The notes under the pieces are model-generated. The model was not told the DNA's origin, made no database searches, and saw only the letters and a list, made by a program, of their open reading frames with translations. The position numbers were made by a program, and so were the translations under genes. A stretch of DNA of 64,000 nucleotides from Bacteroidales bacterium (GTDB lineage: Bacteria > Bacteroidota > Bacteroidia > Bacteroidales > VadinHA17), in NCBI GenBank assembly GCA_021738535.1, contig JAIPBU010000020.1, positions 1 through 64,000 of the forward strand. Reading direction: 5' to 3'. Within the stretch, counting starts at the first letter, position 1; each line of letters starts with the position of its first letter. Below, piece by piece: positions 1 through 64,000 of this stretch.

Positions 1-21
1 TATACTAATTATTATGGTATT

Positions 22-49
22 AGTAGGGGCTTCGGCCCCTGCTTTTTTT
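22..49 (+). terminator. Rho-independent terminator
   Basis: agtaggggc-ttcg-gcccctgct stem followed by a T-run. Confidence 0.8.
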
Positions 50-138
50 AACAAAATCTAAAGTTATTAACACTGGAAAAGGGCGCCCCATTTTTGCCTG
101 AAAAAAAATAATATGGTAGACTTATGAGACAGCCCCTC

Positions 139-225
139 AGGTTCTCAGATAATATACAAATCCCTTGCAAAAACCAGCTTCAAAGTTTGTTTATTATTAG
201 GCAAGGACTTTTCGGAATGGACTCA
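139..225 (+). repeat. Dispersed 87-bp repeat, copy A (second copy at 59197-59283)
   Basis: Ungapped 87-nt match with about 5 mismatches: aggt..cagataatatacaaatcccttgcaaaaaccagcttcaa.gtttgtttattattag.caaggacttttcgga.tggactca. Confidence 0.9.
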
Positions 226-235
226 ATAATAAGGT

Positions 236-3232
236 GATATATCTTATTCCTTTTTTCAATCAAACCACAACCTCGGTTGTTCATCGGCTGTTACTCGGCT
301 GGATATATCTTATTCCTTTTTTCAATCAAACCACAACCCTTTCCTTCTTAATACCAGAGTATATTCAGATATATCTTATTCCTTTTTTCAATCAAACCAC
401 AACCACCGGTAAGGATTATCATAATAATTTATAGATATATCTTATTCCTTTTTTCAATCAAACCACAACCAGTAACAATCACACATGCAGTGATTATGGA
501 TATATCTTATTCCTTTTTTCAATCAAACCACAACGATGAGATAGGGGTGTATTATTCATTAGATTGATATATCTTATTCCTTTTTTCAATCAAACCACAA
601 CGACGCATATCCCATAGCAGCAAACAAGCAGGATATATCTTATTCCTTTTTTCAATCAAACCACAACCTCATTCATTATCTCCCTTACCACATTGAGATA
701 TATCTTATTCCTTTTTTCAATCAAACCACAACTATGGATTGCAATGACCTGATAAAGGCATTGATATATCTTATTCCTTTTTTCAATCAAACCACAACTA
801 AATGCAATAAATGCAATAATAGCAAGAGATATATCTTATTCCTTTTTTCAATCAAACCACAACTCTGTGCTGCTGCAGTATTTTCCTTATCATGATATAT
901 CTTATTCCTTTTTTCAATCAAACCACAACTTTCAGCTAATAGGGTCATAAATATTTTAGGATATATCTTATTCCTTTTTTCAATCAAACCACAACACTTT
1001 TCTTCTTAACTCCATCAACATAGGTGATATATCTTATTCCTTTTTTCAATCTAACCACAACCTTAGGTTCACTTCTACTCAAATATTCAAGATATATCTT
1101 ATTCCTTTTTTCAATCAAACCACAACCATAAAACACCAATTAGTACAGCAGGAAAGGATATATCTTATTCCTTTTTTCAATCAAACCACAACTGATTATA
1201 AATGTTCTTGAAAAGAAAATAAGATATATCTTATTCCTTTTTTCAATCAAACCACAACTTGTATGCCATACCATATAAATTACCAAAAGATATATCTTAT
1301 TCCTTTTTTCAATCAAACCACAACTCATATACCTCTGGAGTGAAAGGCAATAGTGATATATCTTATTCCTTTTTTCAATCAAACCACAACTCTTCGAGCA
1401 TAGTACTGATCGAGGATCCGATATATCTTATTCCTTTTTTCAATCAAACCACAACCCCCGGCTATCTCACACAACAGCACGGTCGGATATATCTTATTCC
1501 TTTTTTCAATCAAACCACAACCGTATATACTATCTCAAAACAACCCACTTTGATATATCTTATTCCTTTTTTCAATCAAACCACAACCTACTGCACTTTC
1601 TATTTTTTTCTTTCTATGATATATCTTATTCCTTTTTTCAATCAAACCACAACCTTTTATGGTTAATCGTTCTTTTATCATTGATATATCTTATTCCTTT
1701 TTTCAATCAAACCACAACTCTTATTATCCTCTTATTCACCATTAAAAAGATATATCTTATTCCTTTTTTCAATCAAACCACAACTGTCTCAGTGATATAC
1801 ATTAATCCTGAAAGATATATCTTATTCCTTTTTTCAATCAAACCACAACATGCCTCCAAGTATAGCCGTTGTATGAAACGATATATCTTATTCCTTTTTT
1901 CAATCAAACCACAACCAGTCGTATATACTGTCATTATTAGGGTTAGATATATCTTATTCCTTTTTTCAATCAAACCACAACTACTCCTGTCCATGGTACT
2001 TTGTAATGAACGATATATCTTATTCCTTTTTTCAATCAAACCACAACACTGGTGCAACACCTGCTTGTAATTATGTGGATATATCTTATTCCTTTTTTCA
2101 ATCAAACCACAACGCCGATGGAGAAGGTGATGACAATCCTCTCGATATATCTTATTCCTTTTTTCAATCAAACCACAACTCAAGTGGTGGTGGTAGTGAT
2201 TATTATAAGATATATCTTATTCCTTTTTTCAATCAAACCACAACGTTACTTGAAAGTTCATAATTTCTTCGTTTGATATATCTTATTCCTTTTTTCAATC
2301 AAACCACAACACTACCCGGTAACTCAATGTCTTCATTATGGATATATCTTATTCCTTTTTTCAATCAAACCACAACACCGTTTGTAGAAGTTTGTATTAT
2401 ACAGGGGATATATCTTATTCCTTTTTTCAATCAAACCACAACTGCTGAATCTTCATACAACAACGCTCCAAGGATATATCTTATTCCTTTTTTCAATCAA
2501 ACCACAACCAATCAATGCAAGATATAAGTTTAGATGAAGATATATCTTATTCCTTTTTTCAATCAAACCACAACGCATCTATCCTCCGAGCATAACTCAA
2601 TACTGATATATCTTATTCCTTTTTTCAATCAAACCACAACCCTTCAGCCAGCAGGGCCGAAGCGTTGGGGATATATCTTATTCCTTTTTTCAATCAAACC
2701 ACAACTCTTCTTAACAACTGTCGTGCTGTCGATATGATATATCTTATTCCTTTTTTCAATCAAACCACAACAAAAATATCCCGCGGCTGATTCATGTATC
2801 TGATATATCTTATTCCTTTTTTCAATCAAACCACAACCACTATTTGCATCTATGCGTAATGCTAAAGGATATATCTTATTCCTTTTTTCAATCAAACCAC
2901 AACCTTTACCGCTTACTGCTAAACTACTCATCGATATATCTTATTCCTTTTTTCAATCAAACCACAACATTATACATACTGTTATTTTTCTTTCAATTGA
3001 TATATCTTATTCCTTTTTTCAATCAAACCACAACATTCCCCGGAAGTCTGCTGAATCAATCTCTGATATATCTTATTCCTTTTTTCAATCAAACCACAAC
3101 TATCTGATCCAACGTGAATACCTCTCCCTGATATATCTTATTCCTTTTTTCAATCAAACCACAACGGCGTGGTGAAGTAGAGCTGTCATTCCAGTTGATA
3201 TATCTTATTCCTTTTTTCAATCAAACCACAAC
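236..3232 (-). CRISPR. Type II-C CRISPR array, 46 repeats / 45 spacers
   Basis: 36-nt repeat GATATATCTTATTCCTTTTTTCAATCAAACCACAAC (+ strand), start-to-start spacing 65-67 nt; first repeat at 236, last at 3197. crRNA orientation inferred as minus (GTTGTGGTTTGATTGAAAAAAGGAATAAGATATATC) from tracrRNA complementarity and cas gene direction. Confidence 0.98.
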
Positions 3233-3373
3233 CGTGGGCTATTAACCCCTTAAAATATGGCTAATTACACCATATTTATCATAAAAAAACAAACTGCAAT
3301 TTAACGGAAGTAGTTTGAAACTTAAGGAATCTATTTTCTGGCCATCATATCAAAGAACAAATTATAAAAATAA

Positions 3374-3712
3374 TTAAAATAATTCAAGTTGTTTTGGTCC
3401 AGGCGGTAAAGGTTCAAGCTTTTTACCCCATATATTTATTATATTGCCGTATTGTTTGTCAGTTATCATCATAATACTCACCTGCCCTTCCTCAGGCACT
3501 GCACTCTTTACTCTTTTTACATGTACGGCTGCACTTTCAGTGCTTGCACAATGACGAATATAAACAGAATACTGCAGCATTGTAAAACCATCCTTTTCAA
3601 GTGTTTTACGAAATTGTGTAGCTTTCCTGCGCTGTTTCTTTTTAACAACCGGCAAATCAAAAAAAACAAATACCCACATTATCCTGTATGCATTTAACCG
3701 TAATTGATCCAT
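3374..3712 (-). CDS. cas2: CRISPR-associated endonuclease Cas2
   Basis: 112 aa, MWVFVFFDLPV..KKQRRKATQFRKTLEKDGFTMLQYSVYIRHC; adjacent to cas1 and the array. Confidence 0.95.
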   Translation of the reverse strand: MDQLRLNAYRIMWVFVFFDLPVVKKKQRRKATQFRKTLEKDGFTMLQYSVYIRHCASTESAAVHVKRVKSAVPEEGQVSIMMITDKQYGNIINIWGKKLEPLPPGPKQLELF

Positions 3713-4599
3713 CAGTTCAAAAAGGGATAGTCAATTGTCCGTTTATCACCGTAAAAACATTTTGCCAGAGAGGCTGTTGTTTGTGACAGTCCAACCATTA
3801 ACGGTCTGCTGCTTTTCCTAAAATACACATCCACAGTCAGAGTTTTTAACAATCCTGCTTTTATCTCCTTATTAAGATCAAGCTCGCCAGGGTACATTTC
3901 ATTAAGATAATAAACAGTGGCATCAACAAACGGCCTGTATGGTTCCATTATATCATCTGCAAGGCAAAAAGCATTGTACCTGTTATGATGGTGAATCCCG
4001 AAAGTTGGAAAAAGCCCGCTGCCTGTGATAGCCCTGGCAACAGCAGCCCTAAGTATAATGTAGCCGTAATTTAACATGTTATTGGGAGGCATCCCGTTCC
4101 TGTCACGTGTAAAATCATTGCCAAAAAGTCTTGACCAGTATATCCTGGCAGCATAACCTTCCCTTCCGGTAGAGTCACCACTTTTAACATTCTGTTTCAT
4201 TAAAAGGAGGTCCTCGTACGGTAAGCAAAGTTTTTTCAATAGAGAAGCCTGGTTATGTATTTTTGCTTCCACTGTTTGCTTCCATAGCTGTTTTTTTAAT
4301 GGTTCGGATGCCATTGCCTGTTTCCTGTAAACCTCAGCCTGCAGATGATTCCCTTCAAGTGGAAATAACATGCTATGAGGCATGTGCCTTCTGTCACAAA
4401 ACAGCACTGCAACATTATTATCTGCAAGTTCATCCAGAAGGGGCATACTGATCTTTATTTGCTGATGTTCAAATACTGCAAGCCCGACATCTTCAATTGG
4501 CACACTTGTAGAATCCTTATCATCCTGCTTAATAACCAATTGTTTATTCTTTACTGAAAGTGAACAGGGATTTGAAAAGAAAAGAGTTCTTTTTAACAC
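3712..4599 (-). CDS. cas1: CRISPR-associated endonuclease Cas1 (type II)
   Basis: 295 aa; LFFSNPCSLSVKNKQLVI..PIEDVGLAVFEH, GLFPTFGIHHHNRYNAFCLADDIMEPYRPFVD motifs. Confidence 0.97.
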   Translation of the reverse strand: MLKRTLFFSNPCSLSVKNKQLVIKQDDKDSTSVPIEDVGLAVFEHQQIKISMPLLDELADNNVAVLFCDRRHMPHSMLFPLEGNHLQAEVYRKQAMASEPLKKQLWKQTVEAKIHNQASLLKKLCLPYEDLLLMKQNVKSGDSTGREGYAARIYWSRLFGNDFTRDRNGMPPNNMLNYGYIILRAAVARAITGSGLFPTFGIHHHNRYNAFCLADDIMEPYRPFVDATVYYLNEMYPGELDLNKEIKAGLLKTLTVDVYFRKSSRPLMVGLSQTTASLAKCFYGDKRTIDYPFLN

Positions 4600-4618
4600 T
4601 ATCTGCTTTTTATAAACA

Positions 4619-7600
4619 TTATTTAAAAATTAATCTACCTAAAACTGAAATTGAAAAATCATAATTTTCAATTAACATATTAAAACCTCCGGGACTTAGC
4701 AAGAGTTTAGGATATGGAGTTTGAAAATTAAATTTCGACTCCCCATTTGTCAAACTCTTTGGAGCCTTCTCATTATATTCTTCCTCATAGTCTGATTTAA
4801 GCATTTCGTCATTTCTTGCTTCCTGATGAAACCTGAAAGTAATTCTTCCATCTTTGTTTAGTTTTATCACTTTATACAATCTATTTCTTAATTCTTCCTC
4901 AGACAGCTCAAATACTTCTTCTTTGTTATTCTTATAAAACAAAACTAAAGTTCCTGTTTTTATTACAGCTTTCAGATTAAGATTTAGATTTTTCCTAACT
5001 ATCCTTTCGCCCACAATCCCTCCTTCATCATTTATCCCCTGGGGCTTTAATACTTTCTGAACTGACAACTTATAGTATTCTGCAGCCTCAAGGTTGTTAA
5101 TAATCCGGAAATCTCTTCTAATCTTACCTTTATCATCCTTGCCCTCATAAATTGCCATTAAATAATTGCCAGCATTAACTACGTGATAATGCTCTTTGTA
5201 AGGGTAACTGTTCCTTTTTGACTTGTCTCTTTGTTCTTTCAGATTTATGGGATTTGTTACAGTAGGTGTAAACACCCTTACTTTTTTTATTGGCACGGGA
5301 TTTCCGCTTTTGTTTGGCAGGGAATACAAATCTTGAATCTGACCTTTCAGTTCTTCAATTTTATTTTTTATTATCTGTTCTTCATCTTCTTCAGAATTAT
5401 TCAATTCCTTATTAAGATTTTCAATTTCTTTTTTTAATCCCTTTTCTTCATTCCTTGCTCTTGTTACAATAGTTCTTATTCTATCATCAACAATATTTTT
5501 GATGTTTCGGTCTTCAAGATCAGCAAGAGGTTTCCTGACTACATACTTAATCTGCTTTTCTTTTTCTCCTTTCTTATTTTCGGTTTCCTTTTCAATAGCT
5601 CCATAGAAAGTTTCCTGGTGCAGGCTGGCTCTGGCTGTATCGCCCTGCTGATAAACAGGCTCACCAGCCTGATTGTATTGAATCCTGCCCCTTCGTCTAA
5701 GCTTCTTCTTTGTCTGCTTTGGTAATACATCAGGAGTATAGTGTGAAACCAATATTTCTTTCTCTATATTATTAACATCGCGAACAAATGATTTCCATGG
5801 CAATTCAACCCTGGGTTTACTTTCACTGCCTGCAATCCAGTATTCTTCCCAGTCATGGTAAAACTTTGCAAGTTCCTCATAACTTGTTTTTGTTATACAC
5901 GCAATTGTGATCGCATCAACACAATGGTGTACATGATTCACTCTTTCCTTTTTTGTGTATTCCTGCTGTAAACCCCACATCTTTCTGAAATCAGCAACAG
6001 TATTGCCTTTGACCGTATATACTCTGTTAAATAGGGTTTTAAGGTATAATCTGGCATATTTTGTAATGATACCTGTGTCTATTATCTGACTGTTTTTAAA
6101 GCCTTCCGGTACCGAATCTCTTTCAAATCTGTTGTATTTATTGTAATAATAATCCCTTTCGTACTTTAACCTGTGACGTTTTTGGATTGCCCTGTCTTTA
6201 GACTGCTTATCAATAATACCATGTGTCTGCCTTACAGTTCTTTGTATTTGTTTATCAAGATTTTCAATTCTGTCTTTCCAGTGTTTTATACGTGATAAAA
6301 TTTCCTGGTGATTAGCCAATTCATATGGTATTTTATTCTTTTTTACGGACCTGTTAAATTTATTTTCGCACAATGTTTTATTCTCCTGGGAATTGTCAAA
6401 TGAGAGGCTCCTAGGGATAGTATGCTCAATATCGAATGATGGATTAGCCCCCAGGAAATTATGAAGTGCGATTTCTTTGCCAGTATAAATGCATTTGTGA
6501 TTTTGCTCCTCCCATAACTGGTACTTTAAAATATCATCACTTGTTGGTTCAGTATCCTTCCCGTCAGTTGTATAATATTCCTTAATTCTTTTATAATATT
6601 CTTTACGCTGATTTTCTCTTTCACGTTGCCATGCCTGATAGCCGGCTCTTTCATTTGCATTCAGAAGTCCTCTGGACATCTCAATGTTCACCTTTGTATC
6701 CTGGTCAATCATATCCTGCCTTATCAGCTCATTAATCACTTTCCGTAACTGGTGCAGAGCCCTCATTGCCATTGGATTCCTAACTGATGCTATCATCGGG
6801 CTTCCAAGATAAAACTTACCATCCTCCTTTCTCTCCGGCGGCCTGTATACTTCAATTGCTGAAGGGTGATATAACTTATTCAGCATATTTTTATCAACCT
6901 GAAAATTATCTTTTAGAAAATCCTTTATTCTGTCTTCCAGAGTTTTAAACTTAACAAATTCACCCAATCCTGAATTTGCATTCATATGCCTTTCCAATAA
7001 TCCAAAAGCATAATCTTTTAGCTTCTTCTTTTTTTCTTCTGAAAAAGAAGAATACTTCTTTTCTCCCAATTGGTCAATAATTTTATTATTAAGTTCTTTC
7101 CGGTAAAACTCTTTAGCCTCGTTACTCCACCTGAAATGGTTATCCCTCGCATTTTTAATAATACCATTCACAACATCAACCAGCAATTTTTCCTCGTCCT
7201 GAGTTTGAATAATTTTTTCAATTTCAGCTATTATTATTTCCTGATTCGCCGGGTCAGACCATACATTTTCAGGTATAACTTTGTCCATATTCGCCAAAAA
7301 AACCGAATGCGGATAGATAAGTCCTTTTCTGAGATAAGTTAGTATCTTGTTTATTGCCTTTAAACTTAAAGATGAATATTCATGCTTTGGTTTTATTCTC
7401 AGGAAAGCATCTATATGATCATCGTTTAAACTCAATCTTTTTTCAGCAAATTCTTTTAGCCGGTCAAATGAATCGAATGTAAAAAGTACATGCCATATGT
7501 CATTAATGTCAATGAAAGACTTCCTGCCATCTTTTTCTCTGATGTATTCAATTTTCATCTCCATGAAGTCATCTCCGAAGATATCCTTAAGACGTGATGA

Positions 7601-8698
7601 TACCGGATTACCGCTAACTACGGTTTTTATTGAATAATTAAACAGGTGATCTTCCTCATTAATGTCACGCTCCCTGTAGTACTTATACTTTTTGTTCGGA
7701 GACAATGCTTTTGCTATATCTTCAAAATCAAATGTCTCTTTGCTTTTGCGATAAAATAATGGTTTAATCTTTTCCCTCTCTGAATCAGAAAGGAATCTCA
7801 TTGTCGAATCCTGAGGTGTTTTGATTTTAATATTATTTACAAAACATAACATTCTGTATTCTTCAAACTTAGGATGAGAGACAGAACATCTCTGCTTTGA
7901 GGGTTCAAACACACATTTTCCAATCAAACCCTTTTGTGATTTTAACGGCCGCTGGTAGAAGATTGCCCTGTATAACTTTTCCCTGACTTTTGCCGGCAGG
8001 TTCTGATGCCTGCAGATAGCATCTAATTCCTCAAGATAGTGTTCCTCCCTGTGAGTATAAACATCACGGATTTTATCTCCTTTAGTATATTTATCATAAA
8101 AATACTGCCCCAGGGTTTTCTCCCCTTTTGCTGTGCTTATCTCTGATATTTCTTTCTTGACCGCACCCTCTGCTTCCTGCGTTGTTTCCAATCTGTTACT
8201 CAGAAACCCTCTCCGTTGAGCAATGTGATAAAAAGCCCTGCCTAATCTAAAACGATCTGTTTGTTTTTCAAGATCGAGTTTTTCGGTGACAGCTAAACTC
8301 CGATAAAAATATGGGTTTCTGATCTGTCTTCTCCTTTCTTCTTCATTATCACTTACATCCGTCAACAGCCAGTTCCTGAAGGCTTCATTATACGGATAGT
8401 TTTTTTTATACCTCCATTCATCCAACTCTTTATCCGACAATTCCGGACATAAATCATACTCTGAAAGTACCTTAAGAGTTTGTATTTTACGAAGTTTCCT
8501 CCTGTATTTTAGTCTGCGGGAACTTCTGTGATCAGTTCTTTCCGCTGCTTTTGAACTTTCAATTCCTTTTTCAATTTTTACTCCTTCCTGGAATATTCTG
8601 ACACCCTTATCAAGTAATCTGAACTCAGAACCCTCTTGCTCAACAACAGCCCATCCGATGCTATTTGTACCTAGATCAAGGCCTAATATTTTACTCAT
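4619..8698 (-). CDS. cas9: CRISPR-associated endonuclease Cas9 (type II-C)
   Basis: 1359 aa; RuvC-I KILGLDLGTNSIGWAVVE, Arg-rich bridge helix RSSRRLKYRRKLRK, RuvC-II VNIEMSRGL, HNH FDIEHTIPRSLSFDNSQENKTLCENKFNRSVKKNKIP, RuvC-III HHCVDAITIA; no csn2 or cas4 nearby. Confidence 0.98.
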   Translation of the reverse strand: MSKILGLDLGTNSIGWAVVEQEGSEFRLLDKGVRIFQEGVKIEKGIESSKAAERTDHRSSRRLKYRRKLRKIQTLKVLSEYDLCPELSDKELDEWRYKKNYPYNEAFRNWLLTDVSDNEEERRRQIRNPYFYRSLAVTEKLDLEKQTDRFRLGRAFYHIAQRRGFLSNRLETTQEAEGAVKKEISEISTAKGEKTLGQYFYDKYTKGDKIRDVYTHREEHYLEELDAICRHQNLPAKVREKLYRAIFYQRPLKSQKGLIGKCVFEPSKQRCSVSHPKFEEYRMLCFVNNIKIKTPQDSTMRFLSDSEREKIKPLFYRKSKETFDFEDIAKALSPNKKYKYYRERDINEEDHLFNYSIKTVVSGNPVSSRLKDIFGDDFMEMKIEYIREKDGRKSFIDINDIWHVLFTFDSFDRLKEFAEKRLSLNDDHIDAFLRIKPKHEYSSLSLKAINKILTYLRKGLIYPHSVFLANMDKVIPENVWSDPANQEIIIAEIEKIIQTQDEEKLLVDVVNGIIKNARDNHFRWSNEAKEFYRKELNNKIIDQLGEKKYSSFSEEKKKKLKDYAFGLLERHMNANSGLGEFVKFKTLEDRIKDFLKDNFQVDKNMLNKLYHPSAIEVYRPPERKEDGKFYLGSPMIASVRNPMAMRALHQLRKVINELIRQDMIDQDTKVNIEMSRGLLNANERAGYQAWQRERENQRKEYYKRIKEYYTTDGKDTEPTSDDILKYQLWEEQNHKCIYTGKEIALHNFLGANPSFDIEHTIPRSLSFDNSQENKTLCENKFNRSVKKNKIPYELANHQEILSRIKHWKDRIENLDKQIQRTVRQTHGIIDKQSKDRAIQKRHRLKYERDYYYNKYNRFERDSVPEGFKNSQIIDTGIITKYARLYLKTLFNRVYTVKGNTVADFRKMWGLQQEYTKKERVNHVHHCVDAITIACITKTSYEELAKFYHDWEEYWIAGSESKPRVELPWKSFVRDVNNIEKEILVSHYTPDVLPKQTKKKLRRRGRIQYNQAGEPVYQQGDTARASLHQETFYGAIEKETENKKGEKEKQIKYVVRKPLADLEDRNIKNIVDDRIRTIVTRARNEEKGLKKEIENLNKELNNSEEDEEQIIKNKIEELKGQIQDLYSLPNKSGNPVPIKKVRVFTPTVTNPINLKEQRDKSKRNSYPYKEHYHVVNAGNYLMAIYEGKDDKGKIRRDFRIINNLEAAEYYKLSVQKVLKPQGINDEGGIVGERIVRKNLNLNLKAVIKTGTLVLFYKNNKEEVFELSEEELRNRLYKVIKLNKDGRITFRFHQEARNDEMLKSDYEEEYNEKAPKSLTNGESKFNFQTPYPKLLLSPGGFNMLIENYDFSISVLGRLIFK

Positions 8699-8737
8699 GG
8701 TTGGTTGGTTTTAAAATAATTTCTTATCTTTATTGAG

Positions 8738-8828
8738 GTTTTGAATGAACCATTTTTCAATCTTATCACAATAAGGCTATATGCCGAAGGAAAAAATCCT
8801 ATAACCCTGCCTCTGGTGGGGTTTTTAT
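8738..8828 (+). ncRNA. tracrRNA (divergent from cas9; 5' end approximate)
   Basis: Anti-repeat 8750-8771 CCATTTTTCAATCTTATCACAA pairs with the 5' part of the crRNA repeat; AUAAGGC/GCC hairpin 8775-8785; AGGA/UCCU hairpin 8788-8800; terminator stem AACCCTGCC-TCT-GGTGGGGTT plus T-run at 8803-8826. Confidence 0.88.
8803..8826 (+). terminator. Terminator hairpin of tracrRNA
   Basis: aaccctgcc tct ggtggggtt ttt (9-bp stem with 2 G-T wobbles). Confidence 0.85.
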
Positions 8829-9123
8829 TTTGATATGATTAGTAAACTGCATATTTTCACTGTATTGCATCTCAAATGTATAATATTTTTGCTATTTTAT
8901 CAAAAGGTTTTATATCTCAGATTCTCTCTCACTATAGAATAATAACCCTAATCTGATATTTCTAATTCATATTTTTACCAACAGCCATCTACGGCTTTAC
9001 CCAATATTTTGCGGGGCAGTTGTATTTGGTGGTATTCTATCCCCCGGGTGATACCGGGGCTAATGTTATTTAACCCCGGGGTTGAGAATATAAGATATTC
9101 AGACCTATGCCTAAAAGTGTTAA

Positions 9124-9267
9124 GGGGACTAAGCAACTTATAGGGACTCAGAGACGAAGAGACGAAGGGACTTAGCGACTTAGCGACTTAGGGACTAAGT
9201 GACGAAGCGACTAAGGGACTAAGGGACGAAGCGACTTAGCGACTTAGCGACTAAGCGACTTAGCGAC
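9124..9267. repeat. Degenerate octamer tandem repeat (GACttAgc-type)
   Basis: gacttagc gacttagc gacttagg gactaagt gacgaagc gactaagg gactaagg gacgaagc gacttagc ... Confidence 0.9.
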
Positions 9268-9322
9268 AATTAAAATTTACTTTTTACTTTTTACTTTTGT
9301 CTTTTTACTTTTGTCTTTAGTC

Positions 9323-10123
9323 TCAATAAACAATTGTCCTGCTGTCCTTTGTGGTACAGGTAAAAATTCCCCAGGCATTTTCAACATTACCCCGGAAAGG
9401 ACTAGGGGTGGTAAAGGCATCCCTGTTGGCCCCAAGTGCATTGATAATGCTGCGGTGATAATCATAGGCCGTTGAATCTATGCGGTACAGGTCAACCCTG
9501 GTTGAATCATTACCATCACCGGTAAAAGGATAGCTTATACTGACATTACCCTCAGGCTTTTCGTGCATGTCAATCAGAGCCTGCTCAACCGCGTTGAGCG
9601 TGCCATCACTGAATCCAGTCATGCGCAGCAGGTAATAATTTACACAGTCATCTCTAAGGTTGGCAGTTCTGACAGTCAGCATTTCATTATCATACTCAAG
9701 ACCACTTATTATTACTTCGCCCGGCAGCCGGCTACTTGCCTTTACAGGTTTATAACCCTCCTTTTCAATATAAACAGAGTACTCACCCTCACCCGGATTA
9801 ACAATACTATCGGATATGTAATTATACAGAAAACCTGTGTTATAGTCGGCCTTTACCAGGTTCCTCAGCTTAATGCTATCGACACCGCTAATAATATAAG
9901 CCGAAGAATTCCATATCATATTGATCCTTACAGGTTCCTGCATGGTTGTGCTGCTGAAAAATAATATCTCCATTTTCTCACCCTCTACCAGGTATGCTTC
10001 CAGCATTGGGATATTTTCTCCTTCCGGCAGATCCTTTTCAAGTGAGTTGTCCAGTTCACACGAAGGCATAAACACCGGAATGATAACGATCAATATGATT
10101 AATATTCCTTTTTTCATTTCCAT
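9323..10123 (-). CDS. DUF4249 family lipoprotein
   Basis: 266 aa, lipobox PSC, directly downstream of a TonB-dependent receptor and overlapping its end. Confidence 0.8.
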   Translation of the reverse strand: MEMKKGILIILIVIIPVFMPSCELDNSLEKDLPEGENIPMLEAYLVEGEKMEILFFSSTTMQEPVRINMIWNSSAYIISGVDSIKLRNLVKADYNTGFLYNYISDSIVNPGEGEYSVYIEKEGYKPVKASSRLPGEVIISGLEYDNEMLTVRTANLRDDCVNYYLLRMTGFSDGTLNAVEQALIDMHEKPEGNVSISYPFTGDGNDSTRVDLYRIDSTAYDYHRSIINALGANRDAFTTPSPFRGNVENAWGIFTCTTKDSRTIVY

Positions 10124-12375
10124 TGTATTTTCAAACTGGCAAAAGGTGTAAAGGGAAACACCGAGAGTTTTTTCGGAACAACCGCAATATCAGCCTGTTC
10201 AGTTTCTTCCAGTGTAAAGAAAAGGAAGTATGGATTACTGTTGTGATATACATTATATACCCCCAGGTTAAGTCTTGCACTCCACTTTTCCTTATCTGTT
10301 CTGTATTGTAATGCAACATCCATCCTGTGGGATGGTGGCATACGGAAATTATATAATTCGGTATACAGGGGGAATGGCCTGTTTTCACCGCCATGGGGCA
10401 GGAAAGCATACGCAGTTGGCATGGTGGTAACCTGTCCGCTTGCCCAGAACCAGGTTGCATTCCATGACAGCTTACCAGTTACATCACCTTCAAATTTTAT
10501 ATCGACCTGGTGAGGCAGATCCCACGACGGAGAAAAAGGCTCACCGTTATTAATAGCATCAAAGTACCTTGTGCTTTTCGACCAGGTATAATACATATCC
10601 ACCATAAGTACATTAAGATCAAGATGCCATCCCGTTTCAAATCCATAAGCTTCTCCCTTGCCCGTGGTCAGGGCATCAACCGGGTGAAACGATATTAGCT
10701 CGACACCTGGCGACAGCTCAGTCAGTCCCTTCATCCTCTTGTAAAAGAAACCCGCATCGGCTTCCAGTCGGCCAAAATCATAATGAAAATGCACAGCATA
10801 CTGATCTGCCTGCCGCGGAGGGATCCCCTGTCCTGCAGGATACCAAAGATCAGCAGGCATATTAAAGCCAAGAGGGCTAATAAGGTGATCAAACTGGTAC
10901 GTCCTGTCATAGCTCATGTTCATCGCAAAATTGCCCCGGTTGACATCCACCTGGAAACGGGGAGCAAGCCTGAATATTATTTCATCGTTGTTATAAGCAG
11001 TTAATCGCAATCCTCCCGACAATTCCAGCCACCTGCTCAACGGAAACCGCAGGTTGGCATGAAGGCCTGTATACAAACTTCTTTGTTCAGATCCGGCAGA
11101 TCGCAGCCTGGTGTCTCCCACCATTTCCTCGCTGTGAATATAATAGTCTCTCAGGGAAGAAAAGGCTCCTGCCTGCCAGCTGATACCCCGGTTGTTATCA
11201 CCGTAATATTCAACTTCACTGTCCCAGCTAAGCATATCGTTCTCCCTCAGTATGTTCCATGAAGGATTATATTCACCTGAGAAATTATAAGCTGACACCC
11301 CTGAATGTATCCGGATCCTGCTATTCCCGTTGATTGTTTTTGCCATGTTCAATGATGCAATACTGTTGCCCCAGTCGGTCCGCAATTTCAATCCGCCGGT
11401 ATTATAGCGAAACAGGTCTGTTGTCTTAAATATTGTCATATCCATCTGCCAGTCATTGCCAGGCAGGAAGTGCAGCTTAAGGAAGATATCATACAGCTTA
11501 TAATCGGGCAGTGGTATGAATCCCTCTTTTTCTCCATGAAGATTCTCATATATATCAGACACCAGGTCAAAAAATGAATATCTTGCTGCTGCTAATACAG
11601 ACATTTTATCCTTTACAACAGGCCCCTCAAATTTAATTCCACCGGAAAGATTGCTGATGTATGCCGAATAACTGTTTTCATACAAATCCGGATCCCGGCT
11701 TTTAACAAGCAGAAAGGAGGACAGTGCATTTCCTGACCGGGAAGGGAAACCACTTTTCCTGAGTGAAGTGCTCTCGACCACATCAGGATTAAACATGGGT
11801 GCAATTCCGAGCAGATGGTAGCTGTTATGCAAGGGTTGACCGTCCAGGCTTATCATATTACTGCCATGCCCCGTACCTCTGACATTGAGTGCGGCATTTA
11901 TCTCGCTGCTCTTTTGTATGCCGGGAAGGCTCTGCAGTGTTTTGATGATATCAGCCTCACCAAATCCGGATGTCAGCCTGTCTATATCATCCGAGCGCAA
12001 TTCAATTTTCCTGAGCCGGTTATCGCGTGCTTCATTTACAGGGGCAGTAATTGTTACTTCCCTGATTCTGGTTTCAGCCGGTGCCAGGTCAACATTCAGG
12101 GGTAACTCCGTATTCTCGTTTACTTTATATATCTTAAGTTCATAGGAAACATGCCTTATCACAAGGGAAGCCGGTATAGAGGGTACGCTTATAGAAAAGA
12201 AGCCACTGCTGTCACTCAATGCAAAGCTACTGCTGCTGCTCTGCACCTGTATGCTTGCTCCCGTGACGGGTTGCCCTGTTTCTCCATTCCTGGCAAAACC
12301 ACTAAGATCAACCTGGCCGGCAGCTGCCAGTGAACAAGTGATCAAAGAAAACAATATAAGCCACCTGCGATGCAT
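10114..12375 (-). CDS. TonB-dependent receptor with carboxypeptidase-like regulatory N-domain
   Basis: GFARNGETGQPVTGASIQV N-domain, plug domain LQSLPGIQKSSEINAALNVRGTGHGSNMISLDGQPLHNSYHLLG; start placed at internal Met (MHRRWLILFSLITC signal peptide). Confidence 0.9.
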   Translation of the reverse strand: MHRRWLILFSLITCSLAAAGQVDLSGFARNGETGQPVTGASIQVQSSSSSFALSDSSGFFSISVPSIPASLVIRHVSYELKIYKVNENTELPLNVDLAPAETRIREVTITAPVNEARDNRLRKIELRSDDIDRLTSGFGEADIIKTLQSLPGIQKSSEINAALNVRGTGHGSNMISLDGQPLHNSYHLLGIAPMFNPDVVESTSLRKSGFPSRSGNALSSFLLVKSRDPDLYENSYSAYISNLSGGIKFEGPVVKDKMSVLAAARYSFFDLVSDIYENLHGEKEGFIPLPDYKLYDIFLKLHFLPGNDWQMDMTIFKTTDLFRYNTGGLKLRTDWGNSIASLNMAKTINGNSRIRIHSGVSAYNFSGEYNPSWNILRENDMLSWDSEVEYYGDNNRGISWQAGAFSSLRDYYIHSEEMVGDTRLRSAGSEQRSLYTGLHANLRFPLSRWLELSGGLRLTAYNNDEIIFRLAPRFQVDVNRGNFAMNMSYDRTYQFDHLISPLGFNMPADLWYPAGQGIPPRQADQYAVHFHYDFGRLEADAGFFYKRMKGLTELSPGVELISFHPVDALTTGKGEAYGFETGWHLDLNVLMVDMYYTWSKSTRYFDAINNGEPFSPSWDLPHQVDIKFEGDVTGKLSWNATWFWASGQVTTMPTAYAFLPHGGENRPFPLYTELYNFRMPPSHRMDVALQYRTDKEKWSARLNLGVYNVYHNSNPYFLFFTLEETEQADIAVVPKKLSVFPFTPFASLKIQWK

Positions 12376-12390
12376 GGGTACAAAAATAAA

Positions 12391-12419
12391 AAAAACCGGG
12401 ACCATGCCCGGTTTTTTTC
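12391..12419 (-). terminator. Rho-independent terminator downstream of the 12437-14086 gene
   Basis: aaaccggg-accatg-cccggttttttt. Confidence 0.75.
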
Positions 12420-12436
12420 TTGTATAAGGGTAATTT

Positions 12437-14086
12437 TTAATCGAATAATGTGTAATCGATGAACATCTCAGTTCCAACAGGAACACTAATTACACCGCCG
12501 GCAAAATATATGGGGCTGGGAGCTTTTAACGGTCCACTCATAGAACTTGAAATATAAGCTTCCATCTTAACTTTGGCAGGATATCCACCCTGGTTGAAAT
12601 CGAAATACTCCATATTTACGAAATCGAAGAAACCACTGTGTACCAGTCGTACCGGAGCATTTATCACCTTGATACCTTTTAATTCGGGAATCATGTATTC
12701 AAGGGTCTTTCCAAAGAAATTCGGTAAAGTATAGTTGTATTCTATCTCAACAACTTTCTGTATTTCTTCCTGAAGTGGAGCGATAGTGATCTTTCCGTTT
12801 GCATCAACAGTATATGCATATCCGTCACCTGCGTCATAGCCCGGGATTGCCCATACCTCAATGGGATTACCTGCATCGTCATAAACAAACTTGGTTATAT
12901 CCATTGTTTCGTCAACATTTCCATCCTGATCAAGTATTTCAAACTGGACAAAAGTGAGTAGGTTGTCGGTATATGTCATAACGGCACGTCCGAAATGGAT
13001 TGTGTCAATTCCTGATGCCTTTGACGGGCTGCCGTATATGTCATACATATCGACCTGTGTTATAAGGTCACTGGCATCATAAGTCATTACAAAATACTCA
13101 CTTACATTACCTTCCCAGTCAAGGGCTTCAATTTTTTCAATCAGGTCATCATCACGAAGGGTGAGCTTTGCCATTGAAGAATCCCTTACCTCACCAGCCT
13201 GGTATACCTTTGTTACCTCAATAACCCGGTCGGGCGTATACATACGTCCGCTAACCCCGTCAAGGGTTATATAATAGTAATTATTGTATGTTTTGTAAAA
13301 TAGGCTGTCCTCACCGGGTACCGGGTAGTACTTTTCATAAGTATCATGATTGATCTGGTCTTCAGGAACAAACCAGCAATGCTGGTATTCTTGATACTGG
13401 TATTGTGATCCGTTAAAGTACCTGTTCCTGTATAATGTGTAAAGATCTCCTGCTGCTTCTTCCTGGGTGAAATAATAACCGCTGTCACCAGTGAAGTAAG
13501 TATAAGACATGGAAACACTCTCCACATATGATTCATATATATCATTGTATAGCGACTTCTCTATGGCCATCATTACCGGCTGGGCATCTGCATAATTATT
13601 CTGCAGTTCCAGTATGTTTATTACATTTCCATTGCCGTCAGGTAAATTAACCTGGGCATTGATCATCCTGTCCTGGTCGTCATAAGCCATTTTGACAAGT
13701 TCAACGTCACCCAGGGTCATTGAGGTAATTCCGTAATCACCACTCAATGTACCGCTCAGATAGGTTGTATTCCCGTTATCAAGCACAATGTACTGTCGTG
13801 TTGTACCATCTGCAAAGGTAACTGTAATTATGCCTGTTTCATTGTTGATGTCAAAGTCGGTTACATTACCGGGCAGGACATCATCAGGCACTGTAACTGA
13901 AGTAGTTGTTCCGTCACCGAAAGTAATTACCAGGTCACTTCCCTGGAATTCCATGCCGGCAATTTCACCATTCTCAAGGTTGTCAACCTTGTCTTTCAGG
14001 TCATTAATATCATTTTTCAGGTCATCCGTACAGCCGATCATCAATAATACTACAGCTGCAAGGAAAAAGGTTAGCTTTTTCATCAT
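12437..14086 (-). CDS. Hypothetical lipoprotein with N-terminal coiled coil
   Basis: MMKKLTFFLAAVVLLMIGCTDDLKNDINDLKDKVDNLEN; lipobox followed by a coiled coil. Confidence 0.7.
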   Translation of the reverse strand: MMKKLTFFLAAVVLLMIGCTDDLKNDINDLKDKVDNLENGEIAGMEFQGSDLVITFGDGTTTSVTVPDDVLPGNVTDFDINNETGIITVTFADGTTRQYIVLDNGNTTYLSGTLSGDYGITSMTLGDVELVKMAYDDQDRMINAQVNLPDGNGNVINILELQNNYADAQPVMMAIEKSLYNDIYESYVESVSMSYTYFTGDSGYYFTQEEAAGDLYTLYRNRYFNGSQYQYQEYQHCWFVPEDQINHDTYEKYYPVPGEDSLFYKTYNNYYYITLDGVSGRMYTPDRVIEVTKVYQAGEVRDSSMAKLTLRDDDLIEKIEALDWEGNVSEYFVMTYDASDLITQVDMYDIYGSPSKASGIDTIHFGRAVMTYTDNLLTFVQFEILDQDGNVDETMDITKFVYDDAGNPIEVWAIPGYDAGDGYAYTVDANGKITIAPLQEEIQKVVEIEYNYTLPNFFGKTLEYMIPELKGIKVINAPVRLVHSGFFDFVNMEYFDFNQGGYPAKVKMEAYISSSMSGPLKAPSPIYFAGGVISVPVGTEMFIDYTLFD

Positions 14087-14242
14087 CTTTACAATTTTTA
14101 GTTTGTTAAATAAATTATTAAAAGTTCAATTGTTGCGGGTTTAATAAATCAGTACTACATTTTTATTCTTACGGAACTAATATGCAATTGTTACAATTAC
14201 TAGAGTAAAAATTTAAAAAAAAGGTTGCATAAGGTGCATAAG

Positions 14243-14683
14243 TTATTCAACACTATAGTCTATCTCATCCTCCATGGTGCTATGGTTTGAAGCAAGCACA
14301 AGCAAGGTTCCTGTTTCTTCCCTGGATACTACCTTATGTGATATGCCGGTTCTTATATAGACCCCTTTATTCTCATCTCCTTTTATGCTGATGATTTCTT
14401 TCTCTTTGCTCTCAATATCTTCAAGATGAATATCAAACATGCCATCCAGGGGGATAAGGATCTCTTCCTTTACCAGGTGATAATGATTACCTGATGCATT
14501 ATCCTTCTCAAGGAATTTTGAAATATAGCTATACTTCAAATCAAAGGCCAGTGGAAACCTGCTGTCAAAAACAGGTATAAAAAGCCGTCCTTTCTTTGAG
14601 TCCCTGTAATTAAATGAGAACACTGTTGCGAGAGCAGTATTCTGAACCTTAAGGGGCTTTGAGTATTGATCCAGTGAATTCAC
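14243..14683 (-). CDS. Cupin-fold / WxcM-like domain protein
   Basis: NHYHLVKEEILIPLDGMFDI..GVYIRTGISHKVVSREETGTLLVLAS; 4-nt overlap with tkt. Confidence 0.6.
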   Translation of the reverse strand: MNSLDQYSKPLKVQNTALATVFSFNYRDSKKGRLFIPVFDSRFPLAFDLKYSYISKFLEKDNASGNHYHLVKEEILIPLDGMFDIHLEDIESKEKEIISIKGDENKGVYIRTGISHKVVSREETGTLLVLASNHSTMEDEIDYSVE

Positions 14684-16713
14684 GATTTCAAGAGTTTAAT
14701 TACCTGTTCATAGACATTAACTGCAGTAAACCCGAATTCATTATCAAGCACTTTATATGGAGCTGAATAGCCAAAATGATCCAGGCCCCATATTGCACCA
14801 TTCTCACCAACCAGTGCGGACAGTGTCACCGGCAAACCTGCAGTCAGACCAAAGCGTGGTATACCTGCCGGTAAAACGGACTCCTGGTATTCTTTATCCT
14901 GATTTAAAAATAATCCTTCCGAAGGCACTGAGACAACGCGTGCCTTAATATCTTTTTGTTCACTAAGCATCCGGGCTCCCTCAGTAAGAGTGCTTACCTC
15001 TGAACCACTGGCCACCAGTACAACATCCGGTTTACCTTTGCAGTCCTTGACTGTATAAGCACCTCTTCTTGCACCAAGGGCATCAGTATACCTGTCTTCA
15101 CCTGAAGGAAGGTCATCAATTCCCTGCCTTGACAGAATAAGCGCAGTTGGTGTGGAATTATTCTCAAGTGCCATCTGCCAGCATACTGTTGTTTCAGCCG
15201 CATCTGCCGGTCTCAGTACAAGCATACTGTTCTCTCCCGAGTGATTCTTAAGTTTCTCAAGCAGCCGTATCTGCGCTTCCTGCTCCACCGGCTGGTGGGT
15301 AGGGCCGTCCTCTCCCACCCTGAAAGCATCATGCGTCCAGATAAACTTAACAGGCAATTTCATTAAGGCTGCCAGCCTTACGGCAGGTTTCATAAAATCC
15401 GAAAATACAAAGAATGTGCCGCAGGCAGGTATTACTCCTCCGTGCAGGGCCATACCATTCATTATTGCGGCAAGGGTAAGCTCCGATACTCCACCCTGCA
15501 AAAACTTACCGGAAAAGTCTCCCTTCCGTATAACTTCTGTTTTTTTCAGGTAACCGTCAGTCTTGTCTGAATTTGCAAGGTCAGCTGATGATACTATCAT
15601 ATTATCAACTTTTTCAGCAAGTACTGAAAGCACTGCAGAAGATGCAGCTCTTGTTGCTATACCCTCCTTCTGTTCCAGTGACCGGAAGTCAATAACGGGT
15701 AAGTCGCAATTAAAAAAGCTATCCAGTTTTGATGCCTTCCCTCGGTTTGCTTCCCTCCAATCAGCTTCAGTGTTTTTAAATTCTTTTACCTGTTCTCTTT
15801 TCCTGTCGATAATATTGGTATAAAGCTCCCTTACTTCAGCGAAAACCTTAAACGGTTCATCAGGCTTGCCTCCAAGGTTAATTACAGATTTTTCAAAAGA
15901 TGCTCCTGCTTTACTAACCGGCTGGCCATGGGTTGATGTTTTTCTCTCAAAAGAGTTTCCTTCCTCATCAATTAGTCCTTTACCCATTACTGTCTTGCCT
16001 ATTATAAGGCTGGGACGATCCTGTTCTTTCAGAGAACTATCCAGTGCATCCCTTATTGCATCATGGTCATGACCATCAATGGTAATTACATGCCATCCCC
16101 AGGCTTTATACTTGGCTTCAGTATCTTCCGAACTTACAACATCAGTTTCTGTCGACAGCTGTATATCGTTACTGTCATAAAACATGATAAGATTACCCAG
16201 CCCCAGGTGGCCTGCTATCCTGCCTGCTCCCTGCGATATCTCTTCCTGTATACCACCATCTGAAATAAAGGTATATATATTATGTGACATCCATCCACCA
16301 AACCTGGTTTCCAGAAACTTAGCCGCTATAGCTGCTCCCACTGCATTGGTATGCCCCTGTCCCAGCGGACCGGATGTATTCTCAACTCCCCTTTTGAAAT
16401 CCACTTCCGGGTGACCGGGAGTTACGCTTCCCCACTGCCGGAATTTTTTAATATCATCATCTGAGTAAAAACCATACAGAGACAATATGGAGTATAACAT
16501 CGGCGACATATGCCCGGGGTCCAGGAAAAACCTGTCACGATGGATCCAGTCCGGCTTATCAGGGTCAAACCTGAGGTATTCCGAGAAAAGTATATGAATA
16601 AAATCTGCTCCACCCATTGCTCCTCCCGGGTGACCGGATTTTGCCTTTTCGACCATAGCCATTGAAAGCAACCTTATGTTATCAGCCGCCTTGAGATTGA
16701 TATTTTTACTCAT
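14680..16713 (-). CDS. tkt: Transketolase
   Basis: 677 aa; KSGHPGGAMGGADF, TPGHPE..TSGPLGQGHTNAVGAAIA, EDGPTHQPVEQ motifs. Confidence 0.96.
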   Translation of the reverse strand: MSKNINLKAADNIRLLSMAMVEKAKSGHPGGAMGGADFIHILFSEYLRFDPDKPDWIHRDRFFLDPGHMSPMLYSILSLYGFYSDDDIKKFRQWGSVTPGHPEVDFKRGVENTSGPLGQGHTNAVGAAIAAKFLETRFGGWMSHNIYTFISDGGIQEEISQGAGRIAGHLGLGNLIMFYDSNDIQLSTETDVVSSEDTEAKYKAWGWHVITIDGHDHDAIRDALDSSLKEQDRPSLIIGKTVMGKGLIDEEGNSFERKTSTHGQPVSKAGASFEKSVINLGGKPDEPFKVFAEVRELYTNIIDRKREQVKEFKNTEADWREANRGKASKLDSFFNCDLPVIDFRSLEQKEGIATRAASSAVLSVLAEKVDNMIVSSADLANSDKTDGYLKKTEVIRKGDFSGKFLQGGVSELTLAAIMNGMALHGGVIPACGTFFVFSDFMKPAVRLAALMKLPVKFIWTHDAFRVGEDGPTHQPVEQEAQIRLLEKLKNHSGENSMLVLRPADAAETTVCWQMALENNSTPTALILSRQGIDDLPSGEDRYTDALGARRGAYTVKDCKGKPDVVLVASGSEVSTLTEGARMLSEQKDIKARVVSVPSEGLFLNQDKEYQESVLPAGIPRFGLTAGLPVTLSALVGENGAIWGLDHFGYSAPYKVLDNEFGFTAVNVYEQVIKLLKS

Positions 16714-16883
16714 TTTTGTGAAAATTTATTTCGGTGAATTATTATACAAAATTAGAAAAATAACCCTTGCTTCCTGATTATAATATAAAGAAGTAATTAA
16801 CATTTATAATAAATTTTACGGACTCAGGTGAAAAACTCTGGTATATTAATGTATTATTAATAGATTTGCGTAAAATTTATTAA

Positions 16884-17297
16884 TTGAGGAGGCATCTTAA
16901 AATAAAAGGATACTTAATGATGTCGGCATGGCTGGTAATCTTCCTTCATGCTGTCATACCTCATAATCATCAGGTTAACATGCAACTCGGGTGCCAGGAG
17001 CTATGCCACAGCCACAAGGCGAATGATGATCATGGCAAAGATTATAAGGATAATGTTGCATCTTTCCTGCCGCTTCCTGATGATCATGAATCAAATATTT
17101 GTCATTTCTCAACTGAGCTGAAACACGAGCAATCTTTCAACAGCTTTTTTATTAATGAACCTGTTTACTTTATTACTCAAATAAACGACGGTATATCCGG
17201 CACTACCGGTAGCACCCATGAAGCACTTGTACCCGGACACCTGATGAACGCCTTATTCCTTAGAGCACCACCGTATTCATCCTGCACCTATTGCTAA
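16884..17297 (+). CDS. Small His-rich membrane/secreted protein preceding the metal efflux operon
   Basis: N-terminal TM/signal followed by HNH, CHSH, HDE-like motifs; C-terminal FLRAPPYSSCTYC; located just upstream of RND genes. Confidence 0.6.
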   Translation: MRRHLKIKGYLMMSAWLVIFLHAVIPHNHQVNMQLGCQELCHSHKANDDHGKDYKDNVASFLPLPDDHESNICHFSTELKHEQSFNSFFINEPVYFITQINDGISGTTGSTHEALVPGHLMNALFLRAPPYSSCTYC

Positions 17298-17363
17298 TTA
17301 TTCTAACAGCCTGAGCATTAGCCGCTCCGGGCATTCTTCGTAGTTACTTTTAAATACAACAAT

Positions 17364-18713
17364 ATGAAATCGATAATTTATTTGTTATCAATTATTTACA
17401 TTTATTCAATGACTGCATGCAACAGCGGTCAACCAGGAGCAGACGATCACGGTCACGATCATGCTCACAACCAGGAACAGGAACAAGAACATACTGACGA
17501 TGGGCATGAGCATACTGAGGATGATCATACTGACGATGAACATGAGCATACTGAGGATGATCATACTGACGATGAGCATGAGCATACTGAGGATGATCAT
17601 ACTGACGATGGGCATGAGCATACTGAGGATGATCATACTGACGATGAACATGAGCATACTGACCAGGAAAGCAGCCACGAATCAGAAGATGAACATGATA
17701 CCAGTAGCTCACCAGTGGATTACAGCCTGCTCAGATTAACTCCAGGTGATTTCAGCTTTATATATAAAACAAGTGGCATGATCATGCCTGATCTAAAAGA
17801 TGAAGTTGTCATATCAGCAACAGCACCGGGACTATTAAGTTATTCTGATCATTTCCTGTATCCGGGTGTCAGCATTAGCCCGGGTCAGGAGATCTTTATC
17901 ATTAAAGGCGAAGGCCTCAGTGAGGACAATACGCAAATTAAGCTTAAGAAGCTAAAATCTGAATATCTTACGGCAAAAGAGAACTTTGAGCGTGCTTCGA
18001 AGATGGTAGCTGAAAGGCTGGTAACACAGGAGCATTACCTTGACAAAAAACTTAACTATGAACAGGCTCGTACAGAATATGAGAACTACAGCAGTTTACT
18101 TTCCGGCAAGGGGAAAAGCATAGTGGCACCTGCCGGCGGATATATTAATGAACTATTTGCCAGGGAAGGTGAAATGGTAAGGACCGGAGACCGTATTGCT
18201 TCAATTATTATTGAACACCAGATGGTATTGAAGGCAGATATACCTCCTGCTGACCTGGAAATTATGAAGCAAATACACAGTGCAAATTTTTCTACCGGCT
18301 ATCGTAACCGGGTTTATTCGACCAATGATCTTGGCGGGGAGATTATCTCATACGGAAAAAGCACAGGCAGAAATTCGTACTATGTACCCCTGTATTTCAG
18401 AATAAATTATAATGATGAGCTCATCCCTGGTACATTTACTGATATTTGGCTTAGGGGCGACACTGTCCACAATGTCCTGACAGTCCCGAACAGTGCAATA
18501 ATGGAAGAATATGGCAAGCACTACGTATATGTACATGAACAGGATAATGAATTTGAAAAAAGATATGTAACAACAGGCAGCACCAACGGAACGGCCACAA
18601 TGATATTAAGCGGCCTGGATGAGGGAGAAACCATAGTCGGAGAAGGAGCTTATACAATAAAACTCAGGATGCAATCATCATCATTGCCTGCAGAACACAG
18701 TCACAACCACTAA
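17364..18713 (+). CDS. RND efflux periplasmic adaptor (CusB/CzcB-like) with His/Asp/Glu-rich N-terminal repeats
   Basis: HlyD-type barrel-sandwich hybrid and beta-barrel segments; followed by CusA/CzcA-type permease. Confidence 0.88.
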   Translation: MKSIIYLLSIIYIYSMTACNSGQPGADDHGHDHAHNQEQEQEHTDDGHEHTEDDHTDDEHEHTEDDHTDDEHEHTEDDHTDDGHEHTEDDHTDDEHEHTDQESSHESEDEHDTSSSPVDYSLLRLTPGDFSFIYKTSGMIMPDLKDEVVISATAPGLLSYSDHFLYPGVSISPGQEIFIIKGEGLSEDNTQIKLKKLKSEYLTAKENFERASKMVAERLVTQEHYLDKKLNYEQARTEYENYSSLLSGKGKSIVAPAGGYINELFAREGEMVRTGDRIASIIIEHQMVLKADIPPADLEIMKQIHSANFSTGYRNRVYSTNDLGGEIISYGKSTGRNSYYVPLYFRINYNDELIPGTFTDIWLRGDTVHNVLTVPNSAIMEEYGKHYVYVHEQDNEFEKRYVTTGSTNGTATMILSGLDEGETIVGEGAYTIKLRMQSSSLPAEHSHNH

Positions 18714-18723
18714 TTCAACACAC

Positions 18724-21700
18724 ATGTTAAACAGAATAATATATTTCTCGCTAAAAAACAGGCTGACCATTTTAATTGCAGCATTGCTTTTGTTATTGTC
18801 TGGTCTGTATGTGACAAACAGGATGGATATAGATGTGTTCCCTGAGCTTACGGCACCTACCGTTGTAATAATGACAGAAGCACCCGGTATGGCACCTCAG
18901 GAAATTGAAAGACTCGTTACTTTTCCAATTGAGACAGCCGTAAACGGATCAACAGGAATAAGGAGGGTAAGATCAAATTCAACCATGGGATTTTCGATTG
19001 TCTGGGTGGAATTTAACTGGAAAACAGACATTTATAATGCACGGCAGACTGTAACTGAAAGGATAATAAAAGTTAGTTCAGAATTACCTGAAGGAGTAAA
19101 CAAGCCTGTTCTGGCACCTCAATCATCATTACTGGGCGAAATGATGATAATAGCCGTGGAATCTGATTCGGTTAGCGACATGGACCTGAGAACATTTGCC
19201 GAATGGAACCTTCGTCGCCGCTTATTATCCATACCGGGGGTAGCACAGGTCACTACCATTGGCGGAGAATTCAAAGAATACCAGATCCTTGCAGATCCGT
19301 ATAAAATGAAGTTTTTCAATGTGGGGCTGCAAGAGCTGGAAAAAGTTTGCAAAGGGCTAAACAGTAATTCTTCCGGTGGCTTCATAAACGAACACGGTAA
19401 TATCTATTATGTCAGGGGTCTTGCCAGAGAAAGCAATACAGACGAGATTGGCAACTCCGTAATAAAAACACATGAAGGCCTCCCGGTAAGGATAAAGGAT
19501 GTAGCAACTGTAAAAACAGGATTTGCTCCAAAGATAGGTTCGGGCTCATACAATGGACGTGATGCAGTACTATTGAACATTGTTAAACAACCCGGTATTA
19601 ATACCGTGAGTCTTACTAATCATATTAACAAAACACTTGATGAAGTTGTAAAAAACACGAAGGAGGATATAAAGGTACGAACTGACGTTTATAACCAGGC
19701 TGACTTTATTAATACATCAGTAAAAAATGTCCTCAGGGCTCTTATTGAAGGAGGTATATTCGTTATTATTATCCTGTTTATCTTTCTTCTCAATGCCCGG
19801 ACAACAATAATATCGCTTTTTGCAATACCTCTTTCCTTACTTGTATCCATCCTTGCACTCAAACTAATGGGCTACACCATAAATACCATGAGCCTCGGCG
19901 GCATGGCAATCGCTATAGGATCACTGGTTGATGATGCAATAATTGATGTGGAGAATGTTTACAAACACCTGCGAAGAAATGCCGCTCTTGAGGGAAAGGA
20001 TAAGAAACCGGTTCTTGAAGTCGTTTATGAAGCCTCAACTGAAATCAGACCCTCAATATTTAATGCCACTATAATAATCGTAGTAACTTTTATTCCCTTG
20101 TTCTTTCTGGAGGGCTTTGAAGGTCGGATGCTAAAACCACTGGGGATATCATTCATAGTATCATTGGTGGCATCCCTCCTTGTAGCATTAACCATAACAC
20201 CGGTATTGTGCAGCTACCTTCTCGGTAATGAAAAAAGACTGAGAGCCAGAGCCGGCGGATCATGGGTGGAAAGAAACTTAATTGCTGTTTACAGGAAAAG
20301 CCTAAGTGCCAGTCTCAGGAAGCAAGGCTGGATAATAGGCTCGGGTACAGCTTTGTTCATTTTTGCACTTATTTTGTTCTTTACATTCGGCAATACATTC
20401 CTGCCTCCCTTCAATGAAGGAGCCTTGTCTGTAAACCTTGTTGGAAAACCGGGCATCTCTCTTGAGGAATCATCAAAGATAGCGAGGAAGGCAGAATTAC
20501 TACTCCTGGAAATGCCTGAAATAAAATCCCTTGCAAGAAAGACAGGAAGGGCTGAAATGGCAGAGCACTCATTTGCAGAGAATGTTTCTGAGCTCGATGT
20601 ACCATTTAAACTGGAGAAAAGAAGCAGGGGGGAATTCTTTGCAGCCGTACGTAAGACATTAAATACACTACCAGGTATAAGCGTTGAAGTGGGCCAGCCC
20701 ATAACACACCGGATGGACCACATGCTTTCCGGAACAAGGGCAAATATAGCAATAAAATTATTTGGTAACGATCTTAACAGGCTCTACAGTACTGCAAATA
20801 ATATTAAAAATCAAATAGAAGATGTTGAAGGGATAGGTGATATTAATGTACAACAGCAAACTGAAGCTCCTCAAATAAAAATCAAAGCAAAGCGAGATAT
20901 GCTGGCACGCTATGGTATACCTGTAAATAATTTTACATCCTTTATCAACACTGCCCTCAAAGGAGAAAAAGTATCGGATGTATTTGAGGACGAACAGCGC
21001 TTTCCAATGGTACTTAGATATAATGATGAATCAAGGTCAAGTAGCAAGGCCATCAGGAATGCCATGATCGATACTCATGATAATAAGAAAGTACCACTGG
21101 CATTCGTTGCAGATATTGAATCATCATCAGGCCCTAACTCGATCAGCAGGGAGAAGGTACAACGGAAGATAGTCATCTCCGTTAATGTTGCAGAACGTGA
21201 TGTAGGCAGTGTTGTCTCAGACATAAGATCACGTGTTAATAACACTATTGAACTTCCTGATAATTACAGGGTTGAATATGGAGGACTTTTTGAAAGTGCT
21301 GAATCAGCATCAAAACGCTTGCTGTTTACCTCTCTCCTGGCTATACTTATTGTTTTTATTATCCTCTACCATGAGTTTAAAAACAGTAAACTGGCACTGG
21401 TAATACTGCTTAACCTGCCCCTTGCACTGATAGGAGGCATTTTTGCCATCAGCATTAGCTCTTCCGTAATCAGCATTCCCACAATTATTGGTTTTATTAC
21501 TCTATTTGGTATTGCCACACGAAACGGATTACTGCTTATTTCACGTTATGAGGCACTGGCATCAAATGGAATGAGCCTTAGAGAAAGAATAATTACCGGT
21601 TCTGCCGACAGGCTTAACCCTATACTGATGACTGCACTGACGGCTGCACTGGCACTAATACCCCTTGCAGCAGGATCAGAAAAGCCGGGTAATGAAATCC

Positions 21701-21816
21701 AGAGTCCAATGGCAATCGTAATTCTGGGGGGACTGCTCTCATCAACCCTTCTGAATATATACCTCATACCAACAGTTTACTTATTAATGCATTCAAAAAA
21801 ACCTAAGGATGATTAA
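18724..21816 (+). CDS. CusA/CzcA family heavy-metal efflux RND permease
   Basis: 1030 aa; [55 protein letters not shown]. Confidence 0.95.
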   Translation: [1030 protein letters not shown]

Positions 21817-23002
21817 GAAAACAATTACAATAGTCCTAATACTTATTGGTTCAAAGACTTTAGCACAGGACATCAACGTCTTTCTCGATAAAGTAAAAGA
21901 CCATCACCCGGGAATAGTAGCCGCTGAGCAATTGCTTTATTCAAGAGAGAAAAGTGCAGAAACAGGTTACATGCCCCCGGATCCGTCTGTCAGCTTTGGA
22001 TATTTCCCCGGGCAACCGGAATCAATTGGCAACAAGGTAACCTGGTCAGTAGACCAGTCTTTTGATTTCCCCACAAGCTATTACAGGATTAAGGAATTAA
22101 AGCGAAAAGATTTTGAGCTTGCTGAGTTACAATACAGGCTAGCAGTTTTAAACCTTATGCAGCAGGTGCGTGAAAAAGTTATTGAAAAAATAGCAATCGA
22201 TAAGAAAATTGATCTACTCGGGACCAGGCTGAAAGATCTCCGTGAAATGAAAAAGGCCTATGACAAAATGCTTGCTGAAGGAGAAGCAACAGTGATTGCA
22301 TTCAACAGGGTTACAATGGAGCTTGTTGAGATGGAAACAACATATAATCAATATTTAACAACAGCTGAAAATTTAAGATCATTCCTGGATCTGGTAAGTG
22401 GTAATAATTCAGAATTAGTTGAAGGATCAAGCTACCCGTTCTTCGGAGAACCTGTTGCAGACAGCCTTCTGGATATTAAAAAGATACAACATCCTGAATT
22501 TCTTATCCCTGCCAAAGAAGCTAGTAAAGCCTCGATGAACATTCAGGTGGTCAGGTCAGAGAAACTGCCGGAAATCAGGATTGGAATTGCTTCTGAGATA
22601 ATAGGTACAGAGAGGTTTACAGGACCGTCAATGGGATTAACTATCCCCCTATGGGAGGACCACAGAAAAGTCAGTGAAGCCCGGGCATTCAAAACACACA
22701 CTGAAGCAAAGAACAGGAACAAAAAGGTAATGCTGGAGAATAAGTTAAGATCTGATATAAAAACTTATCAGAATCTTGACAGATCACTGTCTGTTCTGCA
22801 GAATGTACTGGAAGGGTCAGAATCTTATGATTACCTGCGCATTGCGCTTGAAGAAGGACAAATAAGCATTATTGAATATTTTAATGAGTTGAAAACATAT
22901 TATGATATTGAAGACAGGATTATTGAAACGGAGAAAAAATGCCTGATTATGCAATCCAGGTTATTTGATCATCAACTTGTACCCGGTAAAATCAATAATT
23001 AG
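21809..23002 (+). CDS. TolC family outer membrane efflux protein
   Basis: 397 aa signal-peptide alpha-helical protein; 8-nt overlap with the permease gene. Confidence 0.85.
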   Translation: MIKKTITIVLILIGSKTLAQDINVFLDKVKDHHPGIVAAEQLLYSREKSAETGYMPPDPSVSFGYFPGQPESIGNKVTWSVDQSFDFPTSYYRIKELKRKDFELAELQYRLAVLNLMQQVREKVIEKIAIDKKIDLLGTRLKDLREMKKAYDKMLAEGEATVIAFNRVTMELVEMETTYNQYLTTAENLRSFLDLVSGNNSELVEGSSYPFFGEPVADSLLDIKKIQHPEFLIPAKEASKASMNIQVVRSEKLPEIRIGIASEIIGTERFTGPSMGLTIPLWEDHRKVSEARAFKTHTEAKNRNKKVMLENKLRSDIKTYQNLDRSLSVLQNVLEGSESYDYLRIALEEGQISIIEYFNELKTYYDIEDRIIETEKKCLIMQSRLFDHQLVPGKINN

Positions 23003-23312
23003 TAATTTTGCTTCTGTATTAAAACCGGGACAGTTGATTAAAATTACCCCTACACCGGACGGATCAAACACTCTGTATGTTCCTTCAACAGATGAGCATT
23101 ACCATTGCACTAATGGTGCAATACAGGAATCAAGGCATGTGTTTTTTGAAAACGGTTACAGGCAATGCAGCAGTAATCCAGTGCGAATATTTATTACCTA
23201 TTCAGCAAGAGGACAGCTAAAAAGAGACCTTGCTAAACTGGGGTTTGAAGTCTTTCACCCCGATGGTCCCCCGGGGACAAGACAGATTACAAGAGCAGTA
23301 AAAATGATATGA
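22965..23312 (+). pseudogene. Internally deleted MnmD-like tRNA methyltransferase remnant
   Basis: TPDGSNTLYVPSTDEHYHCTNGAIQESRHVFFENGYR (MnmD N-term) fused in frame to ITYSARGQLKRDLAKLGFEVFHPDGPPGTRQITRA (MnmD C-term); the SAM-binding core is absent. Confidence 0.7.
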
Positions 23313-23394
23313 TTAAATTTCACATTTCTTTAACTTTTAAACAAATAAGAAAGTGTTATCTTAGCGCAAATTTTAACCTGAAAAATTAATTCAC

Positions 23395-24090
23395 ATGAGA
23401 CTCAACGTTTTAATGACAATAGCAGTAATTGCAATTTTTATCGGAGCTTGTTCACAGGGCAAAATGAACAATGTTAAACTGGAGAACCAGGATGATTCAC
23501 TTGCCTATGCTTTTGGGGTGGATATCTACACCAACCTTAAAGACAGAAGCGACCTTGATCTGGACCCAATTATGCTCGCTAAGGGAATGATGGACGCCAA
23601 AGAGGGGGAATCCATCTTTCTTGAAGCTGCTGCAGGAGGTTATATTATGCAGGTAATGCAGGAACGCCAGGCAGATCAGATGAAAGATCAATTCAAAGAT
23701 TATATTGCTGAGAACACTGAATGGCTGAAGAACAATAAAGAAAAGGAAGGTGTTGTAACAACGGAATCAGGACTTCAGTATAAAGTAATTGAGATGGGAG
23801 ACGGACCAAAACCCGCAGCAACAGATACAGTAAAAGTTCATTATACAGGTAAGTTGATCAACGATACAATCTTTGACAGTTCAGTAGAAAGAGGACAGGC
23901 TGCCGAATTCAGGGCAAATACACTTATCAAGGGATGGTCAGAAGGACTGCAGCTGATGCCTGTTGGTTCAAAATTCGAATTTTACATACCTTCTGAGCTT
24001 GGCTATGGTGAAAGAGGAGCAGGACAGGTAATAAAGCCCTTCTCAACTCTTATTTTCGAAGTTGAACTTATTGACATAGTGAATAAATAG
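23395..24090 (+). CDS. FKBP-type peptidyl-prolyl cis-trans isomerase (lipoprotein)
   Basis: TVKVHYTGKLINDTIFDSSVERGQAAEF..LIKGWSEGLQLMPVGSKFEFYIPSELGYGERGAGQVIKPFSTLIFEVELIDI; lipobox GAC. Confidence 0.95.
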   Translation: MRLNVLMTIAVIAIFIGACSQGKMNNVKLENQDDSLAYAFGVDIYTNLKDRSDLDLDPIMLAKGMMDAKEGESIFLEAAAGGYIMQVMQERQADQMKDQFKDYIAENTEWLKNNKEKEGVVTTESGLQYKVIEMGDGPKPAATDTVKVHYTGKLINDTIFDSSVERGQAAEFRANTLIKGWSEGLQLMPVGSKFEFYIPSELGYGERGAGQVIKPFSTLIFEVELIDIVNK

Positions 24091-24127
24091 CAAGGCTTAG
24101 AATTACTAATCATCAAACAGGATAAAA

Positions 24128-24511
24128 ATGTCTTTCGAGATATCAGGAAAAGTTATCGAGGTAGGACCGGTAGAACAAAAAGGCGAAAGTTTCAGGAAAA
24201 GGGAATTCGTTATTGAAGTTGCTGAAGCTAACAGCTCGGGTCGTGAATTTATTGACTATGTCAAGTTCCAGTGCATTCAGGACAGAACAGATATTATTGA
24301 TGAGAATTATCTTAATGAGAATATAAAAGTCTCTTTTAACATCAAAGGAAATAAATGGGAAAGGGATGGAAAAGTGAGTTACTTCACCAATCTTGACGCA
24401 TGGAGAATACAAAAGGTCGAAAAAGATCAGTCTGGTACAGATGACCTGCCACCACCCCTGCTCGATGACCTGCCTCCTGAAAATGAAGAAATGGATGATC
24501 TTCCGTTCTGA
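24128..24511 (+). CDS. DUF3127 domain-containing protein
   Basis: MSFEISGKVIEVGPVEQKGESFRKREFVIEV..DLPF; acidic ..DDLPF tail as in SSB-like proteins. Confidence 0.8.
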   Translation: MSFEISGKVIEVGPVEQKGESFRKREFVIEVAEANSSGREFIDYVKFQCIQDRTDIIDENYLNENIKVSFNIKGNKWERDGKVSYFTNLDAWRIQKVEKDQSGTDDLPPPLLDDLPPENEEMDDLPF

Positions 24512-24561
24512 TGTTTATTATTCCGCAGTTTTAAGTATTTTTGAAATAATTACTGGCGGAA

Positions 24562-27500
24562 ATGAAAAATAATACTATAACCATAACCAGCATAAGCAGA
24601 TACCTGTCTACAGGCTTTCTGCTTATCTTTTTTATATCTCCCGCTGTTGGTCAGCGATGGCTGGAAAGGCTGGATATAGACACAAAATCAAAAAGCAATT
24701 TCTTAGAGGTAAAAAAAGCTGCCGGTGAGTACTTTAAGCACCAGGAGAAAGAGTATTTCTCAAGGAGTTTTGATATTGAGGATATCCCGGAGCTGAAGTA
24801 TAATAATATTACCGCTTTCATAAAATATAAGCGCTGGGAGGAATACTGGAAAAATCACGTAGACAGTGAAGGTAATGCTGTAAGCCCTCTTGATGAGTAT
24901 TCCGAATTCAAATCTTTCCTTAAAAATTCCTCCAAGGGAACCGTGGCCAACTGGGTCAATATCAATCGTAAAGAAGCACCCGGAGGCTACTGGGGTATGG
25001 GCAGAATACGCGAAATAGCATTTCATCCCACTGATCCGTCAGTTTTCTGGGCCGGTGCTGACCAGGGCGGTATATGGAAAACAACAGATAACGGCAAGAC
25101 CTATACCCCTGTTGCTGATGACCTGCCCTTTCTGAAGGTCAGCTCTATTTGTATTAATTACAATGATCCGGATATATTGTACATGTCGGCCGGAGGAACA
25201 GATGGTGGCTGGTGGGACAGAACCATAGGAGTGTATAAAACTACCAACGGCGGTCAGTCATGGACAGCAACAGCGCTTAATGCACATCTCTCTGAAGGTG
25301 AATCATACAGGCGGCTGGCAATGAGTCCGGCTAATCCCGAACTACTGATAGTAACAGGGCGGGAAGGTGTATACCGTAGCTCAGACGGTGGCAGTGATTG
25401 GACTAAAGTTGCCGGTGGTGATTATTATGACCTGGCCTTCTGCCCCGGGAATGGTGATATTGTAATTGCCGGGAACAGGAATAAAATAATGAGGTCAGCC
25501 GATGGCGGTCAAACATGGAATATAGCACGCAGCAGCAATTACGACGGGTACATGAGAAATATTGCTTTTTCGCCGGTAAAAAATGATTACGTGGTTGCCC
25601 AGCTTGATGCCTGGATAGAAGGTGAAAGAAGAACCGTCGTGTATGCCTCCACCGATAGGGGCAATACCTGGACAGAAAAAGCCGTACTGACAGAAGACCA
25701 CGGAGGAACAATAGGCTTTTCATCAACAGACTCATTGCGCCTGTACAGGGGCTGGACAAAAATATTCCGCTCAGATGACCTGGGTAAAACATGGACCCAG
25801 ATAACCAACTGGTACAGGGACAATGTCCATGATGTTGTTCATGCTGATCACTTCAGGATAAAGAAGAATCCACTGGTTGATAACAGGCTTTATTTCTGTA
25901 ACGACGGCGGTGTATACCTTTATGAAGAAGATAACGGGGAGTGGAAGGAAAGGACAGCAGGTCTTATAATATCACAGTATTACAGTATATCCTCATCACA
26001 GTCAGATCCAAATGTGCTTCTGGCAGGATCACAGGACAATGGTGGTTGGTACAGAACTGAAAACGGTGACTGGAAAACTACAAACGGTGGCGATGCTATG
26101 CATACCTGGCAGCATCCTGATAATAACAGTATTGGACTGAGCTCTTATCCGGGCGGCAAATTATACAGGACTTACAATGCATGGGATGGATACGTTGCTA
26201 TACATGATAATATTGACCCTGAACCCACTAACGGCGATTGGAACAGCAGGTATGCCATTGATCCAAACAATTTTAATATTATTGTAACCGGATGCTACCC
26301 GGATATCTACAGGTCGGAAAATATGGGAAATTCATGGGTGAAAATCGGAGACAGGCTGGCCGATGGGAATAATTTTCATTGTATTACAATACCGGAAGCA
26401 AACTCTGATTATATATATGCCTCATCAGGCAATGAATTATTTACCAGCACAGACAGAGGAGCAAGCTGGTCATCTTCAACCCCTTCCGGGCAGGTAATAA
26501 AAGGCATAGCCGTGAGTCCGGACGATCCCGGGAAACTATGGATTGTAAGCGGTGGGTTCACGGCTGGAGAAAAAGTCTTTTTCTCCAAAAACGGAGGCAT
26601 GTCATGGAATAATATCTCCGGATCACTTCCTAACCTGCCCGCGCTTTCAATAGTGTATGAAAAAGGAACAAATGACGGCATTTATATTGGTATGACCTAT
26701 GGTGTGTACTACCGTAATAGTTCGATGAATGATTGGGTTTATTACGGGCACGGAATACCCAATTGCGAAATAAGACACCTTGATATTCAGTATCCCGAAG
26801 GCAAAATAAGATGTGCAACATATGGCAGGGGAATATATGAAACCGGGCTTTATCCCATTGAAGCCCCTGCCCCGGAAGCATTCTTTACAACAAGCAGCGA
26901 AGAAGTATGCCAGGATGATACAATTTATTTTTACAATGAGTCTCAGAATGCCGATTATACTGTCTGGAACTTTGGCGATGGATCCATTAAATATGCCGGT
27001 GATATTTCATATTTCTACAACAAACCAGGCTATTATACAGTTAAGCTAACAGCTACCAATGAGCAGTTGTCAGATTTTTATGAAAAGAAGGATATCAAGG
27101 TAAATCCCTACCTGTCGCCCGTGAAGGCAGGACCGGAGGACATATCAATTGGTTCGGTGAGGGTTAACAGGTCAGCCGCTGCAGGAATAGTGTTTAATGT
27201 TGCATCGCCGGTAACTGTCAAATCATTCGTAACATATGCGGCAACAGGTGGAAGGCGCAGGATTATACTTGAAGATAATCAAGGCAATGAGATATATGGA
27301 GAATATATTACACTTGAACCGGGAGAGAACATAGTTGAGCTTGACCTTGACATAGATCCGGGCAATGATTACATCCTTAAGTTTACTAAAAACAATGATC
27401 TCCTGATGAATACAGACGGTGCTGATTATCCTTACAACAAGAACGAGTCTTTTTCAATTACAGGAAACACTGAACTGGAGAGTGACCGTTACTATTTCTT

Positions 27501-27831
27501 CTATGATATCAGCATACAATACAGGACCTGTTCTTCATCAGAGTTACCGGTGATTGATGAAAGCACTAATATTGCCATCAGTGAGATCCTTGTTTATCCC
27601 AACCCGGCAAGTGATAAATTCTATATTGAGGTACGTGGCTTTGATCCGGATGAAAAGCTGTCACTGAGAATCAGCAACCTGAATGGGGATATCGTCTACC
27701 GCAGAACTCTTAATTATCAAAGAATAATTGAAATAAGCAGGGAGAATACAGGTAAAACAGATGGGATATTAATCGTTGAGGTAAGCGGGCAGAAACGCAC
27801 AGTATCATCACGGGTTCTGAAGATGAAGTAA
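24562..27831 (+). CDS. Secreted sortilin/VPS10-like beta-propeller protein with PKD domain and T9SS C-terminal sorting domain
   Basis: Multiple BNR-like motifs (TTDNGKTY, TTNGGQSW, SSDGGSDW, SADGGQTW), PKD-like WNFGDGS, C-terminal ISEILVYPNPASDKFYIE. Confidence 0.88.
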   Translation: MKNNTITITSISRYLSTGFLLIFFISPAVGQRWLERLDIDTKSKSNFLEVKKAAGEYFKHQEKEYFSRSFDIEDIPELKYNNITAFIKYKRWEEYWKNHVDSEGNAVSPLDEYSEFKSFLKNSSKGTVANWVNINRKEAPGGYWGMGRIREIAFHPTDPSVFWAGADQGGIWKTTDNGKTYTPVADDLPFLKVSSICINYNDPDILYMSAGGTDGGWWDRTIGVYKTTNGGQSWTATALNAHLSEGESYRRLAMSPANPELLIVTGREGVYRSSDGGSDWTKVAGGDYYDLAFCPGNGDIVIAGNRNKIMRSADGGQTWNIARSSNYDGYMRNIAFSPVKNDYVVAQLDAWIEGERRTVVYASTDRGNTWTEKAVLTEDHGGTIGFSSTDSLRLYRGWTKIFRSDDLGKTWTQITNWYRDNVHDVVHADHFRIKKNPLVDNRLYFCNDGGVYLYEEDNGEWKERTAGLIISQYYSISSSQSDPNVLLAGSQDNGGWYRTENGDWKTTNGGDAMHTWQHPDNNSIGLSSYPGGKLYRTYNAWDGYVAIHDNIDPEPTNGDWNSRYAIDPNNFNIIVTGCYPDIYRSENMGNSWVKIGDRLADGNNFHCITIPEANSDYIYASSGNELFTSTDRGASWSSSTPSGQVIKGIAVSPDDPGKLWIVSGGFTAGEKVFFSKNGGMSWNNISGSLPNLPALSIVYEKGTNDGIYIGMTYGVYYRNSSMNDWVYYGHGIPNCEIRHLDIQYPEGKIRCATYGRGIYETGLYPIEAPAPEAFFTTSSEEVCQDDTIYFYNESQNADYTVWNFGDGSIKYAGDISYFYNKPGYYTVKLTATNEQLSDFYEKKDIKVNPYLSPVKAGPEDISIGSVRVNRSAAAGIVFNVASPVTVKSFVTYAATGGRRRIILEDNQGNEIYGEYITLEPGENIVELDLDIDPGNDYILKFTKNNDLLMNTDGADYPYNKNESFSITGNTELESDRYYFFYDISIQYRTCSSSELPVIDESTNIAISEILVYPNPASDKFYIEVRGFDPDEKLSLRISNLNGDIVYRRTLNYQRIIEISRENTGKTDGILIVEVSGQKRTVSSRVLKMK

Positions 27832-27839
27832 CTATGACA

Positions 27840-29660
27840 TTACTCAACCGTTACCGACTTAGCAAGATTACGGGGCTGATCAACATTGCATCCGCGTAAC
27901 AAAGCAACATAATAAGCAAAAAGTTGTAAAGGCACAACGGATAATACCGGTGAAATAATATCGGGTACTGAAGGCATCTTTATTACATCATCAACAATCT
28001 GTTCTGCCTCAGTATCTCCTTCATTTATTATTGCTATTACTTTACCACCACGGGCCTTAATTTCCTTAATATTAGAGATCATTTTTGTCCGGTTCTCATT
28101 ATCCGACAGTATGACCATAGTTGGAAAATCAATGTCTATAAGGGCTATGGGTCCATGCTTCATCTCAGCACCCGGGTAGCCCTCGGCATGAATATAGCTT
28201 ATCTCCTTCAGCTTTAGTGCCCCCTCAAGTGCTGTGGGAAAATTAAGCCCACGGCCCAGGAAAAGGAAATTGCTGCTGGATGCATATTTCTGTGCCAGGT
28301 CTGTTATATTGCTGTTCTTTTCAAGGAAATACCGCAGATTAGAAGATATTTGACTCAGGGCATCAAGTATTTCCTGCGACTTAGCTTCATTTCCTCTTAA
28401 TGCTGCAATGATTGATGCCAGCCTTGAAAGTTGAATGATCTGGGCCGTATAAGCTTTAGTGGAAGCAACACCAATTTCATCACCCGCTTCAAGAAATACC
28501 TGGAAATCTGTTTCCCTGTCGAGACTGGAATTACGGACATTCAGTATACCCATGGTTATTGCTCCTGCATCAGCAGCAAGCCTGTTGGCTGCTATGGTAT
28601 CAGCTGTTTCACCCGACTGCGACAATGAAATAACCAGGTCGTGGTTGTTAATAACAGGATCCCTGTACCTGTATTCGGATGCATATTCAACAATTACCGG
28701 TATCCTGGCATATTTTTCAATAATGTACCTTGCTACCAGTCCTGCATGCCATGATGTACCACATCCTATAATTGTTATCCTGCTGATGGAATGCAATATA
28801 TCGTTGAAATTTTTACCGGATGATAAATGACCCTCAATTTTATATTCTGAACCAACAAGATCAGAAAGTATATCCGGTTGCTCAAATATTTCTTTTTTCA
28901 TGAAATGTTCATACCCGCACCTGTCAGGCTTTTTCTTAGCTGCATTGAATTCTTTTATCTCTGGTTCCTTTTCATTGCCATGAACATCATAGACGGTAAT
29001 TTTGCTCTTATTCTCAACAATAATAATATCATTATTGCCTGGAAAAATAAAGTGCCCTGCATATTCACTTACAGCGTAGATATCAGAAGCCACATAGAAA
29101 CCGGTTTTATCAATCCCGAGGATAAGGGGACTGTCTTTGCGGCATAATGTAATTCTACCGGGCTTATCCTCTTCTATTATGGCCAGCGCATAACTGCCTG
29201 TAACCAGGCTGAAGGTTTTTACAAGTGCTGATTTAATATCCTTCCCATTGGCAAGATATTCATACTCTATCAGGTTAAGCAGAATCTCTGTATCGGTTTC
29301 GCTAATGAAGGAGTATCCCTTATTTTTTAAAAACCCTTCAATCTGCGCCGAGTTTTCAATAATGCCATTATGTACGAGAACAAGTTTTCCCGTTGATGAA
29401 GTATGAGGATGGGCATTTAGCTCAGTAGCTCCACCGTGTGTTGCCCACCGTGTATGGGCAATACCTGTATTTGAATCCAGCGCAGGTGGCAATATTTCAA
29501 CCAGGTCATGTACCTTGCCGGGACTTTTAATAACCCGCATACTACCATTGTGCAATGCAATGCCTGCACTGTCGTATCCCCGGTATTCCAACTTTTGCAA
29601 TCCGTCAATCAGAATATCTCTTACCTGCTTACTTCCTGTATATCCAATTATTCCACACAT
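27840..29660 (-). CDS. glmS: Glutamine--fructose-6-phosphate transaminase (isomerizing)
   Basis: 606 aa; MCGIIGYTGSKQVRDILIDGLQKLEYRGYDSAGIA.. and C-terminal LAKSVTVE. Confidence 0.97.
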   Translation of the reverse strand: MCGIIGYTGSKQVRDILIDGLQKLEYRGYDSAGIALHNGSMRVIKSPGKVHDLVEILPPALDSNTGIAHTRWATHGGATELNAHPHTSSTGKLVLVHNGIIENSAQIEGFLKNKGYSFISETDTEILLNLIEYEYLANGKDIKSALVKTFSLVTGSYALAIIEEDKPGRITLCRKDSPLILGIDKTGFYVASDIYAVSEYAGHFIFPGNNDIIIVENKSKITVYDVHGNEKEPEIKEFNAAKKKPDRCGYEHFMKKEIFEQPDILSDLVGSEYKIEGHLSSGKNFNDILHSISRITIIGCGTSWHAGLVARYIIEKYARIPVIVEYASEYRYRDPVINNHDLVISLSQSGETADTIAANRLAADAGAITMGILNVRNSSLDRETDFQVFLEAGDEIGVASTKAYTAQIIQLSRLASIIAALRGNEAKSQEILDALSQISSNLRYFLEKNSNITDLAQKYASSSNFLFLGRGLNFPTALEGALKLKEISYIHAEGYPGAEMKHGPIALIDIDFPTMVILSDNENRTKMISNIKEIKARGGKVIAIINEGDTEAEQIVDDVIKMPSVPDIISPVLSVVPLQLFAYYVALLRGCNVDQPRNLAKSVTVE

Positions 29661-29663
29661 ATT

Positions 29664-31679
29664 CTAAACTTCAATCTTTTGTAATATTGATATTATTTTA
29701 TCTCCCAGTTTCCTCTTAACATCCATATGTTCCTTTATTGACAATACCATTTTATTGGTTTCAAATTCACCCCTGACCGACTCAAAATCCATTTCCTTAT
29801 CGTGCTGCTCGCCGTCAATACCATAGCCTGCCCTTTTCAACAATGAAAATTCTTTGCTTGCATCTTCATACAAATAATTATCAATTTGCAGCACAGCATC
29901 CCTCCATTTCTCAATAAAGCCTGTTAATTCATCCCTGCTCATCTCTGTGACTTCTTTACCGGTAAAACACTTAAAAGCCTCATAGGCCCAGGACCACTCA
30001 TAGTTATAATAATTGTTATGTATTGAAATGAAGTTGAAATTTATTTCCTCTATGGTATTTATCTGTCTTTCCTCTATGGATTTCAAAAGATCTTCAAGAG
30101 CACTGGCAGGGCATATCATACCTGATAGATCTATCCACCTGCCTGTTCCGGCAGGGGTATCTTTGCCAAGAATCTCTCTCAGTTCTTTTATTGTATTGTA
30201 CTTATGCTGCTGCATTCGAGTTATCAGTGAGTTCCCAAGAAATTTATAAATAGCGAGTTCATAAAGGAGTATACCCCTGTCAAGGGCATTCTTCCTTATT
30301 TTCATTCTCTGCCAGGTATACAAATCAGCATCATCGCCTGAGGCCTTCTTAATATTAAGCAGTATCTCCCTGCCTGACATCATCTTCTGTACTGTGTAGG
30401 GACTGAGCAAATTGAAATTAATCTGGTCAAGCTTATTGTGTCCTTTTCGCCTGTCACGTCCCGGCCATTTTTTTGAATCCCTTATAGTTCCTATACTTTT
30501 CAGGTTAATTGCAGGCACCAGGATACTCTCATCATTGCTCTCAATAAGATAAGAAAAGGGAAAAAGGGATGTATCCGAGTGTTTGTAGTGGCGGCCCATA
30601 ACCAGCGAGAAAGCCCCTACGTGACTGGGCCACAGGATATAGGAATCGCTGGTCGTTTTTACACCTCTTTCTACAACACCCTGGTGTATAGGCCCCAGCT
30701 TATACAGATGGTTACTCTGATTTGATCCGCTGCCTGCATTAAGAAATGAAAACATTCCCGCTATCAGCAAAGTGGATTTATGATGTGTAACCGTATAAGG
30801 GCCTGCAAAGACAGAGCATGCTTCTCCGTGAAAGCCCTGGAAATTTGCAAAAAACAATGAATCGGTTGCCGAGTAATGCTTGTCCAGAATACACCCCTGG
30901 CCTATAAAACAACGTGAAATAAGTGTGGAGTCACTTATGTCGGAACCGGAACAAACAATAAAGTCCTCCATAATAACACCCTCACCAATATGTACAGGGT
31001 CCTCGTAACTACTGTTAATGCTGCCGTTAGCCAGTTTCTTAACACCCTCTATGTGAGCTGCCGGACCAATCCTGACGTTTTTTATCGTTCCACAGTTGAT
31101 AAGTGATGATCCACGCTGTATAACGGCATTGCTGCCTGAGACAAAATCAACATAATCATCTATTAGCTCTTCAATGGCTGTTACCAGCTTCTTCCTGTGC
31201 CGGTACATACTCATTATATATGCCAGGTGGGTAGTAAGGTGGTCAAAGATCTTTACTTCCCTTCCACCCTGCTCACTTATACAATTAACCTTTAAACCAT
31301 TACCGAAAGAAGATTCACCATCAGAGGCTATTGTATTTACATTATGAATTATACAGTCCTGCTCAATATGATAATTGGAAATGTAACTACCGGTATTGTG
31401 TATAAGTACATTGTCCTCAACAGTACAATCATTAAGCCATGAATTATAAATTCCGGTCTTAAAAACCACTCCTCCGAAAAGCCTGACCTCACTGTTGAAG
31501 GTCCCAAGCCTCACATGCCCTGAAAAATGAGTGTTTTTAATGTTGTCTGTTATGAATAGCTTTCCAACTTCTATCAGGTCCCAGTTGTCACAGGAACATC
31601 CCTGCATAATTAACTGGCCAATCTCTTCACTTGACAGTTTTCTGTATTTGATTCCGGTTTTTGAAACAGGTCTTTGCAT
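29664..31679 (-). CDS. DUF4954 family protein (left-handed beta-helix sugar nucleotidyltransferase-like)
   Basis: Start placed at MQRPVSKTGIKYRKLS; hexapeptide-like repeats; 3 bp from glmS. Confidence 0.75.
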   Translation of the reverse strand: MQRPVSKTGIKYRKLSSEEIGQLIMQGCSCDNWDLIEVGKLFITDNIKNTHFSGHVRLGTFNSEVRLFGGVVFKTGIYNSWLNDCTVEDNVLIHNTGSYISNYHIEQDCIIHNVNTIASDGESSFGNGLKVNCISEQGGREVKIFDHLTTHLAYIMSMYRHRKKLVTAIEELIDDYVDFVSGSNAVIQRGSSLINCGTIKNVRIGPAAHIEGVKKLANGSINSSYEDPVHIGEGVIMEDFIVCSGSDISDSTLISRCFIGQGCILDKHYSATDSLFFANFQGFHGEACSVFAGPYTVTHHKSTLLIAGMFSFLNAGSGSNQSNHLYKLGPIHQGVVERGVKTTSDSYILWPSHVGAFSLVMGRHYKHSDTSLFPFSYLIESNDESILVPAINLKSIGTIRDSKKWPGRDRRKGHNKLDQINFNLLSPYTVQKMMSGREILLNIKKASGDDADLYTWQRMKIRKNALDRGILLYELAIYKFLGNSLITRMQQHKYNTIKELREILGKDTPAGTGRWIDLSGMICPASALEDLLKSIEERQINTIEEINFNFISIHNNYYNYEWSWAYEAFKCFTGKEVTEMSRDELTGFIEKWRDAVLQIDNYLYEDASKEFSLLKRAGYGIDGEQHDKEMDFESVRGEFETNKMVLSIKEHMDVKRKLGDKIISILQKIEV

Positions 31680-31867
31680 GTATCTATCTATTACTTTCAA
31701 TACGAAAATAATTCTAATTACTGAATACACACAAATAAATAACCTAATATAAACATAACACAATCAACATATACCCTAATATTAGTATTTTATTTATTTG
31801 ATTATATGTTTATTATATTATATTTTACCATAACATATATTCATCATAAATCAAATAAAACCTAATA

Positions 31868-32863
31868 TCAGATCTTCAATATGTGTTCTACAAGCTTATC
31901 TTTCCGGGTTAGCCCCATTTTTTTCCGAAGTCTTACCCTGCTGATCTCTGCACTTTGAATTGTAATATTCATTAAGCCGGCAATATCCTTTGTGGCCATC
32001 TGCAGTCTGAGATAACTGCATAATTTGAGATCTTTATTTGTAAGTGCAGGATACCGGGTCATTAAGCGTGTAAAAAAACCGGGGTGTATTTTTTCAAAAT
32101 GCAACATGAAATTATCCCAGTTATCTGTTGAAACAAGTGTACTGTTAATCTGGTCAATTATCCTGATAAAAATTTCTTTGTCCTCCTTACTGCATTTATC
32201 AAGGTGCCTTGTGACTACGTTTTTTACAAACTGCAATGTTTCATTCTTATTTGACATGGCAACGAGTTGGCTTACAAGCTCCCTGTCTTTATCTTCCAGT
32301 TCTCTCAGGTACCTGTCTCTTACCCTGGCATCATATTCTTTACCAGCTGAAAGGTTCCTGATCTCTCCAAGTGCCTGCATGAGCGGAGTAACATCATTAA
32401 TTGATGCTCTCTGCCCAAGGTATTTACCCCTGCTGTCATATACCGCCCTGCACTTTATCTCACACCACCTTATCTGTTTGGTACGTGTTAACAGCCTGAA
32501 ATTAAGTGAGCGCCGGAGGCCTGTAAAATTGAGAGCATCCTTGATGAAGGCCCGGAACTCCTTCCTGTCGTCCGGGTATACAATTTCATAAAGCAGCATG
32601 TCGTTGGAAATAATCTCCCCTGATGCATATCCTGTTATGCTCTGGCTGGAAGGTGATACATATTCAAGACTGCCGCCGGGCCTGAACCACAGCTCCCAGT
32701 CATGAGCGAAATCAGCAATAAGCTTGTAACGCTCAAGAGCTTTAGCTGTATCTTCCAGTTCTGATCTGAGATCAAGAATTTCATTTTCAAGCTCATCACG
32801 TTTTTTCTCTAGCTCAGTTATTTTATTTTCTAACCTAACATTTTCATCATCAGACCCGGACAT
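31868..32863 (-). CDS. PAS domain + LuxR-type HTH transcriptional regulator
   Basis: Coiled coil, PAS (GGSLEYVSPSSQSITGYASGE), C-terminal HTH ALTNKDLKLCSYLRLQMATKDIAGLMNITIQSAEISRVRLRKKMGL. Confidence 0.8.
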   Translation of the reverse strand: MSGSDDENVRLENKITELEKKRDELENEILDLRSELEDTAKALERYKLIADFAHDWELWFRPGGSLEYVSPSSQSITGYASGEIISNDMLLYEIVYPDDRKEFRAFIKDALNFTGLRRSLNFRLLTRTKQIRWCEIKCRAVYDSRGKYLGQRASINDVTPLMQALGEIRNLSAGKEYDARVRDRYLRELEDKDRELVSQLVAMSNKNETLQFVKNVVTRHLDKCSKEDKEIFIRIIDQINSTLVSTDNWDNFMLHFEKIHPGFFTRLMTRYPALTNKDLKLCSYLRLQMATKDIAGLMNITIQSAEISRVRLRKKMGLTRKDKLVEHILKI

Positions 32864-33112
32864 ATAACTTGAATATTATATTTATATTATTGTTCATCAG
32901 CATCTTAGTAAAGATACAATTTAATACGACACTACCTAACCTAATCATAGGTTATTTTGTAATCGTCTTTTATTCTGCAGTTTTTATTCCTGACTTCATT
33001 ATTTTTATTTTTGGACCTGTTAAGAGAATTCTGATATATGACCGCTGTCATCGTTAAAACAATCTAATTGGCTAAACTTTGCGCCGGTTTTAATGTTGTA
33101 CAAATAAAAACT

Positions 33113-35152
33113 ATGAATAATCCCCTGCTTGAAGACTGGAATACAGATTTTGGGCTGCCGCCCTTTGAAAAAATTGAAGTAACGCACTTTCTGCCTGCAA
33201 TTAAAAAATCTGTTGAAGACGCAAAGGATCAGATAAACTCTATAGCTGAAAATCCTGAACAGCCAGGCTTTGAAAATACTGTTGTAGCGCTCGACCATGC
33301 AGGTATCAGGCTGGATGAGATAGCTTCGGTTCTGTTCAATCTCAACAGTGCTGAAACAAGTTCAGAACTTCAGTCAGCTGCCATGTCCGTTTCCCCGCTT
33401 CTGTCAAGGTTTTCAAATGACATTACATTAAACAGGAAACTGTTTAAAAGAATTGAGGAGCTTTATGATAAAAAAGATTCTCTGGGCTTGTCAGGGGAAC
33501 AGGAGATGCTCCTTGTAAAGACTTACAGGAGTTTCATTAAAGGTGGGGCAGGACTGGATGAAAATCACAGGTCCAGGTTCAGGGAAATAAACGAGGAGCT
33601 TGCTTCCCTGACATTGAAATTTGAAGAAAACGTTCTGGAAGAAACCAATTCATTCTACCTTCAAATTACCGACAAAGAAGACCTGGAGGGACTGCCCGCC
33701 GGCATAATTGAAACAGCTGCGGAGGAAGCAGCCGCCAGTGGACGTGAGGGATGGGTGTTCACTTTACATATACCAAGTTACCTGCCTTTCATGCAATATT
33801 CTGCAAAGAGACACCTGAGAGAAAAAATGTTCAGGGCATATTCATCACGGGCGTACAGGAAACAAAATAACGACAACAGGGAAATAGTAAAAAAGATAGT
33901 AAACCTGAGAACAGAAAAAGCAAAGCTACTGGGTTATGACAAGTATGCATCCCTGGTTCTTGAAGATCGTATGCTCAACACCCCGGAAAAAGTCACCGGC
34001 TTTCTTGAAAATTTACATACTGAATCTCACAGGTATGCACTCAGGGACCTGGAAGAGGTACAGGAATTTGCTGCGAAAAACGGGCACAACGGCAAAATTG
34101 AGAGATGGGACTGGGCTTATTATGCCGAGAAGCTGAAGATGAAGAAATACCAGATTGATGATGAAGTATTAAGACCGTATTTTGAGCTTGAGAAAGCCGG
34201 GGATGCAATCTTCAGGCTTGCTTCAGACCTGTACGGACTTTCTTTTGAGAAAAGTGAAAAACTAAATAAATATCACGAAGATGTCAGGGCCTATATTGTA
34301 AAAGACAACAATAATGATCACCTCGCTATCCTCTACCTCGATTTTTTTCCAAGAAAAGGGAAAAGCGGCGGTGCATGGATGACAGCATACCGGGATCAAT
34401 ATAAAGATGGAAGTAAAGATACGCGCCCTGTCATTTCCGTTGTTACGAACTTCAGCAAACCATCGTCCAAAAGGCCGGCACTACTTACGCATACTGAACT
34501 TACAACATTCATGCATGAGTTTGGCCATGCGCTCCATGGCATGCTTTCTAAATGTACATACAGGAGTATTTCAGGAACCAATGTGTCACGCGACTTCGTG
34601 GAACTGCCATCCCAGATAATGGAGAACTGGGCATATGAAAAAGAATGGCTACGCAGCTGGTCCAGTCATTACGAGACCGGACAGGAATTACCGGATTACC
34701 TGATAGATAAAATAAAGGAAGCAATGACCTTCAATGAAGGCTATGCATCCAACAGGCAACTGGGCTTTGGCTTTCTGGATATGGCATGGCACAGTATGGA
34801 TAAGGAGTTCAAAGGGTCAGTTGACAGCTTTGAGAGTGAAGCCATGAGTAAAACCAATATCCTGGATCCTGTAGAAGGGTCAAACATGTCATGCTCCTTC
34901 GGTCATCTTTTTGCAGGCGGCTATGCAGCAGGCTATTACGGTTACAAATGGTCAGAAGTGCTTGATGCAGATGCATTCAGCCTTTTCAGGAAAAAAGGAA
35001 TCTTTGATAAAGAGACAGCTGAATCATTCAGAAAGAATATCCTTGAAAAAGGAGGGAGCAATGAACCTATGGATCTGTATAAAAAATTCAGGGGGAAGGA
35101 ACCAACAATTGATGCCTACATTGAAAGAAGTGGATTCCGAAATGGAGTCTGA
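33113..35152 (+). CDS. M3 family metallopeptidase (peptidyl-dipeptidase Dcp-like)
   Basis: TTFMHEFGHALHGMLS zinc motif; MNNPLLEDWNTDFGLPPFEKI N-terminus. Confidence 0.93.
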   Translation: MNNPLLEDWNTDFGLPPFEKIEVTHFLPAIKKSVEDAKDQINSIAENPEQPGFENTVVALDHAGIRLDEIASVLFNLNSAETSSELQSAAMSVSPLLSRFSNDITLNRKLFKRIEELYDKKDSLGLSGEQEMLLVKTYRSFIKGGAGLDENHRSRFREINEELASLTLKFEENVLEETNSFYLQITDKEDLEGLPAGIIETAAEEAAASGREGWVFTLHIPSYLPFMQYSAKRHLREKMFRAYSSRAYRKQNNDNREIVKKIVNLRTEKAKLLGYDKYASLVLEDRMLNTPEKVTGFLENLHTESHRYALRDLEEVQEFAAKNGHNGKIERWDWAYYAEKLKMKKYQIDDEVLRPYFELEKAGDAIFRLASDLYGLSFEKSEKLNKYHEDVRAYIVKDNNNDHLAILYLDFFPRKGKSGGAWMTAYRDQYKDGSKDTRPVISVVTNFSKPSSKRPALLTHTELTTFMHEFGHALHGMLSKCTYRSISGTNVSRDFVELPSQIMENWAYEKEWLRSWSSHYETGQELPDYLIDKIKEAMTFNEGYASNRQLGFGFLDMAWHSMDKEFKGSVDSFESEAMSKTNILDPVEGSNMSCSFGHLFAGGYAAGYYGYKWSEVLDADAFSLFRKKGIFDKETAESFRKNILEKGGSNEPMDLYKKFRGKEPTIDAYIERSGFRNGV

Positions 35153-35275
35153 GCAGTCACTATTAAGACTGCACTGAATGACAATACGCCATAAAGTATT
35201 ATCTTTGCCGGAGATACGGGAACATTGTGTAAACAACCAAAGGTTCCTCATTAGCAACATATTAATACTTATCTG

Positions 35276-38200
35276 ATGATCAATTTCTTCACGGTCGATA
35301 ACAGGATAATCGCTGTTCAGAGCAATAATGATTTAACAAAGAGTGATACTGAAAAACTTTGCTGGCTCCTGGGCAGCAATGATGACCCCCGTACAGGCAA
35401 TATTGATGGTTTCTTTATAGGCCCCAGAAAAGAAATGATCACCCCCTGGAGCACCAATGCTGTGGAGATAACTCAGAATATGGGCATTGATGGGATATCC
35501 AGGATGGAAGAGTTTTTCTCTGCTTCAGAAGACTCGTCTTATGACCCTATGCTGCTTAAACTTTACAAGGGACTTGACGGCAAAATATTTCAAATCGATC
35601 ATGATCCTGATCCTGTTAAAGAAATTGATGATATTGAGGCTTACAACCTGCAGGAAGGCCTTGCACTCAGTAAAGAGGAAATAAAATATCTCCGTGACCT
35701 CAGCAAATCACTTAACAGGAAACTAACAGACAGTGAGGTCTTTGGTTTTTCACAGGTTAATTCAGAACACTGCCGGCATAAAATATTTAACGGTAAATTC
35801 ATAATTGACGGGGAGGAAAAAGAGTCAACCCTCTTCGGAATGATTAAAAAAACCACGCTGACAAACAGGAACAGCATCGTTTCGGCCTATAAGGATAACT
35901 GTTCTTTCGCAGCCGGACCGGTGGTTGAACTGTTTGCCCCGGGCAAACAGGACAGGTCTGATTTTTTCAGGCTTAAAAAGGCTGAAACAGTACTGTCTTT
36001 AAAGGCAGAAACACATAATTTTCCAACCACAGTGGAACCTTTTAACGGTGCATCAACCGGCACCGGTGGTGAGATCCGGGACAGGATAGCAGGAGGTAAG
36101 GGAGCATTCCCAGTTGCAGGTACAGCAGTATATATGACATCCTACCCCCGTTCAGCAGGCGGGCGGGAATGGGAAAAAAACATAAAAGCCAGGGAGTGGC
36201 TTTACCAGAGTCCTGAAGACATTCTGATAAAAGCATCCAACGGCGCCAGTGATTTTGGAAACAAATTCGGGCAACCACTTATTTGTGGTTCTCTTCTCAC
36301 TTTCGAACATCAGGAGAAGAATAAAAAATATGGCTTTGACAAGGTGATTATGCTGGCAGGCGGAATAGGCTACGGTAAGAGGGAAGACAGCGAAAAAGAT
36401 ATTCCTGAAAAGGGGGATCTTATTATTATGCTGGGAGGAGATAATTACCGTATTGGAATGGGAGGAGGAGCCGTTTCCAGTGTTGATACCGGGCAGTATG
36501 ACAGTTCCATAGAACTTAATGCAGTGCAGCGGGCCAACCCGGAAATGCAAAAAAGAGTCTACAATGCCCTCAGGGCTATGGGCGAAGCAGATATCAATCC
36601 TGTTATTTCTCTTCACGATCACGGAGCCGGAGGACACCTTAACTGCCTGTCGGAGCTTGTTGAAGCCACAGGTGGAAAAATAGACATAAGCAAACTGCCT
36701 GTAGGTGATCCAACCCTGTCAGCAAGAGAAATAATAGGAAACGAATCCCAGGAGAGAATGGGGCTCGTAATAAAAAAGAAAGACCTTGAAGAACTGCAGA
36801 AAATTGCAGAAAGGGAAAGGGCCCCAATGTATGTAATAGGAGAAGTAACAGGTGATCACCAGTTTACTTTTATCAATTCAAAAACAGGAGAAAAGCCTAT
36901 TGACCTGCAGCTAACATCATTCTTCGGTGATCCGCCCCAGACAATTATGAGAGATAATTCTGTTAATCCATCATTTTCAGACCTGGAATATGACAAAAAC
37001 AATCTTTACAGTCTGACCGGTCAGCTGCTGCAGATTGAAGAAGTGGCATGCAAAGACTGGCTGACAAACAAAGTAGACCGCTCAGTCTCGGGCAAAATAG
37101 CCAAACAACAGTGTGCAGGCGAACTACAGCTTCCTTTAAATAACCTGGGTGCTATAGCACTTGATTACAGGGGGATAAGCGGCCTGGCAACTTCACTGGG
37201 ACATGCCCCGGTTGCAGGCCTGATTAACCCTGCAGCAGGATCTGTTCTTTCTGTTGCTGAAGCACTAACCAATATTATCTGGGCTCCCCTTAAAAATGGG
37301 ATAAGGGGAATATCTCTTTCTGCCAACTGGATGTGGCCATGCAGAAATGAGGGTGAGGATGCCCGTATCTATAAAGCAGTTGAAGCAGCAAGCAACTTTG
37401 CCATTGAGCTGGGTATAAATATACCCACTGGTAAAGACAGCCTGTCAATGACACAGAAATATAAAGACGATACTGTTTATGCTCCGGGAACAGTAATAAT
37501 TTCAGCATCTGCAGAGGTAACAGATGTCAGGAATATTGTTGAACCGGTAATGTGCCCCGACTCAGACACCAGCATAATCTACATTGACATGAGTAGGGAT
37601 TCATTCCTGACAGGAGGAAGCAGCTTTGCCCAGACTTTGAACAGGATAGGAACTGAAGCTCCTACTGTAAAAGATCCTGCATATTTTGTGTCAGTATTCA
37701 ATACCGTGCAAAAACTAATTTCTGAAAATAAGATTATCGCAGGTCATGATATTTCAGCAGGCGGGATGATTACTGCACTGCTTGAAATGTGCTTTGCATC
37801 TTCCAGTGGTGGTATGAGCATTAACCTTGATCCTGTAAATGAAGAAGATATTACACGAATACTCTTTAGCGAGAATCCGGGATTAATAATCCAGGTGGAG
37901 AATGAAGATGATGTGGTTGAGAGCTTACTTGAAAACAATATAAGCCATTATACTATTGGCAAACCCGTAGCAAAACGTTCAGTTTTTATTTCGAAGCAGG
38001 GAAAGGAATATGAATTTAAGATAGAAGATTACAGGAAGTTGTGGTTCAGAACTTCCTATCTGCTCGACAGAAAGCAGACCAACAATGATCTTGCCGCTGA
38101 AAGATTTGAAAATTATCACAGGCATGCACTTGAATATGATTTTAAAGGATTCACAGGCAGCATTAAATCACTTGGGATCAGTCACAACGCCGGTGGTGTA

Positions 38201-38980
38201 AGAAAAGCTAAAGCTGCCATAATAAGGGAAAAGGGGGTTAATGGTGACAGGGAAATGGCTTATGCACTTCACCTGGCCGGCTTTGATGTAAAAGATGTTC
38301 ACATGACCGACCTGATATCGGGCAGGGAAAACCTCGAGGATCTGAATTTTATTGTCTTTGTTGGCGGCTTTTCAAATTCCGATGTACTTGGCTCCTCACG
38401 TGGTTGGGCCGGCGCTTTCATGTATAACGAAAAAGCCAGGGATTCACTAAAAAAATTCTACGATCGCGAAGATACCCTGAGCCTTGGCATCTGTAATGGT
38501 TGCCAGCTAATGGCAGAACTCAACCTTGTTTACCCTGATCACGAGATTCCTCCCTCATTATTGCATAATAAATCGGGGAAATTCGAATCTGCTTACCTGT
38601 CGGTTAACATTGAAAACAATAATTCCGTAATGCTCGGCGACATGGAAGGAATGCAACTGGGTATATGGGTGGCCCATGGGGAGGGTCAGTTCGACCTGCC
38701 CTATGATGAGTCAGCATATAATATCCCGGTTAAATACACTCATAACACCTACCCTGCCAATCCTAACGGCTCTGAATATGATGCCGCAGCCATCTGCTCC
38801 GATAACGGCAGACACCTGGCAATGATGCCACACCTGGAAAGAGCCTTTATGCCATGGCAGTGTGCCCATTATCCCGATGAAAGAAGACAGGACGAAGTGA
38901 CACCATGGATGCAGGCTTTTGTAAATGCCAGGAAATGGGTTGAGGACAGGTTGAGAGGGAGTTTGAATGAGTTTGAATGA
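35276..38980 (+). CDS. purL: Phosphoribosylformylglycinamidine synthase
   Basis: 1234 aa; NSEHCRHKIFNGKF, KAETHNFPTTVEPFNGASTGTGGEIRDR, C-terminal glutaminase LGICNGCQLM. Confidence 0.97.
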   Translation: MINFFTVDNRIIAVQSNNDLTKSDTEKLCWLLGSNDDPRTGNIDGFFIGPRKEMITPWSTNAVEITQNMGIDGISRMEEFFSASEDSSYDPMLLKLYKGLDGKIFQIDHDPDPVKEIDDIEAYNLQEGLALSKEEIKYLRDLSKSLNRKLTDSEVFGFSQVNSEHCRHKIFNGKFIIDGEEKESTLFGMIKKTTLTNRNSIVSAYKDNCSFAAGPVVELFAPGKQDRSDFFRLKKAETVLSLKAETHNFPTTVEPFNGASTGTGGEIRDRIAGGKGAFPVAGTAVYMTSYPRSAGGREWEKNIKAREWLYQSPEDILIKASNGASDFGNKFGQPLICGSLLTFEHQEKNKKYGFDKVIMLAGGIGYGKREDSEKDIPEKGDLIIMLGGDNYRIGMGGGAVSSVDTGQYDSSIELNAVQRANPEMQKRVYNALRAMGEADINPVISLHDHGAGGHLNCLSELVEATGGKIDISKLPVGDPTLSAREIIGNESQERMGLVIKKKDLEELQKIAERERAPMYVIGEVTGDHQFTFINSKTGEKPIDLQLTSFFGDPPQTIMRDNSVNPSFSDLEYDKNNLYSLTGQLLQIEEVACKDWLTNKVDRSVSGKIAKQQCAGELQLPLNNLGAIALDYRGISGLATSLGHAPVAGLINPAAGSVLSVAEALTNIIWAPLKNGIRGISLSANWMWPCRNEGEDARIYKAVEAASNFAIELGINIPTGKDSLSMTQKYKDDTVYAPGTVIISASAEVTDVRNIVEPVMCPDSDTSIIYIDMSRDSFLTGGSSFAQTLNRIGTEAPTVKDPAYFVSVFNTVQKLISENKIIAGHDISAGGMITALLEMCFASSSGGMSINLDPVNEEDITRILFSENPGLIIQVENEDDVVESLLENNISHYTIGKPVAKRSVFISKQGKEYEFKIEDYRKLWFRTSYLLDRKQTNNDLAAERFENYHRHALEYDFKGFTGSIKSLGISHNAGGVRKAKAAIIREKGVNGDREMAYALHLAGFDVKDVHMTDLISGRENLEDLNFIVFVGGFSNSDVLGSSRGWAGAFMYNEKARDSLKKFYDREDTLSLGICNGCQLMAELNLVYPDHEIPPSLLHNKSGKFESAYLSVNIENNNSVMLGDMEGMQLGIWVAHGEGQFDLPYDESAYNIPVKYTHNTYPANPNGSEYDAAAICSDNGRHLAMMPHLERAFMPWQCAHYPDERRQDEVTPWMQAFVNARKWVEDRLRGSLNEFE

Positions 38981-38982
38981 GT

Positions 38983-39813
38983 TTATACTCCGCTGTAAGC
39001 GGAAAAGCCGCCATCAACAGGGATAACGGAACCGGTAACAAAAGAAGAAGCATCTGATATTAACCATAGAACTGTTCCGGTTAATTCTTCCGGTTCACCA
39101 AACCTGCCAAAGGGTGTATGGTCTATAATACTTTTCCCACGGGGAGTCAGTTTATTATTTTTATCCAGCAGGAGCTCACGGTTCTGTTTGGTTACCAAAA
39201 AACCCGGTGCAATAGCGTTTACCCTTATTCCTTCACCGAATTTTGTCGCCATTTCTACAGCCAGCCACTTCGTAAAATTATCTACTGCCGCCTTGGCTGC
39301 AGAATAACCGGCAACCCTGCTTACAGCTCTTTGTGAGGTCATTGAAGAAAAGTTGAGTATTACTCCTTTTTTTTGGTGCGACATCTGCTCTGCAAAAACA
39401 AGTGAGGGAATAACAGTCCCGTCAAGGTTCAGCTCAGACACTTTTCTGAAATCATCCGGATCCAGGTCAAAAAAAGTCTCATGTTCACCTATCGTAGCAC
39501 CGGACAGATTGCCACCTGCAGCGTTGATAAGAGCATCAATTCTGCCAAATTGCCTTACAATTTCAGCTGAAACACGGGTTAATTCATCCCTGTGGAGTAC
39601 ATTAGTTTTGTAAAACTCAACCCTCCCCCCTGCTTCAGCAATATCCTGTTTAAGCCTGGTGCCTGATTCTTCATTAATCCCAAGGATAATAATAACTGCG
39701 CCCAAAGATGCAAATGCAGTGGCAAGGGTACCTCCCAATATTCCTTCACCTCCTGTAATAACTATTACCTTGTCTTTAATATTGAACTTACCGCTTGTAC
39801 TTGTACGGCTCAT
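38983..39813 (-). CDS. SDR family oxidoreductase (D-mannonate oxidoreductase-like)
   Basis: VIVITGGEGILGGTLA, INAAGGN, YSAAKAAVDNFTKW, C-term PVDGGFSAYSGV. Confidence 0.85.
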   Translation of the reverse strand: MSRTSTSGKFNIKDKVIVITGGEGILGGTLATAFASLGAVIIILGINEESGTRLKQDIAEAGGRVEFYKTNVLHRDELTRVSAEIVRQFGRIDALINAAGGNLSGATIGEHETFFDLDPDDFRKVSELNLDGTVIPSLVFAEQMSHQKKGVILNFSSMTSQRAVSRVAGYSAAKAAVDNFTKWLAVEMATKFGEGIRVNAIAPGFLVTKQNRELLLDKNNKLTPRGKSIIDHTPFGRFGEPEELTGTVLWLISDASSFVTGSVIPVDGGFSAYSGV

Positions 39814-40346
39814 TCGGTCATTGGTTTTATAATAAGACTCTTCATAAGAGTATGCCTCCCTTTCCCATTTACATTCAAGTCAGAGGCAAGCACCTTGGAA
39901 CTAACAACCTGGATGTTATAGTGTCCCGGCCTGTCAATGTAAACAGACCCGATCTTTGAATCCGCCCTGTAATAATCGCTTTCTACGGCCGGGCTGTCCA
40001 GGACTATTTCATTTCCCACCGGTGTCTTCCTGATCCTCTTATCACCAAAAGTAACTGTCACAGGTGAATCATATTTAAGATCCATGGTATCCTTTGTAAA
40101 ACTGGTTATCCAGAGCTCATAACGCCCCCTGTTGGTTATATTTAATGACCACTCAGCAGTATTCATATAAGGATTTAAACTGTCCTGCCATAAAAAAGCC
40201 TTTTCAAGCTCAAGGATTATTGATCCGTCTTCCTTTTGTATTATACTGGTTGTTGATTGTTCTTGACCGGTTTCATTATTACGACCACCACATCCTGCAA
40301 GCCCTACTAACAAAATAACAATAAAAATATACTTTATCTCCTTCAT
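39810..40346 (-). CDS. Hypothetical lipoprotein
   Basis: MKEIKYIFIVILLVGLAGCGG lipobox; 4-nt overlap with SDR gene. Confidence 0.6.
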   Translation of the reverse strand: MKEIKYIFIVILLVGLAGCGGRNNETGQEQSTTSIIQKEDGSIILELEKAFLWQDSLNPYMNTAEWSLNITNRGRYELWITSFTKDTMDLKYDSPVTVTFGDKRIRKTPVGNEIVLDSPAVESDYYRADSKIGSVYIDRPGHYNIQVVSSKVLASDLNVNGKGRHTLMKSLIIKPMTE

Positions 40347-40540
40347 ATTTCGTAATAATCTAAATATAATGTAATCCTGTTCTATTAAGAGCAAAAATCA
40401 TACCCAAGCGCAAATATAATTCTAAAAAATAACTATTGAGAGTATAAACATACTTCATTATTCTTTTAAACGTATAATTAGGATAATTGTTATCTATTTC
40501 TTATTAATTTAACAGTCTTGAGTCAGAAAAAATTCCCGTT

Positions 40541-42634
40541 ATGAGACCTTTGCGAAAACTATCCATTTCAGCCTCAGCCTTAGCCTTAGCCTTAGCCTCA
40601 GTAATACTCTCTTCCTGCAATTCAAATGAACCTGTCACCTTCCGGACGCTACTTGAAGAAATGGCAGACAGGAATTCAATAACACGGTTCCCTGATCCAC
40701 CCTACCGCTTAAAGCAGTTCAGCAGTTATGACCGGGAATCAGTTGATCCCGACAGTTCCGGCTGGTATGCCAATGCAGATTATACACATTTCCTGAGGGA
40801 AGAGACTAATAACGGGCGCAGGGAATTTGTTCTTTTCGATCATGACGGACCGGGAGCAATAGTAAGATGGTGGATGACCTTTGCCGGTGAAGGGAGTCAC
40901 GAAGGGACAGTACGTATATACATAGATAATAGCGAAGACCCGCTTATAGAAACCAATATTCTGAAATTATTAAGCGGGAACTTGCTGGCAGGAGAACCTA
41001 TTAGCTCGTCAGTATCCCCTGAAACGGATTATTACAAACGCGGTCATAATCTCTACCTGCCAATACCATATTCCCAAAGCTGTAAGATAACCTATGAATG
41101 TGATTCTGTTGTAATTTCTGATAAAGACCGTAAACCAAGCATTTATTATAACATTAATTACAGGGATTATGATACAGATGCAAAGGTTGAATCACTTAAC
41201 AGTTCTGTCCTTGAAAAAGAGAAACCATTAATTAAGAAAATCAATGAAGCTTTACTAACAAAACAAACGGATTCATATGACTCCTTAAAATTTGAGGCTA
41301 TTATTAAACCAGGTGAGTCAGATTCCATTAAAATTAAGCAAAGAAAATCAGCCATAAATGGTCTCAGACTACAGATCAGTTCTGATAACACTGAACAGGC
41401 CTTAAGGTCTACAGTTCTCGAAATAAGTTTTGACGGTATACAAACAATATGGGTACCTGCAGGTGCTTTTTTCGGAACCGGCTATGAAATGAATTCATAT
41501 AACACGAGGTACAGTAGTGTGGACAACAGCGGCAGGATGGAAGCAGGATGGATAATGCCATTCCGTAAAAACTTTAAAATGATACTTCATAATTACGGAC
41601 CCGGTGAGATTAAAGCTGACATTAAAGTATTTATTAAGAAATATAAGTGGTCAAAGCAAAGTATGTATTTTGGAGCATCGTGGCATGAATACAAGGGGAT
41701 TAAGACTGCCGGATCAGTTTATACAGGAGGCAGTGGTCAGCATTTTGATATAAATTATGTGGATATTAAGGGAAAAGGATTATATGTGGGTGATGCCATT
41801 ACTGTATTTAACACTGCAGATGCATGGTGGGGTGAAGGGGATGAGAAGATTTTTGCAGACAACGATTCCTTTCCCTCAAGTATAGGGACCGGCACTGAAG
41901 ATTACTACGGTTATGCCTGGTGCAGGCCTGAAAAATTCAGCCATCCTTTTATTGCACAGCCCACGGGTGCCGGCAATTTTCATCCGGGTATGACAGTAAA
42001 TATGAGGTATCGCGCCCTGGATGCCATACCTTTTTTTGACAGTATAAGATCTGATATTGAATTATGGCACTGGGTCCCGACAATAATTAATTATGCACTT
42101 ACTTCCTATTATTATGTAAAACCCGGTTACAGCATTAATATCAAAAATAAAAAGGATGATGTTACAGGGATGGTTCCGCATGCTAAATCAGATATTATTA
42201 AACCGGTTATTGACAGTAGCGGTATTATAGAAGGAGAGTACCTTGAGGTAATGTCTTACGGCAGTGGCACTGCACAGACGCAATACTCAGGCAACTGGGA
42301 CTGGAGCAACGGTGGACAGTTATGGTGGAGAAATGCTGAACCTGGGGAAAAATTATATCTCAGGTTTATTTCACCTGAAACATCAGCATACAATATTGAA
42401 GCAGTGCTTTCAAAAGCACGCGACTATGGAATTATCGGGTTTGAAATAAATGCAGAACCATGTGGGACGCTCTTTAATGCCTACACTGACGGAGAAGCTA
42501 TTAGCAGGATATCACTTGGCAAACATTTACTTATTGAAGGAGAAAACATACTTAGCATTACCCTGGCGGGATCTGACAGCAGGTCGCAGCCCGGCAATAT
42601 GGCAGGTATTGATTACCTTAAATTCAGCCAATAG
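40541..42634 (+). CDS. DUF2961 family (GH172-type) secreted protein
   Basis: Lipobox signal; GPGAIVRWWMTFAGEG, SIGTGTEDYYGYAW motifs. Confidence 0.85.
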   Translation: MRPLRKLSISASALALALASVILSSCNSNEPVTFRTLLEEMADRNSITRFPDPPYRLKQFSSYDRESVDPDSSGWYANADYTHFLREETNNGRREFVLFDHDGPGAIVRWWMTFAGEGSHEGTVRIYIDNSEDPLIETNILKLLSGNLLAGEPISSSVSPETDYYKRGHNLYLPIPYSQSCKITYECDSVVISDKDRKPSIYYNINYRDYDTDAKVESLNSSVLEKEKPLIKKINEALLTKQTDSYDSLKFEAIIKPGESDSIKIKQRKSAINGLRLQISSDNTEQALRSTVLEISFDGIQTIWVPAGAFFGTGYEMNSYNTRYSSVDNSGRMEAGWIMPFRKNFKMILHNYGPGEIKADIKVFIKKYKWSKQSMYFGASWHEYKGIKTAGSVYTGGSGQHFDINYVDIKGKGLYVGDAITVFNTADAWWGEGDEKIFADNDSFPSSIGTGTEDYYGYAWCRPEKFSHPFIAQPTGAGNFHPGMTVNMRYRALDAIPFFDSIRSDIELWHWVPTIINYALTSYYYVKPGYSINIKNKKDDVTGMVPHAKSDIIKPVIDSSGIIEGEYLEVMSYGSGTAQTQYSGNWDWSNGGQLWWRNAEPGEKLYLRFISPETSAYNIEAVLSKARDYGIIGFEINAEPCGTLFNAYTDGEAISRISLGKHLLIEGENILSITLAGSDSRSQPGNMAGIDYLKFSQ

Positions 42635-42650
42635 CAAAGCTGAATTGTTC

Positions 42651-43505
42651 TTATAACCGGTAAAGAGCGGTCACACCACCGTACCTGACAGCACGCAGAA
42701 ACAGTTTCACAATAAACAGGAACTGGGACAGCAGGAACAACAGGAATAACCCCCCTCCTGATTCCGGCGTATAGGATGCAAGAACCTTTGCAACCAGCAT
42801 AACAAACAGTCCCTGGACAATTATCATTATGAGCATGAAGAAGTAGGAACTGAGAAATGTTTTAAAAGTGGCTTTAAAGCCATACCCTATTGACTTGAAT
42901 ACTTTCCTGTAATCGTTTGCTGCAAGCCATGTTCTTGAATAATCGGCCACCAACAGAAAAACAGGCAATACCAGAAGTGCAACAATTCTTAATACAGAGA
43001 CCAGCTTCCATGTTTGCTCTTCCGTTACTGATCCTCCTGCCCTCTGGATTAATACCGGGACACCAACAACCAGGACCATGGCCAGTAATATCATAAGTAT
43101 CACAAGCACCATAACAACCAGGTATGAAAGGAATAACCTGGCAGAGGACCTGAAAAAATCACCCGGCTTATATGAAAGTTTATTTGTCTTCAGGGAATCA
43201 AACAATCCCCCGTTTAGGAAATTGTAAAGAAAAAAATACAATAGTAATAGTATAAGAAACCCGGAGGTTATATATGACATCATCGGGCTAAAGGCCTGGC
43301 CAAGATCGGTAAAAAGCGTAAGATTGAATCCCTCATCCAGCAAGTTTGTAATCATGGAATTTCCCATTGCCTCGTTAATAAAAGATTTCAATGGATAGGT
43401 AAAAACAGCCAGGACGGCAAAAGTCATTAACCAGAAGAGCAATATTGCCTTTATTGAGCGCAGTGCCCTTATGGCACCTGATGTAAATGCTTTGAAAAAT
43501 TTCAT
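42651..43505 (-). CDS. Polytopic membrane protein of unknown function
   Basis: About 6 hydrophobic segments, no recognised motif. Confidence 0.65.
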   Translation of the reverse strand: MKFFKAFTSGAIRALRSIKAILLFWLMTFAVLAVFTYPLKSFINEAMGNSMITNLLDEGFNLTLFTDLGQAFSPMMSYITSGFLILLLLYFFLYNFLNGGLFDSLKTNKLSYKPGDFFRSSARLFLSYLVVMVLVILMILLAMVLVVGVPVLIQRAGGSVTEEQTWKLVSVLRIVALLVLPVFLLVADYSRTWLAANDYRKVFKSIGYGFKATFKTFLSSYFFMLIMIIVQGLFVMLVAKVLASYTPESGGGLFLLFLLSQFLFIVKLFLRAVRYGGVTALYRL

Positions 43506-43516
43506 TTTAACACTTT

Positions 43517-45493
43517 TTATATTGAGATGATATGTGTAAAAAACTGGATAAATGTCACAAGTTTTCTAACAGGACGTTTACGCCTGACTTTATCGGGCTT
43601 TGTTGTCATGGAGTTATTAATATAATTAACATCCATTGTAATCCTGTACTCAGGATCAATAACAGCCCATTCCACGCGGTCGGTTCCCGTATATTCAAAA
43701 TCCTTATACCTGGCTTTGCCATCCCATTCCTCGCGAACTTCTTTACCACTGCGGAAATGCACAAGCAGTTGAACAGGCAACCTGACCTCTCCAATTCTTT
43801 CCAGGCGTACCACGGATTTATATATACTATCACCTGCCGTATCATCTTTCTTTAAAACCATACCGGCAGTATCTGTCTTTTCTATTCCTCTGAATGATCT
43901 CTGCTTATAATTGGAAATGCCTGCAAGCTTGTAATCGCATATACCTGTTCCGTAAAGCGTCTGGTCGAAGAACCACTGCATATCTTCCCCAAACCTGTCA
44001 CCGTGCATCTGCGTTACAACCTTGTTTGTTATTTCAATAAAATCATCCGGAGAGGGATGTCTGAAAGCCCATTCATTATAGTAGGTTTTGAAAACACTGT
44101 CAATTGTTTCCTCTCCAATTATCCCCTGGAGCGTATGTAACCATGTAGCGGCTTTCTGATAAGACAACATGCTATATGAGCCATGAGGATAGTCCCATGA
44201 CCATGGGCTGTTATCTGATACTTTCCTGTTGGATGCATGTACATACCCTGTTCTCTGCATTTCCCTGTCAGACATATAGAAATGCTCATGCTCAATTATG
44301 CCTTTGCCGGGGCCATAATAATGATCCATTATCCTTGATTCCCAGTAAGAGTTCATTCCTTCATCCATCCACGGATCTTCAAACTCATTTGTGGCAAGCA
44401 TTCCCATAAAATATGCATGACCGAACTCATGAACTGTCACCATCTCTGACATATGTAAATATTCAGGCAGCCTTGCTGCACCGGCGGTAGTAAATAATGT
44501 AGTATACTCCATTCCTCCCGCCCCGGATCCTTTCATTGGAGGATCTACAAATGTAAGATGCGGCCAGGGAAAGGGTCCTACCCTTTCTGTGAAATACTCC
44601 AGTGCATACTTTACGGCCGCCATATGCCTGTCGACCTGGTCATCCCTGCCAGGGGGGTATAAAAACCGTATGTTCACATGTTCCCATTGTCCCTCATGCT
44701 CACTGTAACCTGGCCAGGCTGTCCATGCAAAATCCACTATATCCTCGGCACGATAATCAAGGACCTTAATTCCCTGGTCGTTTATTTCCTGCTTTATAAG
44801 CTGCCCCCCACTGCCTACAACAAATTCTTCAGGAACCTTAATTCTTACCTTATAAACGCTGTGATTGGAATAAAACTCTGAATGGGCATGAAACTGGTGA
44901 CAATTCCAGCCATCCTCCTCAGCCCCGTTCATCCCTTTGGTTTCATAAACACCAAATTTCGGGAACCACTGAGCTACAAAGAAAAAATCGTCAGTAAACC
45001 CGGTCCGTCTTATACTGCCAGGCAATTTTGAAGTAAAATCTATATAGAAAAAGGCTGTATCTCCCGGGGCAACAGGTTCAGGGAGGTTAAGCCTCAAGAC
45101 AGTCATATCATCAGGATTACCATCATCAGGGCTGATATATTCCAGGAATCCATTAAGATCTTTACCTGACCGGTCTATAATATTATTAATCTCCACCCAG
45201 CCATAATCAATTTCAGAGCTTCCTGGCGAGCCGTTACTTTCCCTGTAAAAAGTACTTTTATTGCTCCTGAAAGCATTCAGGTACATATGCATCTGTATAT
45301 CAGGGACCGGGCTTTGCGAATTATTTATCCAGTAGGCCTCCATTGAACCTGTAACGGTTTTGGCTTCCGGGTCAAGTTCTACATCCATTGTATAACCCGT
45401 AAGCCTTTCACTTAGAGGCTTATAAAAAATAACCTGTGCGCTTAAAGCTACCGTAAGAGCCAGCAGCAGAAACGATATCAGAAACTTTCTCAT
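43517..45493 (-). CDS. M1 family metallopeptidase
   Basis: GAGGMEYTTLFT (GxMEN-like), VTVHEFGHAYFMGMLATNEFEDPWMDEG zinc motif. Confidence 0.9.
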   Translation of the reverse strand: MRKFLISFLLLALTVALSAQVIFYKPLSERLTGYTMDVELDPEAKTVTGSMEAYWINNSQSPVPDIQMHMYLNAFRSNKSTFYRESNGSPGSSEIDYGWVEINNIIDRSGKDLNGFLEYISPDDGNPDDMTVLRLNLPEPVAPGDTAFFYIDFTSKLPGSIRRTGFTDDFFFVAQWFPKFGVYETKGMNGAEEDGWNCHQFHAHSEFYSNHSVYKVRIKVPEEFVVGSGGQLIKQEINDQGIKVLDYRAEDIVDFAWTAWPGYSEHEGQWEHVNIRFLYPPGRDDQVDRHMAAVKYALEYFTERVGPFPWPHLTFVDPPMKGSGAGGMEYTTLFTTAGAARLPEYLHMSEMVTVHEFGHAYFMGMLATNEFEDPWMDEGMNSYWESRIMDHYYGPGKGIIEHEHFYMSDREMQRTGYVHASNRKVSDNSPWSWDYPHGSYSMLSYQKAATWLHTLQGIIGEETIDSVFKTYYNEWAFRHPSPDDFIEITNKVVTQMHGDRFGEDMQWFFDQTLYGTGICDYKLAGISNYKQRSFRGIEKTDTAGMVLKKDDTAGDSIYKSVVRLERIGEVRLPVQLLVHFRSGKEVREEWDGKARYKDFEYTGTDRVEWAVIDPEYRITMDVNYINNSMTTKPDKVRRKRPVRKLVTFIQFFTHIISI

Positions 45494-45571
45494 AACTTTA
45501 TTGATTTATCTGTCAGGTTGACGATATTGACCAAATAAAGTTACGTAAATATTTATACTATAAAAATAAAA

Positions 45572-46189
45572 TCAGCAACCTCCCTGTGCTCTCTTTTTCT
45601 GAGGTCTCTTTTTGATTGCAGGCAAAACCGGTTCAGGCATTTCATTAGCAGGTTCTATTGAACCACCACCAAGGGCAGCACCGGCTCCCTTACGGAAGTT
45701 ATACCTTGCTATTTCCTCATTTGGACTTGTCTGCTCAGGTCTGTCAGGATTCATAATAGTCTCTGCCCAGTAATTAAGTCCTCCTTCAAGTACATAATTG
45801 TTCCTGTAACCAAGCTGGCGCGTCACCATCCATGCTTCGTTGGAAGTAACAGATCCGTTGGAATAAAAGACATTGATCTTAAGGTTCTGGTCAACCAGGT
45901 ACCTGTATTCATCATCCAGAAGATCCGTGAATGGTATATTTACCGCTCCCGGCAAATGAAATTCCTTATATTCAGACTCAGATCTCAGATCAATGAGCTG
46001 CAGGTTGGGATCCTCTGAGATTATCATGTCTGCAATTTCATCAGGACTGATAAACTGGTAACGTCCGTTAAATTCTTCTATCATTTCTTCAGCAGACATC
46101 TTAAAATTCAGAGTCTTATTATTGGGAATAGCCGCAATGATAAGACCGAGGCTAAGAAAAACAATGCTTATGATAATTCGTGTTCTCAT
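45572..46189 (-). CDS. Exported rhodanese-like domain protein, Ser at catalytic position, C-terminal QGGC
   Basis: Signal anchor; LIDLRSESEYKEFHLPGAVNIPF; VFYSNGSVTSNEAW in place of Cys loop; sole Cys is last residue. Confidence 0.85.
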   Translation of the reverse strand: MRTRIIISIVFLSLGLIIAAIPNNKTLNFKMSAEEMIEEFNGRYQFISPDEIADMIISEDPNLQLIDLRSESEYKEFHLPGAVNIPFTDLLDDEYRYLVDQNLKINVFYSNGSVTSNEAWMVTRQLGYRNNYVLEGGLNYWAETIMNPDRPEQTSPNEEIARYNFRKGAGAALGGGSIEPANEMPEPVLPAIKKRPQKKRAQGGC

Positions 46190-46210
46190 ATTATGGTGTT
46201 TTTAATAATT

Positions 46211-46801
46211 CTAATATTCAGGGGCAGGTGTTTTCTTCTCAAACCGTTCTGCCAGCCAGAAAGCTGCAAGGGCCATAACTATGAACAGTAGGGCCATCAG
46301 TCCATCGCTGATGTTGAAGACCTCGCTCAACCTTGGGTACCCCTTGAAGTTTGCCATATACATTTTCTCTATTAACGGGTATCCCTCCGTGAAGATAAGA
46401 ACTCCAAGGAATAATCCTCCGATAAAAACCATCGCATCAATCTTACCTATGGCTGCAGCACACATGCTTGTTCCCGGGCAAAAACCTCCCATTATGAAAC
46501 CCAGTCCCATTATCAGTCCACCAACCACTGCCGATGTGAGGTATGTAGGATTAATATAAACAAGATCAAGGTCTATCCACCCGAAAAGACTCATAAATAA
46601 AAGTCCAATCATGGCTGTAAGACCGGCAGTAAAGAAAACCTTAAGCACAACCGTGTCGTAGCCGTAAAAAAGACCTGCAAGTTTTTTACTTGAAGAAAAG
46701 CCGCTGCTTTCAAGCACCCAGCCAAATCCGATACCAATAATAAATGCCATCAGCAGGTTTGTGTCAGGTGATATTATGTCGTTTACAATTAATGGTCCCA
46801 T
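46211..46801 (-). CDS. YeeE/YedE family (thiosulfate/sulfur transport) membrane protein, half-size
   Basis: GGFCPGTSMCAAAIGKIDAMVFIGG motif. Confidence 0.87.
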   Translation of the reverse strand: MGPLIVNDIISPDTNLLMAFIIGIGFGWVLESSGFSSSKKLAGLFYGYDTVVLKVFFTAGLTAMIGLLFMSLFGWIDLDLVYINPTYLTSAVVGGLIMGLGFIMGGFCPGTSMCAAAIGKIDAMVFIGGLFLGVLIFTEGYPLIEKMYMANFKGYPRLSEVFNISDGLMALLFIVMALAAFWLAERFEKKTPAPEY

Positions 46802-46837
46802 TGTGTATTATGTTTAACAGTTGAATCGTTGAATCGT

Positions 46838-46906
46838 TTATACTTTTTACTTTTTACTTTTTCCTTTTTCCTTTTATCTTTTATCTTTTGCCTTTAGCCT
46901 TTTGTC
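46838..46906. repeat. Degenerate 6-8-nt pyrimidine-rich tandem repeat (ctttttA-type)
   Basis: actttttactttttactttttcctttttccttttatcttttatcttttgcctttagccttttg. Confidence 0.7.
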
Positions 46907-46910
46907 TCCA

Positions 46911-47435
46911 TCATACCCAATTTTTCCTGAACAGTCGGGCAAAGGCAAATGCCGTAGCAAAGATTGCCATCATAGTCACTATGCCGCCAACGGAGAAGAT
47001 GGCCATCCCGCTTAAGGCTGAACCGCTGGTGCATCCCCGGCCTATCTGAGAGCCCAGGCCAAACAAAATTCCACCGCCAAGTGCAAATAAAAGTCTCCTG
47101 CGTGAAGTTATCCGTGGGTTGTGCTCAACCTTTAGTTTTAATCTCCCTGCTATTGTTCCCGAAATGAATCCACCCACTATCATGCCAAGTACTTCAAAAA
47201 CAAGCCATGATTTCATTGGTGTGGGATGCGTCTCTTTGTAGGATGAATAAAAATCCGAGCTTTCAACATGTGAGGGAGCAACAGCGTCCACAACAGTTAC
47301 CACACTGGATTTTACCGCCCCGCTTGCACCCAGTCCCCTGCCACTGATAAAATTTGCTGCTATCAGGACCAGCCCAAGCAAAACACCTCCCAGGTAAGGA
47401 TTAATGTACTTTTTTGATTTGTCTTTTTTGGTCAT
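46911..47435 (-). CDS. YeeE/YedE family membrane protein, half-size
   Basis: GSQIGRGCTSGSALSGMAIFSVGGIV motif. Confidence 0.87.
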   Translation of the reverse strand: MTKKDKSKKYINPYLGGVLLGLVLIAANFISGRGLGASGAVKSSVVTVVDAVAPSHVESSDFYSSYKETHPTPMKSWLVFEVLGMIVGGFISGTIAGRLKLKVEHNPRITSRRRLLFALGGGILFGLGSQIGRGCTSGSALSGMAIFSVGGIVTMMAIFATAFAFARLFRKNWV

Positions 47436-47451
47436 TTTTAAAAAGGTTTTA

Positions 47452-48393
47452 TTAGTACAGCCAGCGACTTACCTGGCCTGCATTTGCAATTATAAATCTG
47501 AACATTATGCCACCGAATAACACCAGTGTTGCCGGTATTACGGCAGGTATTTTAAACTTCGCCAGTTCAAGAGCTTCAAGTACTGCCGGTAATAATAAGC
47601 CAAGGAATACAACAAAGATCCAGAACTGTGCCGTGAATGGTCCGCCCAGGAAGAGCGATGCAGCATCAATCTGTACCTGTGTGCTTGCCAGGAAGCCCAT
47701 GAACATATGCACAATAAAAAATATTTCCACAATTATCAGTACCAGGTCTATACGCGAAAACAGCAAGCGCTCTTTGTGCGATTTGGAAAAAAGGATTATT
47801 ACAGCAGCACCCGTTGATAGTCCTGATGTCAGGAACAATGGACCCAGGATTGATGTATTCCATAATGGTCTTGCATTAAATGCAGAAAACAGTATGCCTG
47901 TATAAATGCCCAGTATTACCGATAGTACAAGGATCACCCAGGAAATCTTTATTATGTGTTTCCTGCAAAAGGCCTCGAAATCCTTTAACCACCGAAACCT
48001 CCAGTCCCAGTTGGGAAAAATGATCCTTATGTTGAGGGCTGCCCATATGAATGATAGCGGGGTAATTGCAAGAAGTGTCCAGGCACCCCAGGACATAGGT
48101 GATTGTAATTTGATTGTCGTATACAGCCTCCAGAAATATAACTGGTGCTTGAGATCAAGAAACAAGGCAAACAATCCAAGCACTAGAGCAACAGGAGCAA
48201 CAAATGGTGCATACTGCACTGCTCCCTTTAATTCTTTACCCCTGCCCAGGATGGTATAGAGGGCTGCAAAAAACAACACACCTGCTGCCAGCCCGCCAAG
48301 GAAAAGATACAGTGGTATCTGCCAGTGCCATATATGCAGCACAGGGTCAATGTTGGGATTCATTCTTCCGCTTATAATAAGCTCTTCTCTCAT
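47452..48393 (-). CDS. NrfD/PsrC family membrane subunit
   Basis: HIWHWQIPLYLFLGGLAAG; ~9 TM; adjacent to Fe-S and Mo subunits. Confidence 0.9.
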   Translation of the reverse strand: MREELIISGRMNPNIDPVLHIWHWQIPLYLFLGGLAAGVLFFAALYTILGRGKELKGAVQYAPFVAPVALVLGLFALFLDLKHQLYFWRLYTTIKLQSPMSWGAWTLLAITPLSFIWAALNIRIIFPNWDWRFRWLKDFEAFCRKHIIKISWVILVLSVILGIYTGILFSAFNARPLWNTSILGPLFLTSGLSTGAAVIILFSKSHKERLLFSRIDLVLIIVEIFFIVHMFMGFLASTQVQIDAASLFLGGPFTAQFWIFVVFLGLLLPAVLEALELAKFKIPAVIPATLVLFGGIMFRFIIANAGQVSRWLY

Positions 48394-48408
48394 TATACTT
48401 TCTTTTTA

Positions 48409-48942
48409 TCAGGTTAGGAAAAATATCTGCGGATCAGTACCGGCCTCAGGTATGAGAGTTTTATATTTCCTGTTTTTTATCACCTTTGAGACCTCACTCC
48501 TTGGATCATCAAGGTCGCCGAAATATAAACACTTGGTAGGACACACTGCAACACAGGCAGGATCTTCACCTTCCTTAACAAGGTGTTCACAAAATGTACA
48601 CTTGTCAACATATCCTTCAGGATGAGAATACCTTGCATCATAGGGACATGAAGTAATGCACGCTCCACAGCCTATGCATTTATTATGCTCAACCAGGACA
48701 ATCCCTCCTTCCACTATATGACTTGCGCCCGTGGGGCAACATCTCACACAGGGTGCATTATCACAATGGTTGCATCTTTCTGATCTCAGCTCCATCTCCA
48801 GGTTAGGGTAGCTTCCTTCAACCAGTTCAACAACCCACTCCCGGGCATAGCCGTGAGGAACATTATTCTCAGCCTGGCAGGCCACAACACAGTCGCTGCA
48901 ACCAACACATTTCTTAGTATCTACCGCCATTGCATATCTCAT
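48409..48942 (-). CDS. 4Fe-4S dicluster electron-transfer subunit (PsrB/NrfC-like)
   Basis: CVGCSDCVVACQAEN, CNHCDNAPCVRCCPTGA, CIGCGACITSCPYDAR, CTFC..CVAVCPTKCL clusters. Confidence 0.93.
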   Translation of the reverse strand: MRYAMAVDTKKCVGCSDCVVACQAENNVPHGYAREWVVELVEGSYPNLEMELRSERCNHCDNAPCVRCCPTGASHIVEGGIVLVEHNKCIGCGACITSCPYDARYSHPEGYVDKCTFCEHLVKEGEDPACVAVCPTKCLYFGDLDDPRSEVSKVIKNRKYKTLIPEAGTDPQIFFLT

Positions 48943-51173
48943 GACACTTTCTCGTTTTTAGCAGGCTCAAACCTGAATTTCACAAAATTGCCACGCATAC
49001 CGGTTCCTCCCATAACAGGGTCTGTATGAACCTTTGTTATCAGTTCAGCATCACTGGCACCCTTTCCATAGGCCCTGCTGAGCTTTTTGTTATCATGGCC
49101 AAAACCATGAACCATGAATACCGAATCCCATCGTATCCTTTCTGTTATCCTCACTTTTATGGGAAATTTTGAAACTATCCCGTCCTGGTTCTCAAGATAA
49201 ACTTCCTGCCTGTTTTTAAGGCCCCATAATTTGGCAACCCTGGGATTGACCCAAACAGAATTCTCCTCCATTATGTCAGTAAGGTTAATATTATTGCTGG
49301 TACGACTGAAAGTATGGGAAGGAGCCCTCCCGTAGATCAGCCGATAGTATCCGCGTGGAGGCTCTTCATGGGCTGTATAAACAGGCAGCGGATCAAAACC
49401 TTCCTGTGCCATAGCAGTACTGTATAGCTCAATTTTCCCGGTATTGGTATAAAATTCGAAATCCTCTCCCTCCAGGAAATACAAGGGATATGAGCGCTTA
49501 AATGTTTTGACTCCTTTACTCTTCATTTCTTCAAGTGATGACCCTACCTGCTTAAGCTGCCAGTCAAGCATCTCTTCAATGTTATTCCAGCTGAAGTATT
49601 CTTCAAGCCCGAGTCTTTTTGCCAGCTCCTTTGCCATCCAGTAAGCCGGTTTGGAGTCATATTTGGGTTTTGCCGCCGGCATTCGTACAGCTATGGCCGG
49701 CTCACGGTGAGGACTGTTACGTATAGTATCATATCTTTCAAGGTATGTACATTCCGGCAATACCACATCGGCATAACCGGTAATCTCCATAGGCATTGTA
49801 TCAACTACAACAAGCAGTTCAAGTTCATTAATTGCATCTATGGTCTTTTGCTGATCGGGAAGTGTCTTTAACAAATTGGTGCCGTTAACAATCCACGTTT
49901 TGAAATTACATGCCTTGCTGAGTGAGGGAATGGTAGCATCACATATTCCTGAAGCAATTGTTTCATAAGCAAGGTTGTACTTACCTGGATAAGCATCCTT
50001 CCAGTTTTTCTTTGGTTCAGGATAAGGTGGATGTGGCCAGGATGGTATATCAACCGATTCAGGAACATAAAAACCGCCTCTTCTTCCCCATGAGCCCAGC
50101 AATGCATTAAGAATGGCTATAGCTCGCTCCCTCTGTGTATCATCACCATACCATGTTACATGTCGACCCGGGTGTACGATAACAGACGGAGCAGAATCAG
50201 CCATTTCGCGGGCCGACTCCCTTATAATCTCAGGCTTAAGAGTGGTAATACCGTAAGCCCACTCAGGTGTCATATTTTTTACATGCTCCTTTAAGTAATC
50301 AAACCCATAGGTATATTTCTCAACATAATCCCTGTCATACCAGCCTTCACTGATTATTACATTTATCCATGCCAGAAGCAGGGCCAGGTCAGTGGAAGGC
50401 TTAATAGGTAACCAGTATTTGGACTTACTGGCAGCTGTGCTGTAACGAGGATCAACTGTAATCACAGACGCACCCTTATCTATAGCATCAGACATCTCCT
50501 GTACCTGTCCGTTATGCATATTCTCCCCCAGGTGTGAACCTATCAGGACAAGGCACCTCGTATCTCTTATATCAGTACGTTCAGGGCTTTGTACACCCTC
50601 TCCAAAGGTCATATGGAAAGCCACCTCACGTGGTCCCCTGCACTGGGCATATGATGGAGCAGCTATACTATCCGAACCAAAAGCACGTATCAGGTTGCCA
50701 AAATATTTCCCCCCGGAACCGTGTGTAAGCAAGGCCGTACACTCATTACCATACTTCTCCCCTATACTCTTCATTTTATCAGCTACGTAGTCCAGTGCTT
50801 CGTCCCAGCTGGCCTCTCTAAAGACCTGTTTACCCCTTTCTTCGGTTCTTATAAGAGGCGTCTTAAGCCTGTCCTCGTCATAGTACATACCTGCCCCGGC
50901 TGTACCGCGCGGACAAAAACGTCCGTTACTGTGCTGATCCTCCTGGTTACCGGTTATCTGCTTTATTTTTCCTTCTTTGTCCTGAGATACCCAACCGGCA
51001 CATTTCCAGAAACACACCTCACAATAGGTTGGTGTTCTTGTCATGCCACCGGTAAGCAGGCTGCTCTCATCCTGCAAAAAAGTATTTGTAAAAGCATTAA
51101 TGGCAGGATTGCTCATGACCAGGCCTCCAAGGCCCAGACCCGCTATCTTAATAAATTCTCTCCTGTTCGCCAT
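48939..51173 (-). CDS. Molybdopterin oxidoreductase, thiosulfate/polysulfide reductase-like catalytic subunit (PsrA/PhsA-like)
   Basis: Tat-like RREFIKIAGLGLGG; CEVCFWKCAGWV..GRFCPRGTAG 4Fe-4S motif. Confidence 0.9.
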   Translation of the reverse strand: MANRREFIKIAGLGLGGLVMSNPAINAFTNTFLQDESSLLTGGMTRTPTYCEVCFWKCAGWVSQDKEGKIKQITGNQEDQHSNGRFCPRGTAGAGMYYDEDRLKTPLIRTEERGKQVFREASWDEALDYVADKMKSIGEKYGNECTALLTHGSGGKYFGNLIRAFGSDSIAAPSYAQCRGPREVAFHMTFGEGVQSPERTDIRDTRCLVLIGSHLGENMHNGQVQEMSDAIDKGASVITVDPRYSTAASKSKYWLPIKPSTDLALLLAWINVIISEGWYDRDYVEKYTYGFDYLKEHVKNMTPEWAYGITTLKPEIIRESAREMADSAPSVIVHPGRHVTWYGDDTQRERAIAILNALLGSWGRRGGFYVPESVDIPSWPHPPYPEPKKNWKDAYPGKYNLAYETIASGICDATIPSLSKACNFKTWIVNGTNLLKTLPDQQKTIDAINELELLVVVDTMPMEITGYADVVLPECTYLERYDTIRNSPHREPAIAVRMPAAKPKYDSKPAYWMAKELAKRLGLEEYFSWNNIEEMLDWQLKQVGSSLEEMKSKGVKTFKRSYPLYFLEGEDFEFYTNTGKIELYSTAMAQEGFDPLPVYTAHEEPPRGYYRLIYGRAPSHTFSRTSNNINLTDIMEENSVWVNPRVAKLWGLKNRQEVYLENQDGIVSKFPIKVRITERIRWDSVFMVHGFGHDNKKLSRAYGKGASDAELITKVHTDPVMGGTGMRGNFVKFRFEPAKNEKVS

Positions 51174-51297
51174 TGGTAGTGAATATTTATACTAGATATA
51201 TCTAGATGTTTAGATATTTATCTTTATGCAAATATAAATATTCATTGTTAATTCAAAAACAATTCTGTGATTTTTTTAACAGCAGCATATTTAATTA

Positions 51298-51313
51298 AGT
51301 GATAAATATCATT
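51298..51313. promoter_or_regulatory. Putative Crp/Fnr-family dyad AGTGATAAATATCATT
   Basis: GTGA-N6-TCAt dyad in divergent intergenic region. Confidence 0.5.
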
Positions 51314-51374
51314 GGGGGCTGCAGTGAACAATTTGCTCCTGTAAGGCGTTGTATTTATTAATGTTACATTATAA

Positions 51375-51390
51375 AGTGACAAATATCACT
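51375..51390. promoter_or_regulatory. Putative Crp/Fnr-family dyad AGTGACAAATATCACT
   Basis: Perfect 5+6+5 dyad AGTGA-N6-TCACT, 77 bp from the first dyad. Confidence 0.6.
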
Positions 51391-51492
51391 GTTAATAAAT
51401 TAACAAACACACTCATTTAAATATTTATATATATAAAAGTATATTACTTTTGTTATAGTTATCAGTTTAAAAAAATATACAATTAAATAATT

Positions 51493-52725
51493 ATGAAGAG
51501 ATTACTTATTCTTGGAGCCGGTACGGGAGGTACCATAATGGCAAATAAAATGCGCAAGGAACTCTCACGTGAAGAGTGGAAGATCACTCTGGTAGACAAA
51601 GAAAAAACGCATTATTATCAGCCGGGCTTTCTATTTATTCCATTTGGTTATTATAAAAAGGAGGACGTTATTAAGCCGAAGCAGAATTTCATGCCTGCAG
51701 GTGTAGAAATTATTTACCACAACATTGAAAAAATTGAAGCAGGAGAGAATAAAATATTGCTTGAAAATGGTGAAGTAATAACATATGATATTCTCATAAT
51801 TGCAACGGGTACAAGAATTAACCCGGAAGAAACACCCGGGCTTCAAGGCGAACTCTGGCATAAGAAGATATTTGATTTTTATACTGTAGAAGGAGCCCTT
51901 GCCCTGTCAAACTTTTTCAAATCCTGGGAGGGTGGTGAACTGGTCATAAATGTTGCTGACAATCCAATCAAATGTCCTGTTGCCCCACTTGAATTTGCCT
52001 TCTTTGCCGATGCATTTTTCACTGAAAGAGGCATGAGAGACAAGGTAAGTATAACTTTCGTAACACCTCTCTCTGGAGCTTTCACCAAACCAAGAGCTTC
52101 AAAATTACTTGGTGGATTACTGGAGGAGAAAAACATTAATCTTGTAACGGATTATTTTCTTGGTGAAGTTGATAATGACAAGCAGGTTATTACTGATTTC
52201 GGTGGCAGGGAGATTAAATTTGACTGCCTTGTATCCATACCCCTCCACAGCGGAGCAGAAGTAATAGAAAAAAGCGGACTGGGTGATGATTTTGGTTTTG
52301 TGCCGGCAGACAAGCATACGCTGCAATCAAAAGCACATGAAAATATTTTTGTTATTGGTGATGCAGGGAATTTCCCAACATCAAAAGCAGGATCTGTCGT
52401 TCATTTCATGGCCGATATACTCCACGAAAACCTCATGTGTTATATTGAAGGACGCCAGTTTACCGGCAAGTATGACGGTCATTCGAACTGTTTTATAGAA
52501 ACGGGACACGGGAAAGGTGCATTGATAGATTTTAATTATGATACTGAGCCATTACCCGGGTTTTATCCACTTCCGGGTATTGGTCCGCTGGGCTTACTCA
52601 AACAAAGTCGTTTGAATCACTACGGCAAGTTATTTTTCAGGTGGATTTACTGGCATATTCTCCTGCGTGGCAAAGAAATGCCCATAGATACTGAAATGAC
52701 AATGGCAGGAAAAAAACTGGATTAA
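51493..52725 (+). CDS. FAD-dependent sulfide:quinone oxidoreductase-like protein
   Basis: LLILGAGTGGTIMANKMRKEL FAD site; NPIKCPVAPLEFAFF Cys motif; FVIGDAGNFPTSKAGSVVHF. Confidence 0.85.
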   Translation: MKRLLILGAGTGGTIMANKMRKELSREEWKITLVDKEKTHYYQPGFLFIPFGYYKKEDVIKPKQNFMPAGVEIIYHNIEKIEAGENKILLENGEVITYDILIIATGTRINPEETPGLQGELWHKKIFDFYTVEGALALSNFFKSWEGGELVINVADNPIKCPVAPLEFAFFADAFFTERGMRDKVSITFVTPLSGAFTKPRASKLLGGLLEEKNINLVTDYFLGEVDNDKQVITDFGGREIKFDCLVSIPLHSGAEVIEKSGLGDDFGFVPADKHTLQSKAHENIFVIGDAGNFPTSKAGSVVHFMADILHENLMCYIEGRQFTGKYDGHSNCFIETGHGKGALIDFNYDTEPLPGFYPLPGIGPLGLLKQSRLNHYGKLFFRWIYWHILLRGKEMPIDTEMTMAGKKLD

Positions 52726-52737
52726 AAGGATACGGCT

Positions 52738-53421
52738 ATGACAGAAAATAATATGCAACAACAAATAGATCAGATAAATCAGAAGCTGGATCTTATCCTG
52801 GAGGAAGCAGCACTGCAAAAACAAAACAGGGATACTGTTGTAGACCTTGTTGATGACCTTTCAATAGTAGGTAAGGATGCCTTTAAAGGTATGGTTGAAA
52901 GTCTAGATAATGCCGGCATTGAAGTTGACGGGGATGAAATTAACCATATGGTACTTAACATTATCAGGAATATCAGCAATATAAATATGCTCTTCCATAC
53001 AATGGAAAACCTTAGTGACCTGGTTAAGGACCTTTCCCCTATCGTCAGGCAAATGGGTATCGATGCTACGGATAAATTCAATGAATTTGATAAGAAAGGA
53101 TATTTTGAAATACTGAATCAAATCGGTATTGCAATGGACAAGACCATGTCCAGGTATTCAAAAGAAGACATAAAGAATCTTTCTGAAAACATGATTACAG
53201 TAATCGATACAATGATGGCCCTTACTGATCCTGCTGTAATGAGAAAGATTGAAATTTTTGCAACTACTTACAAGGAAATAGATCATGAGTCAGTTCCGGA
53301 GTATTCAATATGGAAGGTTATGAGAGAACTCAATAAACCCGATATGAAGAAATCAATAGGCTTTATTATGACTTTCTTAAAAAAAATTAATTCAGAAAGC
53401 GCTCGTACAGAGAAAGCTTAA
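52738..53421 (+). CDS. DUF1641 domain-containing protein
   Basis: Location after SQR and helical DUF1641-like sequence. Confidence 0.7.
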   Translation: MTENNMQQQIDQINQKLDLILEEAALQKQNRDTVVDLVDDLSIVGKDAFKGMVESLDNAGIEVDGDEINHMVLNIIRNISNINMLFHTMENLSDLVKDLSPIVRQMGIDATDKFNEFDKKGYFEILNQIGIAMDKTMSRYSKEDIKNLSENMITVIDTMMALTDPAVMRKIEIFATTYKEIDHESVPEYSIWKVMRELNKPDMKKSIGFIMTFLKKINSESARTEKA

Positions 53422-53500
53422 TAAAAAACCAGGGCTCATGAGCAGAACGGGTATTTTTGACTCTAAATAATTACAAATTAACAAATTAACAATAACAATT

Positions 53501-53812
53501 ATGGCAACAAAAACTTATGCAGGAGAAACTGTAAACGTAAACGAAGAAGGATATTTTACAGAACCTTCTCAGTGGAACAAAGAAATTGCAAAAGAGATTG
53601 CAAAAGAAGAGGGGATAGATCTCAATGACCAGCATTTTCAAGTACTTGAAATGCTGAGAGAAAAAAACGAAGCCGGAGAAAATCTTTCAATCAGGGGAAT
53701 TAATAAATCCGGAGTAGTGGACGTGAAAACATTTTACCAGTTATTCCCGGGGGCTCCCCTGAAAAAAGCAACAAAAATAGCAGGCATTCCCAAACCTGCA
53801 AGTTGTGTTTAA
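53501..53812 (+). CDS. TusE/DsrC family sulfur relay protein, single-Cys variant
   Basis: DEEGYFTEPSQWN-like N-term and C-terminal GIPKPASCV. Confidence 0.92.
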   Translation: MATKTYAGETVNVNEEGYFTEPSQWNKEIAKEIAKEEGIDLNDQHFQVLEMLREKNEAGENLSIRGINKSGVVDVKTFYQLFPGAPLKKATKIAGIPKPASCV

Positions 53813-53830
53813 TCATCAAAAAATAATAAT

Positions 53831-54334
53831 ATGAGTGATAATAAACATCCTATAAAAAAAGTCAACATTATCTGTGCTAAAGGCAATATTGAAGATATAT
53901 ATGCAAGTCTTGTTATGGGTAATGGTGCTGTGATGGAAGGTATAGAGGCAAATCTTTTCTTTACTTTCTTCGGATTGGAAGGTATAGTAAAAAAATGGAT
54001 GAAAAAGCCCCACACTGCTGTAATAGGTAATCCCGCAATGCGTATGCCCGGGTTGGGCACACGTATGCCCACCCTCCTGGGAGTGATCCCCGGACTGGAA
54101 TCAATGGTTTCAGGAATGATGAGAAAACAAATGGATGAGCTTGATGTTCCTCCAATTGATGAGTTCCTTGACCTTTACACAGCCGGAGGGGGTAAAGTAT
54201 ATGCATGCAAACTTGCAATGGATATGTTCAAAATCAAGGAGGAAGAGCTTACTGATCATGTATCAGGAGTTCTGACAATAGGCGAATTCTATGAGCATGC
54301 AGGAGGAGAAGGATCACAGATAATCTTCACATAA
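53831..54334 (+). CDS. DsrE family protein
   Basis: KVNIICAKGNIEDIYASLVMGNGAVMEGIEANLFFTFFGL..GGKVYACKLAMDMF. Confidence 0.85.
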   Translation: MSDNKHPIKKVNIICAKGNIEDIYASLVMGNGAVMEGIEANLFFTFFGLEGIVKKWMKKPHTAVIGNPAMRMPGLGTRMPTLLGVIPGLESMVSGMMRKQMDELDVPPIDEFLDLYTAGGGKVYACKLAMDMFKIKEEELTDHVSGVLTIGEFYEHAGGEGSQIIFT

Positions 54335-54371
54335 ACACAGATTGCACAGATTAGATCAGATTTCGCAGATA

Positions 54372-54405
54372 AATGGCCGTCCTTATTGGATGGTCATTTT
54401 TTTTA
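54372..54405 (+). terminator. Rho-independent terminator of the SQR-DsrE operon
   Basis: atggccgtcc-ttatt-ggatggtcat followed by T-run. Confidence 0.75.
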
Positions 54406-54584
54406 CTCCTTCCTGCCGGCAGGTATGCTAAACTCACTCAAACTAACTCAAAACCTCTGCTCTCCGTAGCTTTAGCGAAGGAGGGTCATTCAAACTTAAC
54501 TATATTATGCAGCATAAAACCTTCTCTTTCATCTTTCCCAATAATTACTACATTTGTTGGAATTATAACCCAAAAATACCATAA

Positions 54585-56387
54585 ATGCAGGCAATAAACG
54601 ATTTTCTCATCAATCTGGACGGTTACATCGGAGGCCATCCCTGGTTTGTTTTCCTATTACTTGGCACGGGGATATTTTTCACCTTTTACCTTGGTTTTCC
54701 ACAGATAAGGTATTTTAAACATGCCATAAGGATAGTAAAAGGTAAATACGACCATAGTAAGGATGTGGGCGACACCAGTCACTTCCAGGCATTGACTACT
54801 GCCCTTTCCGGAACTGTCGGAACCGGTAACATTGCAGGTGTGGCACTTGCCATACACCTGGGCGGACCTGCAGCTCTTTTCTGGATGCTCGTTACTGCAA
54901 TGATTGGTATGTGTACAAAGTTCGTCGAAGTTTCAATATCACATAAACACCGTGATATTTTACCTAATGGTACTGTCTCTGGCGGACCGATGTATTACAT
55001 GAAGAAAAAGCTTAATTTCAGGTTGCCCAGTGGCAAAATTCTCAAGGTGGGAGCAGTAATGGGTGGATTTTTTGCAGTTGCCACTGTACTCAGTTCCTTT
55101 GGTACAGGCAGCCTGCCCCAGATAAACAGTATATCAAACTCTGTATTTGCAACCTTTGGTATAAACCACATTATTACCGGTTTTATTCTGTCAATACTTC
55201 TGGGACTTGTAATAATCGGAGGAATAAAAAGGATAGCCAAGGTTACCTCTACCCTTGTGCCTGCAATGGCTCTTATCTACCTTATCGGAGCACTTGCGGT
55301 AATATTCAAAAATTATGACCAGATTCTGCCTTCCCTGGGAGCAATCTTTGGTGATGCATTCACCGGCACGGCAGCAACAGGTGGATTCCTTGGTGCTACT
55401 CTTTCCTGGACCATCAACAGGGGTGTAAACAGGGGCCTGTTTTCAAATGAAGCCGGGCAGGGATCAGCTCCTATTGCTCACTCAGCCGCAAGAGCCCCGG
55501 AGCCTGTATCAGAGGGTATGGTGGCAATTCTTGAACCATTTATTGACACTATTGTCATATGCACACTTACCGGCCTGGTACTGCTTTCTTCAGGAGTATG
55601 GAACCAGAAACACATGAACCAGTTCCAGGATGCCGATATGGAATTCGTGGTAGGTGAGTATAATGACAAAACTGAAAAAGGCAGGAAAATATTAAGTAAT
55701 CATATAGCCAACAAAAAGGACCTTCCCAAATTAGATCTTTATGAGGGTACAATACAAATTGAGGATGGGAAACTTCAAACACCAGGAATTACTCTTTTGC
55801 ATGCTGAATCGGTAGCCGAGGATTATAAATTCCTGAAAGGAGAGGATCCCTATAGCGGCAGCCTTGAAATATCCGGAGGGCAACTTGTAATAGATGAATC
55901 AGACAAACCAACATTCGGAGAGAGGATCAAGGGACTTTTTGCAAAACAAGAATCAGAAAAGATTGTTATTGAAGGAAAATCCCTGATGCACAGTGCTCCG
56001 CTTACTGCCAAGGCATTTGAAATGGGCTTCTTTGGCAGGTGGGGACAATATATTGTATCAATAGGCTTATTACTTTTCGCCTTCTCCACAGCTATATCAT
56101 GGTCATATTACGGCGACAGGGCACTTACCTACCTGATTGGGCCCAATTCAGTAGTTTACTACAGGATAGTTTATGTTGCTATGTTCTTTATTGCATCATT
56201 CACAGATACTACGATTATATGGTCCTTATCCTATATTACCATCGCACTGATGACTATTCCAAACCTGGTAGGTCTGCTTGTATTGCATAAGGACATTAAA
56301 AAGATAATCAGGGAATACTGGTTGAGTTTTATCGGTGATCACCCTGATGAGAAAATAAGCAAAAAATACAGCAGGAAACTTAAATAA
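54585..56387 (+). CDS. Alanine/glycine:cation (AGCS) symporter family protein with ~120-aa insertion
   Basis: FQALTTALSGTVGTGNIAGVALAIHLGGPAALFWM, NRGLFSNEAGQGSAPIAHSAA. Confidence 0.93.
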   Translation: MQAINDFLINLDGYIGGHPWFVFLLLGTGIFFTFYLGFPQIRYFKHAIRIVKGKYDHSKDVGDTSHFQALTTALSGTVGTGNIAGVALAIHLGGPAALFWMLVTAMIGMCTKFVEVSISHKHRDILPNGTVSGGPMYYMKKKLNFRLPSGKILKVGAVMGGFFAVATVLSSFGTGSLPQINSISNSVFATFGINHIITGFILSILLGLVIIGGIKRIAKVTSTLVPAMALIYLIGALAVIFKNYDQILPSLGAIFGDAFTGTAATGGFLGATLSWTINRGVNRGLFSNEAGQGSAPIAHSAARAPEPVSEGMVAILEPFIDTIVICTLTGLVLLSSGVWNQKHMNQFQDADMEFVVGEYNDKTEKGRKILSNHIANKKDLPKLDLYEGTIQIEDGKLQTPGITLLHAESVAEDYKFLKGEDPYSGSLEISGGQLVIDESDKPTFGERIKGLFAKQESEKIVIEGKSLMHSAPLTAKAFEMGFFGRWGQYIVSIGLLLFAFSTAISWSYYGDRALTYLIGPNSVVYYRIVYVAMFFIASFTDTTIIWSLSYITIALMTIPNLVGLLVLHKDIKKIIREYWLSFIGDHPDEKISKKYSRKLK

Positions 56388-56436
56388 AACATGAACAAAC
56401 GCGCAGGGCTTTGCGCATAAAAATCCATGACTTAAT

Positions 56437-56468
56437 AAAAAGATGCGCATCGATTTGTGCATCTTTTT
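56437..56468 (+). terminator. Rho-independent terminator of symporter gene
   Basis: aaaaagatgcgca-tcgatt-tgtgcatcttttt. Confidence 0.8.
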
Positions 56469-56503
56469 GTTATCTTAGACATATTAAACCAAGCTGGTAT
56501 ACC

Positions 56504-56701
56504 ATGAAAGTAAAGCATGTTCTTATAGTTTTCGTCCTGGGTATGATTCTTACAACAATAGGTGCCTTTTTCAAGATCCAGCACTGGCCCGGTGCTTCCA
56601 AAATCCTGCTTGTGGCACTCTTACTTGAAGTGATTGGCGGCCTGCTCTTTATCTGGAAGCTGGCTACCATCAAGGATTTTAAGGATTTTCTTAACAAATA
56701 G
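56504..56701 (+). CDS. Small GldL-like membrane protein
   Basis: MKVKHVLIVFVLGMILTTIGAFFKIQHWPGASKILLVALLLEVIGGLLFIWKL. Confidence 0.65.
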   Translation: MKVKHVLIVFVLGMILTTIGAFFKIQHWPGASKILLVALLLEVIGGLLFIWKLATIKDFKDFLNK

Positions 56702-56746
56702 GTTTAGGAGTTGAGGGGTTTAGGAGTTTAGGAGTTAAATAGTCGT

Positions 56747-58153
56747 TTAGTCACTTCGTCTCAAAACAGCCACTGCTTCGACGTGATGCGTTTGGGGAAA
56801 CATATCAACAGGCTGCACAGCCTCAACGGAGTATTTTTCTGCCAGCAAAGCAATATCGCGTGCCTGGGTAGCAGGATTGCAGCTAACATATACAATCCTT
56901 TTGGTCCCGGTTCTCAGTATCGTATTAATTACATCTTCATGCATACCTGCCCTGGGCGGATCGGTAATTATCACATCAGGATGACCATGCTCTGCCATAA
57001 AAAACTCATTAAGAATCTCCTTCATATCCCCGCTGACAAATGTTGTATTATTTATACCGTTGATATCTGAATTCACTTTTGCATCTTCTATTGCTTCAGG
57101 AACATACTCTAAACCAATGACTTTTTTGCTTTTACCTGCCACGTAATTTGCAATTGTGCCTGTTCCGGTATAGAGGTCATAAACGATCTCCTTACCTGTA
57201 AGTTCCGCAAATCCCTTCGCCAGGGAATATAGTTTTTCAGCCTGTGCTGTATTTGTCTGGAAGAAAGACTTGGGGCCTATACGGAATTTCAGTCCGCCCA
57301 GGGTATCAATAATATGGTCTCTTCCTTCAAAAAGCTTAACATCCAGGTCGTTGAAAGTGTCATTCTTTTTCTTGTTTATCACGTACATAAGTGATGTAAT
57401 CTCCGGGAATTCATCCCTGATAAATGTCAACAGCTTATTGCGTTTTCCCTCATCATCACCTGCCAGGTTCATAATAACCATTACCTCCCCTGTTGCAACT
57501 GTCCTGACAACCATGGTCCGGAGAAAACCTTTATGCTCCCTGCTGTCATAGAATTCGAGTCCTGCTTTTAAAGCATATTCGCGCACCCTGTTACGTATAC
57601 GGTTTGTAATATCCTCCTGCAGGTAACATTTCTCAACATCCACTACCCTGTCGAACATGCCCGGTATATGAAATCCAAGGGCATTACGATTTGATATTTC
57701 TTCCCCTGACTTTATTTCTTCATCGCTCAGCCATCTGCTGTTTGAGAAAGTATACTCCAGTTTATTACGGTAGAAGTATTCATTATCGGATCCAATAATA
57801 GGGCTAATCTCAGGAAACTCAAACTTACCTATGCGTGCGAAATTATCATGAACCTGTTGCTGCTTAAATTGCAACTGATTGTCATAAGGCAGGTGCTGCC
57901 ATTTACAACCTCCGCACACTCCGAAGTGACTACATGTAGGTTCCTGCCGCATGTCGGAATACTTATGCTGCTTAACCACGTAGCCCTCCATATAGTTCTT
58001 CCGCTTGCGTTTAACCTGCACATCCACTATGTCGCCCGGAACCAGCATGGGAACAAAAACAACCTTATCATCTACCCTTCCCAGGGCTTTCCCTTCAGAG
58101 CCAATACCTGTTATCTCTACATTTTCCAGCAATGGTTTTTTCTTCCTCCCCAT
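56747..58153 (-). CDS. rlmD: 23S rRNA (uracil-5-)-methyltransferase RlmD/RumA
   Basis: TRAM domain, CSHFGVCGGCKWQHLPYDNQL, VYDLYTGTGTIANY, YVSCNPATQARD. Confidence 0.93.
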   Translation of the reverse strand: MGRKKKPLLENVEITGIGSEGKALGRVDDKVVFVPMLVPGDIVDVQVKRKRKNYMEGYVVKQHKYSDMRQEPTCSHFGVCGGCKWQHLPYDNQLQFKQQQVHDNFARIGKFEFPEISPIIGSDNEYFYRNKLEYTFSNSRWLSDEEIKSGEEISNRNALGFHIPGMFDRVVDVEKCYLQEDITNRIRNRVREYALKAGLEFYDSREHKGFLRTMVVRTVATGEVMVIMNLAGDDEGKRNKLLTFIRDEFPEITSLMYVINKKKNDTFNDLDVKLFEGRDHIIDTLGGLKFRIGPKSFFQTNTAQAEKLYSLAKGFAELTGKEIVYDLYTGTGTIANYVAGKSKKVIGLEYVPEAIEDAKVNSDINGINNTTFVSGDMKEILNEFFMAEHGHPDVIITDPPRAGMHEDVINTILRTGTKRIVYVSCNPATQARDIALLAEKYSVEAVQPVDMFPQTHHVEAVAVLRRSD

Positions 58154-58291
58154 ATCACACGTTTATTTTTGCTGCAAAAGTAAGAATAATGATCAAATTG
58201 TTAGTCTCCAACTACAATCAATAATAGTAATCGGTTAGTCTAAGGCACACTTGTATCTTTCTATTTGAATCTTGTATCTTCTTCTAAGCAA

Positions 58292-58753
58292 TCAACCCTG
58301 CAAAGGTGGTTGAAAGCCATCAAAAAAGACAGCTATATACGTTAGAGTGGACATAAATATGAAGTAGATAAAGGCAATTAACACTTTGATGGATTGCCTC
58401 GTCTTATCAGCCTCTGTAAAAGCATCGATAAACGTTAAAATAACGGATATAAACAGAATGATATGCGAAACGATAAATAATATACCGGCACCGGGCCAGT
58501 GCTGTACTTTAAATGTAAAACTAACCAGAATAACGGCCATCGTAACAGTAACAATAATACCGTTTGATTTCTCCAGACCACTTTTCAGGAGAGGTGTTCC
58601 TTTTACCAGGAACATTAGCAGAAACACTATGCCGACCAATGCTCCAAGTGTTATTAATATTCCGGCACCCGGCCAGTGAAAATTCTTAAATACAATTCCC
58701 ACAAATAATAATATTGCAGAAATTAAACTGATTGATAAAACACTTTTTTTCAT
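58292..58753 (-). CDS. GldL-like membrane protein with duplicated HWPGAG motif
   Basis: VGIVFKNFHWPGAGILI and VSFTFKVQHWPGAGILF. Confidence 0.65.
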   Translation of the reverse strand: MKKSVLSISLISAILLFVGIVFKNFHWPGAGILITLGALVGIVFLLMFLVKGTPLLKSGLEKSNGIIVTVTMAVILVSFTFKVQHWPGAGILFIVSHIILFISVILTFIDAFTEADKTRQSIKVLIAFIYFIFMSTLTYIAVFFDGFQPPLQG

Positions 58754-58950
58754 AACTGTTTTTTTGGTTAGAACTAATATTAAGAGGAAAGATATTTCTG
58801 CTTTGTATATAGATTTTTGAAAGTCAGCTGGTTGCCAGAAATAAGCAATTTATGAAATAGAATGATGCAATGCAAAAATTATTACCTGTTGAATAATTCA
58901 ATTCTTTCTCTCCTGTCTACGTCAATCCAGTAATCCAATAATCCAATATT

Positions 58951-59283
58951 GAATCTACTCCGAAAAGTCTCGCCCGGAGGGTGAGAATAATAATAGCCAC
59001 AGTTACACCTGTGGTGAAGGATTCGGTAAAAACCAATACCACCACCGGAGGGTGGTGAATAGTGTTCGATTTCTGTACATCAAAGGCTAACATGTATTAT
59101 TCTCTATTCACCCGCCTCCGGGGGTGTGGGTGGTTCTATGTATCAAAACCCGGGGTGAAACCCGGGGTATTATTATTAAGCCACTCCGTGGCTTTTAGGT
59201 GTTCAGATAATATACAAATCCCTTGCAAAAACCAGCTTCAATGTTTGTTTATTATTAGTCAAGGACTTTTCGGAGTGGACTCA
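58951..59283. repeat. MITE/REP-like element with inverted termini and serial hairpins (contains dispersed repeat copy B, 59197-59283)
   Basis: gaatctactccgaaaagtc (left) versus gacttttcggagtggactc (right); internal ccacag..ctgtgg, caccac..gtggtg, aagccac..gtggctt hairpins. Confidence 0.55.
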
Positions 59284-59307
59284 TTATTCCATTAATCCAG
59301 CATTACT

Positions 59308-61860
59308 TTATTCAACAATCCCCAGCACCGCCTCAATCCTCTCCAGCCTTTCCTTGAGGGATTCGATTTCTTTGTCCTTTTCTTCGATGATTTCATTTTG
59401 TTCCTGTATTGCTTTTGTCAACACAGGTATCATTTCAGTTTTTGAAAGCTGATAAATTCCTTCCGGTCCTTTTGAAACTGCGTCGGGTATAATCTCATTA
59501 ACCTCCTGGGCAATAAACCCGGTTAATAATTTACCCGGCATTTTTTTCCATTCATAATCAACCACTCTAAGACTATTAACCAGTTCAAGACCTTCAACAG
59601 ATGTTGATGTAATATTCGTTTTTAGTGTACTGTCACATAGCGAACTAAAAGTAAGTGTGCCGTTTCTTAATTGCACACTCCCTAATGGCGTTCCATCACC
59701 ATCATTAAAACCTATCATCCATGTAGGTTGGTCAACAGGATTGTTTGGGCCACACTGGATAGCCAGACCATGACTCAAATAAGTGTTACCCGTATTACGA
59801 ATATGCGTAACATATGAGGATGCGTTATCATATACATCCAATCGATGTGAGGGGTTTGCACTACCTATACCAACGTCACCGTTTTTTAAAACTGTCACAG
59901 CATTACTTCTAGATATACTACTACTGCCATTTCCAATTACAAACAAAGGTTCCGAATCGAACCATTCTGATCTTGAAGAGGAAGGACGGTTATTATATCG
60001 ACCAAAAACAACCGAACAATATGCATCTGCACTTGCATAGCTACCCATAGCAAAAGAGTTGTCTCCGTATGCTTCATTATAGTAACCCATTGTCGCTGAA
60101 TACCATCCTATTGCATAATTTTTTCTACCCATTGATACGGAACAAAAACCCTGTGCGCTTGTGTTTCGTCCCATAGAAACAGCTGATCCCCCACTTGCAC
60201 TTGCAGATTGGCCAATTGAAACTGAGAAACTCTCTTGAGCTTCTGAATACCAACCTATAGCAGTAGAATACATACCTGCTGCCATATTTCTATATCCTAT
60301 TGCCGTGGAATAATTTCCTGATGCACTATTACCTAAACCTAATGAAAAAGAACCTTTCCCATAAGAAATTGAACCCTGACCGAATGCCATTGAATAGTCT
60401 CCAATTGATTTTGCTACATCTGTAATATTTCCTTCAAAGTCCATGCCCGCACTTCCAAATGCAAAACTCCTGTACCCACTAGCGATAGCTCCTCTTCCAA
60501 TAGCATAGCTTTCTTCATTTTTCGCAGATGCATCCTCTCCAAAAGCAAAAGAGTTTAATTCATCAGCAACGGCATTCTTACCAATAGCTGTTGAATAATC
60601 TCCCCTTGCAATAGCTTTATATCCAAATGCCTGAGAGTAATCTCCTATTGATTTGGATTCAAAGCCTGTTGCCATTGAGTTTGTTCCTATACTGTCCGGA
60701 CTTTCCACCAGTACTTTTCCAGTAATAAATGCATTCTTTAAAGGATACCACGAAACCCGGTTCTCCGAGGGGTTGATAATCCCAGAAGTATCGGTTGCCA
60801 CATCAAAATAACTGATACCATTTCCCTTGGTACGGTCAAAACCTCCGATGGCAAATCCTCCCTTGGGCCCTTTTGATACATTATTATCAATATAAAACCT
60901 TGTGCTATCCTGTGTTATTTTCATATAGTCCTGGCGATTGGTCTTTGTTCTGTCAAATCCTCCTATCGCAAATCCTCCCTTGAGTCCTTTAAGGTTGGAA
61001 TCATCAATATATATCCTTGTACTGTCGGCATTAACAACAATATAATCATCAACGATATTTTTTGTACGATCAAAGCCCCCTATAGCAAATCCACCTTTGA
61101 GGCCTTTCCCCTCCGGTGTTTTATCTATATACATCCTGATGCTGTCAGCCGTAACATACATATAGTCCTCCGTGTATTCTCCCTTGGTCCGGTCAAAACC
61201 GCCTATGGCAAACCCTCCTTTAGGTCCTTTTGTTGCGGGATCAGTTGGTACATAGACACGTACACCTTCACTATAAACGGCAAATACTGTTTGGCCGTCA
61301 GCCCGCTTAACCTCAAACAGGGCATCTTCAGACAGATCATCCGTACCTCTGACTGATAATTTAGCTTTCATTGGACTGTCTGTTCCTACAGCCAGGTTAT
61401 CCATGATATAAACAGTGTCATTATTGATTAGGAAAGGTGATGAAATGTTTTCATACGACTTTTCCGACAACATTGCATAAGGCACCGACCAGAGCTTAGT
61501 CGGCTCCATTTCATACCAGGCATCATCAAAGATCTTTATGCTAAGATATAGGGGTGAGGCAGTCCAGTCAATATCATCAAATGAAAGTGCACTGCCGGCC
61601 GTCCTGGTTGCTTCAGGATCGCCTATTGTAAGACTAAAAAGACCGTAGCTGTTTGTTGTAACCGTATGTTCCTCCTGCCAGGCAATTACTGTAGAAACTG
61701 TATCGGACAAAATACTTACCAGGACATCAATTGTAGTGTTTTCAATAAGCTGGTTATTACTGTTCCTTGCAACTGCCTGGTAGTTAATACCCTGCGGTAC
61801 CTGTGAAAAAAGGGACATACCAATAGCATACATGATGAATAAGGGAATAATCTTCTTCAT
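59308..61860 (-). CDS. Large secreted fibre-like protein: GGFAIGGFDRTK repeats, YadA-head-like repeats, C-terminal S74 chaperone domain
   Basis: Signal peptide; 4x KGGFAIGGFDRTK; many S.A.G repeats (STAIGYRN, SMAFGQGS); SDSTLKTNI..GFIAQEVNEIIPDAV. Confidence 0.85.
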   Translation of the reverse strand: MKKIIPLFIMYAIGMSLFSQVPQGINYQAVARNSNNQLIENTTIDVLVSILSDTVSTVIAWQEEHTVTTNSYGLFSLTIGDPEATRTAGSALSFDDIDWTASPLYLSIKIFDDAWYEMEPTKLWSVPYAMLSEKSYENISSPFLINNDTVYIMDNLAVGTDSPMKAKLSVRGTDDLSEDALFEVKRADGQTVFAVYSEGVRVYVPTDPATKGPKGGFAIGGFDRTKGEYTEDYMYVTADSIRMYIDKTPEGKGLKGGFAIGGFDRTKNIVDDYIVVNADSTRIYIDDSNLKGLKGGFAIGGFDRTKTNRQDYMKITQDSTRFYIDNNVSKGPKGGFAIGGFDRTKGNGISYFDVATDTSGIINPSENRVSWYPLKNAFITGKVLVESPDSIGTNSMATGFESKSIGDYSQAFGYKAIARGDYSTAIGKNAVADELNSFAFGEDASAKNEESYAIGRGAIASGYRSFAFGSAGMDFEGNITDVAKSIGDYSMAFGQGSISYGKGSFSLGLGNSASGNYSTAIGYRNMAAGMYSTAIGWYSEAQESFSVSIGQSASASGGSAVSMGRNTSAQGFCSVSMGRKNYAIGWYSATMGYYNEAYGDNSFAMGSYASADAYCSVVFGRYNNRPSSSRSEWFDSEPLFVIGNGSSSISRSNAVTVLKNGDVGIGSANPSHRLDVYDNASSYVTHIRNTGNTYLSHGLAIQCGPNNPVDQPTWMIGFNDGDGTPLGSVQLRNGTLTFSSLCDSTLKTNITSTSVEGLELVNSLRVVDYEWKKMPGKLLTGFIAQEVNEIIPDAVSKGPEGIYQLSKTEMIPVLTKAIQEQNEIIEEKDKEIESLKERLERIEAVLGIVE

Positions 61861-62079
61861 GATTGGAGGGTTTTGTGGTTAATTATCTGCAAGTTAAGAG
61901 AGATATAAGCCAAAGTCAATATTTTTTGATGAATCGAAGTTTAGGAACGATGAGCAGGGAGCATGAGACGTGGGATTGAAAACTTCACATAACCGACGTA
62001 AGATTTTAGATTGTTGACACACCCCAAACCTTGAACATTGAACCTTGAACATTGAACCCGGAACCAATGATATTTTTTA

Positions 62080-62087
62080 TACCTTTG
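62080..62087 (+). promoter_or_regulatory. Candidate Bacteroidota -7 box TACCTTTG
   Basis: Exact TAnnTTTG upstream of the 62149 CDS; no clear -33 TTTG at standard spacing. Confidence 0.35.
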
Positions 62088-62148
62088 AATAGAGACGTTG
62101 CATGCAACGTCTACTCAACCGGCATAATCATCTAAATCTCAACCTGCA

Positions 62149-62988
62149 ATGAAAAAAATATATTCTCTGCTACCTCTTTTATTGTTTTCAGTGCTGGCAA
62201 TTGCACAGTCTCCTCAAAGCTTTAACTACCAGGCAATAGTAAGGGATGTCTCGGGTAATGCATTGGTGGATCAGGCTGTTGGAGTGCAGATAAGTATCCT
62301 GCAGGGCTCGGCAGGTGGAACTGCTGTTTATGTGGAAAGATTTACACCCACTACCAATGACTATGGACTGATAAATATCCAGGTTGGTGCGGGAGCGGTA
62401 CAGTCCGGCACTTTCAATACTATTGACTGGGCAAATGGCCCCTACTTTCTAAAAACAGAAATAGACGATACCGGAGGAACAACATATACTAAAATGGGAA
62501 CAAACAAGTTGATCAGTGTGCCGTATGCCTTGTATGCTGAGACAGCAGATAACCTGGAAATTGATGGCCAAACGGAAGGTGATTTATTATATTATATTTC
62601 AAACGAGTGGAAAAGCTTACCGAAAGGCATTCCGGGACAGGTCTTGGCTATTGACCCATCAGGTGAACCGTCATGGATTAATCTTCTTTCGGCTCCTGTG
62701 CCGGTTGCTAAAAGCTATGAGGTCATATCAGGACAGGGCTTAAAGCTAAGTGGTGAAGTTGACCCAGGCAGAATACCAACAACAGCCCATTTCGAATTAT
62801 CAACCGACGAATCTTTCGCAGATGTTGTCTCAACAACTGATACAATAATATGTGGTTGTGGAAATATTAGTATTTCATCTGTATTGGAACCGGTACCCTC
62901 AAACGGAACCTGGTATTTCAGATTGGTAGCTACTAACCAGTATGGTAATGTTAACAGTAATATCCTTGAAGTAGTAATAAATGAGTGA
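62149..62988 (+). CDS. Secreted protein sharing an N-terminal module with the 59308-61860 product
   Basis: Signal peptide; QSFNYQAIVRDVSGNALVDQAVGVQISIL..TNDYGLINIQVG..ISVPYALYAETA. Confidence 0.75.
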   Translation: MKKIYSLLPLLLFSVLAIAQSPQSFNYQAIVRDVSGNALVDQAVGVQISILQGSAGGTAVYVERFTPTTNDYGLINIQVGAGAVQSGTFNTIDWANGPYFLKTEIDDTGGTTYTKMGTNKLISVPYALYAETADNLEIDGQTEGDLLYYISNEWKSLPKGIPGQVLAIDPSGEPSWINLLSAPVPVAKSYEVISGQGLKLSGEVDPGRIPTTAHFELSTDESFADVVSTTDTIICGCGNISISSVLEPVPSNGTWYFRLVATNQYGNVNSNILEVVINE

Positions 62989-63416
62989 TATAAAATGGCC
63001 TGGCTTGCTTACCTTATCAAATCCGGCAATCCAAATTAACCAGTAACAAATTGCAGGCTTTTATCTAACTTAATAATGTTACATAAGTGGAAATCCAGCT
63101 TAGCTGGTGACATACTGCGGACTGAAAATTGTTGATTTGTTAAGTTCACGTTAAAACTTTCACACTTTCAAACCCTGAACATTGAAATCCAGTAGAGAAA
63201 GCTACATCTCGTAAGGTGTTAATTAGATCAAGATTCGTGTTAATTGGCTATTCCCCGGGGATTACTCGCTCGCCCTCCTTCGCTGATCCCTGCTTACGCA
63301 GGGACAAGGCTTCGGAGGGTGGAGCTCGTGATCCAAACAGATCCTTCACTCCGTTCAGGATGACATGGGATTACTCGCTCCCTTTGGTTGCTCGTGATCC
63401 CTGGAGGGGGTGGCTT

Positions 63417-63549
63417 CAGAGCAATAACTGATAAATGCCGGAGGCATTTTTATTCAGGGGCTTCATCGCTTATGAAAACAAGTTTTCAACGCGATTGGAA
63501 GCCCCTGAATAAAAAAACCCGCTTTCGCGGGTTTTATCAGTTATTGCTC

Positions 63550-63551
<2 letters not shown>
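63417..63551. repeat. Nested palindrome adjoining tRNA-Ser 3' end
   Basis: 19-bp perfect outer arms cagagcaataactgataaa / tttatcagttattgctctg; inner arms attcaggggcttc / gaagcccctgaat; two small internal hairpins. Confidence 0.92.
63511..63536 (-). terminator. Terminator downstream of tRNA-Ser
   Basis: Minus strand AACCCGC-GAAA-GCGGGTT followed by T-run. Confidence 0.75.
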
Positions 63552-63641
<90 letters not shown>

Positions 63642-63734
63642 GTGGATTGCTTATAAAACGTGACAAAAATAGAAAAAGAATACTAATTATACAATTCATC
63701 CCTTCTTAATTCTGCATTCGCTTTTTGCTGTTCA

Positions 63735-64000
63735 TTATTCAACATTCATCAACTCTTCAATCTCATCAATTTCCTTGGGCACTGCCCTGGTCAGGACTTC
63801 GCAGCCATCATCTGTAATAAGCACAGTATCCTCTATCCTAACTCCTATACCTATTTCGGGATTATACAATCCGGGCTCTATCGCAAAAACCATTCCGGGT
63901 CTGAGCCCCTCATCACCGTAAACACCGACATCGTGAACCGCCATCCCTACAAAATGGCCAAATCCACTTATTATATTTTCAACCTTCAACTCACCATTCT
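63735..64000 (-). CDS. M24 family metallopeptidase (Xaa-Pro aminopeptidase-like), C-terminal part; continues past window end
   Basis: [46 protein letters not shown]. Confidence 0.88.

Follow-up and report, generated by a model that had tools for sequence, protein, structure and literature searches.

Sulfur compounds in the periplasm are substrates of Psr and Phs enzymes and of octaheme cytochromes, and channels of the YeeE family import thiosulfate or sulfane sulfur. The Wolinella protein Sud delivers polysulfide sulfur to Psr and works through the cysteine of its active-site loop, the arm of SoxY is glycine-rich and C-terminal, and DsrC and TusE are sulfur carriers that use an ultimate or penultimate C-terminal cysteine. 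Sulfur is carried by SoxY on the cysteine of this mobile arm (PMC5336275, PMC11237559), while the relay of the YeeE-YeeD system runs through Cys293, Cys91 and Cys22 and then to Cys17 of YeeD on the cytoplasmic side, and natural YeeE-YeeD fusions exist (PMC11073785). PmpB and PmpA keep the equivalents of Cys91 and Cys293, one each, and the donor step to YeeE-family channels is left unresolved in the SoxT paper (PMC11582611).

The stretch analysed here (the window; 64,000 nucleotides from a Bacteroidales genome) encodes a rhodanese-fold protein, RHO, that has features of several of these systems. Like Sud (Wolinella succinogenes, PDB 1QXN), RHO appears to be a periplasmic single rhodanese domain alongside a Psr system, but it has a serine in the loop, its only cysteine at the C-terminal tip and YeeE as a constant partner, such that it qualifies as a Psr-linked periplasmic rhodanese and lacks the polysulfide-binding loop cysteine of the Sud type. 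The layout of an exported carrier with a cysteine on a glycine-rich C-terminal arm is shared with SoxY by analogy, not homology, whereas RHO has a rhodanese fold and its family is membrane-anchored or transporter-fused; no SoxZ-like gene was seen in the RHO operon and no Sox enzymes were seen in the loci. DsrC and TusE differ in being cytoplasmic and in belonging to PF04358 rather than to the rhodaneses. The pairing of YeeD/TsuB with YeeE/TsuA resembles the reading proposed below for RHO, in that a small sulfur-handling protein docks on YeeE and adds a cysteine to the relay, although YeeD has a TusA fold and sits in the cytoplasm at the exit while the Gly-Gly-Cys (GGC)-tailed rhodanese would sit in the periplasm at the presumed entrance. 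PmpA and PmpB match the pair in the window as two half-length YeeE proteins with one conserved cysteine apiece, but no tailed rhodanese is described alongside them in the accessible portion of the source (PMC11582611).

The window gene and its operon

The RHO gene (45572..46189, minus strand; ATG to TGA) encodes 205 residues, laid out as a hydrophobic helix (~2-20), a rhodanese domain (~33-150), a further helix (157-173) and a tail (~175-205) that ends in QGGC. Rhodanese was the sole Pfam domain found (residues 48-143, E 1.5e-17), and within the loop NVFYSNGSVTS the position of the canonical catalytic cysteine is occupied by Ser110 (codon 45860-45862; FYSN, residues 108-111, 45857..45868, minus strand), so that RHO has the fold of a catalytic rhodanese without the active-site-loop cysteine. 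The only cysteine is residue 205, at the end of the tail ...AIKKRPQKKRAQGGC (...KKRAQGGC), and the codons of the Gly-Gly-Cys end (residues 203-205) lie at 45575..45583 on the minus strand, as read from the sequence; the end itself is invariant in A1. An AlphaFold2 model based on 16 homologues consists of the N-terminal helix 2-20, a confident rhodanese fold, the additional helix 157-173 and a low-confidence stretch from ~175, with pLDDT >90 across most of residues 51-170 and <65 in the tail, which in view of the model is presumably disordered. The structures identified with Foldseek are ordinary rhodanese domains (TMt up to 0.80). Export is inferred from the hydrophobic helix 2-20, which is preceded by basic residues and is probably a signal anchor. 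No NCBIfam model exceeded its cutoff for RHO, a weak match to the TsoB selenoprotein model was confined to the rhodanese domain, and a search of a viral fold library gave no relevant match. A terminal TGA-encoded selenocysteine was not noticed among the tails read, which was not a systematic search.

RHO is the last gene of a minus-strand operon with the order PsrA-PsrB-PsrC-YeeEb-YeeEa-RHO. The Psr genes encode a PsrA/PhsA-like periplasmic molybdopterin reductase catalytic subunit (48939..51173; PF00384, E 1.4e-39; PhsA-like NF012032, E 3e-141, below its cutoff), a PsrB-like 4Fe-4S subunit (48409..48942; PF13247, E 1.4e-21; NrfC-like TIGR03149, E 3e-51) and a PsrC/NrfD-like membrane quinol-interacting subunit (47452..48393; PF03916, E 1.1e-41). 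Between these and RHO lie two halves of a YeeE/YedE transporter, the PmpA-like C-terminal half YeeEb (46911..47435; PF04143 positions 170-309, E 1e-21) and the PmpB-like N-terminal half YeeEa (46211..46801; PF04143 positions 4-156, E 1.5e-13), both on the minus strand. YeeEb aligns with the C-terminal half of StYeeE (6LEO) at its GGC, and its Cys135 is the Cys293 equivalent (kept in 186/186), while Cys108 of YeeEa is the Cys91 equivalent (kept in 190/191). Each half thereby keeps one relay cysteine, and these are the two reported as kept in PmpAB-type halves (PMC11582611). The idea that the split YeeE lacks an entrance cysteine was dropped, as Cys293 is on the periplasmic side and Cys22 on the cytoplasmic side (PMC11073785). 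The initial annotation, which had described a serine at the catalytic position, a lone cysteine after QGG at the C-terminus, a probably flexible tail and an operon with two YeeE/YedE proteins and PsrABC-like genes, is borne out on each of these points; the strand, which it left unstated, is the minus strand.

A divergent operon on the plus strand (51493..54334) encodes, based on Pfam and NCBIfam, a type III SQR (51493-52725), a DUF1641 protein (52738-53421), a DsrC-like protein ending in PKPASCV with a penultimate cysteine (53501-53812) and a DsrE2-like protein (53831-54334). It is possible that these products form the cytoplasmic end of the pathway and include a candidate cytoplasmic sulfur acceptor; beyond the window's own genome, linkage of the set to the RHO operon was seen in just a few (L036, L041, L118, L145). 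The SQR exceeds the cutoff of the NCBIfam 'selenoprotein subtype' SQR model (632.8 versus 525 bits) and, since the ORF has no in-frame stop, is probably the cysteine form.

Conservation of the tail and its gene neighbourhood

Matches to RHO occur in 43 of 60 relatives and in 148 of the 393 genomes sampled from the order (E 1e-20), and nearly all of the matches listed align to the last residue. Among 84,980 species genomes scanned, 80 loci were kept (187 relatives); they come from Mariniphaga, Marinifilum, Labilibaculum, Ancylomarina, Carboxylicivirga, Sunxiuqinia, Mangrovibacterium and many MAGs. The GGC end is present in all 80, followed by one extra serine in two of them, and YeeEa/YeeEb and Psr genes lie upstream of RHO in almost all of those with enough contig. 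Across all fetched related loci, distinct stop-terminated rhodanese ORFs numbered 331, and 285 of these have a G-C end (with 0-2 residues after it), most often GGC. In proteins of the window type (R1, n = 164), conservation counted from the end is 100% for the cysteine, 100% for the adjacent glycine and 95% for the next, and at most 29-38% for the following three residues (29% for the position just before GGC); chance or an oddity of one sequence is ruled out by this pattern together with the frequency of G-C ends. Many phylum-wide matches aligned only to about position 195 of the 208 in the profile and yet end in EGC, which shows that selecting for the tail did not create it. The tail cysteine is the sole cysteine in 118 of the 164 R1 proteins, and serine occupies the loop position in 158. 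In the genome of the window, a pattern search for GGC followed by a stop on either strand returned 30 strings, of which the only plausible gene end is the RHO ORF.

In the tail, which had been described as Pro/Lys/Arg-rich, the Lys-rich stretch was rejected as an essential part on finding that proteins linked to octaheme cytochromes mostly lack it and keep GGC; only the G-C end is general. Either a tail peculiar to this sequence or close homologues retaining the active-site cysteine would have refuted the initial annotation, and neither was found, with GGC conserved as above and the loop cysteine absent from 163 of the 164 R1 homologues.

A YeeE half is present in the fetched stretch of 194 of 197 tailed loci (some loci were fetched twice). 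Two of the three exceptions (L065, L130) are at contig ends, and for the third (L259) a wider stretch (L317) contains a full-length YeeE-family protein (E 1e-51); contig-end truncations aside, each tailed locus in the consolidated set has a YeeE transporter next to it. Of the genomes sampled across the order, 145 contain both RHO and the window-type YeeEb, with RHO alone in three and YeeEb alone in six (145/148 RHO genomes and 145/151 YeeEb genomes). No full-length TsuA-type YeeE was found at E 1e-30 across 99 Bacteroidota genomes. PsrA or PsrABC, for which co-occurrence with the tail had also been expected, accompanies 138 of the 197 loci and is not constant; in all 25 loci where the rhodanese is fused to YeeEa, an eight-heme cytochrome stands in place of Psr, and because of this replacement it is the split YeeE, and not PsrABC, that is constant. 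The octaheme cytochrome belongs to the tetrathionate-reductase family in the two cases tested (TIGR04315, E ~1e-171 and 1e-177) and is accompanied by a cytochrome b in the loci inspected. A further set (L060-L064, L252-L255) consists of YeeEb-YeeEa-RHO only, with no reductase in the fetched stretch.

Several other arrangements were observed. In Bacteroidota, the octaheme cytochrome occurs consistently with a split YeeE and a GGC-tailed rhodanese at L178, L180, L189, L193, L237-L251 and L256. A MerR-family regulator, possibly sulfur-responsive, is encoded directly upstream of systems of both the octaheme and Psr types (L193:4774-5232(+), L179:3339-3782(+)). Outside the Bacteroidota, where sampling was limited, Gemmatirosa kalamazoonensis has YeeEb-YeeEa-RHO with a serine loop and an RRRGC end. 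Distant rhodanese lipoproteins with dead loops and G-C tails adjoin a full-length YeeE (G004, G020, G027), while another (L323:1453-1953(-), G010 context) ends in SSGGGCGD, similar to a SoxY arm, and neighbours a double rhodanese and genes labelled by eye as DsrE-like and HdrA-like, with no YeeE within the 3.5 kb fetched. In rare cases the tail is absent from otherwise intact operons, namely from the second rhodanese (RHO2) of L053, L054 and L212, where RHO1 keeps GGC, and from a YeeEa-rhodanese fusion beside an octaheme cytochrome (L066:8663-9844(-)).

Types of tailed protein and concordance of tails

The 285 tailed ORFs were split into R1 (164), a tandem paralogue (R2, 69), double rhodaneses (DBL, 27) and YeeEa fusions (FUS, 25). 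A cysteine at the catalytic position occurs in 1/164 R1, 0/25 FUS and 5/69 R2 (absent from 163, 25 and 64, respectively), for a total of six tailed single-domain proteins, and in 20/27 DBL. A loop-like CxxG motif is found in 33 of the 285 tailed ORFs versus 34 of the 46 untailed ORFs, though these are related sequences and the statistics are only indicative. The predicted co-occurrence of cysteine loss with a C-terminal GGC thus holds in R1, FUS and most R2 and fails in most DBL, on whose account a strict coupling of loss to tail was rejected. Double rhodaneses that were inspected are lipoprotein-like, and those in many operons are probably catalytically competent, with catalysis inferred from the aligned loop cysteine. 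By the same alignments, the suggestion that the fold serves as scaffold and not enzyme would fit R1 and FUS, which lack the loop cysteine, and cannot be extended to every tailed protein given the double rhodaneses and the six single-domain exceptions. The fusions, from 25 genomes, run from a YeeEa half-transporter through a further hydrophobic helix to the rhodanese and GGC; in the two proteins tested, Pfam found PF04143 as well as PF00581, and in an AlphaFold model of a fusion the YeeE half was without confidence.

Among 51 R1/R2 pairs, body identity is 30% within a locus versus 28% across genomes, whereas the tails, with the G-C end removed, are 69% identical within a locus versus 31% between loci (permutation p 1e-4, the lowest value attainable with 10,000 shuffles). 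The tail of R1 is more similar to that of its own R2 (0.69) than to that of the orthologous R1 in the nearest genome (0.53; 0.67 for the bodies), a difference supported both in the full set (Wilcoxon p 1e-4) and in the 43 representatives left after thinning (2e-5), and in L046, L047 and other operons three consecutive proteins have the same tail. Gene conversion contributes to this concordance, and the tail pair of L235 (0.97 identity) looks recently converted; the identical tails of L049 differ at synonymous sites (36-nt identity 0.78), and because such differences exist in some identical tails, recent conversion cannot be the whole reason. The simplest reading of concordant tails on paralogues with 30% identity would be a common docking partner in each genome.

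A putative carrier and alternative explanations

We consider it probable, without strong confidence, that RHO is a membrane-anchored periplasmic swinging-arm carrier of sulfane sulfur or thiosulfonate that delivers to the split YeeE, with its loading inferred. The rhodanese fold, no longer catalytic, would act as a docking scaffold from which a flexible tail of ~30 residues presents the thiol of the terminal Gly-Gly-Cys. Loading of this thiol outside, as a persulfide, polysulfide or S-thiosulfonate, would fall either to the neighbouring sulfur-compound reductase (PsrABC here, elsewhere the octaheme cytochrome of the tetrathionate-reductase family) or to a double rhodanese, probably catalytic, that has an identical type of tail. 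The tail would then offer sulfur where the split YeeE channel opens to the periplasm. As the relay starts at Cys293 on the periplasmic side, a periplasmic tail cysteine would precede it, acting as a 'zeroth' cysteine before Cys135 of YeeEb (Cys293 of StYeeE) and then Cys108 of YeeEa (Cys91), an arrangement that would mirror YeeD, which gives the cytoplasmic 'fourth' cysteine. The architecture, conservation, loss of the loop cysteine, near-obligate linkage to YeeE, fusion and within-genome concordance of tails were observed, while the loading chemistry, acceptor cysteine and direction are inferred; import is favoured because the YeeE family imports, though the direction itself is unproven. The suggestion in the initial annotation of a carrier combining a rhodanese scaffold with a C-terminal cysteine gains support from the loop, the GGC end and the YeeE/PsrABC neighbours, with persulfidation still an inference.

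The tail could instead hand polysulfide sulfur to the periplasmic PsrA, as Sud does, with YeeE merely a separate neighbour. Sud (1QXN) is a profile relative of RHO (E 4e-5), PsrABC accompanies the tail in 138 of the 197 loci and two unrelated kinds of sulfur-compound reductase fill one place in the loci, but it is YeeE that is constant and that takes part in the fusions, L060-L064 and L252-L255 have YeeE halves and a tailed protein with no reductase in the fetched stretch, and the lipoprotein cases adjoin a full-length YeeE without Psr. Since the pattern persists without Psr but not without YeeE, such delivery is less likely than delivery to YeeE, and we regard it as unlikely while not setting it aside. 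Co-encoding of a carrier, a channel and a periplasmic reductase would also be accounted for if YeeE passed cytoplasmic sulfane sulfur outward to the tail for quinol-driven disposal, with Psr or the octaheme enzyme acting on the carrier persulfide as its true substrate. This is very unlikely given that the reductase is not linked in every locus and that characterised YeeE-family transporters import (PMC11073785, PMC11582611).

Roles without sulfur carriage, in which the terminal cysteine gates YeeE by forming a mixed disulfide, or is a ligand for soft metals or selenium species, have a precedent in the C-terminal or near-terminal Cys/Sec motifs of predicted metal- and selenium-handling proteins (reviewed in PMC13188914). 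Most R1 proteins have a single cysteine, however, their partners are sulfur reductases and sulfur transporters, and no metal-transport genes recur in the neighbourhoods inspected, making such a role highly improbable. A basic stretch followed by a short conserved motif at the C-terminus is likewise a feature of some sorting signals, but a sorting or lipidation signal is scarcely credible for a tail kept on transmembrane-anchored, lipoprotein and polytopic-fusion forms, carried by one protein only in the whole genome of the window (among the 30 GGC-stop strings) and followed by one or two residues in some proteins; it was rejected on the three modes of anchoring and the genome-wide uniqueness, and anchoring is an unlikely function of the tail.

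No description of the tails or of the YeeEa-rhodanese fusion was found in a full-text literature search, which did not cover subscription papers, and the family is apparently a large, exported, bacterial one that has gone undescribed. Swinging-arm sulfur carriers and YeeE partners are already known; their combination on a rhodanese scaffold is new. Delivery by RHO to the split YeeE may extend to an unrecognised class of periplasmic carriers, a proposal about which belief and doubt are evenly balanced, in which a terminal swinging arm, and no longer the active site, carries the reactive cysteine of a rhodanese; as many as three proteins of an operon would share this feature, in cis (by fusion) or in trans, and would load YeeE/PmpAB from outside and couple it to interchangeable reductases, placing the octaheme 'tetrathionate reductase' family within a dedicated sulfur-trafficking system.

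In vitro reduction of nitrite and hydroxylamine has been reported for the octaheme tetrathionate-reductase family, and its tie to sulfur trafficking in Bacteroidota offers a gene-context hint to a physiological role that is unsettled. How a carrier hands periplasmic sulfane sulfur to YeeE is an open question, to which the tailed proteins bring a candidate for the donor: a single residue can be tested, natural fusions exist and some hosts are in culture (Labilibaculum, Marinifilum, Ancylomarina, Carboxylicivirga and Mariniphaga). In these proteins a sulfurtransferase fold would have been turned into an arm-bearing scaffold across hundreds of genomes.
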